A DNA stretch of 64,000 nucleotides from Phycicoccus endophyticus (GTDB lineage: Bacteria > Actinomycetota > Actinomycetes > Actinomycetales > Dermatophilaceae), in contig NZ_JAANCN010000007.1 in the NCBI RefSeq assembly GCF_011326735.1, positions 1 through 64,000 of the forward strand. The letters are read 5' to 3'. Under the pieces are notes generated by a model. That model was given only the letters and a program-made list of their open reading frames with translations, ran no database searches and had not been told where the DNA came from. The translations under genes and the position numbers were made by a program. Below are positions 1 through 64,000 of this stretch, one piece after another; the first letter of the stretch is position 1; the number at the start of each line of letters is the position of its first letter.

Positions 1-264
1 CGGCACACCCGCCGGGTCGGCGACCAGGCGCGCCTCGGGCGGCAGGCCCGGGCGGCCAACCTCGCCGGCGCGCTGGCCGTGCCGCCGGTGGCCCGGGACG
101 CGGTGCGCGGTGCCGCGTGTGTCGTGCTCGACGACGTCGTGACGACCGGGGCGACCCTCGCGGAGGCCGCGCGGGCCCTCCGGTCGGCGGGCGCCGTGCA
201 CGTCGCGGGGGCGGTGGTCGCCGCGACGCCCGCCGTCCGGCCCGGCCGCGGCGGGTGGACGTGA
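1..264 (+). CDS. ComF-type phosphoribosyltransferase, C-terminal end (5' cut by window)
   Basis: The open frame enters from the left edge and stops at 262-264, leaving about 87 codons. It shows an Arg/Ala/Asn-rich stretch (RQARAANLAGAL) followed by the phosphoribosyl-pyrophosphate loop VVLDDVVTTGATL, the order expected in the C-terminal half of ComF/GntX proteins. These are implicated in DNA uptake or purine salvage, although their exact role in actinobacteria is unclear. The family is usually about 220-250 aa, so roughly the first two thirds lie outside the window. In many actinobacteria comF sits just upstream of the hibernation factor and secA, as here. Identification as a PRTase is firm; ComF rather than another PRTase is inferred from context and the RANLAGA stretch. 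Confidence 0.8.
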   Translation, partial: RHTRRVGDQARLGRQARAANLAGALAVPPVARDAVRGAACVVLDDVVTTGATLAEAARALRSAGAVHVAGAVVAATPAVRPGRGGWT

Positions 265-291
265 GCGGCACGACGGGACACCCGGTTGTGG

Positions 292-308
292 GCCCCCCGG
301 CCGGGGGC
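292..308. terminator. Short GC hairpin after comF
   Basis: GCCCCC at 292-297 pairs with GGGGGC at 303-308 around a 5-nt loop, about 30 nt after the comF stop. There is no U-tract, which is common for actinobacterial terminators. It could also be only part of the hpf promoter region. Confidence 0.35.
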
Positions 309-314
309 TAGCGT
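309..314 (+). promoter_or_regulatory. Possible -10 (TAGCGT) for hpf
   Basis: TAGCGT fits the TANNNT -10 pattern seen before many genes here. It would start transcription near 321 and give hpf a leader of about 80 nt. No clear -35 is visible. Confidence 0.3.
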
Positions 315-403
315 CGGTCCATGGACCCCGTGCGGCGGAGGTGGTGCCCCTGACGCTTCGCGCGACGCGCGCCCCGACACCATCGAGCACGAGGAGGACC
401 CCA

Positions 404-1039
404 GTGGACATCGTCGTCACCGGACGGCACCTGACCGTCTCCGACCGATTCCGGGAGCACATCGAGGAGAAGCTGGCCAAGATCACCCAGCTCGAACCCC
501 GGACCCGGCGGGTCGAGGTCATGGTCAGCCACGAGGCCAACCGGCGCCAGGCCAAGGCCTGCGACCGGGTCGAGGTCACGATCTACGCCAAGGGCCCCGT
601 CGTGCGGGCCGAGGCGTGCGCCGACGACAAGTACGCCGCCCTCGACGTCGTCCTCGACAAGCTCATGGAACGGCTGCGGCGCCGCAGCGACCGCCGACAG
701 GTCCACCGCGGCCGGCGCACGCCGGAGTCGGTGGCGATGGCCACCGCCCGGATCCCCGAGCCCGAGGACGGGCCGGAGCCCGGGCCCGGCGACGCCGACG
801 GCCCGTTCGGCGACTCGCCGATCGAGGTCCGCGAGAAGGTGCACCACTCCAGGCCGATGACCCTCGCGGACGCCCTGCGCGAGATGGAGGCCGTCGGTCA
901 CGACTTCTACCTCTTCCACGACGTCGAGACCGACCGGGCGAGCGTCGTCTACCGCCGGCGGGGATGGTCCTACGGCGTCCTCCACCTCGACCTCGACGAC
1001 GGCCTGGCCGGCGACGACGTCGAGGTCGCGGCCTCCTGA
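404..1039 (+). CDS. hpf: Long-form ribosome hibernation promoting factor (HPF/RaiA)
   Basis: 211 aa from a GTG at 404, chosen because GAGGAGG at 391-397 lies 6 nt upstream and the protein then begins MDIVVTGRHLTVSDRFREH, the typical HPF start. Residues 1 to about 100 form the S30AE ribosome-binding domain. A charged Pro/Glu/Gly linker follows (about 105-140). The C-terminal dimerisation domain (about 141-195) contains KVHHSRPMTLADALREME and ends near the RRRGWSYGVLH strand. Long-form HPF binds the 30S subunit in stationary phase and joins two ribosomes into inactive 100S dimers in the cytoplasm. It lies between comF and secA, a common actinobacterial order. Confidence 0.95.
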   Translation: MDIVVTGRHLTVSDRFREHIEEKLAKITQLEPRTRRVEVMVSHEANRRQAKACDRVEVTIYAKGPVVRAEACADDKYAALDVVLDKLMERLRRRSDRRQVHRGRRTPESVAMATARIPEPEDGPEPGPGDADGPFGDSPIEVREKVHHSRPMTLADALREMEAVGHDFYLFHDVETDRASVVYRRRGWSYGVLHLDLDDGLAGDDVEVAAS

Positions 1040-1094
1040 GCGGCCCCGGCGCGGACCGCCTGCGCCCGGCGAGGTCGTGCGCGAGGATGGGCCG

Positions 1095-1754
1095 GTGGCC
1101 GAGGTGAGCAGCGACGCGGGCCCCGCTGGGGACCCCGTCCGGGTCGTCATCGCCGACGACCACGCCCGCTACCGGCAGAGCATGACGCTCGTCGTCGAGC
1201 TCGACGGCTCCGCTCGGGTCGTCGGCCAGGCCGGCGACGGCGAGGAGGCGCTCGCGGTCTGCGCCCGGGTGCGCCCGGACGTCGTCCTCATGGACGTGCG
1301 GATGCCCGGCCTCGGCGGGATCGACGCCGTCGCCCGGCTGTCCGTCGACGCTCCGGACGTGCGCACCGTGATGCTGACGATGAGCGACGAGGAGGACGAG
1401 CTGCTCGAGGCGCTGCGGGTGGGCGCGGTCGGCTGCCTGCTCAAGGACCGGCCGGGGGAGGAGGTGGCCGAGGCGGTCCGTCATGTGCACGCCGGTGGTG
1501 CCGTGCTCCCGGCGCGCCTGGCCGCCGCCCTGCTCGACGAGCTCGGCCGGCGCCGGCCCGGGCCCGGGCCGGCGCAGACCCGGCTGCTGCGGCTGCTCGC
1601 CCGCGGGATGTCGCAGGCCGAGGCCGCCGCCGCCCTCGGCCTGGCCGACGGCGAGCTCGCCCCCCTCCTCGGCGGCATCCTCGCCGCGCTCCGCTCCCGG
1701 CCGGACGCTCCCGTCCCCACGCGCGGCGAGAGCGCGCCGTCCCCGGATGGCTGA
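1095..1754 (+). CDS. NarL/FixJ-type response regulator (orphan)
   Basis: About 219 aa. The receiver domain (about 15-135) has the acidic pair D21-D22, the phospho-acceptor D67 in LMDVRMPG, and the conserved Lys in CLLKDRP. The C-terminal part (about 160-205) looks like a divergent LuxR-type helix-turn-helix ([19 protein letters not shown]), so DNA binding is likely but not certain. GTG 1095 is preferred over 1077 because GAGGA lies 7 nt upstream. No histidine kinase is adjacent, and the target genes are unknown. Its last 8 nt overlap the next gene, suggesting translational coupling with the YcaQ-family glycosylase. Confidence 0.85.
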
Positions 1755-2943
1755 GCGCGAGCCGGTCCGCCTGAGCCGCCCCGCCGCCCGCCGCATCGCG
1801 CTCGCGGCACAGGGGTTCGCCCGGCCCCGACCGGCCCTCCCCGGCACCCGCGACCTCCAGCGGGTCCTCGACACCGTCGGCGTCGTGCAGATCGACAGCG
1901 TCAACGTGCTCGTCCGCAGCCACTACCTGCCCTTCTTCTCCCGGCTCGGCCCCTACGATCGGGGGCTGCTGGACCGCGCCCGCGACCGGGCCCCGCGGCG
2001 GATGGTCGAGTACTGGGCGCACGAGGCCTCCCTCGTCGCGCCGCAGGTGTGGCCGCTGCTGGACTTCAGGATGCGCCGCGCCCGCTCCGACGCCTGGGGC
2101 GGGATGCGCCGGGTCGCCCGCGAGCACCCCGAGCTCGTCGCCGCCGTCCGTGCCGAGGTGACCGCCCGCGGCCCGATGACCAGCCGGCAGGTCGAGGCCG
2201 CGCTCGCGCACGACCTGCCCCGCGAGCGCGAGGACTGGGGCTGGAACTGGTCGCTCGTCAAGAACGCCCTCGAGCACCTCTTCTGGGCCGGCGAGCTGTC
2301 CAGCGCGGGCCGCACGGCGCAGTTCGAACGCCGCTACGCCCATCCCGCCCGCGTCCTGCCCCCCGTGGTCCGGGAGGCGGCACTCGACCCCGGCCGGCGG
2401 CCCGGCGAGGAGGAGGCCGTCCGGTCGCTCGTGGCGCTCGCCGCCCGGGCTCACGGGGTCGGCAGCGAGCAGTGCCTGCGCGACTACGTCCGGCTCACCC
2501 CGCAGCAGGCCCGTCCGGCCCTGGCCGCTCTCGTCGAGGACGGCACGTTGCTGCCCGCGGTGGTCGAGGGCTGGCGACGCCCGGTCTACCTCCACCGGGA
2601 CGCACGCCGGCCTCGCGCCGTCCACGCCCGGGCCCTGCTCTCGCCCTTCGACTCCCTGGTCTGGGAGCGCGAGCGCACCCGGGCACTGTTCGGGTTCGAC
2701 TTCCGGCTGGAGATCTACGTCCCCGAGCCGCAGCGGGTCCACGGCTACTACGTGCTGCCGTTCCTGCTCGGGGACCGCCTCGTCGCCCGGGTCGACCTCA
2801 AGAGCGACCGCCCCGCCGGTGTGCTGCGGGTACGCCGCACGACGTGGGAGGAAGGGCACGGCGACCCCGCCGAGCGGGCGGAGCTGGACGCCGAGCTCGG
2901 GACGCTCGCCGGCTGGCTCGGCCTGGGCGCGGTCAGCCCCTGA
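1747..2943 (+). CDS. Winged-helix DNA glycosylase of the YcaQ/AlkZ family
   Basis: 398 aa from ATG 1747, overlapping the preceding response-regulator stop. The family (HTH_42, formerly DUF1006) consists of tandem winged helices. AlkZ and E. coli YcaQ excise alkylated bases and unhook interstrand crosslinks using a catalytic Q-x-D motif, seen here as Q48-I49-D50 in [12 protein letters not shown]. Also typical are the N-terminal [15 protein letters not shown] helix and the [19 protein letters not shown] stretch. Length matches E. coli YcaQ (about 410 aa). In actinobacteria AlkZ homologues can give self-resistance to DNA-alkylating antibiotics, but no biosynthetic cluster is present, so general repair is more likely. 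The 3' end overlaps the convergent GNAT gene by 11 bp. Confidence 0.85.
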
Positions 2944-4072
2944 GCAGCTCCCAGTGCAGGGCGGCGACGGTACGCCCACCGGGCAGGACGTCCGCGGCGG
3001 CCTCGGTGCCCCAGAGCTCGAACCCCAGGGCGTCGAGGACGCGGGTGCTCCCGACGTTGTCCTCGGCGGTGCGGGCGACGAGCCGGCGCAGGCCGAGGCC
3101 CCCGTCGGCCCGGGCGGTGAAGGCGTGCTCGACCACCCGGCGCGCGGCCGCGGTGGCCACGCCGCGGCGGCGAGCGCCCGGCAGGACCTGGTAGCCGAGC
3201 TCGGCGGTGTCGTCCTCGAGCGTGCCCTCGGTGACGAAGAGCAGCACCTCACCGAGGGCACGGTCGTGCTCGTCGTCGGCGACGCACCAGCTGACCGTCG
3301 TCCCCACGGCCATCTTCTCCCGTCGGGTGAGCAGCCACTCGGGGAAGGTGTCGGCGTCGAGCACCCCCCGCGCCGGCATGTGGTGCGAGGGCTGCTCGAG
3401 CGTCTCGAGCGCCTCGACGTCCTCGTCCCGCCAGGGCCGCAGACGCAGGCCGCCCGCGGCCGGGCTGCCGAGGGCGGTCGGCTCGCACCAGGGCGTGCGG
3501 GCCTCCATGAGGTCCTCGGCGCCCAGGCTGGCCTGCCAGGCGTCCAGGGCCGGCCCGCCGTCGCCGTCGGCGAGCGAGCCCGGCAGGGTGCCGTGGCGGG
3601 TGAAGCCGCACGCCCAGGCCACCCGCCAGGAGGCGAAGTTGCCCCGGGCGGCCCGCCAGAGCACCCGGCTCCCCCCGCGCTCGAACCACCAGCGGCACGC
3701 GAGCCGGACCGCGGCGGCCATCACGCCGCAGCCCCGCGCCTCGGGGTGCAGCCCGTAGCCGAGCTCGGCGACCTGGTCCCCGACCCTCGGGCGCAGGTCG
3801 ACGGCGCCGAGGTAGGTCCCGCCCGGGTCGTCGGCACGGGTGACCGCCCAGGTGCGGTTCCCTGCGGCGTCCCGCCAGGCCGCCTCGAGCGCGGCCAGCC
3901 ACTCGCGTCCCTGCTGCGGGCCGTAGGGGCGGGGCACCGTGGTCCAGCGCAGCGACTCGGGGTCGGTGCACTGCTCGACGATGCGCTCGAGGTCGGCCGA
4001 CCGGTGCGCGCGCAGGCGCACCTGCCCGTCGCCCAGCTCGGGCACGTCGTCGGGGAAGGTCGTCACCGTCAT
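2933..4072 (-). CDS. Tandem GNAT N-acetyltransferase
   Basis: 379 aa from an ATG at 4072. Two GNAT folds are fused. The N-terminal copy (about 15-185) carries [24 protein letters not shown]. The C-terminal copy (about 205-375) carries [24 protein letters not shown] followed by [17 protein letters not shown]. Both have the R/Q-x-x-G-x-G/A acetyl-CoA loop (ARGCGV, ARRRGVA). The pattern resembles RimJ/RimL-like acyltransferases that modify amino groups of proteins or small molecules. The substrate cannot be read from sequence. It converges on the YcaQ-type gene with overlapping stops and diverges from secA. Confidence 0.85.
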
Positions 4073-4179
4073 GGCGTCAGCCAACCACCGGCGGGCCACG
4101 CGGGGAACTCGGGGACCATGCCGTGCCGTTGGCCTGACGTGGCGTGCCCCGCCCGGCGGGCGGCTCCCGGGGCCTCGAC

Positions 4180-4185
4180 TACCCT
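4180..4185 (+). promoter_or_regulatory. Likely -10 (TACCCT) of secA
   Basis: TACCCT lies about 60 nt before the secA GTG and would give a leader of about 50 nt containing the AGGGAGT ribosome-binding site at 4231-4237. Confidence 0.45.
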
Positions 4186-4244
4186 GGGCGGGTCCGGCGG
4201 TCAGGCACCGCCTGCGTGTCGTCTGCCCCGAGGGAGTCCTGCTC

Positions 4245-7124
<2,880 letters not shown>

Positions 7125-7142
7125 GCGCCGACCGCGGGCCGC

Positions 7143-7685
7143 TCACCCGACCTGCAGTGCGCTGACCCGCCACTTGCCGTCCTGACCGACGAGCCGGAGG
7201 GCGACGGCGCGCACCCGGCGGCCGTGCTCGACGACGACGGCCGCTTCGGCGACGCCGTCGGCGGGCTCGCACACCCGCACCCGGCGCACGAGGACGCGCT
7301 GGCGCCCGGGGGCCCGGCCCACGCCGGCCCGGCGGGCGACCCGGGCGCCGCGCCGGGCGAGGACGGCGTAGACCTCCGGGGTGGTCCAGCGCAGCACCTG
7401 CGGCGCCGGCCGGGCGCCCGTCATCACCTCGAGCAGGGCCTGCGCCATCCGGGCGGCCCAGGCGGCGGGGTCGGGCAGGTCGCCGCGTGCCGTGCGCTGC
7501 GGACCGAACACCTGCTCGTCGGAGGCGCACGAGAAGTCGACGGCGAGGGCGTCCTGGACGTACCCGGGGACCCGCCCCGCCGGTGCGCCGGCTGCGGCCC
7601 GCCCCCGGCGCACCGCCTCGCCGAGCGGCAGCGCCGGGGGCAGCGGCCGCGGGGTGGGCGCGACGTGCAGCCCGGGCCGGCTCAC
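7143..7685 (-). CDS. Rv3235-family protein (DUF6459)
   Basis: 180 aa from a GTG at 7685. After a Pro-rich N-terminus (about 1-45), residues 70-180 form an alpha+beta domain with PAAWAARMAQALLEVMTGARP and a C-terminal strand set ending in RAVALRLVGQDGKWRVSALQVG. This pattern is typical of the actinobacterial Rv3235 family, found near secA in Mycobacterium as here. No function is established; the fold resembles small cone-shaped domains that bind peptides, but that is inference. Its start codon overlaps the stop of the upstream LysM gene (GTGA), so the two are translated together. Confidence 0.75.
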   Translation of the reverse strand: MSRPGLHVAPTPRPLPPALPLGEAVRRGRAAAGAPAGRVPGYVQDALAVDFSCASDEQVFGPQRTARGDLPDPAAWAARMAQALLEVMTGARPAPQVLRWTTPEVYAVLARRGARVARRAGVGRAPGRQRVLVRRVRVCEPADGVAEAAVVVEHGRRVRAVALRLVGQDGKWRVSALQVG

Positions 7686-8419
7686 GAGGGCCCCGCGCCC
7701 GGGGGCCGCAGGACCTGACCCGGCAGGAGCAGGTCGGGGTCGGGCCCGATGACGGCGCGGTTGGCCGCGTACCAGCGGGGCCAGGCGTGCGCGACCTCGG
7801 CGTCGGTCGCCCCCTCACCGAGGTGTCGCGCGGCGAGCGACCACAGCGAGTCACCGCGCTGCACGACCACCTCCTCCGGCCCGGGGCCGGGCGCGGGGCC
7901 GCTGACGACGGCCACCTCCGGCTGCCGGCGCACCGGGGGCGCGGTGGGGGTCCAGCCGGGATCGGGCGGAGGCGACCACGAGGGCTCCGGGAGGGGAGCG
8001 GCCACCGCCCGGGTGACGGCGACCGCGGCCTCCCGGGCGGGGGCGGCCACGGCACCGCCGGCCCCGAGCCCCGCGCCGAGACCCGCCCCGAGGACGAGGG
8101 CCGCGGCCCGGCGCACCAGCCGCGGGCTGAGCAGCGCCGCCGCGGCGTAGGCCCATCGCCCCACCACCCCCGGACCCCGGGCGAGCGCCTCCAGGAGGAC
8201 GCCGAGGACGAGCCAGGCCAGCCCCAGCGCCCCGAGACCGGCGACGAGGGCCAGCAGGGCCTGCGCCGGGTCCGACGGGGCACCCCGAGCGGCGGCGGCG
8301 CAGGCCGAGGCCGCCGCCCGGGCGAGCAGCCCGGCCGCCACCGCGGCGAGCGCGGTGCCCAGAACCGCGGCGGCTAGCCGCGCACGGTGCGCCCTGTGGC
8401 TGTTTGACGACGTTTGCAT
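7682..8419 (-). CDS. Membrane protein with C-terminal LysM domain
   Basis: About 245 aa from ATG 8419 (an in-frame start up to 12 codons upstream is possible). It has two or three hydrophobic helices in the first half, a Pro-rich linker, then a LysM domain: VVVQRGDSLWSLAARHLG...WPRWYAANR and PDLLLPGQVLRPP at the extreme C-terminus. LysM domains bind peptidoglycan, so the protein probably anchors to the membrane and contacts the wall. It is coupled by a 4-bp overlap to the Rv3235-family gene. In related actinobacteria this pair recurs, suggesting a shared envelope role. Confidence 0.8.
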   Translation of the reverse strand: MQTSSNSHRAHRARLAAAVLGTALAAVAAGLLARAAASACAAAARGAPSDPAQALLALVAGLGALGLAWLVLGVLLEALARGPGVVGRWAYAAAALLSPRLVRRAAALVLGAGLGAGLGAGGAVAAPAREAAVAVTRAVAAPLPEPSWSPPPDPGWTPTAPPVRRQPEVAVVSGPAPGPGPEEVVVQRGDSLWSLAARHLGEGATDAEVAHAWPRWYAANRAVIGPDPDLLLPGQVLRPPGAGPS

Positions 8420-8467
8420 GCGTTTGACCCTAGAGTCCGCGGCCGGCGGTGGCAAGCGGTCGGTGCG

Positions 8468-8473
8468 TACCCT
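8468..8473 (+). promoter_or_regulatory. -10 element TACCCT, probable leaderless start
   Basis: TACCCT ends 8 nt before the ATG at 8482. With normal -10 to start-site spacing the transcript would begin at or next to the start codon. No ribosome-binding site is visible, consistent with leaderless translation. Confidence 0.5.
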
Positions 8474-8481
8474 GTGGACCC

Positions 8482-9024
8482 ATGCGATGGGAGGGGCTCT
8501 TCGCCGACCTCGAGGGGCAGCTGGCCGCCGAGGAACGACGCGAGCGAGACAGCGAGGTGGCCGAGCGCACCCGGCGCGAGCGCGCCCTCGTCGACCTCAC
8601 CGCGCGGCTGGCCGCCGGGCTGGGGCACGAGCTCGGGCTGCGGGTCGCCGGCGGCTCGGCGGTCTCCGGACGGCTGCGCGACGTCGGCGACGGCTGGCTG
8701 CTGCTGGCCGCCGGGCGCACCGAAGTGCTCGTCCCGCTCCCGGCGCTGCTCACCGTCACCGGGCTGCCGCCGCAGGCGGAGCCGGCCCGCACCGCCCGCC
8801 GGTTCGGCCTCGGCTACGCCCTGCGGGCGCTGGCACGGGACCGCGCCGGCGTGGTCCTCGGGCTGAGCGAGGGGCCGGCGCTCACCGGCACGCTCGACGT
8901 CGTGGGCGCCGACCACCTCGTCCTCGCCGAGCACCCGGAGGGGGAGCCTCGGCGACGGGCGAACGTCACCCGTGTGCTCGCCGTGCCGTTCACGGCGCTG
9001 GGCCGCGTCGACTCGCGCGGCTGA
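8482..9024 (+). CDS. Hypothetical actinobacterial protein
   Basis: 180 aa. The N-terminal 40 residues are highly charged and probably helical (EGQLAAEERRERDSEVAERTRRERA). The rest alternates short strands, including LRDVGDGWLLLAAGRTEVLVPL and LDVVGADHLVLAEH, which resemble two repeats of a small beta-barrel of the Sm/PRC type. No catalytic motif is seen. Orthologues of this kind commonly sit near the HTH and SAF-domain genes in Micrococcales. Function unknown. The start is set by the closely spaced -10 element. Confidence 0.7.
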   Translation: MRWEGLFADLEGQLAAEERRERDSEVAERTRRERALVDLTARLAAGLGHELGLRVAGGSAVSGRLRDVGDGWLLLAAGRTEVLVPLPALLTVTGLPPQAEPARTARRFGLGYALRALARDRAGVVLGLSEGPALTGTLDVVGADHLVLAEHPEGEPRRRANVTRVLAVPFTALGRVDSRG

Positions 9025-9030
9025 CCCGGG

Positions 9031-9264
9031 TCAGCCGGGCGGCTCCTGCGGCGGCTGCTCACCGCGGGTCGCGACGACGTCGCGCGTCTGGGCGTACATC
9101 CGGGCGATGTAGGACTCCAGCTCGCTCGTCTCGACCCGCCACTGGCCGCGGCCGCCGACCTTGATCGCCGGCAGCTCGCCGCTGCGGACGAGGGCGTAGG
9201 CCTGCGCCGCGGAGATGTCGAGGATCTCCGAGACCTCGGTGAGCGGGATGAAGCGGCGGGGCAC
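9031..9264 (-). CDS. Small helix-turn-helix (excisionase/BldC-like) protein
   Basis: 77 aa from a GTG at 9264. Residues 1-60 form a MerR-type winged HTH: RFIPLTEVSEILDISAAQAYALVRSGELPAIKVGGRGQWRVE, with the second helix at about 17-26 and the wing at the GGRGQWR turn. A Pro/Glu-rich tail follows. These single-domain proteins bind direct repeats in promoters; BldC controls development in Streptomyces and other members are generic regulators. It converges on the preceding hypothetical gene with a 6-nt gap and diverges from the SAF gene, about 100 bp away. Confidence 0.85.
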   Translation of the reverse strand: MPRRFIPLTEVSEILDISAAQAYALVRSGELPAIKVGGRGQWRVETSELESYIARMYAQTRDVVATRGEQPPQEPPG

Positions 9265-9365
9265 GGCGCCAGTGTGCCACCCGGGCCCCTCCCGCCCGGC
9301 CCGGCCGTCCACAGGGCCGGCCCACCGGCGGGCGCGCACGGGCGGACTGGGGCAGGATCGCCGCC

Positions 9366-10028
9366 ATGAGCGACCTGCCGACACCGACCGCCTCCCGGCT
9401 GCGCGCGCCGTCCTGGCGCGACTCGCGGCTGCTCGTCGGCGTGCTCCTCGTGCTCGTCTCCACGGCGCTCGGGGGGCTCGTCCTGGCCCACGCCGACGAC
9501 ACCGTCCCCGTGTACGCGGCGGCCCGGGCCTGGACCCCGGGGCAGCGGCTCACCGCCGAGGACGTCGCGGTCGTGCGCGTCCGCCTCGGCTCGGGAGCGG
9601 CGGACTACCTCGCGGCCGACGTCCCGCTGCCCGAGGCCCGGTACGCGCTGCGGGAGCTGCGCGCCGGCGAGCTCGTGCCGAGCTCGGGGGTCGGGAGCGC
9701 CCAGGACGTCGGGGTCCAGCAGCTCGCCCTCCAGGTCGAGGCCACCTCGGCCGGCGTCCTCGCGCGGGGGGCGCTCGTCGACGTCTACGTCAACCGGCCG
9801 CGGCAGGGGTCCGCCGGGGTCGGCAGCACGCGCTACGCCGGGCCCGAGCGGGTCCTGCAACGGGTCTCGGTCGCGGGCGTGGCCGAGGCCGACGCCGTGC
9901 TCGCCGGGGCCGAGCAGACCCGGGCGGTCCGGGTCATGGTCCCGAGCGACGCGGTCCCCGGGCTCGTCGGCGACGTCGACGCCGGCTCCCGGATCACCCT
10001 CGTCCCCGTCCCCGGCGGCCCCTCGTGA
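9366..10028 (+). CDS. SAF-domain (CpaB/RcpC-like) membrane protein
   Basis: 220 aa from ATG 9366. One N-terminal transmembrane helix (about 20-42, LLVGVLLVLVSTALGGLVLA) precedes an extracytoplasmic SAF domain: VPVYAAARAWTPGQRLTAEDV and YALRELRAGELVPSSGV. A C-terminal beta-rich region similar to RcpC/CpaB follows. CpaB-like proteins support Flp/Tad pilus assembly. Its stop overlaps the GTG of the CpaE-like ATPase, so the two form one unit. The main Tad operon lies 20 kb away at 30.4-35 kb. Confidence 0.75.
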   Translation: MSDLPTPTASRLRAPSWRDSRLLVGVLLVLVSTALGGLVLAHADDTVPVYAAARAWTPGQRLTAEDVAVVRVRLGSGAADYLAADVPLPEARYALRELRAGELVPSSGVGSAQDVGVQQLALQVEATSAGVLARGALVDVYVNRPRQGSAGVGSTRYAGPERVLQRVSVAGVAEADAVLAGAEQTRAVRVMVPSDAVPGLVGDVDAGSRITLVPVPGGPS

Positions 10029-11296
10029 CGACGGTCGTCACGGCGCTCACCCACCGGCACGAGGCCCGGTTCGTCGAGGTCGTCGGCGCCGCGGCGGAGG
10101 TGACCCTCGTGCGACGGTGCGCCGACCTGCCCGAGCTGCTCTCGACGGGGGCCGCGGGGGTGGCCCGGGTCGCGGTGGTCTCCCCGGACCTGCGCGGCCT
10201 GGACCGGGACGCCCTGCGGCATCTCGCGGGGCACGGCGTGCGCGTCGCCGGCCTGGCCGCACCCGAGGACGAGGACGGCGAGCGCCGCCTGCGCCAGCTC
10301 GGGGTGGCGAGTGTGCTGCACCCCGACGACGACGCGGCCACCGTCGCCGCCGTCCTCGGGGGCCTCGCGGAGGCGACGACCTCCCGGCCCCTCGGCCCCG
10401 CGGCCGCGTCCACGGGTGAGGTCGAGGAGGAGCCCGAGGCGCCCCGGGCGCCGACGCCGGTCACCGTCGTGTGGGGTCCCACCGGGGCTCCCGGTCGCAC
10501 CACGGTCGCGGTCACGCTCGCGGCGACCCTGGCCCGTGCCGGCATCCGCACCCTCCTGGTCGACCTCGACACCTGGGGGGCGTCGGTGGCCCAGCTGCTC
10601 GGGCTCGTCGACGAGGCTCCCGGGGTCGCGGCCGCGGCCCGGGCCTCCGAGCAGGGGCTGCTCGACGTGCCCGGGCTGGCCCGGCTCGCCCCGGAGGCCC
10701 TGCCCCGGCTGCGCGTGCTCACCGGCCTGCCGCGCGCCGACCGCTGGCCCGAGCTGCGGCCGGCGGCGGTCGAGGACGTGCTGCGGCTGGCGCGCGGGAT
10801 CGTCGACCACGTCGTCGTCGACACCGGCTTCGCCCTCGAGGAGGACGAGGAGCTCAGCTACGACACCGCCGCGCCCCGGCGCAACGCGGCGACCCTGACC
10901 GCGCTCGAGGCCGCCGACCGGCTCGTCGTCGTCGGGGCGGCCGACCCGGTGGGCCTCCAGCGGCTCGTGCGTGGCGTGCAGGACCTCGCGGTCCGCCCCG
11001 CCCCGCCCCCGACGGTCCTCGTCAACAAGGTGCGGGCCTCGGCCGCCGGGCCGCGTCCGGAGCGCACGATCCGCGAGGTCCTCGGCCGGTTCGCCGGGCT
11101 CGAGGAGGTGCGCCTGCTGCCGTGGGCGCCGGAGGACTGCGACGAGGCCGTGCTGACCGGCCGCGCCCTGACCGAGGTGCGCCCGCGCTCCCCCCTGTTG
11201 ACACAGGTCGCGGCGCTCGCCGCGGACCTCGACGAGCGGTGCGTGGGTGCCCCCACCGCGGGCCGCCACGGCACCCGGCGGCGCGCCCGGGTCTGA
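10025..11296 (+). CDS. CpaE/MinD-like ATPase
   Basis: 423 aa from GTG 10025. Residues 1 to about 125 resemble an atypical receiver-like domain (VTLVRRCADLPELL...VAVVSPDLRGLDRDAL). Residues about 145-410 are a ParA/MinD fold. The P-loop GPTGAPGRTT replaces the usual signature and second lysines of GKGGVGKTT with A/R. The partner motifs TLLVDLDTWG and HVVVDTGF remain, as does the late TVLVNKV strand. CpaE-like proteins position the Tad pilus. The altered P-loop may reduce ATP hydrolysis. It is coupled to the SAF gene by a 4-bp overlap. Confidence 0.8.
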   Translation: MTTVVTALTHRHEARFVEVVGAAAEVTLVRRCADLPELLSTGAAGVARVAVVSPDLRGLDRDALRHLAGHGVRVAGLAAPEDEDGERRLRQLGVASVLHPDDDAATVAAVLGGLAEATTSRPLGPAAASTGEVEEEPEAPRAPTPVTVVWGPTGAPGRTTVAVTLAATLARAGIRTLLVDLDTWGASVAQLLGLVDEAPGVAAAARASEQGLLDVPGLARLAPEALPRLRVLTGLPRADRWPELRPAAVEDVLRLARGIVDHVVVDTGFALEEDEELSYDTAAPRRNAATLTALEAADRLVVVGAADPVGLQRLVRGVQDLAVRPAPPPTVLVNKVRASAAGPRPERTIREVLGRFAGLEEVRLLPWAPEDCDEAVLTGRALTEVRPRSPLLTQVAALAADLDERCVGAPTAGRHGTRRRARV

Positions 11297-11309
11297 CACG
11301 ATAGGGCGC

Positions 11310-12755
11310 GTGACCGACCGGCTCAGCGCGCTCGACGCGTCCTTCCTGCGGCTCGAGGACGCGACGACGCCGATGCACGTGGGCTCGGTCATGGTCTTCG
11401 ACGTCCCGGACACCGGCTTCGACTACGAGCGCCTCGTCGACCTGATCAGCGAGCGGATCGCGCACGTCCCGCGCTACCGGCAGCGGGTGCGGACCGTCCC
11501 CCTGGGGATCGGGCCCCCGGTGTGGGTCGACGACCAGTCCTTCGACCTCAGCTACCACGTCCGGCGCAGCGCCCTGCCCCGTCCCGGCTCCGACGAGCAG
11601 CTCGAGGAGCTCGTCGCGCGCATCCTCCCGCGGCCGCTGGACCCGCTGCGGCCGCTGTGGGAGGTCTACCTCGTCGAGGGGCTCGCCGAGGACCGCTTCG
11701 CGATCATCACCAAGAGCCACCACAGCCTCGTCGACGGGGTCCACGGCGTCGACATCGGCGGGGTCATCGTCGACGGCAACCCCACCGGTGGCGAGGGGGT
11801 GCTCGCGACGTGGAGCCCCCGCCCCGAGCCCACGTCGGCCGAGCTCGTCGTCGGCGCGCTCGCCGACGTGGTGCGCACGCCGGGGCAGCTGCTCGAGACC
11901 CTCCAGCACGGTGTCGCCGACGTCGCCCGCACGGCCGGCCAGGTCGCCGGGGTCGCCGCCGACGTCGTGACGACCCTCGCCCGGCTCTCCGCGCGCCCGG
12001 CCCCGGAGTCGCCGCTCAACGCCTCGGTCGGCCGGGCCCGCCGCTACGTCATGGTCGGCACCGACCTCGAGGACTACCGGGCGGTGCGGGCCCGCCTCGG
12101 CCCCGGCGCGGCCGGCGGGCAGGTCACCGTCCACGACGTCGTCCTCGCGACGGTGGCCGGCGCCTTCCGCTCGTGGATGCTGACCCGCGGCGAGCCGGTG
12201 CACCCGGGGACGACGGTGCGGGCGCTCGTGCCCGTCTCGGTGCAGCCCGCCGACGTCGGCGAGGAGGGCCCACCGGGCGCCGAGGTGACCGCGTGCTTCG
12301 TCGACCTGCCGGTCGGCGAGCCCACCCCCTCGATGCGGCTGCACCAGATCGCCTTCGCGATGCGCCAGCAGACCGAGGGCGGCGGCCGGCGCGCCGTGCC
12401 CGCCGACGCGCTGACCGGGGTCGGCGGCTTCGCGCCCCCGACGCTGCACGCCCTCGGGGCGCGGCTCGGGCGCGCGGTGGGCAAGCGCCTGCACAACGTC
12501 GTCGTCACCAACGTGCCCGGCCCGCAGACCCCGCTGTACGCCGACGGCGCGCAGATGGTCTCGACCTACCCGGTGACCCCGCTCGGCGTCGGGCAGGCCC
12601 TCTCGATCGGGCTGACCTCCTACGACGGCGGCGTCTACTACGGGATCTACGCCGACCGCGACGCCATCCCGGACGCGGACGTCCTCGGCCAGGGGCTGCT
12701 CGAGGCCCTCCAGGAGCTGCTCGAGGCACCGCGTCCCCGTTCCCGCCGCACCTGA
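11310..12755 (+). CDS. Wax ester synthase / diacylglycerol acyltransferase (WS/DGAT)
   Basis: 481 aa from GTG 11310, preceded by GATAGGG. The active-site motif HHxxxDG is H137-H138-S-L-V-D142-G143. Other family marks are DRLSALDASFLRLEDATTPMH at the N-terminus, RPLWEVYL before the active site, and the late NVVVTNVPGPQTPLY. The enzyme condenses acyl-CoA with fatty alcohol or diacylglycerol to give storage wax esters or triacylglycerol at the membrane or lipid-droplet surface. It starts 13 nt after the CpaE-like gene and is followed 19 nt later by DUF6912, so co-transcription is likely. Which lipid it makes cannot be read from sequence. Confidence 0.93.
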   Translation: MTDRLSALDASFLRLEDATTPMHVGSVMVFDVPDTGFDYERLVDLISERIAHVPRYRQRVRTVPLGIGPPVWVDDQSFDLSYHVRRSALPRPGSDEQLEELVARILPRPLDPLRPLWEVYLVEGLAEDRFAIITKSHHSLVDGVHGVDIGGVIVDGNPTGGEGVLATWSPRPEPTSAELVVGALADVVRTPGQLLETLQHGVADVARTAGQVAGVAADVVTTLARLSARPAPESPLNASVGRARRYVMVGTDLEDYRAVRARLGPGAAGGQVTVHDVVLATVAGAFRSWMLTRGEPVHPGTTVRALVPVSVQPADVGEEGPPGAEVTACFVDLPVGEPTPSMRLHQIAFAMRQQTEGGGRRAVPADALTGVGGFAPPTLHALGARLGRAVGKRLHNVVVTNVPGPQTPLYADGAQMVSTYPVTPLGVGQALSIGLTSYDGGVYYGIYADRDAIPDADVLGQGLLEALQELLEAPRPRSRRT

Positions 12756-12774
12756 GACCCACGGAGGCCCCACG

Positions 12775-13203
12775 ATGCCCTTGACCCGCGTCTATCTGCC
12801 GCTCACCGCGGCCGACCTCGAGGCGCTCGTCGACGGGATGGACCTCGGCCCGCCCCCGCTCGCGGCGCACGGCGTCACCCCCGCGCTGGCCGGCCCGGGG
12901 CGGCCGGGCGACGCGGAGGAGCTGGAGCACCTCGCCTGGGTGGCGGCGAGCGAGGAGGCCGAGGCGCTGCGCGAGCGGGACGAGCGGCGGGTCGTCGCCG
13001 CCGCCGACCTCGACGCCGGCGCGGTCACCGTCCCGGCGGCGGGCGAGGTCCCCTCGCGGGTCGAGGTCCAGGTGCCGGTGCCGCGCTCGCGCCTGGTCTC
13101 CTTCCACGTCGACGAGCACCGGGGGGACACCGGCACCGCCGACCTCCTCTGGTACGACGTCACCGAGCTCGACGCGGTCCTGACGCTGCTCGCCGCCGGC
13201 TGA
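12775..13203 (+). CDS. DUF6912 family protein
   Basis: 142 aa from ATG 12775 with GGAGG about 7 nt upstream. It opens with TRVYLPLTAADLEALVDG and contains the central AEELEHLAWVAASEEA helix and the late LLWYDVTELDAVL stretch. This pattern recurs in small actinobacterial proteins of unknown function. No membrane segment or catalytic motif is visible. It closely follows the WS/DGAT gene, which may reflect nothing more than compact packing. Confidence 0.7.
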   Translation: MPLTRVYLPLTAADLEALVDGMDLGPPPLAAHGVTPALAGPGRPGDAEELEHLAWVAASEEAEALRERDERRVVAAADLDAGAVTVPAAGEVPSRVEVQVPVPRSRLVSFHVDEHRGDTGTADLLWYDVTELDAVLTLLAAG

Positions 13204-13284
13204 GGCGGATTTGCGCCGCGTGCGGGGCCGGCGCGAGAGTGTGAGGCGTCCCCGACGTCGTGACCGAAGCAGGTGCCGCCCCGC

Positions 13285-14913
13285 ATGGACGCTGTGACCC
13301 ACGTCCCCTCCCCGACCAACGAGCGCGTGCTCGACTACGCCCCCGGTAGCCCGGAGCGGGCCTCCCTCGAGGTGGCTCTCGCCGAGCTGGGCGCGCAGCA
13401 GCACGAGCTCCCGCACACGATCGGCGGCAAGCGGGTCATGGGCGGTGGGCGCCGGTTCGAGGTGCGCCAGCCGCACGCCCGGCGCTCGGTGCTCGGGGTG
13501 TCGAAGTCGGCGACCAAGGCCGACGCCGCCGCGGCGGTCGACGCGGCCCGGGCGGCCGCCCCGGGGTGGCGCGGGCTCGACTTCGAGGACCGCGCGAGCG
13601 TCCTGCTCAAGGCGGCGGACCTGCTCTCCGGGCCCTGGCGTGCCCGGCTGAACGCGGCGACGATGCTCGGGCAGTCCAAGACCGCCTACCAGGCCGAGAT
13701 CGACGCGGTGTGCGAGCTGGCCGACTTCTGGCGCTTCAACGTGCACTTCGCCCGGCAGATCCTCGAGGAGCAGCCGCCGCGCAACGCGCCGGGGGTCTGG
13801 AACCGCAGCGAGCACCGCTCGCTGGAGGGCTTCGTCTACGCCGTGACGCCGTTCAACTTCACGGCGATCGCCGGCAACCTGCCGACGGCGCCGGCCCTCA
13901 TGGGCAACACCGTCGTGTGGAAGCCCTCACCGACCCAGCAGCTGGCGGCCCAGCTGACGATGGAGCTGCTCGAGGAGGCCGGGATGCCTCCCGGGGTCGT
14001 CAACCTCGTCACCGGCGACGGCGTCGCCGTCTCGGACGTCGTGCTGACCCACCCCGACCTCGCCGGCCTGCACTTCACCGGCTCCACGGCCACCTTCCAG
14101 CACCTGTGGCGCACCATCGGGGAGAACCTCACGACCTACCGGCACTACCCGCGGATCGTCGGCGAGACCGGGGGCAAGGACTTCATCCTCGCCCACCCGA
14201 GCGCCGACCCCGACGTGCTGCGCACGGCGATGGTCCGGGGGGCCTTCGAGTACCAGGGCCAGAAGTGCTCGGCGGCCTCCCGGGCCTACGTGCCGCGCTC
14301 GGTGTGGCGCCGCCTCAAGGACGACCTCGTCGGCGTCACCGAGGGGCTGACCCAGGGCGACGTCACCGACCTCGGCAACTTCATGGGCGCGGTCATCGAC
14401 GAGCGGGCCTACGCCAAGCACGTGGCGTGCATCGACCGGGCGCACGCGAGCAGCCACCTCGACGTGCTCGCCGGGGGGACCTACGACGACTCCGAGGGCT
14501 GGTTCGTGCGCCCGACCGTCGTCGAGAGCAGCGACCCCGGCGACGAGATGTTCTCGACCGAGTACTTCGGCCCGATCCTCGCCGTGCACGTCTTCCCGGA
14601 CCGGCAGTACGACACGGTGCTCGACCAGATGGAGTCGGTGGCGCCGTACGCGCTCACCGGGGCCGTCATCGCCCAGGACCGGGCCGCCATCGCCGACGCC
14701 ACCGAGCGGCTGCGCTTCGCCGCCGGCAACTTCTACGTCAACGACAAGCCGACGGGCGCGGTCGTCGGCCAGCAGCCCTTCGGCGGTGGCCGGGCCTCGG
14801 GCACCAACGACAAGGCGGGCTCGGCGGCCAACCTCATGCGGTGGACCTCGACGCGCTCGATCAAGGAGACGTTCGTGCCGCCGACCGACCACCGCTACCC
14901 GCACATGGGCTGA
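13285..14913 (+). CDS. pruA: L-glutamate gamma-semialdehyde (P5C) dehydrogenase
   Basis: 542 aa from ATG 13285 (GTG 13273 is a weaker option). It oxidises glutamate semialdehyde to glutamate with NAD+, the second step of proline catabolism. Aldehyde-dehydrogenase signatures are the general base E294 in GETGGKDF and nucleophile C328 in GQKCSAASR. The NAD pocket has VTPFNFTAIAGN and LHFTGSTATF. Length and the N-terminus THVPSPTNERVLDYAPGS match stand-alone PruA (group 1). No proline dehydrogenase (putB) gene is adjacent. The glutamate product could feed the NAD-glutamate dehydrogenase 4 kb downstream. Confidence 0.95.
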   Translation: MDAVTHVPSPTNERVLDYAPGSPERASLEVALAELGAQQHELPHTIGGKRVMGGGRRFEVRQPHARRSVLGVSKSATKADAAAAVDAARAAAPGWRGLDFEDRASVLLKAADLLSGPWRARLNAATMLGQSKTAYQAEIDAVCELADFWRFNVHFARQILEEQPPRNAPGVWNRSEHRSLEGFVYAVTPFNFTAIAGNLPTAPALMGNTVVWKPSPTQQLAAQLTMELLEEAGMPPGVVNLVTGDGVAVSDVVLTHPDLAGLHFTGSTATFQHLWRTIGENLTTYRHYPRIVGETGGKDFILAHPSADPDVLRTAMVRGAFEYQGQKCSAASRAYVPRSVWRRLKDDLVGVTEGLTQGDVTDLGNFMGAVIDERAYAKHVACIDRAHASSHLDVLAGGTYDDSEGWFVRPTVVESSDPGDEMFSTEYFGPILAVHVFPDRQYDTVLDQMESVAPYALTGAVIAQDRAAIADATERLRFAAGNFYVNDKPTGAVVGQQPFGGGRASGTNDKAGSAANLMRWTSTRSIKETFVPPTDHRYPHMG

Positions 14914-14924
14914 GCGCGGCGGGC

Positions 14925-15419
14925 TCAGCCGCCGAGACGCTCGCGCAGCAGGTCGAGCTCGCGCCCGATCGCGGCGTCGATCGGACCCGCGGCCGCGCGC
15001 TCGATCCGGCCGCCGACGAGCGGCACGGTGGCCTTGAGCTCGGCGTCGAGCAGCTCGAGCGAGCCCGCGCCGTCGCCCTCGAGCCGCAGGGTGCCCTTGA
15101 GGGTGAGGGGGGCGCCCTGGACGTGGAGGTCGACGCTCGCCTGCCGGGCCCCACCGGGCTCCGGCGCGCCCCAGTCGTAGACCTCGACGACGGTGAGGGT
15201 GTCACCGACGAAGGAGCGGGCGACGTCGGGCAGGCCGTCGGCCGGCAGCTCGCGCGCGGTCCGCACCCGGTGGCCGAGGGCGTGCTCGCTCACCTCCACC
15301 TCGTACCGTCCGCCCGCGGTGGTCGCCTCGCACTTGGCGTGCTGGAAGCCGGCGTCGGTGAGCACGGCGTAGACCTGCTGCGCGGTGGCGGCCAGCTGCT
15401 CGCGGCGGGTGAGTCGCAC
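14925..15419 (-). CDS. DUF2505 family (START-like) protein
   Basis: 164 aa from a GTG at 15419. The fold is a START/SRPBCC-like lipid-binding or ligand-binding cavity: VRLTRREQLAATAQQVYAVL at the start, the strand LHVQGAPLTLKGTLRLEG, and the C-terminal helix GPIDAAIGRELDLLRERLG. DUF2505 proteins are common in actinobacteria and have no assigned role. It converges on pruA with an 11-nt gap and diverges from the sulfatase, about 100 bp away. Confidence 0.8.
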   Translation of the reverse strand: MRLTRREQLAATAQQVYAVLTDAGFQHAKCEATTAGGRYEVEVSEHALGHRVRTARELPADGLPDVARSFVGDTLTVVEVYDWGAPEPGGARQASVDLHVQGAPLTLKGTLRLEGDGAGSLELLDAELKATVPLVGGRIERAAAGPIDAAIGRELDLLRERLGG

Positions 15420-15522
15420 GGGTCGTCCTTCGCTCGGGGCCTGGAGCGGCGATCCTACGGCGGGTGTCCGCCGCTCGGCCGGTCGTGGACGGCGGACGGG
15501 TCCCGGGTGGAGGATCCGCTGC

Positions 15523-17928
15523 GTGCCACCTGCCCACGGCGCCCCCGAGCCCGGCCACCCCTCCGCCCAGTCGCCCTCCCCGCTGCTCGACCCGGCGAGC
15601 ACGAGCGCGGCGCCCCCGCCCGAGCCGGACCGGCGCCACCTGCCGCTCGACGTCTCCGGCCTGCCGGTCGTGCCCGTGCGTGCCCCGCAGGGGGCCCCGA
15701 ACGTGCTGCTCGTCGTCGTCGACGACATGGGCTTCGGCGCCTCCTCGCCCTACGGCGGCCCGGTCCACATGCCGACGGCGGAGCGGCTCGCGGCCGGCGG
15801 CCTGCGCTACAGCCGCTTCCACGTCACCTCCTTGTGCTCGCCGACCCGCCAGGCGCTGCTCACCGGCCGCAACCACCACTCGGTCGGCATGGGGGTGACC
15901 TCGGAGATGGCGACGAGCGAGCCGGGGTACCACGGGTTCCGGCCCCGCAGCGCGGGCACCCTCGCCCAGGTGCTCGCCGGGAACGGGTACTCGACGGCCG
16001 CCTTCGGCAAGTGGCACCAGACCCCGCCGGTCGAGGTCACCCCGTCGGGGCCGTTCACCCGGTGGCCGACGGGTGAGGGGTTCGGCACGTTCTACGGGTT
16101 CCTCGGGGCCGAGATGAACCACTGGTACCCCCAGCTGTACGCCGGGACCTCGCCCTACGAGCCGGAGCGCACCCCGCAGGAGGGCTACCACCTCACCGAG
16201 GACCTGCTCGACCAGGCCGTCACCTGGGTGCGCACCCAGACCACGCTCACCCCGGACCGGCCCTTCTTCTGCTACCTGGCCCTCGGGGCGACGCACGCGC
16301 CCTTCCACGTCGCGCCGGAGTGGATCGAGCGCTACCGCGGCCGCTTCGACGCCGGCTGGGACGCGATGCGCGAGGAGATCCTCGCTCGCCAGCAGCAGCT
16401 CGGTGTCGTCCCCGAGGGCACGAGCCTCGCCCCGTGGGCCGACGGGGTGCCCCACTGGGACGAGCTCGACGACGCCGGACGGCGGGTGGCCGTGCGGCTC
16501 ATGGAGACCTACGCCGGCTTCGCCGAGCACGCCGACCGCCAGGTGGGCCGGCTCGTCGACGCCCTCGAGGAGGCGGGGGCGCTGGAGAACACCCTCGTCC
16601 TCTACCTGCTCGGGGACAACGGCGCCTCGGGGGAGGGCGGCCTCGAGGGCACCGTGCGCGAGCACCTCGTCGGCCACGGCATCGCCGACGACGTCGCCGA
16701 CATGGACGCCCGGCTCGACGAGATCGGCTCCCCGTCGACCTACGGCATGTACCCCGTCGGCTGGGCGCTCGCGATGAACACCCCCTACCAGTGGACCAAG
16801 CAGGTGGCCTCGCACTTCGGCGGCACGCGCGACGGGCTCGTCGTGCACTGGCCGGCGGGCTTCGCCGCCCGCGGCGAGGTCCGCGACCAGTTCCACCACG
16901 TCATCGACATCCTCCCGACCGTCTGCGAGGCCGCGGGTGTGCCGCTGCCCGAGACCGTCGAGGGGGTGCTCCAGCAGCCGGTCGAGGGGGTCTCGATGGG
17001 CTACAGCTTCGACGCGCCCGCGGCGGCGGACCGCCGCCGCACCCAGTACTTCGAGATGGTCGGCAACCGGGGCATCTACCACGAGGGCTGGACGGCGGTG
17101 GCCCGGCACGGTCGGCCGTGGCGGATGACCGAGGCGCCCCGGCCGTTCGAGGACGACCCGTGGGAGCTCTACGACACGACGGCGGACTGGTCGCAGTCGC
17201 GCGACCTCGCCGGGAGCGACCCGCAGCGGCTCGCGGCGCTACGCGAGGTCTTCGTCGAGGAGGCCGCGCGCCACCACGTCTTCCCGCTGGACGACCGGGT
17301 CACCGAGCGGGAGAACCCCGAGCTCGCCGGCCGCTTCGACCTCCACCACGGGCGCCGGCGGATGGTGTTCGGCCCGACGACGCGCCGGCTGTCGGAGGAG
17401 GCGGCGCCGAACGTCAAGAACCGTTCCCACCGGGTGAGCGTCGAGCTGGACCTTCCGCACAGCCATCTGCCACCGCAGGCCTCGGGCGGGGTCCTCGTCG
17501 CCCAGGGCGGCCGGTTCGGCGGGTGGTCCTTCTACCTGCTCGACGGGCGGCCCTGCTACGCCTACAACCGCTACGGGCGCGACCTGACCGTGGTGCGCTC
17601 GCGCACGGTCGTGCGCCCCGGCGCGCACACCCTCGCGATGGACTTCGTCTACGACGGCGGCCCGCCGGGCAGCGGGGCCCGGGTGAGCCTGCTCGTCGAC
17701 GGCACCGTCGTCGGGGAGGGCCGGCTGGCCGCCACGACGGCCTACTACTTCGCGTTCGACGAGACCTTCAACGTCGGCGTCGACCGGGGCAGCCCGGTCG
17801 TCGACGACTACCCCCCGCTGCGGAACGCGTTCACCGGCCGGATCGACAAGGTGGTGGTCGACCTCGAGCCCGGCGCCCCCCTGGCCCCCGAGGAGCGGGC
17901 GGCACTCGCGGCCCGGCTGGCCGACTGA
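15523..17928 (+). CDS. Sulfatase of the Cys (formylglycine) type
   Basis: 801 aa from GTG 15523 with GGAGG about 9 nt upstream. The sulfatase signature C105-S-P-T-R begins LCSPTRQALLTGR; its Cys must be converted to formylglycine by an FGE enzyme. Metal ligands include D67-D68 in VVVDDMGF, and LGDNGASGEGG supplies the later D-N pair. A C-terminal beta-sandwich-like region (about 600-800) follows. It lacks an obvious signal peptide (the N-terminus is Pro/Ser-rich), so cytoplasmic or non-classical location is possible. The family hydrolyses sulfate esters; the substrate is not predictable. No FGE gene is in the window. Confidence 0.9.
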   Translation: MPPAHGAPEPGHPSAQSPSPLLDPASTSAAPPPEPDRRHLPLDVSGLPVVPVRAPQGAPNVLLVVVDDMGFGASSPYGGPVHMPTAERLAAGGLRYSRFHVTSLCSPTRQALLTGRNHHSVGMGVTSEMATSEPGYHGFRPRSAGTLAQVLAGNGYSTAAFGKWHQTPPVEVTPSGPFTRWPTGEGFGTFYGFLGAEMNHWYPQLYAGTSPYEPERTPQEGYHLTEDLLDQAVTWVRTQTTLTPDRPFFCYLALGATHAPFHVAPEWIERYRGRFDAGWDAMREEILARQQQLGVVPEGTSLAPWADGVPHWDELDDAGRRVAVRLMETYAGFAEHADRQVGRLVDALEEAGALENTLVLYLLGDNGASGEGGLEGTVREHLVGHGIADDVADMDARLDEIGSPSTYGMYPVGWALAMNTPYQWTKQVASHFGGTRDGLVVHWPAGFAARGEVRDQFHHVIDILPTVCEAAGVPLPETVEGVLQQPVEGVSMGYSFDAPAAADRRRTQYFEMVGNRGIYHEGWTAVARHGRPWRMTEAPRPFEDDPWELYDTTADWSQSRDLAGSDPQRLAALREVFVEEAARHHVFPLDDRVTERENPELAGRFDLHHGRRRMVFGPTTRRLSEEAAPNVKNRSHRVSVELDLPHSHLPPQASGGVLVAQGGRFGGWSFYLLDGRPCYAYNRYGRDLTVVRSRTVVRPGAHTLAMDFVYDGGPPGSGARVSLLVDGTVVGEGRLAATTAYYFAFDETFNVGVDRGSPVVDDYPPLRNAFTGRIDKVVVDLEPGAPLAPEERAALAARLAD

Positions 17929-17931
17929 GGC

Positions 17932-18453
17932 TCACCCGCGCCGGAGGGCGTCGGAGAGGGTCGTGAGCCGGGCGGCCGAGGCGCGCAGCTCGTCGAGGAC
18001 GAAGTCCCGCCGGCGCCGGTGCTGGGCCAGGAGGAGGTCGAGCTCACCCTGGAGCCGCACGGCGCGTTCGCGGCGTCCGGCGTCGGTGGCCTCGTCGGCC
18101 TCCCCCCGCACCCCGTAGCCGGGCACGACCCGCCCGTCGCGCAGCTCGAGGCCGGCGGTGGCCGCCCGCTCGTGCAGCGCCCGGCCTCGGGCGTGCAGCT
18201 CGGAGAGGTCGCCGGCACGGTCCTGCAGGAGGCGGGCGACCCGCTCGAGCTCGGTGGCCGCCGACGTCGTCGCCTCGGCCAGGTCCGCACCCCGGCGGCG
18301 GGTGTGCACCGAGACCCGTCCGGCCCAGCCCTCACCGAGGTCGGCGAGCGCCGTGGCCAGGGGCGGCGCGCTGGCACCGAGGCGCCGCCCGGCGGCGGCG
18401 AGGGTCGAGGCGGCGGCGGCGAACGAGCCGGGGTCGCCCGGGACGACGCTCAT
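17932..18453 (-). CDS. WXG100-like helical protein
   Basis: 173 aa from an ATG at 18453. The first 100 residues are an alpha-helical hairpin with a W-x-G turn at W43-A44-G45 (LGEGWAGRVS), the position typical of WXG100/ESAT-6 proteins exported by type VII secretion. A second pair of charged helices follows (about 115-170, ERAVRLQGELDLLLAQHRRRRDF). The fusion of a WXG-like hairpin to an extra helical domain is like LXG/long-WXG substrates. Its ATG overlaps the stop of the upstream 93-aa gene (ATGA). Secretion is inferred, not shown. Confidence 0.55.
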   Translation of the reverse strand: MSVVPGDPGSFAAAASTLAAAGRRLGASAPPLATALADLGEGWAGRVSVHTRRRGADLAEATTSAATELERVARLLQDRAGDLSELHARGRALHERAATAGLELRDGRVVPGYGVRGEADEATDAGRRERAVRLQGELDLLLAQHRRRRDFVLDELRASAARLTTLSDALRRG

Positions 18454-18731
18454 CGGGGGACCTGCCGGTCCCGCTCGGCGCCGGCCGCGGGCGCGCCGGC
18501 CCCGGCGTACGGCGCGAGCGCCAGAGCCACCTCGTCCGCGGTCTCGGTCAGCGCCCGCAGGCTGTCGGCGACCTGGTCCAGCCAGTCGTCGAGCACGCGC
18601 TGCGGCCGTGGCTCGCCGGTGACGACGAGGCTCGCCAGGACGTCCTCCTCGGCCTCGGCGAGCAGGGCCCGCAGGGCGTCGAGGTGGGCCGCGACGGAGC
18701 GGGCGGAGGCCGGTTCGGGTCCGGAGGGCAC
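18450..18731 (-). CDS. Small helical protein coupled to the WXG100-like gene
   Basis: 93 aa from a GTG at 18731. Nearly all of it is predicted helix (SVAAHLDALRALLAEAEED and VLDDWLDQVADSLRALTETADE), separated by a short turn near GEPRPQ. Size and two-helix layout resemble WXG100 partners, although no W-x-G is present at the turn. Stop and start overlap with the downstream 173-aa gene, so they are probably made in a fixed ratio and may form a heterodimer. No function is recognised. Confidence 0.55.
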   Translation of the reverse strand: MPSGPEPASARSVAAHLDALRALLAEAEEDVLASLVVTGEPRPQRVLDDWLDQVADSLRALTETADEVALALAPYAGAGAPAAGAERDRQVPR

Positions 18732-18842
18732 CGCCCCACGGTAGCCGCCGCACCGGTCGGCGGCGGGGCGTTCCCCACAGGGCGGCAGGCGAGCGCCGTG
18801 ACCGCCGACGGGGTGGATGCCCTCACCCGGCGCGAGGGTGGC

Positions 18843-18848
18843 TAGGCT
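18843..18848 (+). promoter_or_regulatory. Likely -10 (TAGGCT) of gdh
   Basis: TAGGCT matches the window-wide -10 pattern. It would give the glutamate dehydrogenase transcript a leader of about 65 nt, which contains AAGGAG at 18902-18907. Confidence 0.45.
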
Positions 18849-18919
18849 CGGCCACGGACACGAGGACGTGGCCCACCGCGTTCGCGGTGCCACCCGCGAC
18901 GAAGGAGTGCGAGCGCCCC

Positions 18920-21900
18920 ATGCCGACCGGCCCGGTCACCCCCCGCGAGGAGATCCTCGCGCCGATCGTTCGGGCCTACGAGGAGCTCGCGCCCGACGGC
19001 TGGGGGAGCGAGTTCGTCGAGCGGTACTTCCGGCACACCCCCCTCGACGAGCTCGCGGCGCGCCCGCCCGAGGTCTTCGCCGGCGTCGCCCACAGCCACC
19101 TGCAGCTCGCCCGGCACCGGCCGCCCGGCACGGCGAACGTGCGGGTGTACAACCCGACGACCGAGACCGACGGGTGGTCCAACCCGCGCACGGTCCTGCA
19201 GGTCGTCACCGACGACATGCCCTTCCTCGTCGACTCGGTCACCGGGGCGCTCGTGCAGGCGGGCATCGACATCCACCTCGTCGTCCACCCCCAGCTCGTC
19301 GTCGAGCGGGACGCCGTGGGCGAGCTGAAGGCGGTCGCCGACCGCGACATCACCAAGGGCTTCCGCTCGGGGGCCGTCGGCGAGCTCGCCGAGTCGTGGA
19401 TGCTGCTCTCCATCGACCGCGAGGGCGACGAGGAGCGCCGCGAGGGTCTCGAGCGGACCATCCGTGGCGTGCTCGAGGACGTCCGGCAGGCGGTCGAGGA
19501 CTGGCCGAAGATGCGCAGCCGCTGCCTCGTGCTCGCCGCGGAGCTCGAAGGCGCGCCGCCGAGCGGGCTCGGCCCGGACGAGGTCGTCCGCGCGACCCGC
19601 TTCCTGCGCTGGATGGCCGACAACCACTTCACCTTCCTCGGCTACCGCGAGTACACCCTCGAGGGCACCCCGCAGGGGGAGGTCATCGCCCCGGTCACCG
19701 GCACCGGTCTCGGCCTGCTGCGGGCCGACCCCCCGCTCGGGGTCGCCCCCGACGTCCTCAGCCCGGAGGCCTCGGCCATCGCCCACCGGCCCGAGCTGCT
19801 CGTGCTGACCAAGGCGAACTCGACCTCGACGGTGCACCGCGTCGCGCACCTGGACTACGTGGGCGTCAAGGTCTACGACGGGCGGGGCGAGGTCGTCGGG
19901 GAGCGCCGCTTCCTCGGGCTGTACGCCTCGACGGCCTACACCGAGTCCGTCACGCGGGTGCCGGTCGTCGCCGAGAAGGTCCAGGCGGTCCTGGAGCGCT
20001 CCGGGCTCGCGCTCGACAGCCACACCGGCAAGGACCTGCTCGAGACGCTCGAGAAGTTCCCGCGCGACGAGCTCTTCCAGGCATCCGTCGACCAGATCTA
20101 CGAGACGGCCATCGCGGTCACCCAGCTCCAGGAGCGCCGGCGCACCAAGCTCTTCGTGCGCGAGGACGAGTTCGGCCGGTACGTCTCGTGCCTCGTGTTC
20201 ATCCCGCGCGACCGCTACAACACCGCCGTGCGGCTGCGGATGGCCGACATCCTCACCGAGGCCTTCGGCGGCAGCGAGGTCGAGTTCGCCGCCCGGGTCA
20301 GCGAGTCGGCGCTCGCCCGGCTGCAGTTCGTCGTCCGGGTGGCCAAGGGCGGCCGTATCCGCACCCTGGACCGTGAGCAGCGCGAGGCCCTCGAGCGCCG
20401 GCTTGTCGAGACGAGCCGCACCTGGTCCGACCGGCTCGGCGACGCCCTCGACGCGGCGTACGGCGAGGAGGCCGGCGACCGGCTCATGGACCGGTTCGGG
20501 CGTGCCTTCCCGACCGCCTACGAGGAGTCCTTCACGGTGAGCCAGGGGGTGGCCGACATCAGCCACCTCGACCGGCTCGGCCCCGAGCAGGGCACGAGCG
20601 TGGCGCTCTACCGGCCGCTTCAGGCCCCCGACGAGATCCGCCGCTTCAAGCTCTTCCGCGTCGAGCCGCTCTCGCTGACGCACATCCTGCCGATCTTCAC
20701 CGACATGGGCGTCGAGGTCGTCGACGAGCAGCCCTTCGAGGTGCAGCGCTCCGACGGTGCCGCCCTCCACGTGTACGACTTCGGCCTGCGCGTCCCGGAC
20801 TGTGCGGTGTGGGAGGCCTGCCCGCACGAGCGGCTGCGCGAGCTGTTCGAGGGTGCCGTCGCCGCGGTGTGGGACCGGCGGGCGGAGTCCGACGGCTTCA
20901 ACCGGCTCGTCCTCGGCGCGCAGCTGACCTGGCGGCAGGTGGTCATCCTGCGCACGGTCGCCAAGTACCTGCGCCAGGCCCGGGCCACGTACTCCCAGAG
21001 CTACCTCGAGGACGCGCTCGTCGCCCATCCGCAGGTCGCCCGCGACCTCGTCACCGTGTGGGAGACCCGCTTCGACCCCGACCGGCACGCCGACGACGAG
21101 GACGGGCGCGCGGCCCGCGCCGAGGCCGAGGAGGAGGTCGCCCAGCGGGTGCTCGACGCCCTCGAGCAGGTCTCCAGCCTCGACCACGACCGGATCATCC
21201 GGGCCTTCCTCGGGGTGGTCCGGGCCGGGCTGCGTACGAACTACTACCAGCCCGGGCGCGAGGGCGGGGAGTACCACGGGTACGTCTCGCTCAAGCTCGA
21301 CCCGCGGGCGGTGCCGGACCTGCCCGCCCCGCGGCCCCAGTTCGAGATCTTTGTCTACAGCCCACGGGTCGAGGGCGTGCACCTGCGCTTCGGCCCGGTG
21401 GCCCGCGGCGGGCTGCGCTGGAGCGACCGGCGCGAGGACTTCCGCACCGAGATCCTCGGCCTGGTCAAGGCACAGATGGTCAAGAACGCCGTCATCGTGC
21501 CCACCGGCTCCAAGGGCGGCTTCTACGCCAAGGCGCTGCCGGACCCGGCTCTCGAGCGCGAGGCCTGGCTCGCGGAGGGCCAGGAGGCCTACCGCACCTT
21601 CATCCGCGGGCTGCTCGACGTCACCGACAACCGGGTCTCCGGGGAGGTCGTCGCGCCCGAGCGGGTCGTGCGGCACGACGGCGACGACCCCTACCTCGTC
21701 GTCGCCGCCGACAAGGGCACCGCGACCTTCTCCGACCTCGCCAACGGGGTCGCCCAGTCCTACGGGTTCTGGCTCGACGACGCGTTCGCCTCCGGTGGCT
21801 CGGCCGGCTACGACCACAAGGCGATGGGGATCACCGCCCGGGGGGCGTGGGAGTCGGTCAAGCGGCACTTCCGCGAGATGGGGCGCGACACCCAGACCGA

Positions 21901-23833
21901 GGACCTCACCGTCGTCGGGGTCGGCGACATGAGCGGGGACGTCTTCGGCAACGGGATGCTCCTCTCCGAGCACATCCGCCTGGTCGCCGCCTTCGACCAC
22001 CGGCACGTGTTCGTCGACCCGGCGCCGGACGCCGCGGCCTCCTTCGCCGAGCGCCGCCGGCTCTTCGAGCTGCCGCGCAGCTCGTGGGACGACTACGACC
22101 GCTCACTGGTCAGCGAGGGCGGCGGCGTCTTCGCGCGGTCACTGAAGTCGGTGCGGGTCACCCCGCAGATGCGCGAGGCGCTCGGCATCGATGACGGCGT
22201 GACGACGATGACCCCGGCCGAGCTGATCCACGCCATCCTGCTCGCACCGGCGGACCTGCTGTGGAACGGCGGGATCGGCACCTACGTCAAGGCCTCGAGC
22301 GAGGAGCACCTCGAGATCGGCGACCGGGCCAACGACGCGATCCGGGTCGACGGACGCCAGCTGCGGGTCAAGGTCGTCGGCGAGGGCGGCAACCTCGGCC
22401 TCTCCCAGCTCGGCCGGATCGAGGCCGCCTTCCACGGGGTGCGGGTCAACACCGACGCCATCGACAACTCGGCGGGGGTGGACACCTCCGACCACGAGGT
22501 GAACATCAAGATCCTCCTCCAGGACGTCGTGCGGGCGGGCGGGCTGGACACGCCCGAGCGCAACGAGCTGCTCGCGTCGATGACCGACGACGTCGCCGAG
22601 CACGTGCTGCGGGACAACTACGAGCAGAATGTGCTCCTCGGCAACGCCCGGGCCCAGGAGCACGCCATGGTCAGCGTGCACGAGCGGTTCATGCACTGGC
22701 TCGAGCAGCGCCGGCTGCTCGACCGGGCCCTGGAGTTCCTGCCCTCGGACGCCGAGCTCGAGAAGCGCCACCACGACGGGCTCGGGCTGAAGAGCCCGGA
22801 GTTCTCGGTGCTCGTCGCCTACGCCAAGCTCGCGCTCAAGGAGGACATCCTCGCCAGCACCATCCCCGACGACCCGTACTTCGCGGGGACGCTCGCCGAG
22901 TACTTCCCGCCGCCCCTGCGCGAGCGGTACGCCGCGGAGCTCGCCGAGCACCCGCTGCGCCGCGAGATCGTCACGAACGCGCTCGTCAACTCCATGGTCA
23001 ACCGGGGCGGGATCACCTTCGCCTACCGGGCCCAGGAGGAGGCCGGGGCCGCCCCCGAGCAGGTCGCCCGGGCGTTCGTCGTGGCCCGCGAGGTCTTCGG
23101 GCTGGCCGACTACGTGCGGGCCGTCGAGGAGCTCGACAACCGGGTGCCGACCTCCGCGCAGACCGAGCTCTACCTCGAGTTCCGTCGGCTGCTGGACCGC
23201 ACCGTGCGCTGGTTCCTCTCCGCGCGGCCCTCGCAGCTGGACATCGGCGCCGAGGTGGACCGGTTCGCCGGGGTGGTCCACGAGCTCGCCCCCGAGGTGC
23301 CCGGCCTGCTGCGGGGCGAGGAGCGCGAGCGCCTCGACGCGCGGGCGGCCGAGCTCGAGGAGGCGGGTGTGCCGGCCGAGCTGGCGGTGCGCTCGGCCTC
23401 GCTGCTCGACCAGTACTCGCTGCTCGACATCGTCGACATCGCCACGGACACCGGCCGCGCCCCGACGGACGTGGCACCGCTGTACTACCTGCTCAGCGAG
23501 CGGTTCGGCATCGACGCGATGCTCGGGAAGGTCACCCTGCTGCCACGGGAGGACCGCTGGGACGCCCTGGCCCGCGGCGCGCTGCGCGACGACCTGTACG
23601 CCGTGCTGGAGAGCCTGACCCGTTCGGTGCTCGAGAGCGCCGCGGGCAGCGACGCCGCCGACGACGACCCGGCGGCGCAGTACGCGGTGTGGGAGGCGAG
23701 CAACGAGGAGTCCGTGGAGCGGGCCACCTCGGCGCTCTCGGGCGTGCTGCGGCTGGAGCGGCCGAACATCGCGGCGCTCTCGGTGGCGCTGCGGACGCTG
23801 CGCTCGGTGATCCGGGTCGGTACCTCCGCCTGA
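18920..23833 (+). CDS. gdh: NAD-specific glutamate dehydrogenase, 180-kDa class
   Basis: 1637 aa, the length of the large GDH family (about 1600-1650) found in Streptomyces, Mycobacterium and Pseudomonas. It deaminates glutamate to 2-oxoglutarate with NAD+. The N-terminal half has ACT-like modules (FLVDSVTGALVQAGIDIHLV; PIFTDMGVEVVDEQPFEV). The catalytic core is central: RGGLRWSDRREDFRTEIL, then PTGSKGGFYAK and FASGGSAGYDHKAMGITARG. The C-terminal helical region ends in the late RPNIAALSVALRTLRS. ATG 18920 is preferred; GTG 18887 is possible. Family members are allosteric and, in mycobacteria, GarA-controlled. It may act with PruA in amino-acid catabolism. Confidence 0.96.
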   Translation: MPTGPVTPREEILAPIVRAYEELAPDGWGSEFVERYFRHTPLDELAARPPEVFAGVAHSHLQLARHRPPGTANVRVYNPTTETDGWSNPRTVLQVVTDDMPFLVDSVTGALVQAGIDIHLVVHPQLVVERDAVGELKAVADRDITKGFRSGAVGELAESWMLLSIDREGDEERREGLERTIRGVLEDVRQAVEDWPKMRSRCLVLAAELEGAPPSGLGPDEVVRATRFLRWMADNHFTFLGYREYTLEGTPQGEVIAPVTGTGLGLLRADPPLGVAPDVLSPEASAIAHRPELLVLTKANSTSTVHRVAHLDYVGVKVYDGRGEVVGERRFLGLYASTAYTESVTRVPVVAEKVQAVLERSGLALDSHTGKDLLETLEKFPRDELFQASVDQIYETAIAVTQLQERRRTKLFVREDEFGRYVSCLVFIPRDRYNTAVRLRMADILTEAFGGSEVEFAARVSESALARLQFVVRVAKGGRIRTLDREQREALERRLVETSRTWSDRLGDALDAAYGEEAGDRLMDRFGRAFPTAYEESFTVSQGVADISHLDRLGPEQGTSVALYRPLQAPDEIRRFKLFRVEPLSLTHILPIFTDMGVEVVDEQPFEVQRSDGAALHVYDFGLRVPDCAVWEACPHERLRELFEGAVAAVWDRRAESDGFNRLVLGAQLTWRQVVILRTVAKYLRQARATYSQSYLEDALVAHPQVARDLVTVWETRFDPDRHADDEDGRAARAEAEEEVAQRVLDALEQVSSLDHDRIIRAFLGVVRAGLRTNYYQPGREGGEYHGYVSLKLDPRAVPDLPAPRPQFEIFVYSPRVEGVHLRFGPVARGGLRWSDRREDFRTEILGLVKAQMVKNAVIVPTGSKGGFYAKALPDPALEREAWLAEGQEAYRTFIRGLLDVTDNRVSGEVVAPERVVRHDGDDPYLVVAADKGTATFSDLANGVAQSYGFWLDDAFASGGSAGYDHKAMGITARGAWESVKRHFREMGRDTQTEDLTVVGVGDMSGDVFGNGMLLSEHIRLVAAFDHRHVFVDPAPDAAASFAERRRLFELPRSSWDDYDRSLVSEGGGVFARSLKSVRVTPQMREALGIDDGVTTMTPAELIHAILLAPADLLWNGGIGTYVKASSEEHLEIGDRANDAIRVDGRQLRVKVVGEGGNLGLSQLGRIEAAFHGVRVNTDAIDNSAGVDTSDHEVNIKILLQDVVRAGGLDTPERNELLASMTDDVAEHVLRDNYEQNVLLGNARAQEHAMVSVHERFMHWLEQRRLLDRALEFLPSDAELEKRHHDGLGLKSPEFSVLVAYAKLALKEDILASTIPDDPYFAGTLAEYFPPPLRERYAAELAEHPLRREIVTNALVNSMVNRGGITFAYRAQEEAGAAPEQVARAFVVAREVFGLADYVRAVEELDNRVPTSAQTELYLEFRRLLDRTVRWFLSARPSQLDIGAEVDRFAGVVHELAPEVPGLLRGEERERLDARAAELEEAGVPAELAVRSASLLDQYSLLDIVDIATDTGRAPTDVAPLYYLLSERFGIDAMLGKVTLLPREDRWDALARGALRDDLYAVLESLTRSVLESAAGSDAADDDPAAQYAVWEASNEESVERATSALSGVLRLERPNIAALSVALRTLRSVIRVGTSA

Positions 23834-23844
23834 GCCCGGTGACC

Positions 23845-23850
23845 TAGGCT
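23845..23850 (+). promoter_or_regulatory. -10 element TAGGCT, probable leaderless start
   Basis: TAGGCT ends 7 nt before the GTG at 23858, the spacing expected if transcription begins at the start codon itself. Confidence 0.5.
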
Positions 23851-23857
23851 TCGCGGG

Positions 23858-25333
23858 GTGAGCACGCTGGCCGAGATGCTGCGCGAGACGGCCGACCTGC
23901 AGCCCGCGGAGTCGGAGTGGCTCCACCTGCTCGTCGGCGACTGGCAGCTCGTGGCCGACCTGTCCTTCGCCGACCTCGTCCTGTGGGTGCGCGGCGGCCT
24001 CGACGGCTGGCGCGCCGTCGCGCACGTGCGCCCCAACACCGGCCCGATGGTCTTCTACGACGACATCGTCGGGCGCACCTCGACCCGCTCGCGGGCGGCG
24101 ATGCTCGACGACGCGGCCCGCGAGCGGCGCCTGGTCACGGCGCCCTCGCCGATGGTGCGCGAGGACATGTCGGTGCGCGAGGACGCCGTGCCGGTCGTCC
24201 ACGAGGGGCGGGTCGTCGCCGTGGTCACCCGGCACGCCAACCTCACCGGCGGGCGCACCCCGAGCCGGCTGGAGCTGACCTACCACGAGCTCGCCGACGC
24301 GATCCTCACGATGGTCGCCACGGGCGAGTTCCCGCCGACCTCGGCGCCGACCGGGCTGCGGCGCGGCGCCCCGCGGGTCGGGGACGGCGTCATCCACCTC
24401 GACGCCGAGGGCGTCATCCGCTACGCGAGCCCGAACGCGGTCTCGGCGGTGCACCGGATGGGGCACGTCGGCGACGTCGTCGGGGAGACCCTGGCCAAGA
24501 TCGTCACCGACCTCGTCGCCGCGGGGGAGCGGCAGGTCGACGAGACGCTCGCGGTCGTCGTCATGGGGCGCGCGTCGTGGCGGACCGAGGTCGAGACCGC
24601 CTCGGCGACGGTGACGATGCGGGCGGTCCCGCTGACCCGTGGTGGGGTGCGCCAGGGGGCGATGATCCTCCTGCGCGACGTCTCCGAGCTGCGTCGGCGC
24701 GAGCAGGAGCTGCTGACCAAGGACGCGACGATCCGTGAGATCCACCACCGGGTGAAGAACAACCTGCAGACGGTGGCGGCGCTGCTGCGGCTGCAGGGGC
24801 GGCGGGTGCCGGAGGAGAACGCCAAGGCCGCGCTCGAGGAGGCCGTGCGCCGGGTCGCGACGATCGCGCTCGTCCACGAGACCCTCTCGACCGGGTTCGA
24901 CGAGACGGTGAGCTTCGACGAGATCGCGCTGCGGGGGCTGCGGGCGGTCGTCGAGGTCGCGACCCGTGAGCACCACGTCGACAGCCGCTTCGAAGGGACG
25001 TTCGGACGGGTGCGCGCCGAGGACGCGACGGCGCTGGCGATGGTGATGTCCGAGCTCGTGCAGAACGCCGTCGAGCACGGGCTCGCCGACCGGGACGGCA
25101 CGGTCGTGGTGCGCGTGGAACGCCGGCCGATGGAGGGCGGGGACGACCTCACGGTCTCGGTGACCGACGACGGGGCGGGGCTGCCGGCGGGCTTCCGGCC
25201 GGGGCTGGCCGGGCTGGGCACCCGGATCGTCACCTCGTTCGTGCAGGACCTGCGCGGGCGGATCCGGTGGGAGAACGTCGAGCCGCGCGGGACGCGGGTG
25301 GAGTTCGTCGCGCGGCTGCGGCCGCTGCGGTGA
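23858..25333 (+). CDS. pdtaS: PdtaS-type sensor histidine kinase
   Basis: 491 aa from GTG 23858. Domains in order: an N-terminal GAF-like sensor (about 1-150), a PAS domain (about 170-285, VIHLDAEGVIRYASPNAVSAVHRMG), a HisKA_2 phospho-acceptor box REIHHRVKNNLQTVAALLRL (His at about 296), and a HATPase_c domain with the N box SELVQNAVEHGL and G box VTDDGAGLPAGF. There is no membrane segment, so it is a soluble kinase. In mycobacteria PdtaS phosphorylates the RNA-binding antiterminator PdtaR. No ANTAR-type partner lies in this window. It is followed by whiB on the other strand, a common actinobacterial neighbour. Confidence 0.9.
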   Translation: MSTLAEMLRETADLQPAESEWLHLLVGDWQLVADLSFADLVLWVRGGLDGWRAVAHVRPNTGPMVFYDDIVGRTSTRSRAAMLDDAARERRLVTAPSPMVREDMSVREDAVPVVHEGRVVAVVTRHANLTGGRTPSRLELTYHELADAILTMVATGEFPPTSAPTGLRRGAPRVGDGVIHLDAEGVIRYASPNAVSAVHRMGHVGDVVGETLAKIVTDLVAAGERQVDETLAVVVMGRASWRTEVETASATVTMRAVPLTRGGVRQGAMILLRDVSELRRREQELLTKDATIREIHHRVKNNLQTVAALLRLQGRRVPEENAKAALEEAVRRVATIALVHETLSTGFDETVSFDEIALRGLRAVVEVATREHHVDSRFEGTFGRVRAEDATALAMVMSELVQNAVEHGLADRDGTVVVRVERRPMEGGDDLTVSVTDDGAGLPAGFRPGLAGLGTRIVTSFVQDLRGRIRWENVEPRGTRVEFVARLRPLR

Positions 25334-25351
25334 GGGGCGGGTGCCCGGTGG

Positions 25352-25600
25352 TCAGCCGGCGCGGCGGGCGCGGGCGTTGCGGCGCTTGAGCGCGCGGCGC
25401 TCGTCCTCGGACATGCCGCCCCAGACGCCGGCGTCCTGACCGGACTCGATGGCCCACTTCAGGCAGGTGTCGATGACCTCGCAGCGCCGGCAGACGGCCT
25501 TGGCCTCCTCGATCTGAGCGATCGCCGGGCCGGTGTTCCCGATGGGGAAGAACAGCTCGGGGTCCTCGTCGAGGCAGGCAGCGCGGTCGCGCCAGTCCAT
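25352..25600 (-). CDS. WhiB-family iron-sulfur regulator (WhiB1-like)
   Basis: 82 aa from ATG 25600. It has four cluster-binding cysteines C9, C37, C40 and C46 (C-x27-C-x2-C-x5-C), the turn motif GVWGGM, and a basic C-terminus ALKRRNARARRAG that contacts DNA. WhiB proteins bind a [4Fe-4S] cluster sensitive to NO or O2 and usually act through the housekeeping sigma factor. The short length and N-terminus MDWRDRAACLDEDPELFFPIG match WhiB1/WhmE, the essential NO-sensing member. A long upstream region (275 nt) holds an inverted repeat. It converges on pdtaS with an 18-nt gap. Confidence 0.93.
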   Translation of the reverse strand: MDWRDRAACLDEDPELFFPIGNTGPAIAQIEEAKAVCRRCEVIDTCLKWAIESGQDAGVWGGMSEDERRALKRRNARARRAG

Positions 25601-25713
25601 GGATGGTGCTCCTTGGTCGGGGTGGTGCAGGAAGTCAGGTCGACACCGGGCGGGAGGGCGAGTGCACGGTCGTCAGGGGCGGGTGCGCCGTTGCAGCCCT
25701 ATGTGACGGACGT

Positions 25714-25740
25714 GTAACGCGCAAACGTCCGCAGCGTTAC
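25714..25740. promoter_or_regulatory. Perfect 7-bp inverted repeat upstream of whiB
   Basis: GTAACGC at 25714-25720 is repeated inverted as GCGTTAC at 25734-25740 with a 13-nt spacer. It lies 114-140 nt before the whiB start, and 135 nt before the oppositely oriented membrane-protein gene. The layout suits a dimeric regulator. Confidence 0.45.
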
Positions 25741-25862
25741 TCTACCGTGACCGACCCAATCCGGCCAGACCTTCGGGCGCGGCGCGCGGAGGGAGATCGG
25801 GTCGGCGGTGTTCACCGAGGGACAACGGCCGGGTGGGCCGGCTGTGTTCCCGGGCGCTGTCC

Positions 25863-25868
25863 TAGGCT
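25863..25868 (+). promoter_or_regulatory. -10 element TAGGCT, probable leaderless start
   Basis: TAGGCT ends 6 nt before the GTG at 25875; no ribosome-binding site is present between them. Confidence 0.5.
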
Positions 25869-25874
25869 TCCGGC

Positions 25875-26285
25875 GTGCCCCCCACCTCGCCGAACGCCGC
25901 CGCTCCCACGCCCCGGGGACCGCGCGTGGTCGCCGCCGCGGCGTGCGTCGTCGAGGCGCTGGCCCTGGCCGGGTTCGCGGCCTTCTACCTCTACGAGCTG
26001 GCCCGGGGGGAGGGCAGCGACGCCGCCCGGGTGGCGATGTCGGCGGTGACCATCCTCCTCGGCGCGGCGGGGCTCGCGGCGCTGGCCCGCGGCTGGCTGG
26101 GCGCGGCCCGGTGGCCGCGGACCCCGACGGTCGTCGTCAACCTGCTCCTGCTGCCCGTCGGGGTCTCGCTGCTCCAGGCGGGCCGGCCCGTGCTCGGCGT
26201 GGTCGTGCTGGCGCTCGCCGTGGTGGCTCTCGGGGCGACGGTCGCCGCTCGGGTGCCCGACCCCGGCGGCGGGGACCCGAGCTGA
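25875..26285 (+). CDS. Small integral membrane protein
   Basis: 136 aa from GTG 25875. Three or four hydrophobic helices are visible (about 18-42, 55-75, 85-105, 108-125), with short polar loops. The C-terminus ends in a Pro/Gly tail. No conserved motif beyond the helices is recognisable; similar small membrane proteins are frequent next to whiB in Micrococcales. Function unknown. It converges on the large FHA-FtsK ATPase gene with a 24-nt gap. Confidence 0.7.
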   Translation: MPPTSPNAAAPTPRGPRVVAAAACVVEALALAGFAAFYLYELARGEGSDAARVAMSAVTILLGAAGLAALARGWLGAARWPRTPTVVVNLLLLPVGVSLLQAGRPVLGVVVLALAVVALGATVAARVPDPGGGDPS

Positions 26286-26309
26286 GGGTCTGGACCGCGG
26301 ACGGCCGGC

Positions 26310-29300
26310 TCATCGACGGCTCGGATCTCCAGGGCTGACCGCCGAGGGGCCCTCCTCGTCGGTGAGGACCTGCAGGAGTGCGGAGCCGGAGTCGAGGACG
26401 AGGACGCCTCGGCCCGGCGGGCCCGGGTCGGCGGGCAGCGCGGCGCGGGCCAGCCCCAGCAGGTGCCCGTCGTCCTGGCGGGGCCGGAGGAGAAGGCCCC
26501 GGCGTTCCCGGGCGGCCCGGGCGTCCAGGCCCCGCAGGCGGGAGGCGAGGGCCGTGCTCGAGCCGGCGACGACCATCGCCCCACCGTCGCGGTGGAGCAG
26601 CTCGGTGATCTCCTCGAGGACCGGCCGCACCGGTGCGTCGTCGAGCCGGTCGGCGTCGTCGACGAGGACGAGCAGACCGGGGTGGCGCCGGCGCAGCGCC
26701 ACGAGCCGATCGACGTCCCCGGCGGTGACCGCGTCGTCGACAGATGGCCACGTCGGCGGGGCCGAGGGGTCGGGGCAGACACACACGAGCGGCTGGCCCA
26801 CGAGGGCGGCGGACCGGGCCAGGGTGCGCAGGGCGGTGCTGCGTCCCGAGCCGGGCGGGCCGGCGAGCAGGAGTAGCCGGCCGTCGCGCTCCGGTGACCA
26901 GGCCCACGGCTCGGCGCTCGGCCCGGTGAGCCCGAGCAGCCAGCCCGGCGCGGTGGGGGCCTGGAGGACCTCGCGACGCAGCACCCGCCGCGGAAGCGCA
27001 CGGTAGGTCCACGGCGCGGCACCGGGGGCACCGCCGGCGAGGGGACGCGACCCGTCCGCCGGGGTGAGCACGACCTGCAGCTCGCAGCCGTCCCGTGCGA
27101 GGACCCCGCGCCCGGGAGTGGGGCTCGTCCCGACGTCGGTCAGGGGGGTGCCGAGCAGGGCGGCGTCCAGCGGGTCGCGCGGCCCCAGGAGGAGTGCCTC
27201 GCCGCCCAGCCCCGCCCACCGCGGGCGCAGCAGGTCGCGACCGCCGGCCACGGCCACGAGGGCGCGTGCGTCGCGCACGAGCCGGGCCACCCGTTCGCCC
27301 GCAGGCGTCACTGCGTGGGTGTCGTCCTCGAGCCGGTCGAGGCCGTCGACGACGAGCAGCGCGAGGGGCGCGTCCTCTCCCCGGGCGGCGTGCTCGAGGT
27401 GGTCGAGGACGGCCCCGACGGCGGCCTGGTCCTCGGTGGGGGCCACGGTGCCGACGTGAGGCAGTGCCCGCAGGTCCGCCAGGGCTCCCCCGAGGACCTG
27501 GACGTGCAGCCGGGAGGGCGCGAGCAGCTCGGCCGCTGCGTGGACGAGCGAGCGCAGCGCCTGGGTACGCCCCGAGCGCGCCGGTCCGACGACGCGCCAC
27601 AGCGGCGTCTGCTCGCTCCAGGCCAGGTGCCGGACCCGCTGGCGGTCCGGGTCGTCGACGAGGGCGACGGTTCCCGGCGGGCACCCGTCGCCCGTCAGCC
27701 GCGACGCCAGCGGGGGCAGCCAGGGGCGTCGCGGCGCCGGGCCGGTGTGCACCTGGCGCAGGAGCCGGACGAGGTCGGCGAGACCCTCGGCGTGGTCCGC
27801 GCCGGCGGGGCCGAGGACTGCGTCGCGCGAGGCAGGCAGGACGATGACCTGCGGCTCCGCGCTCGGCGCGGGCGTGGCGAGGGCGGCCTGGAACTCGGTG
27901 AGGACACCGTCCCCGCCCCGGGCCACCCCCCGCCCGGGGACGTCGGCCGGCAGCAGTGCGGCCCGCTCGTCCTCGACGACGTGCACCGCGTCGCTGCGGT
28001 CGCGGACGCGGAAGGCGATCCGCAGGTTGACGTTGGCCTGGACCTGGGCGGTGACCGTGCCGGCCGGCCGCTGCGTGGCCAGGACGAGGTGGAGACCGAG
28101 TGAGCGACCCTGCGCCGCGATCCGGACCAGCGCGGTGAGCGCGTCCGGATGCTCGTCGACCAGCGCGCGCAGCTCGTCGACGACGACGACGAGCCGGGGA
28201 AGCGCCGGCTCGTCGCTCGGCCACCGACGCGCGGCGGCCTCGAGGTCGGCGGCGCCCAGGCGTGCGAGCAGCTCCTCGCGCCGGCGCAGCTCGGCCTCGA
28301 GGGCGCGCAGCACCCGCCGGACGAGCCGGTCGTCGAGGTCGGTGACGAGCCCGACGACGTGCGGCAGCCCGGCACACGGCCCGAACGCCGCGCCTCCCTT
28401 GAAGTCCACGAGCAGGAGCGTGAGCTCCTCGGGTGGGGAGTCCAGTGCGAGGCCGGTGACGAGCGTGCGGAGGAACTCCGACTTGCCGGAGCCGGTCGTG
28501 CCCCCGACGAGGACGTGCGGTCCGTCCGTTCGAAGGTCGACGACCAGCGGTCCGGACGGGCCGACGCCCACGGTGGCGGTCGGCCCGGCCGCGGCCGCCC
28601 AGCGGGCGCGCAACCACCCCGCGTCGTCGCTGCGCAGGCCGAGCAGCTCACCGAGGGAGACCTCGGACGGAAGCGGGCGGGTGCCGGGTCCGCAGGAGCG
28701 CAGCGGCGCAAGGGCCCGGGCGAGCCGGTCGCACCACGCCGGCCCGACGCCATCGACCACGACGCTCGTGCCGGGGGGCCCGGCGACGGCCGCCGGGCCC
28801 CCGCCGACGTCGACGGCCAGGGCGTGCGGCGGGAGCGCCTCGCGGTGACGGGCCGCAGCGAGGACGAGACCCCCCTCGGCCGCCACCGCGGCGAGCCGCT
28901 GCGAGGCACCGGCGGCGGCGGCGTCCGGCGCGACCAGCAGAGGACGGCTCGCCGCCGCACCGTGGTGCGGCAGGAGCGAGAGCCAGGCCCAACCCGGCGC
29001 GTCTGCCCCGGCCAGGTGCACGCTGAGGGCCGAGGGAGGCCAGGCAGTGACCAGCTGGCCGACGACCGCGGCGAGTGCGCGGTCGGTGACCTCGCTCGGC
29101 CCGACGAACGCGAGCAGCGTGCCCGGGAGGGCCACGGTCACCGGGACTCCGTGGAGTCCGGGCCGGTCGGCGTGGCCCTGGGCGTCGACGACCGTGCAGG
29201 CCGACGGGCGGCTCCCGAGGCCCAGGCGGACCGTGGGGTCGCAGCCAGCCGACCACAGCCCCGGACCGCGCCGTTCCGCCCGGCTCAGGACCGCGTGGGG

Positions 29301-30248
29301 GTCGGGGCAGGCCGCCTGCTCGCGGGCGGCCTCGTGGGCGAGGGCCGCGGCCACCCGCTTCTCGTGGGCGGCCATGGCGACCTCGTGCTGCGCGCACTCG
29401 CGCCGGTGGCGCCGGCGGCGACCGATCCGGTCGCTCAGGGCGGTGGCGAGCAGGACGACGGGCCCGAGGACGGCGAACGCAAGGACGTGGGGACCGAGGA
29501 AGACCGCGAGCCCGGCCACGACCGGGACCGGCGCCAGGGCGGCCACCCACGGGACCCGCGTGCGGGTCGGCGGGTCCGGGGCCCGGGGGGCGAGCAGCTC
29601 CTCGGCGGCTCGCTCCCTCGGCGGCGAGGGCAGCGGGGCGACGGCGACCGTCCCGTCCCCCATCGGGGTCGCGGGGGAGCCCGGGGCGCCGGCCCGCCGG
29701 ATCCGGAGCGTGCTCGCGCCGACGACCACCGTGGAGGAGGTGTCGATGCTCGTGCGCCCGGTGCGAGGACGGCCGTCGACGAGCACGCCGTTGGTCGCCT
29801 CCAGGTCCTCGACGTGGACACCGTGGGCGTCGAGCGCCACCCGGCAGTGGGAGCGGCTCAGGGCCGGGTCCTCGAGACGCAGGCCGGTCGTGGGACCACG
29901 GCCCACGGTCATCCCTGGCGGGGACAGCGGGAGAGAGCGGCCCGCGTCGGGTCCGCCGACGACGGCGAGAGAGAGCACGGCGGGCGGGCGGCCCCCTGCG
30001 TCGCCCGCCACGCCGGCTCGGTCGGTGACGACGGCGAGGGAGACGCCGTCGAGGAGTGGAGGCAGCCCGAGGGGCACGTCGTCCGCCAGCAGGCGGCCGC
30101 CGGCCGCGAGGCCGGGGACCGCGTGCCCGAGGTGCTCGGCGAGGGCGGCCCGCAGGTGTGCGAGGTGCGCGGGGCCGCGCCAGCGCACGACGACGTCCTG
30201 CGCCATCGGCCGCCTCCGTGGCACGTGCACGGTCACCCGGATCTCCAC
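26310..30248 (-). CDS. FHA-FtsK/SpoIIIE ATPase, EssC/EccC-like
   Basis: 1312 aa from GTG 30248 (VEIRVTVHVPRRRP). Order: a ubiquitin-like N-terminal stretch (about 1-65), an FHA domain (about 95-170; GRGPTTG, LSRSHCRV, ATNGVLVDG), two transmembrane helices (about 230-275), then three FtsK/SpoIIIE modules. The first P-loop is intact, GGTTGSGKS with K589, and has LVVVVDELRALV as Walker B. The second (GPARSGRT, R894) and third (GPPGSGRS, R1136) have Arg for the catalytic Lys and are probably inactive. This plan matches EssC/EccC, the type VII secretion motor. No EccB, EccD, EccE or mycosin gene is in the window. Confidence 0.85.
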   Translation of the reverse strand: MEIRVTVHVPRRRPMAQDVVVRWRGPAHLAHLRAALAEHLGHAVPGLAAGGRLLADDVPLGLPPLLDGVSLAVVTDRAGVAGDAGGRPPAVLSLAVVGGPDAGRSLPLSPPGMTVGRGPTTGLRLEDPALSRSHCRVALDAHGVHVEDLEATNGVLVDGRPRTGRTSIDTSSTVVVGASTLRIRRAGAPGSPATPMGDGTVAVAPLPSPPRERAAEELLAPRAPDPPTRTRVPWVAALAPVPVVAGLAVFLGPHVLAFAVLGPVVLLATALSDRIGRRRRHRRECAQHEVAMAAHEKRVAAALAHEAAREQAACPDPHAVLSRAERRGPGLWSAGCDPTVRLGLGSRPSACTVVDAQGHADRPGLHGVPVTVALPGTLLAFVGPSEVTDRALAAVVGQLVTAWPPSALSVHLAGADAPGWAWLSLLPHHGAAASRPLLVAPDAAAAGASQRLAAVAAEGGLVLAAARHREALPPHALAVDVGGGPAAVAGPPGTSVVVDGVGPAWCDRLARALAPLRSCGPGTRPLPSEVSLGELLGLRSDDAGWLRARWAAAAGPTATVGVGPSGPLVVDLRTDGPHVLVGGTTGSGKSEFLRTLVTGLALDSPPEELTLLLVDFKGGAAFGPCAGLPHVVGLVTDLDDRLVRRVLRALEAELRRREELLARLGAADLEAAARRWPSDEPALPRLVVVVDELRALVDEHPDALTALVRIAAQGRSLGLHLVLATQRPAGTVTAQVQANVNLRIAFRVRDRSDAVHVVEDERAALLPADVPGRGVARGGDGVLTEFQAALATPAPSAEPQVIVLPASRDAVLGPAGADHAEGLADLVRLLRQVHTGPAPRRPWLPPLASRLTGDGCPPGTVALVDDPDRQRVRHLAWSEQTPLWRVVGPARSGRTQALRSLVHAAAELLAPSRLHVQVLGGALADLRALPHVGTVAPTEDQAAVGAVLDHLEHAARGEDAPLALLVVDGLDRLEDDTHAVTPAGERVARLVRDARALVAVAGGRDLLRPRWAGLGGEALLLGPRDPLDAALLGTPLTDVGTSPTPGRGVLARDGCELQVVLTPADGSRPLAGGAPGAAPWTYRALPRRVLRREVLQAPTAPGWLLGLTGPSAEPWAWSPERDGRLLLLAGPPGSGRSTALRTLARSAALVGQPLVCVCPDPSAPPTWPSVDDAVTAGDVDRLVALRRRHPGLLVLVDDADRLDDAPVRPVLEEITELLHRDGGAMVVAGSSTALASRLRGLDARAARERRGLLLRPRQDDGHLLGLARAALPADPGPPGRGVLVLDSGSALLQVLTDEEGPSAVSPGDPSRR

Positions 30249-30288
30249 GGGGTCGACGCTAGGCGGGGCCGGGAGGTGGGTCGCCGAG

Positions 30289-30297
30289 TTATCCACA
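30289..30297 (+). promoter_or_regulatory. Consensus DnaA box TTATCCACA
   Basis: A perfect 9-mer DnaA box lies in the 141-nt gap between the divergent FHA-FtsK gene and cpaF. It is isolated, so it is not an origin; it could be chance, a DnaA-titration site, or a regulatory site. Confidence 0.45.
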
Positions 30298-30389
30298 GGC
30301 CAGGTCTGCTCGGGGTGCGGGGGACATCGAGGTCCGGTTTGCTGGGCGCCAGCAGGGGGCGTTCTCGCTCCTGGGAAGGGGGACGGCAG

Positions 30390-31619
30390 GTGGATGCCGT
30401 TCGTACGCTGGAGGTCGAGGTCCGCGAGCTCATCCGGCGCTCCGGGCTGGACCCAGCGCGTGACGAGACCGCGGTGCGGCGGCTCGTGCGCGAGGCCGTG
30501 ACCGACTACGACGAGCGTTCCATGCACGGCGGGCTGCCCGTGTTGCCCGATGTCGATGCCGCATCGAAGTCGTTGTGGGACAGCGTGGCCGGGTTCGGCT
30601 TGCTCCAGCAGTACTTCGACGACCCGACGGTCGAGGAGATCTGGGTCAACGAGCCCTCCCGCGTGTTCGTCGCGCGCGACGGCGTCGCGGAGCTCACGAC
30701 CACCCTGCTCACCCACGACGAGGTGCGTGACCTCGTCGAGCGCATGCTCAAGAGCTCCGGGCGCCGGGTCGACCTCAGCTCGCCCTTCGTCGACGCGGTT
30801 CTGCCCGACGGAAGCCGGCTGCACGTCGTCATCCCCGACATCACCCGCGAGCACTGGTACGTCAACATCCGCAAGTTCGTCGTCAAGGCGGACACGATGG
30901 AGGACCTCGTGCGGCTCGGCACGGTGAGCGCCCAGGCGGCCCGCTTCCTCGAGGCGGCGGTCGCGGCGGGGCTGAACATCCTCGTCGCCGGGGGCACCCA
31001 GGCGGGCAAGACGACGCTGCTGAACTGCCTGGCCTCGGCGATCCCCGCCCGCGAGCGGGTCGTCACGTGCGAGGAGGTCTTCGAGCTGCGGATCCCGCAC
31101 CGCGACGTGGCGGCCATGCAGTGCCGCCAGCCGTCGCTCGAGGGGACGGGGGAGATCCCGCTGCGCCGGCTCGTCAAGGAGGCCCTGCGCATGCGCCCTT
31201 CGCGGATCATCGTCGGGGAGGTCCGCCAGGCCGAGAGCCTCGACCTGCTCATCGCCCTGAACTCCGGCCTCCCCGGGATGTGCACGGTGCACGCCAACAG
31301 CGCCCGTGAGGCCGTGACGAAGATGTGCACCCTTCCGCTGCTCGCCGGGGAGAACGTCTCCGCCCGGTTCGTCCTGCCGACGGTGGCCGCCTCCATCGAC
31401 CTCGTGGTCCATGCCGCCCTCGAGCGGGACGGACGGCGGCGGGTCCGCGAGATCGCCGCCGTCCCGGGTCGGGTCGAAGGTGACGTCGTCGAGATCGCCG
31501 ACGTCTTCGTCCGCCGTCGCGAGGAGCTGGTGCGCGCCGACGGCTTCCCGCCGCACGCGGAGCGCTTCGAGCGGGCGGGCTACGACGTCGCGGCACTGCT
31601 CGCCCAGGGGACGTCGTGA
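30390..31619 (+). CDS. cpaF: Tad/Flp pilus assembly ATPase CpaF (TadA)
   Basis: 409 aa from GTG 30390, with GGAAGGGGG about 8 nt upstream. It is a secretion ATPase of the VirB11/GspE class that powers Flp-pilin polymerisation from the cytoplasm. Motifs: Walker A GGTQAGKTT with K207, the Asp box EVFELRIPHRDVAAMQ, Walker B RPSRIIVGEVR, and the His box GMCTVHANS. It lacks an N-terminal FHA-like extension and matches the usual 400-450 aa. It opens a run of tightly overlapping Tad genes; tadB starts 4 nt before its stop. Confidence 0.95.
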   Translation: MDAVRTLEVEVRELIRRSGLDPARDETAVRRLVREAVTDYDERSMHGGLPVLPDVDAASKSLWDSVAGFGLLQQYFDDPTVEEIWVNEPSRVFVARDGVAELTTTLLTHDEVRDLVERMLKSSGRRVDLSSPFVDAVLPDGSRLHVVIPDITREHWYVNIRKFVVKADTMEDLVRLGTVSAQAARFLEAAVAAGLNILVAGGTQAGKTTLLNCLASAIPARERVVTCEEVFELRIPHRDVAAMQCRQPSLEGTGEIPLRRLVKEALRMRPSRIIVGEVRQAESLDLLIALNSGLPGMCTVHANSAREAVTKMCTLPLLAGENVSARFVLPTVAASIDLVVHAALERDGRRRVREIAAVPGRVEGDVVEIADVFVRRREELVRADGFPPHAERFERAGYDVAALLAQGTS

Positions 31620-32488
31620 CCGGCCTGCTGTCGGGGCTCGGGGTCGGGGTGGGCCTCTTCCTCATCTGGTGGAGCTGCTGGGTGCCCCGGCCCGCCGCGG
31701 TGGAGGTCACCCGGGCACGGTCCGGGCCGGTGGCGCGGCTTCGTGACGAGGTCGTCCAGGCCGGGTTCGCCGGGCTCACCGTGCGGGCTCTCCTGCTGGC
31801 GTGTGCGATCGCCTTCTTCCTGGTCCTGGCGATCGTCTGGCTGACCGTCGGGGTGGCACCCATCGCGGTGTGCTTCGCCACGATGGCCGGTGGCGCGCCC
31901 GTGGCCCTGGTCCGCCGGCGTGCCCGGCGGCGACGGGCGGTGCTGCGCGAGCTGTGGCCGGACGCCGTCGACAACATCACCTCCGCGGTGCGGGCGGGGA
32001 TGGCCCTGCCCGAGGCCCTCGGGCAGCTGGGGGAGCGCGGCCCGGAGCCGTTGCGCGAGCCGTTCCGCCGCTTCGCCGACGACTACCGGCTCACCGGCCG
32101 GTTCTCGGACTGTCTCGACCGGCTCAAGGAGCGGCTCAGCGACCCGGTGGCCGACCGGCTCGTCGAGAGCCTGCGCATCGCCCGTGAGGTGGGTGGTAGC
32201 GACCTCGGACGCCTGCTGCGGACCCTCTCCGGGTTCCTGCGCGAGGACGCCAGGACCCGAGCCGAGCTCGAGACCCGTCAGTCGTGGACCGTCAACGCCG
32301 CCCGGCTGGCGGTCGCGGCCCCGTGGTTCGTCCTCGTCATGCTCTCGACCCGCCCCGAGTCGGTCGCGGCGTACGCCAGCGTCACCGGCGCGGTCGTGCT
32401 GGCGGCGGGAGCGGCCGTCACCGCGGTCGCCTATGCGCTCATGGTGCGCATCGGCCGGCTCCCCGACGAACGTCGGGTCCTGCGGTGA
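31616..32488 (+). CDS. tadB: Tad pilus inner-membrane platform protein TadB
   Basis: 290 aa from GTG 31616, overlapping cpaF by 4 bp. It has two N-terminal hydrophobic helices (about 5-20 and 50-90), a cytoplasmic T2SSF/GspF domain (LRELWPDAVDNITSAVRAGMALPEAL), and two C-terminal helices (about 225-280). TadB and TadC form the membrane platform on which CpaF acts. The stop of TadB overlaps the GTG of TadC. Confidence 0.9.
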   Translation: MTGLLSGLGVGVGLFLIWWSCWVPRPAAVEVTRARSGPVARLRDEVVQAGFAGLTVRALLLACAIAFFLVLAIVWLTVGVAPIAVCFATMAGGAPVALVRRRARRRRAVLRELWPDAVDNITSAVRAGMALPEALGQLGERGPEPLREPFRRFADDYRLTGRFSDCLDRLKERLSDPVADRLVESLRIAREVGGSDLGRLLRTLSGFLREDARTRAELETRQSWTVNAARLAVAAPWFVLVMLSTRPESVAAYASVTGAVVLAAGAAVTAVAYALMVRIGRLPDERRVLR

Positions 32489-33417
32489 GTGCCGTGGTGC
32501 GCGAGGGCGCCCTGCTGGGCTGTCTCGCCGGGCTCGGTCTGCTGCTCGTGTGGACCGGGCTGCCGCGCAACCGTCGCCGCGGGCTGGCCGACCGGGTGCT
32601 GCCCTACCTCCGGGACACCCCGCGTCCCTCTCGCCTGCTCGAGGACGACCGGTCCCGGCGGGGGGTCCTGTCCGTCGTCGCCTCGCCGCTCGTCGAGGAG
32701 CTGGGCCAGGGGATCGACCGGGTCCTCGGGGGCGCGGCCTCGGTGCGCAGCCGTCAGCTGCGGGCGGGCCTCGTGGCGGACGTCGACCGCTTCCGTGCCG
32801 AGCAGGTGCTCTGGGGGCTCGCCGGCGCGGTCGCCGGAGCGGCGACGGGCACGGCGCTCCTGCTCGGGCGCGGCGGCTCGGTGGTCACCGTGCTGCTGCT
32901 CACGGGCGTGGGGCTGGGCCTGGCCGTCACCGGGGCCGACTACCTGCTCTCGGCCCGGGCGACCCGGCGCGAGCGCAGGATGCTTGCCGAGTTCCCCACG
33001 GTGGCCGAGCTGCTCGCGCTCGCGGTCGGTGCGGGAGAGGGGGCGGTCGGGGCGCTGGAGCGGGTCTGCCGGCTGTCCGAGGGTGAGCTCGCCGACGAGC
33101 TACGGCGGTGCCTGGCCGATGCCCGGGCCGGGGCGAACCTGCCCTCGGCGCTGCAGGGCCTCGCCGACCGCACCGGGCTGGCCAGCCTGCGGCGGTTCGT
33201 CGACGGCGTCGTCGTCGCCGTCCAGCGCGGGACGCCCCTCGCCGAGGTCCTGCGGGCCCAGGCCCAGGACGTGCGCGAGGAGGGGCGGCGGGCGCTGCTC
33301 GAGGCCGGGGGCCGCAAGGAGATCGTCATGATGGTCCCCGTCGTCTTCCTCATCCTCCCGGTCACGGTTCTCTTCCTGCTCTTCCCCGGCTACACCTTCT
33401 TCCGCTTCACCCTCTGA
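32485..33417 (+). CDS. tadC: Tad pilus inner-membrane platform protein TadC
   Basis: 310 aa from GTG 32485, overlapping tadB by 4 bp. The layout matches TadB: hydrophobic segments near 5-22 and 110-155, a GspF-type helical domain (EFPTVAELLALAVGAGEGAVGALERV), and a final membrane helix MMVPVVFLILPVTVLFLLFP. The REEGRRALLEAGGRKEI stretch before the last helix is typical of TadC. It probably heterodimerises with TadB. Confidence 0.9.
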   Translation: MSAVVREGALLGCLAGLGLLLVWTGLPRNRRRGLADRVLPYLRDTPRPSRLLEDDRSRRGVLSVVASPLVEELGQGIDRVLGGAASVRSRQLRAGLVADVDRFRAEQVLWGLAGAVAGAATGTALLLGRGGSVVTVLLLTGVGLGLAVTGADYLLSARATRRERRMLAEFPTVAELLALAVGAGEGAVGALERVCRLSEGELADELRRCLADARAGANLPSALQGLADRTGLASLRRFVDGVVVAVQRGTPLAEVLRAQAQDVREEGRRALLEAGGRKEIVMMVPVVFLILPVTVLFLLFPGYTFFRFTL

Positions 33418-33443
33418 CCGTGGCTCGTGAAAGGACGACGACC

Positions 33444-33653
33444 ATGAACCTCCTCCGCAGAACCCTGCGCTGCCTGCACCCCGTGGGTGGCCACCGGGAC
33501 GGACGCCGCGCACGACGACCCGAACGAGGCGACGTGCCCGGCTGGGTGCTGATCACGCTGATGACCGCCGGTCTGGTCACCGTGCTCTGGGCCGTGGCCA
33601 AGGAGCAGCTCGTCGCCCTCTTCACCGACGCACTGGCCTCGGTCACGGGCTGA
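33444..33653 (+). CDS. Flp-type pilin subunit
   Basis: 69 aa from ATG 33444 with AAAGGA at 33430-33435. A basic leader of about 29 residues (LRRTLRCLHPVGGHRDGRRARR) ends near ERGDVPGW, and a hydrophobic helix follows (VLITLMTAGLVTVLWAVA). The cleavage point is likely the RG|D site, as in actinobacterial Flp pilins. It would be the major pilus subunit, exported and polymerised by the CpaF/TadB/TadC machine. No prepilin peptidase gene is in the window. Confidence 0.75.
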   Translation: MNLLRRTLRCLHPVGGHRDGRRARRPERGDVPGWVLITLMTAGLVTVLWAVAKEQLVALFTDALASVTG

Positions 33654-33660
33654 GCATCGG

Positions 33661-34047
33661 ATGTCCGCCGGCCGGCGGGACGAGCGCGGCGCGGCCGTCA
33701 CCGACTTCGCGATGGTCGCGCCCCTGCTCACCGTCCTCTTCCTCGGGCTCGTGCAGCTCGGTCTCGCGCTGCACGTTCGCAACACGCTCGTCTCGTGTGC
33801 CGCGGAAGGAGCGCGGTACGGGGCGCGCGCCGACGCCGTCCCCGGGCAGGGGGTGGCCCGCACGCGCGAGCTCGTGAGCGCCTCCCTCGCCCCGTCCTAC
33901 GCCCGGTCGGTCACCTCCCGGGAGAGCACGGTCGCGGGGGTCCGGGTCCTCGAGGTCCGGGTGGTCGCGCCCGTCCCCGTCCTCGGGCTCCTCGGACCCG
34001 CCGGGCGCTACGACGTGGTGGGCCGCGCGTTCCTGGAGCGGCAGTGA
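33661..34047 (+). CDS. TadE-like minor pilin / pseudopilin
   Basis: 128 aa from ATG 33661, 7 nt after the pilin stop. The leader ends in DERGAAVTDFAMV, the TadE signature in which the prepilin peptidase cuts after Gly and Glu/Asp sits near position 5. A hydrophobic helix (VAPLLTVLFLGLVQLGLAL) follows, then a periplasmic-type beta-rich tail. TadE-type proteins cap or stabilise Tad pili. The next gene overlaps by 4 bp. Confidence 0.85.
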   Translation: MSAGRRDERGAAVTDFAMVAPLLTVLFLGLVQLGLALHVRNTLVSCAAEGARYGARADAVPGQGVARTRELVSASLAPSYARSVTSRESTVAGVRVLEVRVVAPVPVLGLLGPAGRYDVVGRAFLERQ

Positions 34048-34490
34048 GCCTCCGGCAGCGCCTGCAGCGGGAGGAGTCCGGCTCGGCGGTGGTCGAGCTC
34101 GTGACGCTCGGGGTGCTGCTCCTGCTGCCCTTGGTCTACCTCGTCCTCATGCTGGCCCGGGTCCAGGCCGGGGCCTACGCGGTGAGCCAGGCCTCGCGGG
34201 AGGCGGGGCGGGCGTACGTCACGGCCCGGTCGGGGGAGGACGCCACCGGGCGGGCCGAAGCCGCCGCCTACGTCGCCTTCCTCGACCAGCGCTTCGAGGA
34301 CACCGGGACCCTGCGCATCGAGTGCGACGGGGCCCCCTGCCTGCGTCCGGACGGCCGGGTCGGGACGACGGCCACCGTCCAGGTCCCCCTGCCGCTCCTG
34401 CCGGCCTTCCTCGAGGACGTTTTGCCCCTGTCGGTCCCCGTCTCCGCGTCGCACGTCTCGACCGTCGACCGGTTCCGGAGCCTGCCGTGA
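34044..34490 (+). CDS. Second TadE/TadF-like pseudopilin
   Basis: 148 aa from GTG 34044. The N-terminus [20 protein letters not shown] has the Gly/Ser-Ala-Val-Val-Glu pattern of TadE/TadF, with a single membrane helix to about residue 35. The soluble domain holds one Cys pair (IECDGAPCL), possibly a disulfide. It is coupled to both neighbours by 4-bp overlaps, so it belongs to the Tad operon. Confidence 0.8.
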
Positions 34491-34951
34491 GCCCCGCCAC
34501 GCGCGAGGCACTGCGCGACGAGCGGGGCACGATCACCCTCTACCTCCTCGGGCTCGTCGTCCTCGCCGTCACCCTCGTGGCCGGGGTCACCGCGGTCACG
34601 GCGGCGCACCTGGCCCGGATCCGACTGCTCGACGTCGCCGACGGTGCCGCGCTCGCAGCAGCCGGCGGGCTCGACGACTCCGCCTACACCGCGGGCGTCG
34701 GCGAGGCGGTCCCGCTGAGCGAGGAGGCCGTGGCCCGACGCGCGGCCGACTACGTCGCGGGCCACGAGCGGCCGGCCAACGTGCTCGGCTGGCAGCTCGG
34801 GCCGGGCACCGGCACCCCCGACGGGCACACCGCCGTCGTCGACCTGACGGGGGAGGCGCGCCTGCCGCTCGTCGGTGGGCTGCTGCGCGACCTCGGGGTG
34901 CGGGTGAGCATCCACGTGACCTCCCGCGCCCGCGCCGACGTCGGTCCCTGA
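34487..34951 (+). CDS. TadG-like pilus assembly protein (Rv3654c-type)
   Basis: 154 aa from GTG 34487, overlapping the previous stop. [20 protein letters not shown] forms the single membrane helix at about 11-35; the DERG(T/S) start and [14 protein letters not shown] segment match the Rv3654c/TadG-related proteins found last in actinobacterial tad operons. Two tandem hairpins follow, consistent with this being the end of the operon. Confidence 0.8.
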
Positions 34952-34975
34952 GCCGCCTCGGCCGGGGAGACGATC

Positions 34976-35010
34976 GCGGGGCGGTCGCGCTGTGTGCCCG
35001 ACCGCCCCGC
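34976..35010 (+). terminator. Strong hairpin ending the tad operon
   Basis: A perfect 12-bp GC stem (34976-34987 with 34999-35010) and an 11-nt loop, 25 nt after the last tad gene. No U-tract. Confidence 0.8.
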
Positions 35011-35014
35011 TGTC

Positions 35015-35045
35015 GCGTGAGCAGACCCCTGCCGACTGCTCACGC
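35015..35045 (+). terminator. Second tandem hairpin
   Basis: GCGTGAGCAG at 35015-35024 pairs perfectly with CTGCTCACGC at 35036-35045. It starts 4 nt after the first hairpin, making a tandem terminator that isolates prfB from the tad operon. Confidence 0.7.
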
Positions 35046-35170
35046 GGACCCGTGCTGCCACGGTGGTGCCCCGCCAGAGACCTCACCGCGTCCGCCCGAC
35101 CCGCCGGAGCGGGCCGTCGAAGGGAAGGAGCGCCGCCCCCGCGCCCTGATACACCCCGGACGGGCTCGCG

Positions 35171-35176
35171 TAGGCT
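35171..35176 (+). promoter_or_regulatory. -10 element TAGGCT of prfB, probable leaderless start
   Basis: TAGGCT ends 8 nt before the prfB GTG. TGATAC at 35147-35152, 18 nt upstream, is a possible -35. Confidence 0.55.
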
Positions 35177-35184
35177 TGCCCCTC

Positions 35185-36303
35185 GTGGCCACCGACTTCA
35201 CCCAGGAGATCAAGGACCTGCGCGCGACCATGGCGTCGGTCCGGGAGGTCACCGACCTCGACGCCCTGCAGCAGCAGATCCACGACCTCGAGCAGCAGGC
35301 CGCCGACCCCTCCCTCTGGGACGACCAGGAGCGCGCCCAGAAGGTCACCTCGGGGCTGTCGCGCGCCAAGGCCGAGTACGAGCGGGTCACCGGCATGGAC
35401 CAGCGGATCGAGGACCTCGAGGTGCTCGTCGAGATGGGCCAGGAGGAGGACGACGCCGACACCCTCGCCGAGGCCGAGCGCGAGCTGCAGTCGCTGCGCC
35501 AGGCCGTCGCCAACCTCGAGGTGCGCACCCTGCTCTCCGGCGAGTACGACGAGCGCGAGGCCGTCGTCACCATCCGCGCCGGCGCCGGGGGCGTCGACGC
35601 CGCCGACTTCGCCGAGATGCTCCTGCGGATGTACCTGCGCTGGGCCGAGCGCCACGGCTACCCGACCAAGGTCATGGACACGAGCTACGCGGAGGAGGCC
35701 GGGCTGAAGTCGGCGACCTTCGAGGTCAACGTGCCCTACGCCTACGGCAACCTCTCGGTCGAGGGCGGCACCCACCGGCTCGTGCGGATCAGCCCGTTCG
35801 ACAACCAGGGCCGCCGCCAGACGAGCTTCGCCGCCGTCGAGGTCGTCCCGCTCATCGAGAGCACCGACTCCATCGAGATCCCCGAGAACGAGCTGAAGAT
35901 CGACGTCTTCCGCTCCAGCGGCCCGGGTGGGCAGTCGGTCAACACCACCGACTCCGCCGTGCGGATGACCCACCTGCCGACCGGCACCGTCGTGTCGATG
36001 CAGAACGAGAAGAGCCAGATCCAGAACCGCGCCGCCGCCCTGCGGGTCATGCAGTCACGGTTGCTGCTCCTGAAGAAGGCCGAGGAGGCCGCCGAGCGCA
36101 AGGAGCTCGCCGGCGACGTCAAGGCCAGCTGGGGTGACCAGATGCGCTCCTACGTCCTCCAGCCCTACCAGATGGTCAAGGACCTGCGCACCGAGCACGA
36201 GGTCGGCAACCCCGACAAGGTCTTCGACGGCGACATCGACGACTTCATCGAGGCCGGCATCCGCTGGCGCCGCGCCCAGGAGAAGGCCACCGCCGAGGTC
36301 TGA
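35185..36303 (+). CDS. prfB: Peptide chain release factor 2
   Basis: 372 aa from GTG 35185. RF2 recognises UGA and UAA and triggers peptide release. The stop-codon recognition tripeptide is SPF in VRISPFDNQ and the catalytic GGQ is in [16 protein letters not shown]. The N-terminus [19 protein letters not shown] and the coiled-coil domain 1 are typical. There is no in-frame UGA with a CUUUGA slip site near codon 25, so the classical autoregulatory +1 frameshift is absent, as in other actinobacteria. It lies just upstream of an accessory island and the ftsEX block, a conserved order apart from the insertion. Confidence 0.97.
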
Positions 36304-36307
36304 GCCG

Positions 36308-36329
36308 ATGGACGCCGATTGACGTCCAT
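36308..36329 (+). terminator. Short hairpin after prfB
   Basis: ATGGACG at 36308-36314 pairs with CGTCCAT at 36323-36329 around an 8-nt loop, 5 nt after the prfB stop. It marks the left edge of the lower-GC island. Confidence 0.45.
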
Positions 36330-36430
36330 GGTGCCGCGAGTCGCGGCGGCCGCGTCAGAACAACGATCCTGCGCACTCGTTCCTGGGTCCGGATTGCCGG
36401 TACAACGCTCGCCTTGCGAATTCTCGCAAT

Positions 36431-37036
36431 ATGGATCCCTGCGGCGCGCGGCTGGCAATAACTTCACTTGGGGAGCCCTACGCGAAGGGCTACTGGTGGA
36501 GCGCTAACCGCAGGGGGGAGGTGAGTCGGATGAAGGTGAAGGTACGTCGCGCTGAGAAGGTAGAGGCCACCGGAGCATTCTCAGCACAGCGTATCGTGAA
36601 CGCAGCAGTCGTGGCAGGAGGCGTTCCGGTGTATTCGGAGCGAGCCAAGTAACCCGAGGTCGTGTCTATACGGTAATACCGCGCGAAACAGGTCGCTTCG
36701 ACTGCCTTAATGTTCACTACTCGCAGCAAGATCCGCAGTTTGTTGAGCAGTTCGCAGGGTTTCAGGCCTCACATTTTCGAACCTCCATCAGTTGAATATG
36801 CGCCGTCGATCTACTTTCTCGCTTCCATAATTGTGGACGAAGCGGTTCGAGTCTTGACGGGTTATGCTCCCCCGCGCAGCCTGGGGAGACAGTTCGAACT
36901 GGATTACGAACAAGGAACTTCCTTCGCCCATCCGGCGTGGCCGCGGCTCCCGAACGACTGTCCCACGTGTGGCACCGGTAGCGTTACCGACTGGCGAACC
37001 TTTCAGCATTACTCTGTGCCCTCATGGGAAGACTAG
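36431..37036 (+). pseudogene. Decayed ThiF/E1-like adenylyltransferase
   Basis: ThiF-family sequence is spread over two frames. Frame A (to the stop at 36652) has QRIVNAAVVAGGVPVYSE, the 'N-A-A-V-A-G-V-P' part of the fold. It then continues in a second frame (about 36655-36780) as GRVYTVIPRETGRFDCL...DPQF, the segment after the adenylation site. It switches back to the first frame (about 36755-37036) with LASIIVDEAVRVLTGYAPP and ends HPAWPRLPNDCPTCG, the zinc-binding tail. At least two frameshifts are needed, and the N-terminal Rossmann motif is missing. ThiF relatives adenylate peptide or carrier C-termini, including in RiPP (thiazole/oxazole) pathways. Composition is visibly less GC-rich than its neighbours. 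A functional small peptide at 36530-36652 is an alternative. Confidence 0.65.
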
Positions 37037-37200
37037 AAGATTGGGCCAAGGTGCCGATCATGGTCAAACCCTTCAGTTCTCGGAAGTTGAAGAACGGTCA
37101 TTGGGTGGTCGTGGCACGGGAGGCAGATATTCTCGTAGTCCCACATGAGGTAATGGAGGTGCTGGTCGGGGGTAGCGGACCCTGCGGTGCTTTGCCATGA
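37024..37200 (+). CDS. Small ORF downstream of the ThiF remnant
   Basis: 58 aa from ATG 37024, overlapping the end of the ThiF remnant by 13 nt. Sequence features: PIMVKPFSSRKLKNGHWVVV, then ADILVVPHEVMEVLVGG. The beta-beta-beta-alpha-like run with a 'dG.w.vv' turn faintly recalls PqqD/RRE peptide-binding folds, but this is weak. It lacks a clear ribosome-binding site; coupling to the upstream frame is possible. It may be a true accessory gene or part of the decayed cluster. Confidence 0.4.
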   Translation: MGRLEDWAKVPIMVKPFSSRKLKNGHWVVVAREADILVVPHEVMEVLVGGSGPCGALP

Positions 37201-37310
37201 CCTGTGGCGCCTGGGCTCTTCTCATGTGGCTCGGTCGAGCAGTCTCAATCACACTGTTTCTGCTGTACCTTGTGCCGATCGGTGTCCTTCTGGGCCGCAG
37301 CTTGACTTGA
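37197..37310 (+). CDS. Tiny membrane ORF, ATGA-coupled
   Basis: 37 aa from ATG 37197, overlapping the previous stop as ATGA. One hydrophobic helix dominates (AVSITLFLLYLVPIGVLL), preceded by a Trp-rich start and followed by GRSLT. The 4-bp overlap hints at translational coupling. Its last 66 nt are antisense to the C-terminal end of the TetR gene, so it may not be real. Confidence 0.35.
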   Translation: MTCGAWALLMWLGRAVSITLFLLYLVPIGVLLGRSLT

Positions 37311-37919
37311 GTCTTTGTGCGCGCGGGGCGAGCCAACTAGCGCCGTGACCGCCGTCCGGTACAGTTCGGGGTCCACGTCATCGGGGTCCACGAGCCGCAG
37401 GACCGACAGGCCGACATCGAGGGCGAGGAGGATCCTTTCCTGGTCCGGGGCATCCACCGCGGCCAACCCGCTGTCGCGAGGGATGAGGCTGCGCCCAGCC
37501 TCAGGATGCGGCCGCAGGACCTCTCGCAGCTGAGTGCGTAACTCCTCATGGCGGAGGGCGTAGGCCATGAAGTCGAGGAGCAGCCGGGCATAGCTCGCCT
37601 GTTCACCCGCGCGTGCCGTGTCCACCCACACGTCACACCAGGTGTCGAGACGCGCCCACTCGTCCCCGGGATCGTCGAGAACCTGCTGGAAGGCGTGGGC
37701 CTGGGTGGTGTCTTGGAGCCGATGCCGAATGACCGCGAGGATGAGGTCGCCCTTGCTGCCGAAGTTGGAGTACACGGCCCCCTTCGTCAGACCGGCAGCG
37801 GAGGCCACGTCGTCGAGAGAGGCGCCGTCGACACCGCGCTCACCGAAGATGCGCTCGGCGGTGTCGATGAGTAGGCGTCGGTTGTTCTCCTGGCGTTCGG
37901 TCCGCGTCAGCCGCTGCAT
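37245..37919 (-). CDS. TetR/AcrR-family repressor
   Basis: 224 aa from ATG 37919. The TetR_N HTH covers about 10-56: RRLLIDTAERIFGERGVDGASLDDVASAAGLTKGAVYSNFGSKGDL. The C-terminal ligand domain contains LLLDFMAYALRHEELRTQL and DQERILLALDVGLSVLRLVD. It diverges from a two-gene ABC transporter, with a 69-bp gap containing an inverted repeat over the predicted -10. The usual logic is a ligand-responsive repressor of the transporter. The unusually polar C-terminus (after about residue 200) runs into the lower-GC remnant region and may be an extension created by an insertion boundary. Confidence 0.9.
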   Translation of the reverse strand: MQRLTRTERQENNRRLLIDTAERIFGERGVDGASLDDVASAAGLTKGAVYSNFGSKGDLILAVIRHRLQDTTQAHAFQQVLDDPGDEWARLDTWCDVWVDTARAGEQASYARLLLDFMAYALRHEELRTQLREVLRPHPEAGRSLIPRDSGLAAVDAPDQERILLALDVGLSVLRLVDPDDVDPELYRTAVTALVGSPRAHKDSSQAAAQKDTDRHKVQQKQCD

Positions 37920-37975
37920 GCCCGCAATCTACGAGCGCCGCCAGGGCGGGTCAGCGGTCGAGCGACACAATTGGG

Positions 37976-37988
37976 ATACTATCGGTAT
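37976..37988 (+). promoter_or_regulatory. TetR operator candidate over the ABC promoter
   Basis: ATAC-TATCG-GTAT at 37976-37988 is an inverted repeat with a 5-nt spacer. It overlaps the -10 TACTAT at 37977-37982, which ends 6 nt before the GTG at 37989. A repressor bound here would block the leaderless ABC transcript. Confidence 0.5.
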
Positions 37989-38927
37989 GTGAACCGTCCC
38001 GAGAGTTACCATGTGCCGACGTTGGCCGTCCAGCGGGTGACGAAGACCTACGCCGCACGCTCGGTGCGTGCCAACGACGAGGTCTCCCTCAGCGTGGACG
38101 GCGGGACGCTGCTCGCGGTGGTCGGTCACAACGGAGCCGGGAAGACGACCCTGCTCAGCCAGGTCATCGGAGTGACCCGTCCGGACTCCGGGGAGATCAC
38201 CCTCGACGGGGCTTCGCTGGTCGCCGACCCCGGGCTCGCCCGGCGAACGGCGTCGATGATGCCTCAGCTGCACGCACCTCTGACCGGTGTCACGCCGCGC
38301 CAGGCGGTGGTCGCCGTCGCGCGTCTTCGCGGCGCGTCCTCCCGCGATGCGCGCTCGGCGGCCACGCGGCTCTTCGCCGCCCTCGACATCGAGGAATTCG
38401 CGGACCGCGCCGGCGAGAAGCTGTCCGGCGGAGTTCGTCGGCTGGCCTCGCTGGCCATGACCGCTGTCCGCGCGCCGACGATCGTCCTCGTTGACGAACC
38501 CACCAACGACGTCGACCCCGTGCGCCGTCCGATGATCTGGTCGGTGCTGCGTCGCCTGGCGGACGACGGACGCATCGTGCTCGTCGTGACGCACAACCTC
38601 CACGAGGTGCAGCAGACGATGGACCGGTTCGTCCTCATGCAACGAGGCCGGGTCCTGATGGACAGCACCCCCGCGACCGTCGCCGGTGCGCTCGCGCCCA
38701 TGACGCTCACCGTCCATGACGCCCGCCCGGGCATCGAGGACTCCGCACCCCGTTGCCGCGACTCCGTCCGGCGAGGCGCGGATCTCGAGCTCGTGGTGGC
38801 GCCGGACCAGGTGGTGGCCGTTGCCTCGTGGGCCGTGGACCTCACCCGCAAAGCGCTGGCCTCCTCGTTCGCGCTGGAGCCTGCGTCGCTGTCCCGCCTC
38901 TACGAGCGAGTCACCCGTGCCGGATGA
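37989..38927 (+). CDS. ABC-2 type transporter ATP-binding protein
   Basis: 312 aa from GTG 37989 (TTG 37971 also possible). Residues about 10-235 form the nucleotide-binding domain: Walker A GHNGAGKTT, Q-loop SMMPQLHAPL, signature LSGG in EKLSGGVRRLAS, Walker B IVLVDEPTNDVDP, and H-loop VVTHNLHE. A C-terminal regulatory tail follows. It pairs with the downstream permease (11-bp overlap). In the DrrA/CcmA-like class such pumps export drugs or lipids. The likely regulator is the divergent TetR gene. Confidence 0.93.
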   Translation: MNRPESYHVPTLAVQRVTKTYAARSVRANDEVSLSVDGGTLLAVVGHNGAGKTTLLSQVIGVTRPDSGEITLDGASLVADPGLARRTASMMPQLHAPLTGVTPRQAVVAVARLRGASSRDARSAATRLFAALDIEEFADRAGEKLSGGVRRLASLAMTAVRAPTIVLVDEPTNDVDPVRRPMIWSVLRRLADDGRIVLVVTHNLHEVQQTMDRFVLMQRGRVLMDSTPATVAGALAPMTLTVHDARPGIEDSAPRCRDSVRRGADLELVVAPDQVVAVASWAVDLTRKALASSFALEPASLSRLYERVTRAG

Positions 38928-39711
38928 CGTGAGCCCGCGGGGTGGACAGGTTGCGCTCCCACAGCGAACGGACACGCCGAAGCTGCCCTGGACGTCGACC
39001 TGGTGGTCGCTCGTGCGATGGAGCATGGTCCGGCATCGATACCTCCTCCCGGTGTTCACGGCCGTCCAGGCGCTGTTTGCCGTGGCCATCGTCTACGGTC
39101 TCGCGCTGCTGCTGCCCGAGGTGGACGCGGCCGCCGCACGCCGGCTCTCCTCGGGGGCCTGGACCCTGGGCGTCATCGCTGTGGGGTGTGTTCTGGCCCC
39201 GCGGGTCGTCACGGCGTCGAAGCAGGAAGGTCTCCTGGAGTACCAACGGACGCTGCCGGTACCTCCCTCCGCGCTGCTCCTGGCGGACATGACCGTGTGG
39301 GGCGTTGCTGCCCTGCCCGGGATCGCCGTCGGCGTCGCCGCCTCGGTGACGCGCTTCGACCTCGACCTGAGCCCCGGCCCGTCACTGGTGGGGGCGCTGG
39401 TCCTCGTCTTGGTCGCCGCGACGGGGATCGGTTACGCGATCGCCTACTGGTTGCCTCCGGAGGCGGCGGGCCTGGCGACGCAGGTCGTCATGATCGGAGG
39501 GCTGTTGTTCTCACCGATCACGTTCAGTCCCGACCGCCTGCCCGCGTGGGCGGCGACTGTGCACGAATACCTGCCGTTCGCACCCATGGGCAACCTCGTC
39601 CGGGAGAAGGCCTTCGGCGGTGCCGTGGACGTCCGGGACCTCGTCGTCGTCGCAGTCTGGGGAACAGCCGGTGTGCTGGCCGCCCTCGGCTACCTCGTGC
39701 GACGTCGGTGA
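38917..39711 (+). CDS. ABC-2 type transporter permease
   Basis: 264 aa from GTG 38917 (GTG 38929 possible). Six hydrophobic helices are visible, at about 45-66, 80-97, 118-139, 148-173, 181-202 and 243-258, the DrrB/ABC-2 topology. The conserved late element FSPDRLPAWAATVHEYLPFAPM before the last helix is characteristic of ABC-2 permeases. It overlaps the ATPase gene, so one complex is expected. Substrate unknown. Confidence 0.88.
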   Translation: MPDDVSPRGGQVALPQRTDTPKLPWTSTWWSLVRWSMVRHRYLLPVFTAVQALFAVAIVYGLALLLPEVDAAAARRLSSGAWTLGVIAVGCVLAPRVVTASKQEGLLEYQRTLPVPPSALLLADMTVWGVAALPGIAVGVAASVTRFDLDLSPGPSLVGALVLVLVAATGIGYAIAYWLPPEAAGLATQVVMIGGLLFSPITFSPDRLPAWAATVHEYLPFAPMGNLVREKAFGGAVDVRDLVVVAVWGTAGVLAALGYLVRRR

Positions 39712-39736
39712 CGGATCGACGTTCGTTCCTCGGCCC

Positions 39737-39742
39737 TATGGT
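39737..39742 (+). promoter_or_regulatory. -10 element TATGGT, probable leaderless start
   Basis: TATGGT ends 7 nt before the GTG at 39750; no ribosome-binding site is visible between them. Confidence 0.5.
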
Positions 39743-39749
39743 GGGTCGG

Positions 39750-40238
39750 GTGACCGCGCCCGAGACCACGCCCGCCGCCACCTGGGCGGACTGGGAGGCC
39801 GAGCTCGTCGCCGCCGTGCTCGCGCTCGAGGACGGAGCCACCGTCACCGCGGCCGCCCCGGTGAAGCACGCGCGGATGGCCGCGACCGGGGGGCGGCTGC
39901 GCTGGCTCGCCGGGTCCCGCCGACGCCCGCTGCTGCCGACCGCCCGGCTCGTGCGGGTCGAGGACCACCTGCGCGGGCACTGGACGGGCTCGCGCCGGCT
40001 CGGCGGGCGCTTCCCGTGGACCGCCGCCGAGGAGGAGGCGCTCCTCGGGCTCGGCTGGCACCGCCCGACCGTCGGCGACGGCGAGGACTTCGTGCGGTTC
40101 TGGCCCGACGACGTCCCCGGGTCCCCCTACCTCGACCCGGCCGACGCCACCCGCGCCGCGGCGGCGGTCGCCGCCACCTTCGGGCAGGTGCTCGGCGTCG
40201 AGCCCGACGAGGGGCTGCCCACCCTGCGCGGCACCTGA
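39750..40238 (+). CDS. Hypothetical actinobacterial protein
   Basis: 162 aa from GTG 39750. The N-terminus TWADWEAELVAAV and the middle FPWTAAEEEALLGLGWHRP...FVRFWPDD are conserved-looking, Trp-rich stretches. A C-terminal helix with AAAAVAATFGQVLGVEP follows. It may be a small alpha+beta chaperone-like protein (TY-Chap or YbjN type), but that is a guess. It lies between the accessory island and ftsE and returns to the high-GC composition of the core genome, so it marks the island's right boundary. Confidence 0.6.
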   Translation: MTAPETTPAATWADWEAELVAAVLALEDGATVTAAAPVKHARMAATGGRLRWLAGSRRRPLLPTARLVRVEDHLRGHWTGSRRLGGRFPWTAAEEEALLGLGWHRPTVGDGEDFVRFWPDDVPGSPYLDPADATRAAAAVAATFGQVLGVEPDEGLPTLRGT

Positions 40239-40292
40239 GAGGCCGAACGCGCCGACGGCGGGGCGCTCACCGGGATCCACGGGTCGCCGACC

Positions 40293-40298
40293 TATCCT
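40293..40298 (+). promoter_or_regulatory. Likely -10 (TATCCT) of ftsEX
   Basis: TATCCT is the best TANNNT match upstream of ftsE and implies a leader of about 57 nt. Confidence 0.4.
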
Positions 40299-40361
40299 CG
40301 AAGCCGTCGCGGCCCGTCCGCGTCCACCCCTGCCCCCGAGCCCCGAGGCCCGCCGACCCGC

Positions 40362-41057
40362 ATGATCCGCTTCGAGAACGTCACGAAGGTCTACCCCCGC
40401 TCGACCCGTGCGGCCGTCGACGACGTCAGCGTCGACATCGATCGCGGCGAGTTCGTCTTCGTCGTCGGCCCCTCCGGCTCGGGCAAGTCGACGATGCTGC
40501 GCCTCGCGCTGCGCGAGGAGGCCGCGACCAACGGGCTCGTCCTCGTCGCCGGGCACGACCTGCGCCGGATGCCGATGCGCCAGGTGCCCCGGCTGCGGCG
40601 GGAGATGGGCGCGGTCTTCCAGGACTTCCGGCTGCTGCCGAACAAGACCGTCCACGAGAACGTCGCCTACGCCCTCCAGGTCATCGGCAAGCCGCGGCAC
40701 GCGATCCGCCAGCTCGTCCCGGAGACCCTCGAGATGGTCGGCCTCGCCGGCAAGGAGAAGCGCTTCCCCCACCAGCTCTCCGGTGGCGAGCAGCAGCGCG
40801 TCGCCATCGCGCGCGCCGTCGTCAACCGGCCGCAGATCCTCCTGTGCGACGAGCCGACGGGCAACCTCGACCAGCGCATCAGCCTCGAGATCGTCCGCCT
40901 GCTCGACCGGATCAACCGCACCGGAACGACCATCGTCATGGCCACCCACGACCACGACATCGTCAACGAGATGCGCCGCCGGGTCATCCAGCTCGACGAC
41001 GGGCGGGTCGTGCGCGACCAGCAGGACGCCGAGTACGACCGCCCCGAGGAGGCCTGA
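40362..41057 (+). CDS. ftsE: Cell-division ATP-binding protein FtsE
   Basis: 231 aa from ATG 40362. Walker A is GPSGSGKST (K42). Others are the Q-loop [11 protein letters not shown], signature [14 protein letters not shown], Walker [13 protein letters not shown], and H-loop MATHDHD. FtsE and FtsX form an ABC-like complex at the division site that transmits force to peptidoglycan hydrolases rather than moving a substrate. ftsX follows 1 nt after the stop. In actinobacteria this pair activates NlpC/P60 or M23-type hydrolases. Confidence 0.97.
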
Positions 41058-41058
41058 G

Positions 41059-41964
41059 ATGCAGATGCGCTTCCTCGCCTCCGAGGTCGGCTCCGGGCTG
41101 CGCCGCAACGTCTCGATGGCCGTCTCGGTCGTCCTCGTGACGATGGTCTCGATGTTCCTCCTCGGCCTCGGTCTGCTCGCCCAGCGGCAGGCCGACACCA
41201 TGAAGGGCTACTGGTACGACCGCATCCAGGTGTCGATCTACCTGTGCACCGCCGACGCCCTCCAGCCCAACTGCGAGGGCAAGGCGGTCACCGACGCCCA
41301 GCGTGCCGCCCTGCAGTCCCAGCTCGAGGCGCTGCCCGAGGTCAAGCAGGTCTTCTACGAGTCCGAGAAGCAGGCCTACGACCGGTTCAAGGAGCAGTTC
41401 CGCAACAGCCCGATCGCCGGCAACGTCCAGGTCGGGGACATCCCGCAGAGCCTGCGCGTGCAGCTGGAGGACCCGACGAAGTTCCGCAACGTCACGACCC
41501 AGTTCGAGGACGCACCCGGCGTCGCGACCGTCCAGGACCAGGAGAAGGTCCTCAGCAAGTTCTTCACGATCATCAACTGGATCACCGTCTTCGCGGTCTT
41601 CCTCGCCGCGCTCATGGCCGCCTGCGCGGCCCTGCTCATGGCGACGACGATCCGGCAGGCGGCCTTCATCCGCCGCCGCGAGATCGGCATCATGCGTCTC
41701 GTCGGGGCCTCGAACTGGACGATCCGGATGCCCTTCGTCACCGAGATGGTCATCGTCTCGCTCGTCGGGGTGGGGCTGGCCGTCGGGCTGCTCGTCGGCC
41801 TGACGCAGTACGTCTTCACCGAGGGCGCCAGCCAGATCGCCCTCTCCCAGGCGTTCATCGGCGTCTCCGACGTCTGGCTGCTCGCCCCGTGGATGCTCGG
41901 GGGAGTGCTGCTCATCGCCGTCGCGACGAGCCTGGTCACCCTGCGCCGCTACCTGCGGGTCTGA
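41059..41964 (+). CDS. ftsX: Cell-division membrane protein FtsX
   Basis: 301 aa from ATG 41059, with GAGGAGG at 41046-41052 inside the ftsE end (spacing 6). The first helix is at about 22-42 (VSVVLVTMVSMFLLGLGLLA). The extracellular domain (about 50-170) has a Cys pair (LCTADALQPNCEG). Three C-terminal helices follow (about 172-205, 230-255, 275-292). The cytoplasmic loop RRREIGIMRLVGAS, which contacts FtsE, is typical. The extracellular domain would recruit a hydrolase, likely the M23 protein encoded next. Confidence 0.95.
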   Translation: MQMRFLASEVGSGLRRNVSMAVSVVLVTMVSMFLLGLGLLAQRQADTMKGYWYDRIQVSIYLCTADALQPNCEGKAVTDAQRAALQSQLEALPEVKQVFYESEKQAYDRFKEQFRNSPIAGNVQVGDIPQSLRVQLEDPTKFRNVTTQFEDAPGVATVQDQEKVLSKFFTIINWITVFAVFLAALMAACAALLMATTIRQAAFIRRREIGIMRLVGASNWTIRMPFVTEMVIVSLVGVGLAVGLLVGLTQYVFTEGASQIALSQAFIGVSDVWLLAPWMLGGVLLIAVATSLVTLRRYLRV

Positions 41965-41996
41965 CCCCCGGGCCCGCGCCCGCCTGAGAGAACGCT

Positions 41997-42013
41997 GACC
42001 GGCGAGGCCGGTC
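41997..42013 (+). terminator. Hairpin terminator after ftsX
   Basis: GACCGGC (41997-42003) and GCCGGTC (42007-42013) form a 7-bp stem with a 3-nt loop; TTTT follows at 42022-42025. It suggests ftsEX and the M23 gene have partly separate transcripts. Confidence 0.55.
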
Positions 42014-42044
42014 GGTGGCACTTTTCTGCCCTGATGTCTGTGCA

Positions 42045-42072
42045 AACCACTGTGGTTCGTGTTACCAATGGT
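42045..42072. promoter_or_regulatory. Two nested palindromes before the M23 gene
   Basis: AACCAC-T-GTGGTT (42045-42057) and ACCA-A-TGGT (42064-42072) share the ACCA-n-TGGT core, with centres 17 nt apart. GTTACC at 42061-42066 overlaps the second. They end at the probable start codon of the hydrolase. Confidence 0.45.
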
Positions 42073-42076
42073 GATC

Positions 42077-43507
42077 ATGGGACCACGTGACCGCGGGCTG
42101 CGGGCTGCCTCGAGGCGGTTCGTCGGGCTGCTCACCGCGGTGACCTGCACCGCCGGTCTCGCCCTGGTCGGCGCGCCCGGTGCGCCCGCGGCCCAGGACC
42201 CGGGCGCCGAGAAGAAGAAGGTCGACGCCCAGGTCGACCAGCTCGAGGACCACCTCGACGACACGAGCGCCGCGCTCTCCAACGCCTACCAGCGCCTGCA
42301 CGCCACCGAGAGCCAGCTCCCCGCCGCGCGCAGTGCCCTCAGCGAGGCGCGCGAGGCCGCCGCCGCTGCGGACGCCGCCGAGGCGCAGGCCACCCAGGAG
42401 CTCGAGATCGCCAAGGCCAACGAGGCCAAGGCCGAGTCGGACCTGAAGAAGGCGACCCAGGAGGTCGCCGACGGCCGCGAGCGGATTGCGCAGTTCGCCG
42501 CGCAGATCTACCAGGAGCAGGGCTTCGGCCAGCTCGACGTCGCCCTCTCCAGCGAGAAGCCCCAGGAGTTCGCCGACCGGCTCGCCATGGTCGACACCGT
42601 GCTCGACGTGCAGAACGCGACGATCGAGCGGCTGAGCACCGAGCAGGCCAGCCTCACCGCGCTCGAGGACCACGTCTCCGCGCTGCGTGCCGACTCCGAC
42701 CGCAAGCAGAAGGCGGCCGCGGCGGCCCTGGCCAAGGCCGAGTCCGCCCAGGCCGCCGCCGCGCAGGCCCAGGCCGCCCTGGAGTCCCTCGCCGCGACCC
42801 AGCAGAAGCAGGCCGACGGCTACGAGGACCAGCTCGCGACCGACAAGAAGCAGCTGGCCGCGATGAAGTCCGAGCAGGAGCGCCTCGCCAAGGTGCTCGC
42901 CAAGCGGGCGGCCGAGGCCCGCGCCCGGGCCGAGGCGCGGCGCAAGGCACAGGCGGCCAAGCGCGCGGCTGCCGAGGCCAAGCGCCGGGCGCAGCAGAAC
43001 CAGAGCAGCTCGGGCTCCTCGGGTGGCTCCTCCTCGGGTGGCTCCTCGAGCGGGTCGAGCGGGTCGAGCGGCTCCTCCTCCTCCGGCGGCTCCAGCGGCG
43101 GGTCCTCGACGAGCTCGGGCTACCTCTCCCGCCCGGTGCACACCGGCTGGATCAGCTCGGAGTTCGGGATGCGCTACCACCCGATCTACCACTACTGGAA
43201 GCTGCACTCCGGGCGGGACTACGCCGTCGGCTGCGGCACCCCCGTGTACGCCGCCGCCTCCGGGACGGTCATCCAGACGACCTATACCGCGGGCTACGGC
43301 AACCGGGTGGTCATCGACCACGGGCTGCAGCGTGGTGTCGGGCTGGCGACGACCTACAACCACCTCTCGAGCATCGTCGTCGGGGGCGGCTACGTCAGCC
43401 GGGGCCAGCTGATCGCCTACAGCGGGACCACCGGCTCCTCCACGGGCTGCCACCTGCACTTCGAGACCCTCGTCAACGGCAGCTTCGTCGACCCCGCGGC
43501 TGGCTGA
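42077..43507 (+). CDS. Secreted coiled-coil M23 peptidoglycan endopeptidase
   Basis: About 476 aa (starts at 42059 or 42068 are also possible). A signal peptide (RRFVGLLTAVTCTAGLALVG, cleavage near APAAQ) is followed by a long Ala/Glu/Lys-rich coiled coil (about 45-310). A Gly/Ser linker (about 43003-43125) comes next, then a C-terminal M23/LytM domain with HSGRD, YNHLSS and the HLHFE metal site. The plan is that of EnvC, the FtsEX-activated protein, but with an intact catalytic site, so it may cut the wall directly. It lies 110 nt after ftsX. Confidence 0.88.
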   Translation: MGPRDRGLRAASRRFVGLLTAVTCTAGLALVGAPGAPAAQDPGAEKKKVDAQVDQLEDHLDDTSAALSNAYQRLHATESQLPAARSALSEAREAAAAADAAEAQATQELEIAKANEAKAESDLKKATQEVADGRERIAQFAAQIYQEQGFGQLDVALSSEKPQEFADRLAMVDTVLDVQNATIERLSTEQASLTALEDHVSALRADSDRKQKAAAAALAKAESAQAAAAQAQAALESLAATQQKQADGYEDQLATDKKQLAAMKSEQERLAKVLAKRAAEARARAEARRKAQAAKRAAAEAKRRAQQNQSSSGSSGGSSSGGSSSGSSGSSGSSSSGGSSGGSSTSSGYLSRPVHTGWISSEFGMRYHPIYHYWKLHSGRDYAVGCGTPVYAAASGTVIQTTYTAGYGNRVVIDHGLQRGVGLATTYNHLSSIVVGGGYVSRGQLIAYSGTTGSSTGCHLHFETLVNGSFVDPAAG

Positions 43508-43565
43508 ACACGCTGTCCTGACCGCCGCACCGGGACACCTCGGGGGGCGGCCCGCCCGCGGACGG

Positions 43566-43571
43566 TAGCCT
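43566..43571 (+). promoter_or_regulatory. -10 element TAGCCT of smpB
   Basis: TAGCCT ends 7 nt before the smpB GTG at 43579, again predicting a leaderless transcript. Confidence 0.5.
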
Positions 43572-43578
43572 CCTGCTC

Positions 43579-44070
43579 GTGGCCAAGGACAGCGGGAAGG
43601 ACCCGGGGAGGAAGCTCGTCGCGAGCAACCGCAAGGCGCGCCACGACTACCACGTCGAGGACACCTACGAGGCCGGCCTCGTCCTCATGGGCACCGAGGT
43701 CAAGGCCCTGCGGATGGGCCGGGCCTCCCTCGTCGACGGCTGGGCCGGCTTCGACCGCGAGGGCGAGCTGTGGCTCGAGGGCGTGCACATCCCCGAGTAC
43801 GTCAGCGGCACGTGGACCAACCACACCCCGCGCCGGCGGCGCAAGCTGCTGCTGCACCGGCGCGAGCTGGAAAAGATCGCCCAGGCCACCCGGGAGACCG
43901 GGCACACCATCGTCCCGCTCAGCCTCTACTTCAGGGACGGGCGGGCCAAGGTCGAGATCGCGGTCGTCCGCGGCAAGAAGGCCTACGACAAGCGCCAGAC
44001 GCTGCGCGAGCGCCAGGACCGGCGCGAGGCCGAGCGCGCCATCGCCGCCCGCCGGCGGGGCGAGGAGTGA
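43579..44070 (+). CDS. smpB: tmRNA-binding protein SmpB
   Basis: 163 aa from GTG 43579. SmpB binds the tRNA-like part of tmRNA and delivers it to stalled ribosomes. Visible features: [36 protein letters not shown] at the oligonucleotide-binding barrel, [20 protein letters not shown], and the basic C-terminal tail [18 protein letters not shown] that enters the mRNA channel. The partner ssrA is 6 kb downstream in the same window. The next gene starts 2 nt after the stop. Confidence 0.97.
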
Positions 44071-44071
44071 G

Positions 44072-46069
44072 GTGACCGCCGGGGGGCGCCGGCGGTCGGT
44101 CGCGGCCGGCCTGGCCGGGCTGCTCGGCGGCCTGCTGCTCGCGGGCTCGGTGGCGCTGCCGGCGGCCGCGGCGACCTCCGCCGACACCCTGGCCGGCGGC
44201 ACGCTCGTCGGGGGCCGGCTCGGTGCCTGGGGCGGGTCCCCGGGCTCGGTGGCCGCCGCCGAGCAGGCCGACTCCCTCCACGTGGCCGTCGAGGCCGAGC
44301 GGGACGGCTCGGTGGTCGTCACCGAGGACATCACCTGGCGCTTCCCCGAGGGCGAGCAGCGCCACGGGATCTACCGCAACGTCCGCGTCCGTGCCGGCTA
44401 CCAGGACAGCGAGACCCGCTACCGCTACTACGAGCTCTCCGGGGTCGAGGTCACTTCACCGACCGGGGCGCCCACGGACATCACCGTCGAGGACAACGGT
44501 GCCGACCGGCGCATCCGGATCGGCAGCCCGTCCGAGACGGTCTCCGGCACCGCGCGCTACGTCGTGCGCTTCCGGTTGGCCCACCTGGTCAACGACATCG
44601 GCGACGGCACCGCGGAGGTCTACTACGACGTCGTGAGCACGGCCAACGGCGTGCCGCAGCACGACGTGCGCGCCACCGTCGCCGGCCCGGTGCCCGTCAC
44701 CCGGGCGGCGTGCTACTACGGCGAGTTCGGCTCGACCACCGCGTGCGAGGCGTCCGCCGGCGACCCGGCCTCCTACCGGGTCCCCGACCTCGAGGCGCGT
44801 GAGGGCGCCTCGGTCGTCGCCTCGTTCCCGCGCGGCGCCTTCGGCGACCTCGCGCCCGACCTGCGCACCGGCAGCGTCTCCAGCGACGAGGGCAGCCCGC
44901 TCAGCCCGGAGGCGGCGCGCACTCTCGGGCTGCTCACCCTCGGGGCCGGGGCGCTCGTCCCCCTCGGTGCGGCCACCGCCATGGGCCTGCTCGTCTGGCG
45001 CCGCGGCCGGGACGAGCAGTACGCCGGGCTCACGCCCGGTCTCACCCCCGGGGTGGACCAGCGGCCGGTGGTCGTGCGCGGTGGCGACGCCCCGACGGTC
45101 GCGGTGCGGTTCACGCCGCCGGACGGCGTCCAGCCGGGGATGGTCGGCACGGTCATCGACGAGGAGGCCGGCATCCTCGACGTCACCGCGACCATCGTCG
45201 ACCTCGCCGTGCGTGGGCACCTGCAGATCGGCCGGGACGACTCCGGGCACTTCCGGCGCGAGGACTGGGTGCTCACCCGGACCACCCCGCCGGCACGCTC
45301 GGCCCCGCTGAGCCCCTACGAGCAGCTCCTCCACGAGTCGCTCTTCGCCGCCGGCGACACCGTGGCGCTCTCGTCCCTGAAGAACCGCTTCCGCCCGACC
45401 CTCGACGCCGTGCAGCACCTCATGTACGACGAGGTCGTCGAGCGCGGCTGGTTCCGGCGCAGCCCGCAGGCCCAGCGCTCGGGCTGGATGGCCCTCGGCA
45501 CGGTGGTCGCCGGCCTCGGCGTCCTCACCGGCTTCTTCCTCGTCGGGCCGGCCTCCGGGCTGTTCGCCGACGCCGGGCTGCCGGCGAACCCCGGCTGGGT
45601 GCTCGCCGGGGGCCTCGTCGTCGGCGGGCTCGTGACCCGGGCGCTCGGCCGGCGGATGGCGGCGCGCACGGCCGAGGGGTCGGCCGTCCTGGCCCAGGCC
45701 CGCGGCTTCGAGCGCTACCTGAAGACCGCGGAGGCCAACCAGATCCGCTGGGAGGAGGCCCAGGACGTCTTCTCCCGCTACCTGCCCTACGCCATCGTCT
45801 TCGGCGTCGCGGAGCGCTGGGCCGAGGTGTTCGAGGAGCTCGCCGCCACCGCGGCCGCGGCCGGGCACACCGTGCTCGCCCCGGCCTGGTACTCGGGTGC
45901 CTGGTCGGCCGCCGGCTTCCGCGACATCGCCTCGAGCATGGACTCCTTCTCGACGCTCGCCGCCGGCACCTTCGTCTCCACGCCGGGCTCGTCGGGCTCC
46001 TCGGGGTTCAGCATGGGCGGCGGCTTCTCCGGCGGTGGCGGGGGAGGGACCTCCGGCGGCAGCTGGTGA
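44072..46069 (+). CDS. DUF2207 membrane protein with Gly/Ser-rich tail
   Basis: 665 aa from GTG 44072 with GAGGAG at 44062-44067. A signal peptide or N-terminal helix (about 8-32) is followed by the DUF2207 extracellular domain (about 60-280; VVTEDITWRFPEGEQRHGIYRNV). Helices lie at about 288-310 and two near 470-520. A C-terminal cytoplasmic or extracellular region ends in SSGFSMGGGFSGGGGGGTSGG. The family has no known activity. It follows smpB by 2 nt and ends in a strong shared terminator. The Gly-rich tail is unusual and may self-associate. Confidence 0.85.
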   Translation: MTAGGRRRSVAAGLAGLLGGLLLAGSVALPAAAATSADTLAGGTLVGGRLGAWGGSPGSVAAAEQADSLHVAVEAERDGSVVVTEDITWRFPEGEQRHGIYRNVRVRAGYQDSETRYRYYELSGVEVTSPTGAPTDITVEDNGADRRIRIGSPSETVSGTARYVVRFRLAHLVNDIGDGTAEVYYDVVSTANGVPQHDVRATVAGPVPVTRAACYYGEFGSTTACEASAGDPASYRVPDLEAREGASVVASFPRGAFGDLAPDLRTGSVSSDEGSPLSPEAARTLGLLTLGAGALVPLGAATAMGLLVWRRGRDEQYAGLTPGLTPGVDQRPVVVRGGDAPTVAVRFTPPDGVQPGMVGTVIDEEAGILDVTATIVDLAVRGHLQIGRDDSGHFRREDWVLTRTTPPARSAPLSPYEQLLHESLFAAGDTVALSSLKNRFRPTLDAVQHLMYDEVVERGWFRRSPQAQRSGWMALGTVVAGLGVLTGFFLVGPASGLFADAGLPANPGWVLAGGLVVGGLVTRALGRRMAARTAEGSAVLAQARGFERYLKTAEANQIRWEEAQDVFSRYLPYAIVFGVAERWAEVFEELAATAAAAGHTVLAPAWYSGAWSAAGFRDIASSMDSFSTLAAGTFVSTPGSSGSSGFSMGGGFSGGGGGGTSGGSW

Positions 46070-46073
46070 CCAC

Positions 46074-46115
46074 CGACGAACGGGCCGCCCCCATGAGGGA
46101 GCGGCCCGTTCGTCG
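46074..46115. terminator. Bidirectional terminator, 15-bp perfect stem
   Basis: Positions 46074-46088 are perfectly complementary to 46101-46115 with a 12-nt loop. It lies 4 nt after the DUF2207 gene stop and 11 nt before the convergent csbD-like stop, so it serves both. Confidence 0.85.
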
Positions 46116-46126
46116 CGTACCGGGGG

Positions 46127-46300
46127 TCAGTGCTTGAAGGCGTCCTTGACCTTCTCCCCGGCCTGGCGCAGGTCGGACTTGGCCTGGTCGGTGCGGCCCT
46201 CGGCCTCGAGGCTCTCGTCGTCGGTGGCCTTGCCGGCCGCCTCCTTGGCCTTGCCCGAGGCGTCGGTGGCCGCGTTCTCCAGCTTGTCGTCGAAACCCAT
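46127..46300 (-). CDS. CsbD family stress protein
   Basis: 57 aa from ATG 46300, too short for most gene tracks. It reads MGFDDKLENAATDASGKAKE at the start and ends GEKVKDAFKH; the AAGKATDD and GRTDQAKSDLRQAGEKVK repeats are the CsbD pattern. CsbD-like proteins are small, Lys/Ala-rich and induced in general stress; their molecular role is not settled. It ends at the shared 15-bp terminator. A possible promoter is in the 100 nt between it and the pyc stop. Confidence 0.85.
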   Translation of the reverse strand: MGFDDKLENAATDASGKAKEAAGKATDDESLEAEGRTDQAKSDLRQAGEKVKDAFKH

Positions 46301-46402
46301 GGGTGCTTCCCTTCGTCGGTGATGGGAGCATCGAGCCGCTTCTTGACCAGGTGCCGGTTCCCCTACGGTAACCGTCCCGGCCCCCGGCGGGGCGTGCGCG
46401 GG

Positions 46403-49400
46403 TCAGCCCTCGACGACGAGGACGAGGTCGCCCCCCTCGACCTGCTGGTGGCCGTCGATGGCCAGCCGCGCCACGGTGCCGCCCGTCGGGGTCGTGATGT
46501 TGGCCTCCATCTTCATCGCCTCGATGGTCGCGACGACGGCGCCCGGCTCGACGGTGTCGCCCTGGGCCACGGTCGGGGTGACGACCCCGGCGAACGGCGC
46601 GGCGACGTGCCCGGGGGTGCCCGGGTCGGCCTTCTCGGCGGCCTTGGTCTCGGCCTCGACCGAGCGGTCGCGCACCTGGACCGGGCGGAACTGGCCGTTG
46701 AGCGTGCACATGACGTTGCGCATGCCCTGCCGGTCGGCCTCGCCCACGGAGCTGATGCCGAGGAGGAGGCGCTTGCCGGCCTCGATCTCGGCCTCGTACT
46801 CCTGGCCGTGCTCGAGTCCGTGGAGGAACTCGATGGTGCCGAGGACGGACAGGTCGCCGTAGAGCTCACGGGTCTGCTCGTACTCGCGCGTCGGGCCGGG
46901 GAAGAGCAGCTCGTTGAGGGTGCGTCGGGTGTCGGTGACGAGCGAGGCCTCCTGCTCCTCGGTGAGCTCGGTGACCCGCGGCTTGGCCTTGCGCCCCTGG
47001 AGCGCCTTGCTGCGGAAGGGCTCGGGCCAGCCGCCCGGCGGGTCGCCGAGCTCGCCCTCGAGGAAACCGATGACCGAGTCGGGGATGTCGTAGCGGGTCG
47101 GGTCCTCCTCGAAGTCGGCCGGGTCGGCGCCCGCGCCGACGAGTGCCAGCGCGAGGTCGCCGACGACCTTGCTGCTCGGGGTGACCTTGACGAGGTTGCC
47201 GAGGATCCGGTTGGCCGCGGCGTACATGTTCTCGACGTCCTCGAAACGGTCGCCGAGGCCGAGCGCGATCGCCTGCTGGCGCAGGTTGGACAGCTGCCCG
47301 CCGGGGATCTCGTGGAAGTAGACCCGCCCGGTGGGGGAGGCCAGGCCGGACTCGAACGGGGCGTAGATCCGGCGCACCGCCTCCCAGTAGGGCTCGAGGG
47401 CGAAGACGGCGTCGATGTCGAGCCCGGTCTCGCGCTCCGTGCCGTCGGTCGCGGCGACGAGGGCGGACAGGCTCGGCTGGCTCGTCGTGCCGGCCATCGT
47501 CGCGGTCGCGGCGTCGACGGCATCCACGCCGGCGTCGATCGCCGCGAGGAGGGTGCCGACCTGCCCTCCGGCCGTGTCGTGGGTGTGCAGGTGGACGGGC
47601 AGGTCGAACCGCTCGCGCAGCGCCGTGACGAGCCGGTGGGCGGCGGGCGCCCGTAGCAGTCCGGCCATGTCCTTGATGGCGAGGACGTGGGCGCCGGTCC
47701 CGACGATCTGCTCGGCGAGGCGCAGGTAGTAGTCGAGGGTGTAGAGGTCCTCGGCCGGGTCCATGAGGTTGCCCGTGTAGCACAGGGCCACCTCGGCGAC
47801 CGCCGTCCCGGTCTCGAGCACGGCGTCGACGGCCGGGCGCATCTGGTCGACGTCGTTGAGGGAGTCGAAGATCCGGAAGATGTCCAGCCCGGTACGGGCC
47901 GCCTCGTGGACGAACGCGTCGGTGACCTTCGTCGGGTACGGGGTGTAGCCGACGGTGTTGCGGCCCCGCAGCAGCATCTGGAGGGGGACGTTGGGCATCG
48001 CCTCGCGCAACAGCGCCAGCCGCTCCCACGGGTCCTCGTGGAGGAAACGCAGGGCCACGTCGTAGGTCGCCCCGCCCCAGGCCTCCATCGAGAGCAGCTG
48101 CGGGGTGGTGCGGGCCACGTGGCCGGCGACGTGCAGCAGGTCGCGGGTGCGCATCCGGGTCGCGAGCAGGCTCTGGTGGGCGTCGCGGAAGGTCGTGTCG
48201 GTGACCGGCACGTCGGTGCGCTCGCGCAGCTGCCGGGCGAAGCCCGCCGGCCCGAGCCGCTGGAGGAGGTCGCGGCTGCCGGGGGGCAGCGGGGCCTCGC
48301 GGTCGAGGGCGGGCAGCTTGGTGCGCGGCTTCAGGTGGGTCGTCGCGGGCCCGTGCGGCTGGTTGACCGTGACGTCGGCGAGGTACTGCAGCAGCTTGGT
48401 CCCGCGGTCGCCGCCCATCCGGGCCTCGAGCAGCTCGGGCCGCTCGTCGATGAAGCTCGTCGTGGCCTCACCGCGCTGGAAGGCGGGGTCGGCGAGCACG
48501 GCCTCGAGGAAGGGGATGTTCGTCGAGACCCCGCGGATGCGGAACTCGGCGAGGGCCCGCCGGGCCCGGCGCACGGCCGACTCGAAGTCCCGGCCGCGGC
48601 AGGTGAGCTTGACGAGCATCGAGTCGAAGTGCGGGCTGACCTGGGCCCCGACGAAGACCGTCCCACCGTCGAGGCGCACGCCGCCGCCACCGGCCGAGCG
48701 GTACACCGTGATCTGGCCGGCGTCCGGGCGGAAGCCGTTGGCGGGGTCCTCGGTGGTGATCCGGCACTGGAGGGCGGCGCCACGGGTGCGGATGTCCTCC
48801 TGGCGCAGGTCGAGGTCCTCGAAGGTGTCACCCGCGGCGATCCGCATCTGCGAGACGACGAGGTCGACGTCGGTGACCTCCTCGGTGACGGTGTGCTCGA
48901 CCTGGATGCGCGGGTTCATCTCGATGAAGACGTAGCGGCCGTCCTCGCCGAGGAGGAACTCCACGGTGCCGGCGTTGCGGTAGCCGATGGCCTCGGCGAA
49001 GCGCACGGCGTCGGCGCACATCCGCTCGCGCAGCTGTGGGTCGAGGTTCGGGGCCGGGGCGATCTCGACGACCTTCTGGTGGCGGCGCTGGACCGAACAG
49101 TCGCGTTCGTAGAGGTGGAGCACCGTGCCCGTGCCGTCGGCGAGGACCTGCACCTCGATGTGCCGGGGCCGCACGACGGCCTCTTCGAGGTAGAGCGTGG
49201 GGTCGCCGAACGCGGCGTCGGCCTCGCGCTGCGCCGCCTCGAGCGCCTCGCGCAGCCCCGCGGGCTCCTCGACCCGCCGCATCCCGCGCCCACCGCCACC
49301 GGAGACGGCCTTGACGAACACCGGGAAGCCGATCTCCTCGGCCGCACGGGCCAGGGCCTCCAGGTCGGTGCTCGGGTCGGCGCCGCGCAGCGTGGGCAGC

Positions 49401-49783
49401 CCGGCCTCGCGTGCGGCGGCGACCGCCCGGGCCTTGTTGCCGGCCAGGTGCAGCGCCGAGGCCGGGGGGCCGATGAAGGTGATGCCCTGGGCCTCGCAGG
49501 CCTCGGCGAGGTTCGGGTTCTCCGAGAGGAAGCCGTAGCCGGGGTAGATCGCGTCGGCGCCGCACTCGACCGCGACCCGGACGATGTTCTCGTAGTCGAG
49601 GTAGGCCCGCACGGGGTGGCCCTCTTCGCCGATCTCGTAGGACTCGTCGGCCTTGAGCCGGTGCTCGCTCGTACGGTCCTCGTGCGGGAAGACCGCGACG
49701 GTCTTGGCGCCCAGCTCGGTCGCGGCCCGGAAGGCACGGACCGCGATCTCCCCGCGGTTGGCGACGAGGATCTTGTGGAACAC
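46403..49783 (-). CDS. pyc: Pyruvate carboxylase
   Basis: 1126 aa from GTG 49783, with GGAGGT 7 nt upstream. It carboxylates pyruvate to oxaloacetate using ATP and biotin. Domains: ATP-grasp biotin carboxylase (about 1-460; ILVANRGEIAVRAFRA, SGGGGRGMR), carboxyltransferase (about 530-810; DTTFRDAHQSLLATRMRT), the PYC linker, and a C-terminal biotinyl domain with EAMKMEANI (K1091). Length matches the single-chain enzyme. It is next to ssrA and within 9 kb of ppdK and malic enzyme, the other enzymes of the PEP-pyruvate-oxaloacetate node. Confidence 0.97.
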   Translation of the reverse strand: MFHKILVANRGEIAVRAFRAATELGAKTVAVFPHEDRTSEHRLKADESYEIGEEGHPVRAYLDYENIVRVAVECGADAIYPGYGFLSENPNLAEACEAQGITFIGPPASALHLAGNKARAVAAAREAGLPTLRGADPSTDLEALARAAEEIGFPVFVKAVSGGGGRGMRRVEEPAGLREALEAAQREADAAFGDPTLYLEEAVVRPRHIEVQVLADGTGTVLHLYERDCSVQRRHQKVVEIAPAPNLDPQLRERMCADAVRFAEAIGYRNAGTVEFLLGEDGRYVFIEMNPRIQVEHTVTEEVTDVDLVVSQMRIAAGDTFEDLDLRQEDIRTRGAALQCRITTEDPANGFRPDAGQITVYRSAGGGGVRLDGGTVFVGAQVSPHFDSMLVKLTCRGRDFESAVRRARRALAEFRIRGVSTNIPFLEAVLADPAFQRGEATTSFIDERPELLEARMGGDRGTKLLQYLADVTVNQPHGPATTHLKPRTKLPALDREAPLPPGSRDLLQRLGPAGFARQLRERTDVPVTDTTFRDAHQSLLATRMRTRDLLHVAGHVARTTPQLLSMEAWGGATYDVALRFLHEDPWERLALLREAMPNVPLQMLLRGRNTVGYTPYPTKVTDAFVHEAARTGLDIFRIFDSLNDVDQMRPAVDAVLETGTAVAEVALCYTGNLMDPAEDLYTLDYYLRLAEQIVGTGAHVLAIKDMAGLLRAPAAHRLVTALRERFDLPVHLHTHDTAGGQVGTLLAAIDAGVDAVDAATATMAGTTSQPSLSALVAATDGTERETGLDIDAVFALEPYWEAVRRIYAPFESGLASPTGRVYFHEIPGGQLSNLRQQAIALGLGDRFEDVENMYAAANRILGNLVKVTPSSKVVGDLALALVGAGADPADFEEDPTRYDIPDSVIGFLEGELGDPPGGWPEPFRSKALQGRKAKPRVTELTEEQEASLVTDTRRTLNELLFPGPTREYEQTRELYGDLSVLGTIEFLHGLEHGQEYEAEIEAGKRLLLGISSVGEADRQGMRNVMCTLNGQFRPVQVRDRSVEAETKAAEKADPGTPGHVAAPFAGVVTPTVAQGDTVEPGAVVATIEAMKMEANITTPTGGTVARLAIDGHQQVEGGDLVLVVEG

Positions 49784-49876
49784 GGCGGGGACCTCCGGGG
49801 CTCGGCGGTGGGACGGCACCACCCTAGTGAGCCCGCGGCCGGCGGGGCCGAGCCGTCCCGCGGGTGGGGAACACGC

Positions 49877-49906
49877 TTGGGTCTGCCCGACGTTGGACGG
49901 CATAAT
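49877..49906 (+). promoter_or_regulatory. tmRNA promoter
   Basis: TTGGGT at 49877-49882 and CATAAT at 49901-49906 are spaced 18 nt. Transcription would start near 49912 and leave a 5' stretch of about 60 nt to be removed before the mature tmRNA end. Confidence 0.5.
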
Positions 49907-49973
49907 GGGTTCTCCGCCGGGCCGACCGGCCGCGGCGGGCGACAACTGAACAGCGTGGGAGTACGCCCCCCAC

Positions 49974-50341
49974 GGGGGTGATCGGTTTCGACATTGGTCG
50001 GATGTCCAGTGGGAAGCGGGTCGAGGACGCACGGTCATCTCGTACAACGCTCCGTGCACACCAATAGGTGCCGATTCCAAGCGCACCGACTTCGCCCTCG
50101 CCGCCTGAGCGAGCCCGAAGTCCGTTGGCCTAGGTTCGATCTCGACCTAGTCACCAGCGTCAGCTAGAGATCTTGCTGCGTCGTCGTGCCGAGCGGCGAC
50201 GCGGGACTCCCACTCGGCTGGGCCTGTCGGGGAACGTGTGCGCGCGAGCCCCGGGGCCGAGAAAATCCACAGCGCACTGCACCCGGAGAAGCCCTGGGCT
50301 GCCGTCAGTGGACGCGGGTTCGATTCCCGCCACCTCCACCA
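49974..50341 (+). ncRNA. ssrA: Transfer-messenger RNA (tmRNA)
   Basis: 368 nt including an encoded CCA end. The 5' end GGGGGTGATCGGTTTCGAC and the 3' end GGGTTCGATTCCCGCCACC form the tRNA-like half (acceptor GGGGGTG pairs with CACCTCC, plus a T arm). The reading frame resumes at 50070-50072 (GCC) and encodes the tag ADSKRTDFALAA, ending in TGA at 50106-50108; the ALAA end is the ClpXP-type degron. Several pseudoknot-like helices fill the middle. With SmpB it rescues stalled ribosomes and marks the nascent protein. A strong hairpin follows. Confidence 0.97.
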
Positions 50342-50366
50342 TCGGCGCACTCCCACGCTGTTCGGC

Positions 50367-50399
50367 GACGGCCCGGACCCCGCGCGGGTCCGGGCCGTC
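50367..50399. terminator. Bidirectional terminator, 14-bp perfect stem
   Basis: GACGGCCCGGACCC (50367-50380) pairs perfectly with GGGTCCGGGCCGTC (50386-50399). It sits between the tmRNA 3' end and the convergent ppdK stop, so it can end both transcripts. Confidence 0.85.
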
Positions 50400-50406
50400 G
50401 GTCGCG

Positions 50407-53079
50407 TCAGCCCCCGACCGCGCAGCGACCGGCCTCGAGTCGGGCCACCGGGACCCGGAAGGGCGAGCAGGAGACGTAGTCCAGGCCGGACTCGTCGAAG
50501 AACCCGATCGACTCCGGGTCGCCTCCGTGCTCACCGCACACGCCGAGCTTGAGGTCGCCACGGGTCTGGCGCCCCTCCCACGCGGCGATCTGCACGAGCC
50601 GGCCGACCCCCGTGCGGTCGATGGTCTCGAACGGCGAGACCCCGAAGATGCCCTTCTCGAGGTAGCGGGAGAAGAACGAGGACTCGACGTCGTCGCGCGA
50701 GAAGCCCCACGTCGTCTGGGTCAGGTCGTTGGTGCCGAAGGAGAAGAAGTCCGCCGTCTGGGCGATCTCGCCCGCGGTCAGGGCCGCCCGGGGCAGCTCG
50801 ATCATCGTCCCGACGAGGTGGTCGAGATGCACGGCGTGCGCCACCCGCACCTCGTGCGCCGCCGCGTCGATCTCCTCGCGGATGGCCCGCAGCTCGCGCA
50901 CGTCGCCGACGAGCGGGACCATGATCTCCGGGCGCGCCTGCCCACCGGCCTCGACGACCAGGGCCGCCGCCTCGAGGACCGCCCGGGCCTGCATCGCGAA
51001 CAGTCCCGGGATCGCCAGCCCGAGGCGCACGCCGCGCAGGCCGAGCATCGGGTTCTGCTCGTGCAGCCGCAGCACGGCCCGCAGCAGGGCGGTGTCCCGC
51101 TCGGAGTGCTCGCCGCGCTCGTCCTCGATGGCGACCCGCACCGACAGCTCGGTCAGGTCGGGGAGGAACTCGTGCAGCGGGGGGTCGAGGAGACGCACGG
51201 TGACCGGTCGGCCACCCATCGCCTCGAAGAGCTCGACGAAGTCGCGCCGCTGGAGGGGGAGCAGCTCGTCGAAGACGACCTGGCGCTCCTCGTCACCCTC
51301 GGCGAGGATCAGCCGCTCGACCATCGCGCGGCGCTCGCCGAGGAACATGTGCTCGGTGCGGGCCAGGCCGATGCCCTCGGCGCCGAAGCGGGCCGCGCGC
51401 GCGGCGTCGGCCGCGTTGTCGGCGTTCGCCCGCACCCGCAGGCGCCGTCGGCGGTCGGCGACCTCCATCATCCGGTGGACGGCCCGCACGACCGGCGGCG
51501 CGTCCTGTGGGTCGACCTCGCCCTCGAAGTAGCGCACGACGGGGGAGGGGGCCACGTCGACCTCGCCCCGGAAGACCTCACCGGTGGACCCGTCGATCGA
51601 GATCGTCTCGCCCTGGCGCACGACCGTGCCGTCCGGCAGGGTGAGGCAGCCCGCCCGGGTGTCGACGTCGAGCGCCTCGGCGCCGCACACGCAGGTGCGC
51701 CCCATACCGCGGGCGACGACGGCGGCGTGGGAGGTCTTGCCGCCCCGGCTCGTGAGGATCCCGCGCGCCGCGACCATCCCGTGCAGGTCGTCGGGGGTGG
51801 TCTCGCGGCGCACGAGGATGACGGGGGTGCCCTCCTGGGTCATCCGGACCGCGGTGTCGGAGTCGAAGACGGCCTGCCCGACGGCCGCGCCGGGGGAGGC
51901 GGCCATGCCCGTCGCCACGGCCTCGGCCCCGCCGCCGTGGACGAAGTGCGGGAACATCAGCTGGGCCAGCTGCTCGCCGGTGACCCGGGAGAGCGCCTCC
52001 TCCTCGGTGATGACCCCCTCCTCGAGCAGGTCGGTCGCGATCCGGAAGGCCGCCTCGGCGGTGCGCTTGCCGACCCGGGTCTGGAGCATCCACAGCCGGC
52101 CACGCTCGATCGTGAACTCGATGTCGCACATGTCGCGGTAGTGCTCCTCGAGCCGGGCCATGATCTCGAGCAGCTCGCGGTAGCTCGCGGGGTCGATCCG
52201 CTCGAGGTCGGCGAGGGTGAGGGTGTTGCGCACGCCCGCGACGACGTCCTCGCCCTGGGCGTCGGGCAGGTAGTCGCCGTAGGTCCCGCGCTCACCGGTC
52301 GCGGGGTCGCGGGTGAAGGCCACCCCCGAGCCGGAGTCCGCGCCGCGGTTGCCGAAGGCCATCGCCTGGATGTTGACCGCCGTGCCGAGGTCGGCGGGGA
52401 TGCGCTCCCGGCGGCGGTAGAGCGCGGCCCGGTCGGAGTTCCACGAGTCGAAGACGGCCACGACGGCGGCACGCAGCTGCTCGAGCGGCTCCTGGGGGAA
52501 GGGCGCCCCGGACTCGCGCAGGATGACCTCCTGGAAGCGCGCGGCGAGGCCACGCAGGTCGTCGACGTCGAGGTCGACGTCGGCGGTGACCCCCCGGGCC
52601 CGCTTGGCCGCGTCGATGGCGTCCTCGAACAGGTCACCGTCGAGCCCGAGGACGGTCTTGCCGTACATCTGCAGCAGCCGGCGGTAGGAGTCCCACGCGA
52701 AGCGCGGGTCACCGGTCTGGTGGGCCAGGCCCTCGACGGCCGCGTCCCCGAGCCCGACGTTGAGGACGGTCTCCATCATCCCGGGCATGGAGAACTTCGC
52801 GCCGGAGCGGACCGAGACCAGGAGCGGGTCACCGGGGTCGCCGAGGCGGCGGCCCATCCGCTGCTCGAGGGTCGCGACGTGGGCCTCGACCTCGCCCCAC
52901 AGCCCCTCGGGGGCCTCACCGTGCGCGAGGTAGTGGCGGCAGGCGTCCGTCGTGATGGTGAACCCCGGCGGCACCGGGATGCCGAGCCGGGTCATCTCGG
53001 CGAGGTTGGCCCCCTTTCCCCCGAGGAGGTCCTTCTGCTCTTTGGACCCACTCTCGAACTCGTGGACGAACGGTGCCAC
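50407..53079 (-). CDS. ppdK: Pyruvate, phosphate dikinase
   Basis: 890 aa from GTG 53079, with GAGGAGG upstream. It reversibly makes PEP from pyruvate, ATP and phosphate. The N-terminal ATP-grasp part starts FESGSKEQKDLLGGKGANLAEM. The phospho-histidine swivel has GGKTSHAAVVARGMGRTCV with H451. The C-terminal PEP-binding barrel contains RTEHMFLGERR and GVCGEHGGDPES. Length matches the bacterial enzyme. With pyc and malic enzyme it can shuttle carbon between pyruvate and C4 acids. The promoter region carries unusual palindromes. Confidence 0.97.
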   Translation of the reverse strand: MAPFVHEFESGSKEQKDLLGGKGANLAEMTRLGIPVPPGFTITTDACRHYLAHGEAPEGLWGEVEAHVATLEQRMGRRLGDPGDPLLVSVRSGAKFSMPGMMETVLNVGLGDAAVEGLAHQTGDPRFAWDSYRRLLQMYGKTVLGLDGDLFEDAIDAAKRARGVTADVDLDVDDLRGLAARFQEVILRESGAPFPQEPLEQLRAAVVAVFDSWNSDRAALYRRRERIPADLGTAVNIQAMAFGNRGADSGSGVAFTRDPATGERGTYGDYLPDAQGEDVVAGVRNTLTLADLERIDPASYRELLEIMARLEEHYRDMCDIEFTIERGRLWMLQTRVGKRTAEAAFRIATDLLEEGVITEEEALSRVTGEQLAQLMFPHFVHGGGAEAVATGMAASPGAAVGQAVFDSDTAVRMTQEGTPVILVRRETTPDDLHGMVAARGILTSRGGKTSHAAVVARGMGRTCVCGAEALDVDTRAGCLTLPDGTVVRQGETISIDGSTGEVFRGEVDVAPSPVVRYFEGEVDPQDAPPVVRAVHRMMEVADRRRRLRVRANADNAADAARAARFGAEGIGLARTEHMFLGERRAMVERLILAEGDEERQVVFDELLPLQRRDFVELFEAMGGRPVTVRLLDPPLHEFLPDLTELSVRVAIEDERGEHSERDTALLRAVLRLHEQNPMLGLRGVRLGLAIPGLFAMQARAVLEAAALVVEAGGQARPEIMVPLVGDVRELRAIREEIDAAAHEVRVAHAVHLDHLVGTMIELPRAALTAGEIAQTADFFSFGTNDLTQTTWGFSRDDVESSFFSRYLEKGIFGVSPFETIDRTGVGRLVQIAAWEGRQTRGDLKLGVCGEHGGDPESIGFFDESGLDYVSCSPFRVPVARLEAGRCAVGG

Positions 53080-53108
53080 GGCCCTCGCCTCCTCGCGATA
53101 CGGCGCTC

Positions 53109-53154
53109 AATACTACTCAACGTAGTAGATCACAGCGTAGTACCCCGAGGGGTA
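53109..53154. promoter_or_regulatory. Palindrome cluster over the ppdK promoter
   Basis: TACTAC-tcaac-GTAGTA (53111-53127) is a perfect inverted repeat; GTAGTA recurs at 53137-53142; TACCCC-ga-GGGGTA (53141-53154) is a second palindrome. On the ppdK strand TAGTAT (53114-53109) is a good -10, so the first palindrome overlaps it. Confidence 0.6.
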
Positions 53155-53176
53155 TTGCGAGGATGTAACGCGCGTC

Positions 53177-53791
53177 TCAGGCCAGGTCGAGGCGGTACCG
53201 GTCGCCGTCGGGGACGAAGCCCAGCCGCGCGTAGTACGGGGCCACCATGCCGGCGGGGGTGAGCACCCGGACGAAGCCCCGCTCGCGGAAGAGACCAGAG
53301 CGGCGGAAGACGAACTCACCCGGCGCGAAGTCCCGGAAGCGCGGGGTGACGTAGTCGAGCGCGACCTCGGCGGTGCCCTCCCCGGCGTCCCGGACGAGGA
53401 CCACGCCGGCGGTCTCGTCGCCGTGCTGGACGAGGTAGGTGGTGCCGGAGGCGACGTCCGCGGGGGCGAACCCGGGGAAGAACCGCGCGATGTCCTCCCG
53501 GTAGACCTCGAGGAAGTGGCGCAGGTAGCCGTCGCCGGGGCCGACCGCGACGACGCTGTAGGCCCGCTCGTCCCCCCGCTCGCGCAGCATCCGGGCGACG
53601 AAGTAGACGTTGATGCCCGCGAGCGCGACGTTCATCGCGACCATCGGCCACACCCCGAGCAGCGCGTTGAAGACGGTGAGGATGACGCAGGCGACCGTGT
53701 TGAGCACGCGCAGGCGCAGGATGCGCGCCTGGAGCAGCGAGAAGACGAGCAGGGCCGAGCCGAACCAGCCGAGCGCGTCGAGCCAGCTCAT
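53177..53791 (-). CDS. Membrane protein, YgjV-like N-terminus with GNAT-like C-terminus
   Basis: 204 aa from ATG 53791. Three hydrophobic helices (about 5-23, 28-48, 50-68) include ALGWFGSALLVFSLLQ, like the start of YgjV/small inner-membrane proteins. Residues about 80-204 form an alpha+beta domain (FLEVYREDIARFFPGF...VLVRDAGEGTAEVALDYVTPRFRD and VLTPAGMVAPYYARLGFV) that resembles a GNAT acetyltransferase without a clear acetyl-CoA loop. The combination is known in actinobacteria but its role is not. It lies between ppdK and the malic enzyme gene. Confidence 0.7.
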   Translation of the reverse strand: MSWLDALGWFGSALLVFSLLQARILRLRVLNTVACVILTVFNALLGVWPMVAMNVALAGINVYFVARMLRERGDERAYSVVAVGPGDGYLRHFLEVYREDIARFFPGFAPADVASGTTYLVQHGDETAGVVLVRDAGEGTAEVALDYVTPRFRDFAPGEFVFRRSGLFRERGFVRVLTPAGMVAPYYARLGFVPDGDRYRLDLA

Positions 53792-53909
53792 GCGTGCGTT
53801 CCGGGGGCGCTGCGGTCCGCGGTCATGGGCGTCACTGTAGGGCGCCTCCCGGGGCCCCGGTGACGCCTGCCGTTCGGGCTACCCGGTGGTACAGGGTTGA
53901 ATCGTCCCC

Positions 53910-55337
53910 ATGCCCGCCGCGCCCTCGATCGCCAACAGCGTCACCGTCCGCCTCGTCCTGCCCGCCCGCCCGACCGCGGTCAGCGAGATGATGAGCCTCA
54001 TCGAGCGGGCCGGCGGGGTGGTCACCGGCCTCGACGTCACCGGCTCCGCGCAGGCCCGGATGCGCGTCGACCTCACGATGCTCACGCGCGACCCCGAGCA
54101 CGCCGAGGCCATCGTCGAGACGATGCGCACGGTCGAGGGGGCCGAGATCGGCAAGGTCTCCGACCGCACCTTCCTCATGCACCTCGGGGGCAAGCTCAGC
54201 GTCGAGTCCAAGGTGCCGATCCGCACCCGCGACGACCTCTCCCTCGTCTACACCCCGGGCGTGGCCCGGGTGTGCACGGCCATCGCGGACAACCCCGAGG
54301 ACGCGCGCCGCCTGACGATCAAGCGCAACACCGTCGCGGTCGTCACCGACGGCACCGCGGTGCTCGGGCTCGGGGACATCGGCCCGCTCGCGGCGCTGCC
54401 GGTCATGGAGGGCAAGGCGGCCCTCTTCAAGCGCTTCGCGGACATCGACGCCTTCCCCCTCTGCCTGGACACGACCGACGTCGAGGAGATCATCCGCACC
54501 GTCAAGGCGATCGCGCCGGGGTTCGCCGGGATCAACCTCGAGGACATCTCCGCTCCCCGGTGCTTCGAGGTCGAGGCCCGGCTGCGCGAGGAGCTGGACA
54601 TCCCCGTCTTCCACGACGACCAGCACGGGACGGCCATCGTCGCCCTCGCCGCGCTGCGGAACGCGCTGCGCGTCGTCGGCAAGCGGCTCGAGGAGGTGCG
54701 GCTCGTCATGAGCGGAGCCGGGGCGGCCGGCACCGCCATCCTCAAGCTGCTCCTGCACGCCGGCGCGCGACACGTCGTCGTCGCCGACATCGACGGCGTG
54801 GTCCACCGGGGCCGCGCCGACGTCCTCTCCGGCGAGCACCCGAACCACGCCTGGATCGCCGAGCACACCAACCCCGACAACGTCAGCGGCACGCTCTCAC
54901 GCGCCGTCCGCGGCGCGGACGTCTTCCTCGGCGTCTCGGCACCGAACATCCTCACCGAGGAGGACGTCGCCTCGATGGCCCCGGGGGCGGTCGTCTTCGC
55001 GATGGCCAACCCGGTGCCCGAGATCGACCCCGAGATCGCGGCCCGGCACGCCGAGGTCGTCGCCACCGGGCGCTCGGACTTCGCCAACCAGATCAACAAC
55101 GTGCTCGTCTTCCCCGGCGTCTTCCGTGGGCTCATCGACGCCGCGAGCCGGCACGTGACGATGGACGTGCTGCTCGCCGCGGCCGACGCGCTCGCCGACG
55201 TCGTCACCGACGAGGAGCGCAACGCGACGTACATCGTGCCCAGCGTCTTCCACCCCGACGTCACGACGGTCGTCGCCGACGCGGTGCGGCGGGCCGTCGC
55301 GGGGACCGAGCACCACCCCGGGGCCGACGACGCATGA
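53910..55337 (+). CDS. NAD-type malic enzyme with N-terminal ACT domain
   Basis: 475 aa from ATG 53910. The ACT domain is at about 10-85 (LPARPTAVSEMMSLIERAGGVV). The malic enzyme core follows: KVPIRTRDDLSLVYTPGVAR, the metal-binding NLEDISAPRCFEVE and DDQHGTAIV, and a Rossmann NAD domain with MSGAGAAGTAILKLL. It decarboxylates malate to pyruvate. ACT domains usually bind amino acids, so allosteric control is likely. The length of the catalytic part (about 390 aa) matches the short bacterial class that uses NAD; the cofactor is not proven. It overlaps the VanZ-like gene by 4 bp. Confidence 0.93.
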   Translation: MPAAPSIANSVTVRLVLPARPTAVSEMMSLIERAGGVVTGLDVTGSAQARMRVDLTMLTRDPEHAEAIVETMRTVEGAEIGKVSDRTFLMHLGGKLSVESKVPIRTRDDLSLVYTPGVARVCTAIADNPEDARRLTIKRNTVAVVTDGTAVLGLGDIGPLAALPVMEGKAALFKRFADIDAFPLCLDTTDVEEIIRTVKAIAPGFAGINLEDISAPRCFEVEARLREELDIPVFHDDQHGTAIVALAALRNALRVVGKRLEEVRLVMSGAGAAGTAILKLLLHAGARHVVVADIDGVVHRGRADVLSGEHPNHAWIAEHTNPDNVSGTLSRAVRGADVFLGVSAPNILTEEDVASMAPGAVVFAMANPVPEIDPEIAARHAEVVATGRSDFANQINNVLVFPGVFRGLIDAASRHVTMDVLLAAADALADVVTDEERNATYIVPSVFHPDVTTVVADAVRRAVAGTEHHPGADDA

Positions 55338-55720
55338 GTGAGGAGGCCGGCGGCCGCGCCGCCCCGCGGGCCTTCGCCGTGCTCGCGGTGGCCGCGCTCG
55401 CCCTCCAGCTCGCCGTGGTCTACGCGCCGACGGTGCCCGGGCCGCCCGCTCCGCCCGGGGTCGACAAGCTCGTGCACGCCGGCGTCTTCCTCCTGCCCGT
55501 CCTGCTCGGGGCCCTCGCCGGTGGCCGGCTGCGCTGGCTCGTCGCCGGGTTCACGGCCCATGCCCTCCTCAGCGAGGTGGTGCAGGCGAGCGTGCTCGCC
55601 CACCGCGACGGTGACGCCCTCGACGCGCTCGCCGACCTCGCGGGTGTCGCCCTCGGGGTGCTGCTCGCGAGGCTGGTCGGCCGGCGCTGGCCGTCCGGAG
55701 CAGGCCCCGTGCGCTGGTAG
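55334..55720 (+). CDS. VanZ-like membrane protein
   Basis: 128 aa from ATG 55334, overlapping the malic enzyme stop. Four hydrophobic helices are visible (about 12-32, 46-62, 66-84, 99-116). The VanZ pattern is present: DKLVHAGVFLLPVLLG, LLSEVVQASVL, and RDGDALDALADLAGVALG. In VanZ of enterococci the protein gives low-level teicoplanin resistance; in actinobacteria the role is unknown. Confidence 0.8.
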   Translation: MSEEAGGRAAPRAFAVLAVAALALQLAVVYAPTVPGPPAPPGVDKLVHAGVFLLPVLLGALAGGRLRWLVAGFTAHALLSEVVQASVLAHRDGDALDALADLAGVALGVLLARLVGRRWPSGAGPVRW

Positions 55721-55723
55721 GCT
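55718..55723 (+). promoter_or_regulatory. -10 (TAGGCT) of the DEAD-box gene, followed by a long leader
   Basis: TAGGCT overlaps the VanZ stop. Transcription would start near 55730, giving a leader of about 210 nt before the ATG at 55941. The leader has several GC-rich hairpins and no open frame of note. Confidence 0.5.
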
Positions 55724-55940
55724 GGGTCCTCCACCGTGGTGGCCGGGCGCTCGGCAGCGCCCTCCGCTCGCACCGCGCGAGCCGTGGCCAGTCCCACCCG
55801 GTGCCCGCCGGTGACACCCCCGTCGAACCGGCCGCCAGGGCCACTGCCGGCCCGGAGACCCGTTGTCCCTGCTGTTTCGCCACCGGCCGACGACGTGTCT
55901 GTCAGACGCCATCACGACCGAGACACAGGTGAGTACCACC

Positions 55941-57707
55941 ATGCCGAAGAAGGCATCCGGGCCGAAGGCCCGTTGGAGCGCTGCCCGCAAGGCCCAGGCC
56001 CGCAAGGCGACCAAGAAGCCGCACCGCGGCCAGGGAGCCCCCGCCGGCTCGACGCCGCGCAGCGAGCGCCCCGCGCGCAGCGAGCGCCCCGCGCGCAGTG
56101 AGCGCCCGGCGCGCAGCGAGGAGCCCCGACGCGAGGACGGGCGGACCCGTCAGCCGCGTCGCCCGCACGACGAGCGGCCCCGTCGCGAGCGCGGTGAGCG
56201 GCCCCGCCGGGAGCAGGAGCCCCGGGTGGCCGACCCCGCCCGCCGGGACCGCCACGAGGGGCGCCGGGCCGAGCGCACGACGCGCCCGGAGTCGCCCGAG
56301 ACCGAGCGGGCCCAGGCCGACACCTGGACCACCTACCGCTCCACCGCGGCGGGCGGGCCGCGCGAGGTGACTGCCGACAACGGCTTCGCCGCCCTCGGGC
56401 TGCCCGCGCGGGTCGTCGAGCGGCTCGCCCGCGACGGCATCACCGACCCCTTCCCCATCCAGGCCGCGACGATCCCCGACGCCCTCGCCGGGCGCGACGT
56501 CCTCGGCCGCGGCCGGACCGGCTCGGGCAAGACCCTGGCCTTCGGCCTGCCGACGATCGCCCGGCTGGCCGAGGGCGGCGCCCCGCAGCCTCGGCGCCCG
56601 CGGGCACTCGTCCTCGTCCCGACCCGTGAGCTCGCGATGCAGGTGAGCGACGCGCTCGAGCCCTTCGTCCACGTCGCCGGGCTGCGCCACCGCCTCGTCG
56701 CGGGCGGGCTCTCCTACGAGGGGCAGATCTCCGCGCTCCGCCGCGGCGTGCACCTGCTCATCGCGACGCCCGGGCGGCTCGTGGACCTCATGGACCGCGG
56801 CGCCGTCGAGCTCGGCGGGGTCGAGGTCGCGATCCTCGACGAGGCGGACCACATGGCCGACATGGGCTTCGTCCCCGAGGTCACCGCGATCCTCGACGCG
56901 GTGCCCGAGGGCGGGCAGCGGCTGCTCTTCTCGGCCACGCTCGACCGTGGCGTCGACACCCTCGTGCAGCGCTACCTCGTCGACCCCGTCACGCACTCCA
57001 CCGACGAGGCCCAGGCGGCCGTGACGACGATGAGCCACCATGTGCTGCTCATCGACCCGCAGGACAAGAAGGCCCTGACCGCCGAGCTCGCCGGGCGGGC
57101 CGGGCGCACCGTCGTCTTCGCCCGCACCCAGCTCGGTGCCGAGCGGATCGCCCGCGAGCTGCGCGAGCGGGGCGTCCTCGCCGCCGCGCTGCACGGCGGG
57201 CTCTCCCAGGGCGTGCGCAACCGGGTGCTCGGGGCCTTCCGCGAGGGTCGGCTGCCGGTGCTCGTCGCGACCGACGTCGCCGCCCGCGGCATCCACGTCG
57301 ACGACATCGGCCTCGTCGTCCAGGTGGACCCGCCCAAGGACCACAAGGACTACCTGCACCGGGCCGGCCGTACGGCGCGGGCGGGCGAGCAGGGCGCGGT
57401 CGTCATGCTCGCGCTGCCGCACCAGCGCCGGATGGTGACCCGGATCATCGAGGGGGCCGGTGCGCAGGCGCAGACCGCCAAGGTCGCACCGGGCGACCCG
57501 ACGCTCGCCGCCCTCGGTGCCGTCGCCCCGAGCGGTGTCCCCGTGCCCGAGGACGTCTGGCGGCCCCTGCTCGAGGCCCCCCGGCGCGGCGGCCGCCGCG
57601 GTGGGCCGCCACGGCGCGGAGGGCGCTCCGGCGGGCGCTCCGAGCGCGGCCGTGGCGCCCCCGCGAGCCACCGGCGCTCCTCGGGCCGTGGGGGCACAAT
57701 GGCGTAG
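55941..57707 (+). CDS. DEAD-box ATP-dependent RNA helicase
   Basis: 588 aa from ATG 55941 with GGTGAG 7 nt upstream. The N-terminal 145 residues are basic, disordered and contain tandem RSERPA repeats. The helicase core follows: Q motif FPIQAATIP, motif I GRTGSGKT, Ia VPTREL, II DEAD in ILDEADHMAD, III FSATL, and the second RecA fold with VFARTQLGAERI, VATDVAARGIHV and HRAGRTARAG. The C-terminus is Arg/Gly-rich. It belongs to the RhlE/DeaD group that unwinds structured RNA, for instance in cold or ribosome assembly. The long leader suggests post-transcriptional control. algH follows directly. Confidence 0.95.
   Translation: MPKKASGPKARWSAARKAQARKATKKPHRGQGAPAGSTPRSERPARSERPARSERPARSEEPRREDGRTRQPRRPHDERPRRERGERPRREQEPRVADPARRDRHEGRRAERTTRPESPETERAQADTWTTYRSTAAGGPREVTADNGFAALGLPARVVERLARDGITDPFPIQAATIPDALAGRDVLGRGRTGSGKTLAFGLPTIARLAEGGAPQPRRPRALVLVPTRELAMQVSDALEPFVHVAGLRHRLVAGGLSYEGQISALRRGVHLLIATPGRLVDLMDRGAVELGGVEVAILDEADHMADMGFVPEVTAILDAVPEGGQRLLFSATLDRGVDTLVQRYLVDPVTHSTDEAQAAVTTMSHHVLLIDPQDKKALTAELAGRAGRTVVFARTQLGAERIARELRERGVLAAALHGGLSQGVRNRVLGAFREGRLPVLVATDVAARGIHVDDIGLVVQVDPPKDHKDYLHRAGRTARAGEQGAVVMLALPHQRRMVTRIIEGAGAQAQTAKVAPGDPTLAALGAVAPSGVPVPEDVWRPLLEAPRRGGRRGGPPRRGGRSGGRSERGRGAPASHRRSSGRGGTMA
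56058..56120 (+). repeat. 18-bp tandem repeat inside the helicase gene
   Basis: Three copies of an 18-bp unit (56058-56075, 56076-56093, 56094-56111) and a partial fourth encode RSERPA repeats in the disordered N-terminus. Copies 1 and 2 are identical, so the array may vary in length between strains. Confidence 0.9.
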
Positions 57708-58268
57708 GTGAGCGCGACCTCCACGACCGGGCGCCTCCTCGTCGCGACACCGCAGATCGAGGAGGGCGTCTTCCGGCGGGGGGTCGTCCTCGTCCTGCAC
57801 CACGGTGAGGACGGGGCCCAGGGTCTCGTCCTCAACCGTCCGATCGAGGCCGGCATCGAGGCCGTCCTGCCCGGCTGGGAGCAGCACGCCAGCCGGCCGG
57901 CCACGATGTTCCAGGGCGGCCCGGTCCAGCTGGACTCCGCGCTCGGTCTCGTCGCGGTCCCCGGTGACGCGCCCGAGCCCGCCGGCGTCCGCCGGCTCTT
58001 CGGCTCGGTCGCGCTCGTCGACCTCGACACCCCACCCGGGTCGGTCGCGCAGGCCCTCGCCGGCCTGCGGATCTTCGCCGGCTACGCGGGCTGGTCGCCG
58101 GGCCAGCTCGAGGAGGAGCTCGCGACCGGCTCCTGGTTCGTCGTCGACGGGGAGAGCGCCGACGCCTTCACCGACCACCCCGAGGACCTCTGGCAGCGGG
58201 TGCTGCGTCGCCAGCCCGAGCCGCTGCGCTGGATGGCGTGGTACCCGCCGGACCCGGCGCTGAACTGA
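57708..58268 (+). CDS. YqgE/AlgH family protein
   Basis: 186 aa from GTG 57708, immediately after the helicase stop. The family pattern is clear: GRLLVATPQIEEGVFRRGVVLVLHHGEDGAQGLVLNRPI, then MFQGGPVQLDSALGL and VRIFAGYAGW-like LRIFAGYAGWSPGQLEEEL, ending WQRVLRRQ. YqgE/AlgH proteins are widespread; AlgH was linked to alginate regulation in Pseudomonas, but the biochemical role is unknown. No signal peptide. Confidence 0.92.
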   Translation: MSATSTTGRLLVATPQIEEGVFRRGVVLVLHHGEDGAQGLVLNRPIEAGIEAVLPGWEQHASRPATMFQGGPVQLDSALGLVAVPGDAPEPAGVRRLFGSVALVDLDTPPGSVAQALAGLRIFAGYAGWSPGQLEEELATGSWFVVDGESADAFTDHPEDLWQRVLRRQPEPLRWMAWYPPDPALN

Positions 58269-58277
58269 GCCCCGGCG

Positions 58278-58283
58278 TACCCT
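58278..58283 (+). promoter_or_regulatory. -10 element TACCCT, probable leaderless start
   Basis: TACCCT ends 6 nt before the DUF3039 ATG at 58290. Confidence 0.5.
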
Positions 58284-58289
58284 GAGGCG

Positions 58290-58601
58290 ATGAGCGAGAC
58301 GACGCCGCGGCCCAGCGACCCGGACGCCCCCGACGGCGACCCGGGCGGCCCGCAGACCCAGACCGCCGTCCTCGAGCGCACCGAGACCACCCCCGAGGTC
58401 GCGGAGCCGGGTGACCACGAGCGCTTCGCCCACTACGTGCGCAAGGAGAAGATCCTCGAGAGCGCGCTCTCCGGCGAGCCGGTGACCGCCCTGTGCGGCA
58501 AGGTCTGGGTCCCGGGGCGGGACCCGCAGCGCTTCCCGGTGTGCCCGACGTGCAAGGAGATCTACGACGGGCTGCGCCCCCCGGAGGACGGCGGGGAGTA
58601 G
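58290..58601 (+). CDS. DUF3039 family protein
   Basis: 103 aa from ATG 58290. After an acidic Pro-rich start, the conserved part is HERFAHYVRKEKILESALSG, then VTALCGKVWVPGRDPQRFPVCPTCKEIYDGL. The Cys set C-GKVW...CPTC could bind zinc. DUF3039 genes are an actinobacterial marker found next to an SF2 helicase, as here. Function unknown. Confidence 0.9.
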   Translation: MSETTPRPSDPDAPDGDPGGPQTQTAVLERTETTPEVAEPGDHERFAHYVRKEKILESALSGEPVTALCGKVWVPGRDPQRFPVCPTCKEIYDGLRPPEDGGE

Positions 58602-58689
58602 CCGGACGGCCGCTCGAGGCAGAGCCGACCGGCCTCGGCGAGTCGCCCGTCGGCCGGTCCGGGTGCGGCGGTTAGGGTGGCGCTCGCCC

Positions 58690-60453
58690 ATGAGTACCTC
58701 AGCCGCCGGACACCTCCCCCCCGCCTACCCCGAGCGTGCCGCGTGGGGGACCGCGGCGAAGCTGCGCGCCTGGCAGGAGGAGGCGCTGGCCGCCTACCTG
58801 CGCGAGGACGTCCGTGACTTCCTCGCCGTCGCCACCCCCGGCGCCGGGAAGACCACCTACGCGCTGCGGATCGCGACCGAGCTGCTCGACCGGGGGGTGG
58901 TCGGTGCGGTGACCGTCGTCGCGCCGACCGAGCACCTGAAGACCCAGTGGGCCGACGCGGCCGGGCGGGTCGGCATCCAGCTCAACCCGGCGTTCGCCAA
59001 CACCGCCGGCGTGCAGTCCAGCGAGTACGACGGCGTGGCCCTGACCTACGCCCAGGTCGCGGCCAACCCCGCGTTGCACCGCCGGCGCACCGAGGCCACC
59101 GCGACCCTCGTCATCCTCGACGAGATCCACCACGGCGGCGACGCGCGCTCGTGGGGCGACGGCATCCGCGAGGCATTCACGCCCGCGGCCCGCCGGCTCT
59201 CCCTCACCGGGACCCCGTTCCGCTCGGACACCAACCCCATCCCGTTCGTCCGGTACGCGATGGGAGAGGACGGCATCCTGCGCTCGGCGGCCGACTACAC
59301 CTACGGGTACGCGGCCGCCCTGCGCGACGGCGTGGTCCGCCCGGTGCTCTTCCTCGCCTACGGCGGCGCGATGCGATGGCGCACCAAGGCCGGTGACGAG
59401 GTCGCGGCACGGCTCGGCGAGCCGCTGACCAAGGACCAGACGGCGCACGCCTGGCGCACGGCGCTCGACCCGAAGGGGGAGTGGGTCCCCGCGGTGCTCG
59501 CGGCCGCCGACAAGCGGCTCACCGAGGTGCGCCGCCACGTCCCGGACGCCGGCGGGCTCGTCATCGCCTCGAACCAGACCGCCGCCCGGGCGTACGCGAG
59601 GATCCTCGAGCGGGTCACCGGCGAGCCCGCCACCGTCGTGCTGTCCGACGACGCCGGCGCGAGCGCGCGGATCGAGCAGTTCGCCGCCGACGAGTCCCGG
59701 TGGATGGTCGCGGTGCGGATGGTCTCCGAGGGCGTCGACGTCCCCCGCCTCGCCGTGGGCGTCTACGCGACCTCCACCTCGACCCCGCTGTTCTTCGCGC
59801 AGGCCGTCGGTCGGTTCGTGCGCGCCCGTCGGCGCGGCGAGACCGCGTCGGTCTTCCTGCCCTCGGTGCCGGTCGTCCTCCAGCTCGCAGCGACGATGGA
59901 GGAGGAGCGCGACCACGCCCTCGACCGGCCGCGCAGCGACGAGGACGAGGCCTCGCTGTGGGCCGAGGAGGAGGGCCTTGTCGCCGCGGCGAACCGGTCC
60001 GAGCCGGCCGCGGCCTTCGAGGACGAGTCCCGGTTCGAGGCGCTCGAGTCCGACGCGCACTTCGACCACGTCCTCTTCGACGCCCAGCAGTACGGTCTGC
60101 ACGCGGCGGCCGGCTCGCCCGAGGAGCAGGACTACCTCGGCCTGCCGGGGCTGCTCGAGCCCGACCAGGTCGCCATGCTCCTGCACGAGCGGCAGACCAA
60201 GCAGGCGACCGCCGCCCGCCCCGCCCGCGCGGCGGCACCCGCGCCCCCGGCGCAGCACCGCGCCCTCGCCGCGCAGCGCAAGGAGCTCAACAAGCTCGTC
60301 GCCGCCTACTCCGCCAAGACGGGTGCGCCGCACGCCACCGTCCACCTCGACCTGCGTCGTGCGTGTGGCGGCCCGGAGCTCGCGGCCGCGACGAGCGAGC
60401 AGGTGACCGAGCGCATCGCGCGGATCCGGCGCTGGTTCGTCGGCCGCCGCTGA
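58690..60453 (+). CDS. DEAD/DEAH-box superfamily II helicase
   Basis: 587 aa from ATG 58690, with a -10-like TAGGGT 12 nt upstream. Motif I is ATPGAGKTT (K54) and motif II DEIHHGGD. The second helicase fold has VIASNQTAARAYARIL and AVRMVSEGVDVPRLAVGVYAT, then FFAQAVGRFVRARR. The class resembles the helicase part of type I/III restriction or the RapA/UvrB-like repair enzymes. It recurs after DUF3039 in actinobacteria, so a housekeeping role in DNA or RNA metabolism is likelier than restriction. C-terminal 150 residues are Ala-rich with a late HLDLRRACGGPELAAAT. Confidence 0.9.
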   Translation: MSTSAAGHLPPAYPERAAWGTAAKLRAWQEEALAAYLREDVRDFLAVATPGAGKTTYALRIATELLDRGVVGAVTVVAPTEHLKTQWADAAGRVGIQLNPAFANTAGVQSSEYDGVALTYAQVAANPALHRRRTEATATLVILDEIHHGGDARSWGDGIREAFTPAARRLSLTGTPFRSDTNPIPFVRYAMGEDGILRSAADYTYGYAAALRDGVVRPVLFLAYGGAMRWRTKAGDEVAARLGEPLTKDQTAHAWRTALDPKGEWVPAVLAAADKRLTEVRRHVPDAGGLVIASNQTAARAYARILERVTGEPATVVLSDDAGASARIEQFAADESRWMVAVRMVSEGVDVPRLAVGVYATSTSTPLFFAQAVGRFVRARRRGETASVFLPSVPVVLQLAATMEEERDHALDRPRSDEDEASLWAEEEGLVAAANRSEPAAAFEDESRFEALESDAHFDHVLFDAQQYGLHAAAGSPEEQDYLGLPGLLEPDQVAMLLHERQTKQATAARPARAAAPAPPAQHRALAAQRKELNKLVAAYSAKTGAPHATVHLDLRRACGGPELAAATSEQVTERIARIRRWFVGRR

Positions 60454-60498
60454 GGGCGCTGGACACCACCCTGGGCGCTCGGGCCCTCCGCCACGGCC

Positions 60499-62330
<1,832 letters not shown>

Positions 62331-62390
62331 GGTGCTCTCGCCGCCCGGATCGGTCACCGGGCCGCGGCCACGGCGTGCGAGGCTGGGGAC

Positions 62391-63152
62391 ATGAGCGAGC
62401 CGACCGCCCCGGGCTGGTACACCGACCCCGAGGACGCCGACCAGCTGAGGTACTTCGACGGTGTCGTGTGGACCCAGCACGTCACCCCCCGCAACCCGCC
62501 GCCCCCGCCGGTCACCTCGCAGCCGCCCCCGGCGGCACCGGGCGGGCCGGCCGGCGGGCCCGGCTCGGCCGGCGGCTGGGGCGCGCCCCCCGCCTACGGC
62601 CCCGCCTCCGTCGCGGGGGAGCGGCTGCCCGACGGCGACGTGCTCGCCGAGTGGTGGCGCCGGCTGCTCGCGCGCGTCGTCGACGCCGTGCTGAAGAGCA
62701 TCGTGGCGGGCCTGCTCTCGCTGCCCTTCCTCGGCGATCTCTCCGCCGCCGTCGAGGACCTGCTCTCCCAGGCCGTCGCCGGCGACGCCAACCCCGACCT
62801 CACCGCCCTGCAGAGCGCGCTCACCGAGGCGACTCTGCCGGTCACGCTCATCGGGCTGGCCGTCAACCTCGTCTACGAGGTCGGCTTCCTCACCTGGCGG
62901 GCCGCCACGCCGGGGAAGATGCTGCTCGGCACCCGCGTGCGCCCCGCGGACGGGCCGGGCCCCGTGAGCGGCGGCGTCGCCGTCCGCCGGCAGCTCGTCG
63001 AGATCGCCACCCAGGTGCTGGGGCTCGTCCCCCTGCTCGGCCTGCCGGCCTTCGTGCTCACCGTCCTCGACCCCGCCTGGCTGCTCTGGGACCCGCGGCG
63101 CCAGACACTGCACGACAAGGTGGCCGGCACCGTCGTCGTGCTGCGCCGGTGA
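62391..63152 (+). CDS. RDD-family membrane protein with DUF2510 domain
   Basis: 253 aa from ATG 62391. The N-terminal DUF2510 motif is PGWYTDPEDADQLRYFDGVVWTQHV (about 7-31). A Pro/Gly linker follows to about 80. Then come RDD-type helices: LLARVVDAVLKSIVAGLLSL at about 90-115, a middle helix near 140-165 before GKMLLGTRVRP, and a last helix near 210-230. RDD proteins are sometimes Na+/H+ exchangers but most are uncharacterised. It overlaps the ankyrin gene by 4 bp. Confidence 0.85.
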   Translation: MSEPTAPGWYTDPEDADQLRYFDGVVWTQHVTPRNPPPPPVTSQPPPAAPGGPAGGPGSAGGWGAPPAYGPASVAGERLPDGDVLAEWWRRLLARVVDAVLKSIVAGLLSLPFLGDLSAAVEDLLSQAVAGDANPDLTALQSALTEATLPVTLIGLAVNLVYEVGFLTWRAATPGKMLLGTRVRPADGPGPVSGGVAVRRQLVEIATQVLGLVPLLGLPAFVLTVLDPAWLLWDPRRQTLHDKVAGTVVVLRR

Positions 63153-63553
63153 GCGAGGACCTGCCGGCCGGGATGCCGCCGGAGGTCGCCGAGCTCGCCG
63201 GCCGGCTGTTCGACCTGGCACGCCGCGGGTCGTCCTGGCTGCTCGACTACGTCGACGCCGGCGCGCCGATCGACCTGGCGAACGGCTCGGGCGACACCCT
63301 CGTCATGCTCGCCGCCTACCACGGACACGACGGCCTCGTCCGCGGCCTGCTCGCGCGCGGCGCCGACCCCGACCGCCCCAACCTGCGTGGGCAGACCCCG
63401 CTCGCCGGTGCGGTGTTCAAGGGGGAGCGCGCGGTCGCCGAGGCCCTGCTCGCCGGGGGCGCCGACCCGGACGCCGGGGTCCCGACCGCGCGGGAGGCGG
63501 CCGCGATGTTCGGCTCCGAGCTCGCCGCGCTGCTGCCGCCGCGGGCTCCCTGA
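63149..63553 (+). CDS. Ankyrin-repeat protein
   Basis: 134 aa from GTG 63149, overlapping the RDD stop. Ankyrin units are seen at about 40-72 (GDTLVMLAAYHGHDGLVRGLLARGADPD) and 73-105 (GQTPLAGAVFKGERAVAEALLAGGADPD), preceded by a helical cap (VAELAGRLFDLARRGSSWLLDYV). It probably binds a protein partner; the coupling suggests the RDD membrane protein. Confidence 0.85.
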   Translation: MSEDLPAGMPPEVAELAGRLFDLARRGSSWLLDYVDAGAPIDLANGSGDTLVMLAAYHGHDGLVRGLLARGADPDRPNLRGQTPLAGAVFKGERAVAEALLAGGADPDAGVPTAREAAAMFGSELAALLPPRAP

Positions 63554-63575
63554 GGCGGGTCGCCCCCGGTCCGCC

Positions 63576-64000
63576 TCAGCGCGCCGGGCGGACCGTCCCC
63601 GTGCAGGCCCCGAAGCCGATGACCGCCCCGTCCGGCCCGGGAGCCGTGGCCCGCAGCGTCACGGTGTCGCCGTCCTCGAGGAAGGTGCGGGTGCTGCCGT
63701 CGGCGAGGGTCAGGGGCTCCTGCCCGCTCCACGTCAGCTCGAGCAGGCTGCCCCGGCTGCCCGGGTCCGGGCCGCTGACCGTCCCGGAGCCGAACAGGTC
63801 ACCCGGGCGCAGGCTCGCGCCGTTGACGGTGAGGTGGGTGAGCATCTGCACCGGCGACCAGTACATGTCGCGGTACTCGGGCCGGGAGACGACGGTGCCG
63901 TTGCACTCCACCTCGAGGTGGACCTCGAGCCCGTAGGCGGCCTCGCCGCGCAGGTAGGGCAGGGGTGCGGGGTGCTGGCGGGGGAGGGGCACGCGGGCGG
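63576..64000 (-). CDS. fahA: Fumarylacetoacetase, C-terminal part (5' cut by window)
   Basis: About 141 codons are visible; the frame runs to the right edge. The FAH signature GDLFGSGTVSGP and the preceding DMYWSPVQMLTHLTVNG are intact, as is the C-terminus VIGFGACTGTV. The enzyme hydrolyses fumarylacetoacetate to fumarate and acetoacetate, the last step of tyrosine catabolism, so it complements HppD nearby. The rest lies outside the window. Confidence 0.9.
   Translation of the reverse strand, partial: ARVPLPRQHPAPLPYLRGEAAYGLEVHLEVECNGTVVSRPEYRDMYWSPVQMLTHLTVNGASLRPGDLFGSGTVSGPDPGSRGSLLELTWSGQEPLTLADGSTRTFLEDGDTVTLRATAPGPDGAVIGFGACTGTVRPAR

Follow-up and report, generated by a model that had tools for sequence, protein, structure and literature searches.

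Which gene cluster once stood downstream of prfB in Phycicoccus endophyticus, and does any part of it still work? In the 64,000 nucleotides of DNA analysed here (the window), positions 36431-37310 had been read as the lower-GC remnant of a ThiF-containing cluster, either a horizontally acquired modification or small-peptide cluster that has decayed or a compact system whose true frames were misread (referred to as the original prediction). We conclude that the larger segment 36304-39737 is, very probably, a horizontally acquired ThiF-RiPP cluster of the enterofaecin/WWIII type in which the biosynthetic half has been destroyed and a TetR-controlled ABC exporter has been kept. The original product of the cluster was probably a tiny cyclised peptide. 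Peptide production by the segment is dead, while the remaining TetR-ABC genes may provide regulated export or self-protection. The remnant is a decayed member of an already known kind of RiPP cluster; new here are the existence of a relic, the actinobacterial relatives and the Trp residue four from the precursor C-terminus in 21 of 22 loci. A RiPP cluster is seen mid-death, its biosynthetic genes truncated and its regulated exporter unbroken, and this pattern of decay bears on why related TetR-ABC modules commonly occur without an adjoining peptide.

The inserted segment

The features of the segment are listed in Table 1. A comparison of the prfB junction in 11 Phycicoccus congeners showed that the gene at 39738 follows prfB directly in ten of them, and the segment is therefore regarded as an insertion. 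The eleventh congener (G004) has other sequence after prfB within the 1.5 kb examined; this junction (L075) may have taken another insertion or rearrangement. The longest word common to both ends of the segment is 8 bases, megablast of the segment against plasmids gave no match, and no sigma-70-like promoter was found within 36200-39800. A low-GC patch extends from approximately 36300 to 37400, with a minimum of ≈0.57 compared to 0.66-0.80 on the flanks, in agreement with the less GC-rich sequence noted originally. The GC3 values are 0.49-0.59 for the ThiF pieces, 0.80 for the TetR gene and 0.86 for both the ATPase and the permease genes. The proposal of a horizontally acquired, decayed modification cluster is borne out by intact syntenic clusters in other bacteria, absence of the segment from this site in 10 of the 11 congeners, and large deletions and frameshifts. 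The coordinates need two corrections. The first ORF likely starts at the ATG at 36530, behind a ribosome-binding site, and not at 36431, and the cluster runs on to 39711 to include the unbroken TetR and ABC genes.

Table 1. Features of the inserted segment in the window
Feature	Position	Strand	Remarks
Inserted segment	36304-39737	.	≈3.4 kb, between prfB (stop 36301-36303) and a TY-Chap3-domain gene (39738-40238)
Precursor-peptide leader MKVKVRRAEKVEAT	36530-36571	+	DNA match of 76-80% to the precursor genes of L015, L021, L022 and L024
Hybrid ORF, 40 aa	36530-36652	+	Precursor leader fused to ThiF interior; junction ≈36570-36576
RRE-ThiF adenylyltransferase remnant	36576-37036	+	Residues ≈232-376 of 380 kept
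58-aa ORF, N-terminal end of HExxH membrane protein	37024-37200	+	Aligns to four intact relatives
37-aa ORF, C-terminal membrane end of the same HExxH protein	37197-37310	+	ATGA-coupled to the 58-aa ORF
TetR-family regulator, 224 aa	37245-37919	-	Unbroken; Pfam TetR_N, E 2.4e-14
GATAC-N5-GTAT palindrome, candidate TetR operator	37975-37988	.	In the gap between the TetR and ABC genes
ABC transporter ATPase	37989-38927	+	Unbroken; Pfam ABC_tran, E 8.5e-25; alignment A2; tree
ABC-2 permease	38917-39711	+	Unbroken; Pfam ABC2_membrane, E 8.1e-11

Remnants of the precursor and ThiF genes

A ThiF/E1-like protein broken over two frames was originally predicted. The ThiF remnant is real: a search of the window's own genome with an intact relative matched 36575-37012 (E 2.3e-40, two TAA codons inside). 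However, the gene is more than split. Residues 1-231 of 380 (the N-terminal 60%) are missing, which removes the RRE and the ATP-binding half, and the remainder runs through frame A (36576-36631), frame B (36631-36777) and frame A again (36779-37036), that is, with two shifts. Residues 232-376 align without gaps to 36578-37012, and the stretch in the other frame (residues 250-298) matches the intact ThiF at 73% identity. In the invariant C-x-D-C motif the first Cys is an Arg in the window. Three residues that are invariant in all 15 aligned intact enzymes, R166, K179 and D224, fall within the deleted half, and an RRE-ThiF protein having the conserved ATP-site Arg, Lys and Asp is not encoded in the window; number and spacing suggest that these residues correspond to R167, K180 and D225 of EnfB. 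By Pfam the ThiF similarity of the window pieces is weak (E 0.078 and 0.018; 12.6 and 14.6 bits) and below the PF00899 gathering score of 28.1 bits, compared to 176.9 bits for the intact L015 enzyme; it is the search with the intact relative that is unequivocal.

A further copy, or an intact ThiF of the cluster type, was not found in the window's genome, where the only other good ThiF lies on contig C3. Among 396 genomes of the order, eight (including the window's own) matched a 118-aa frame of the remnant (36680-37033): three close relatives (62%, 50% and 50%) on open frames of 395-399 aa and four others at 31-44%. A single weak match (34%) to the ThiF piece was found in the 11 congeners. With tblastn, one plasmid-borne relative was detected (Niallia taxi plasmid pMEGANia, 60%), and none in phages. 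Profile A3 (E≤1e-60) gave no hits in a phylum-wide draw of 396 genomes, a null that says little because only five candidates per genome were scored and no positive is known within the draw.

Upstream of the ThiF remnant, the DNA match to precursor genes of the relatives begins at the ribosome-binding site (36507-36516); none was reported to the L023 precursor gene. As in the relatives, the leader carries the V/I-R-K/R-A motif behind the ribosome-binding site. The core (xWWIIx in the relatives) is deleted, and no WWxxx ending with Trp at position -4 remains. Two blastn blocks, 36513-36570 and 36576-36978, are separated by 6 bases in the window and by 823 in L015; relative to L015, ≈0.8 kb has been lost at a clean, in-frame junction.

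Remnant of an HExxH membrane protein gene

Both small ORFs downstream of ThiF, originally taken as separate, are present, but they are what is left of a single former gene, its N- and C-terminal end, respectively. The 58-aa ORF matches four intact HExxH proteins over their first ≈45-60 residues, with a score that none of 2000 shuffles reached. The 37-aa ORF aligns to their last ≈30 residues, and its score was reached by 5 of 2000 shuffles against the last 60 residues and by 18 of 2000 against the whole proteins. It overlaps the 3' end of the TetR gene, as the intact HExxH gene does in L015. The centre of the gene has been deleted (≈0.7 kb, estimated from protein lengths) and with it the HExxH motif, which is invariant in all eight intact proteins aligned. 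NCBIfam model NF058609 (YydH/LiaK) was weakly matched by three of the eight (best E 1.2e-6; one bit score seen was 19.9 against a cut-off of 225), while Pfam named none of three such proteins. By the motif and this weak match the protein is a putative membrane protease. The L021 protein (9116-10054) gave a fairly confident structural model (mcee23a4610ae, pLDDT 83) that matched no solved structure in the PDB at E≤0.001.

Intact relatives in Actinomycetota and Bacillota

A scan of one genome per species produced 23 loci, of which 20 were kept; together with L015 and L020 these make 22 family loci (L041-L043, 27-29% identity, are excluded from the counts, and L030, L031 and L038, which lie on the same contigs as L017, L016 and L018, are each counted once). 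The hosts on the actinobacterial side are Tessaracoccus, Corynebacterium, Actinomyces, Nonomuraea, Bifidobacterium, Microbacterium, Canibacter, an Intrasporangium MAG and an actinobacterial MAG, and among Bacillota Amphibacillus, Falcatimonas, Acetivibrio and Streptococcus thoraltensis. In five clusters (L015, L021, L022, L023 and L024) the order is a precursor of ≈20 aa, RRE-ThiF, HExxH membrane protein, antisense TetR, ABC ATPase and ABC permease; in L021, from Tessaracoccus sp. MC1679, the precursor has 21 aa. The neighbourhoods of L015, L016, L017 and L020 likewise hold a tiny ORF, a ThiF of 376-380 aa, an HExxH membrane protein of 260-330 aa and then ABC genes; next to the L020 and L016 clusters two-component proteins are found, the regulator there differing from TetR. 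Of the 22 loci, 14 gave a match to the HExxH protein and 15 to the permease. The gene set is not universal, since with the queries used neither was seen in L033 and L035-L039 (6/22), whose ThiF proteins share only 38-47% identity with the L015 enzyme.

In 21 of the 22 loci, the 420 bases upstream of ThiF contain an ORF of 15-30 aa that follows a ribosome-binding-like word and has Trp at exactly position -4, counted from its end; in the exception the contig has only 142 bases upstream of ThiF. Such ORFs were found on the opposite strand in none of the 22 loci, albeit from fewer ORFs (10 versus 35), and Trp occupies position -4 in 22 ORFs and position -5 in 13. The count was made without a Trp filter and with a loose ribosome-binding-site filter. 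Pfam and NCBIfam named none of three precursors. All 21 loci having a precursor show the W-x-x-C-terminus spacing, the window being without a core. A model of the intact Tessaracoccus ThiF (pLDDT 90) has an N-terminal beta-alpha domain, which would be the RRE judging from published work and the match of the model to MccB along its length (≈360 columns; PaaA over 352).

Some individual loci depart from this arrangement. In Nonomuraea cypriaca (L036, 7649-7890) two tandem precursor ORFs, ending in KWVIF and SWIIF, precede one ThiF. The ThiF of Streptococcus thoraltensis DSM 12221 (L040, 4318-5416) aligns in three overlapping pieces, with the precursor ORF present and ABC genes matching over long stretches; perhaps this is another decaying copy, or the assembly contains errors. 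An in-frame stop directly after CPTC near the ThiF end in Corynebacterium oculi (L023, ≈9086-9140) could be a natural shortening or damage.

The TetR regulator, the ABC exporter and a shared palindrome

The window TetR is 51-54% identical to the TetR proteins of four intact clusters, where it has the same place and orientation. Identity of the window permease is 55-64% against the five nearest clusters, 27-51% against more distant clusters and at most 46% against stand-alone copies; a separate comparison with the four nearest intact clusters gave 58-63%. The ATPase has Walker A/B, LSGG and H-loop motifs. The palindrome in front of the ATPase gene occurs once in the 64 kb and in none of 100 shuffles; it has the same location in L015, L021, L022 and L023 and is degenerate in L024, making it a probable operator to which TetR would bind. 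It was also seen upstream of the precursor in L023 (7718, ≈100 bases) and L026 (7336, ≈500 bases), and the peptide genes may therefore be under the same motif. The five nearest clusters also encode a second ABC ATPase, which has no equivalent in the window.

Relation to known systems and a possible mechanism

The segment is homologous and syntenic to enterofaecin/WWIII-type clusters as a decayed descendant and not as a working member; homology was judged on the actinobacterial and Bacillota relatives. Enterofaecin of Enterococcus faecalis derives from EnfA, 21 aa with WWIVI, and EnfB, an RRE joined to an adenylyltransferase (Wang et al. 2024, via PMC12250964; the work is also cited in PMC13361665 and PMC12445099). 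Shared with the window's family are the ≈21-aa precursor, a (V/I)RKA-like leader, a WWIxI-type end, the RRE-ThiF enzyme and ABC transporters (PMC12250964). The window copy differs in what it has lost: the core, the central part of the HExxH gene and, from ThiF, both the RRE and the ATP-binding half. Its closest relatives come from Actinomycetota and encode an HExxH membrane protein, joined in five loci by TetR; neither is named in the available text of PMC12250964. The ind cluster (IndA/IndF/IndP) of Streptococcus pneumoniae also has an RRE-ThiF enzyme: its core ends W-Y-F-I with Trp four from the C-terminus, and IndF forms an amide between indole N1 of this Trp and the final Ile of NWYFI, with a W-x-x-C-terminus spacing as in the present precursors (PMC12150305). 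It differs in its longer precursor and in the M16 peptidase IndP (PMC12150305). No M16 (PF00675) match at E≤0.001 was found among nine neighbour proteins of L015, L016 and L020, and a loose HxxEH pattern matched frames in two of eight loci.

Among solved structures, microcin C7 MccB is the closest to the intact enzyme by fold, followed by pantocin PaaA, and both appear in the profile search as well; identity is only ≈20%. An HExxH membrane protease also belongs to the epipeptide cluster yydFGHIJ (NCBIfam YydH/LiaK, a weak match for the window's relatives), in which yydIJ form an ABC pair. That cluster relies on a radical SAM epimerase (PMC7026026) where the window's family has RRE-ThiF, and MccA of microcin C7 ends in Asn (PMC12150305) and not in W-x-x-hydrophobic. 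Our literature search gave no account of actinobacterial members, or of orphan immunity, in the enterofaecin/WWIII family. In the text available, the published accounts mention no genera other than Enterococcus and Streptococcus, although actinobacterial members may well be included in the RefSeq-wide survey of PMC12150305. With the present comparison the WWIII type includes Actinomycetota, where an HExxH membrane protein and a TetR palindrome accompany it.

In the ancestral cluster, the ≈20-aa precursor would have bound the RRE of the ThiF enzyme via its V/I-R-R/K-A leader. After adenylation of the C-terminal carboxylate, the enzyme would cyclise the core into a small ring, the most likely acceptor being the indole nitrogen of the Trp at position -4. 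Leader removal would fall to the membrane HExxH protein, and the ABC pump, under TetR control, would export the product and protect the producer. For enterofaecin, ring closure has been reported to occur through an imide at the backbone nitrogen of Ile19 (PMC12250964). The Trp at -4 in every precursor found favours an indole bond across the family, as far as sequence can tell, and it makes the ring structure, on which two reports on related enzymes disagree, directly testable. We tentatively consider a further possibility, with the odds against it: that the window retains an orphan inducible immunity, in which TetR senses a cyclised W-x-x-X peptide made by neighbours and, through the operator GATAC-N5-GTATC, induces the ABC pump, and that the whole WWIII family, enterofaecin included, makes rings from the Trp indole to the C-terminus and no backbone imide. 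If so, the host is a former producer that has retained only the sensing and defence half.

Alternative explanations

The preferred reading has a variant in which the whole segment is decaying and the TetR and ABC genes, without present function, just have not yet been broken. Measured against the same relatives, the ATPase and TetR are less identical than the ThiF relic pieces; their identity is 51-55%, the relatives sharing 67-86% among themselves, so that they may be under relaxed constraint or may serve a new substrate. The second ABC ATPase is missing, and the branch of the window ATPase is long (1.14 compared to 0.15-0.27 in the nearest intact relatives). The long branch and the low identities also count against full function of the exporter in the preferred reading. 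Against this stand three unbroken frames over ≈2.4 kb with coding-like GC3, kept catalytic motifs and a kept palindrome, whereas the neighbouring genes have two frameshifts and two large deletions. At the rate of the ThiF relic, with its two shifts within 435 bases, a rough Poisson estimate from these two events predicts ≈11 in the 2394 bases of TetR and ABC genes, and none was seen. We regard this variant as a real but minority possibility. Errors of sequencing or assembly in an intact cluster could account for single-base indels taken by themselves, but not for ≈0.8 kb lost at a clean in-frame junction together with the missing HExxH centre, or for pieces that are AT-shifted in codon composition, and the assembly is rated 100% complete and 0.17% contaminated; such errors, rejected on account of the two large deletions and the codon composition, are highly improbable. 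The least probable reading takes the pieces as functional, either as a compact system that uses programmed frameshifts or as a new, minimal kind of E1-like protein. The two shifts do compensate, bringing the last part back into the first frame, but nothing is left of the RRE, the precursor core, HExxH or the nucleotide-binding half that carries the conserved Arg, Lys and Asp, and the invariant Cys is replaced. Because the segment no longer encodes the precursor core, the ATP-binding half of ThiF or the HExxH centre, both programmed frameshifting and the misread compact system of the original prediction were rejected.

It could also be argued that the ThiF/HExxH debris stems from one event and that the TetR-ABC pair is an unrelated stand-alone module. 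Such modules are common in the order: the permease was matched in 41 of 396 genomes, and in only four of them, counting the window's genome, was there also a match to the 118-aa ThiF piece (E≤0.001). Of the 37 stand-alone modules in the draw, 26 were examined with 1.5-kb flanks and 20 with flanks up to ≈5 kb; TetR, ATPase and permease occur together in all of the latter 20, and the palindrome in 9/26 and 8/20, respectively. Yet TetR and the ABC genes have an identical position and orientation in five intact clusters, and the window permease is closer to these than to any stand-alone copy, with the reservation that its identity to the distant clusters is also low. Moreover, the permease and ATPase trees (42 and 44 rows) both place the window outside the stand-alone group. 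The smallest well-supported set holding the window comprises 16 rows, the others all being RiPP-cluster homologues (support 100/100 for permease and 97/94 for ATPase), with none of the 26 stand-alone modules inside it; these group separately, with support of 100/100 in the permease tree and a weak 84/62 in the ATPase tree. Several rows, including the window ATPase, are long and of unsure place, the tree program having flagged the latter because of its long branch. A chance neighbourhood, being contradicted by synteny, was rejected and is very unlikely, if slightly less so than an assembly error.

Among the stand-alone modules, L048 and L050 have two palindrome copies each, a ThiF-like match lies near L103 (1973-2614; 31%, 1e-23), and a small ORF at 3401 in L108 fits the Trp(-4) precursor pattern.
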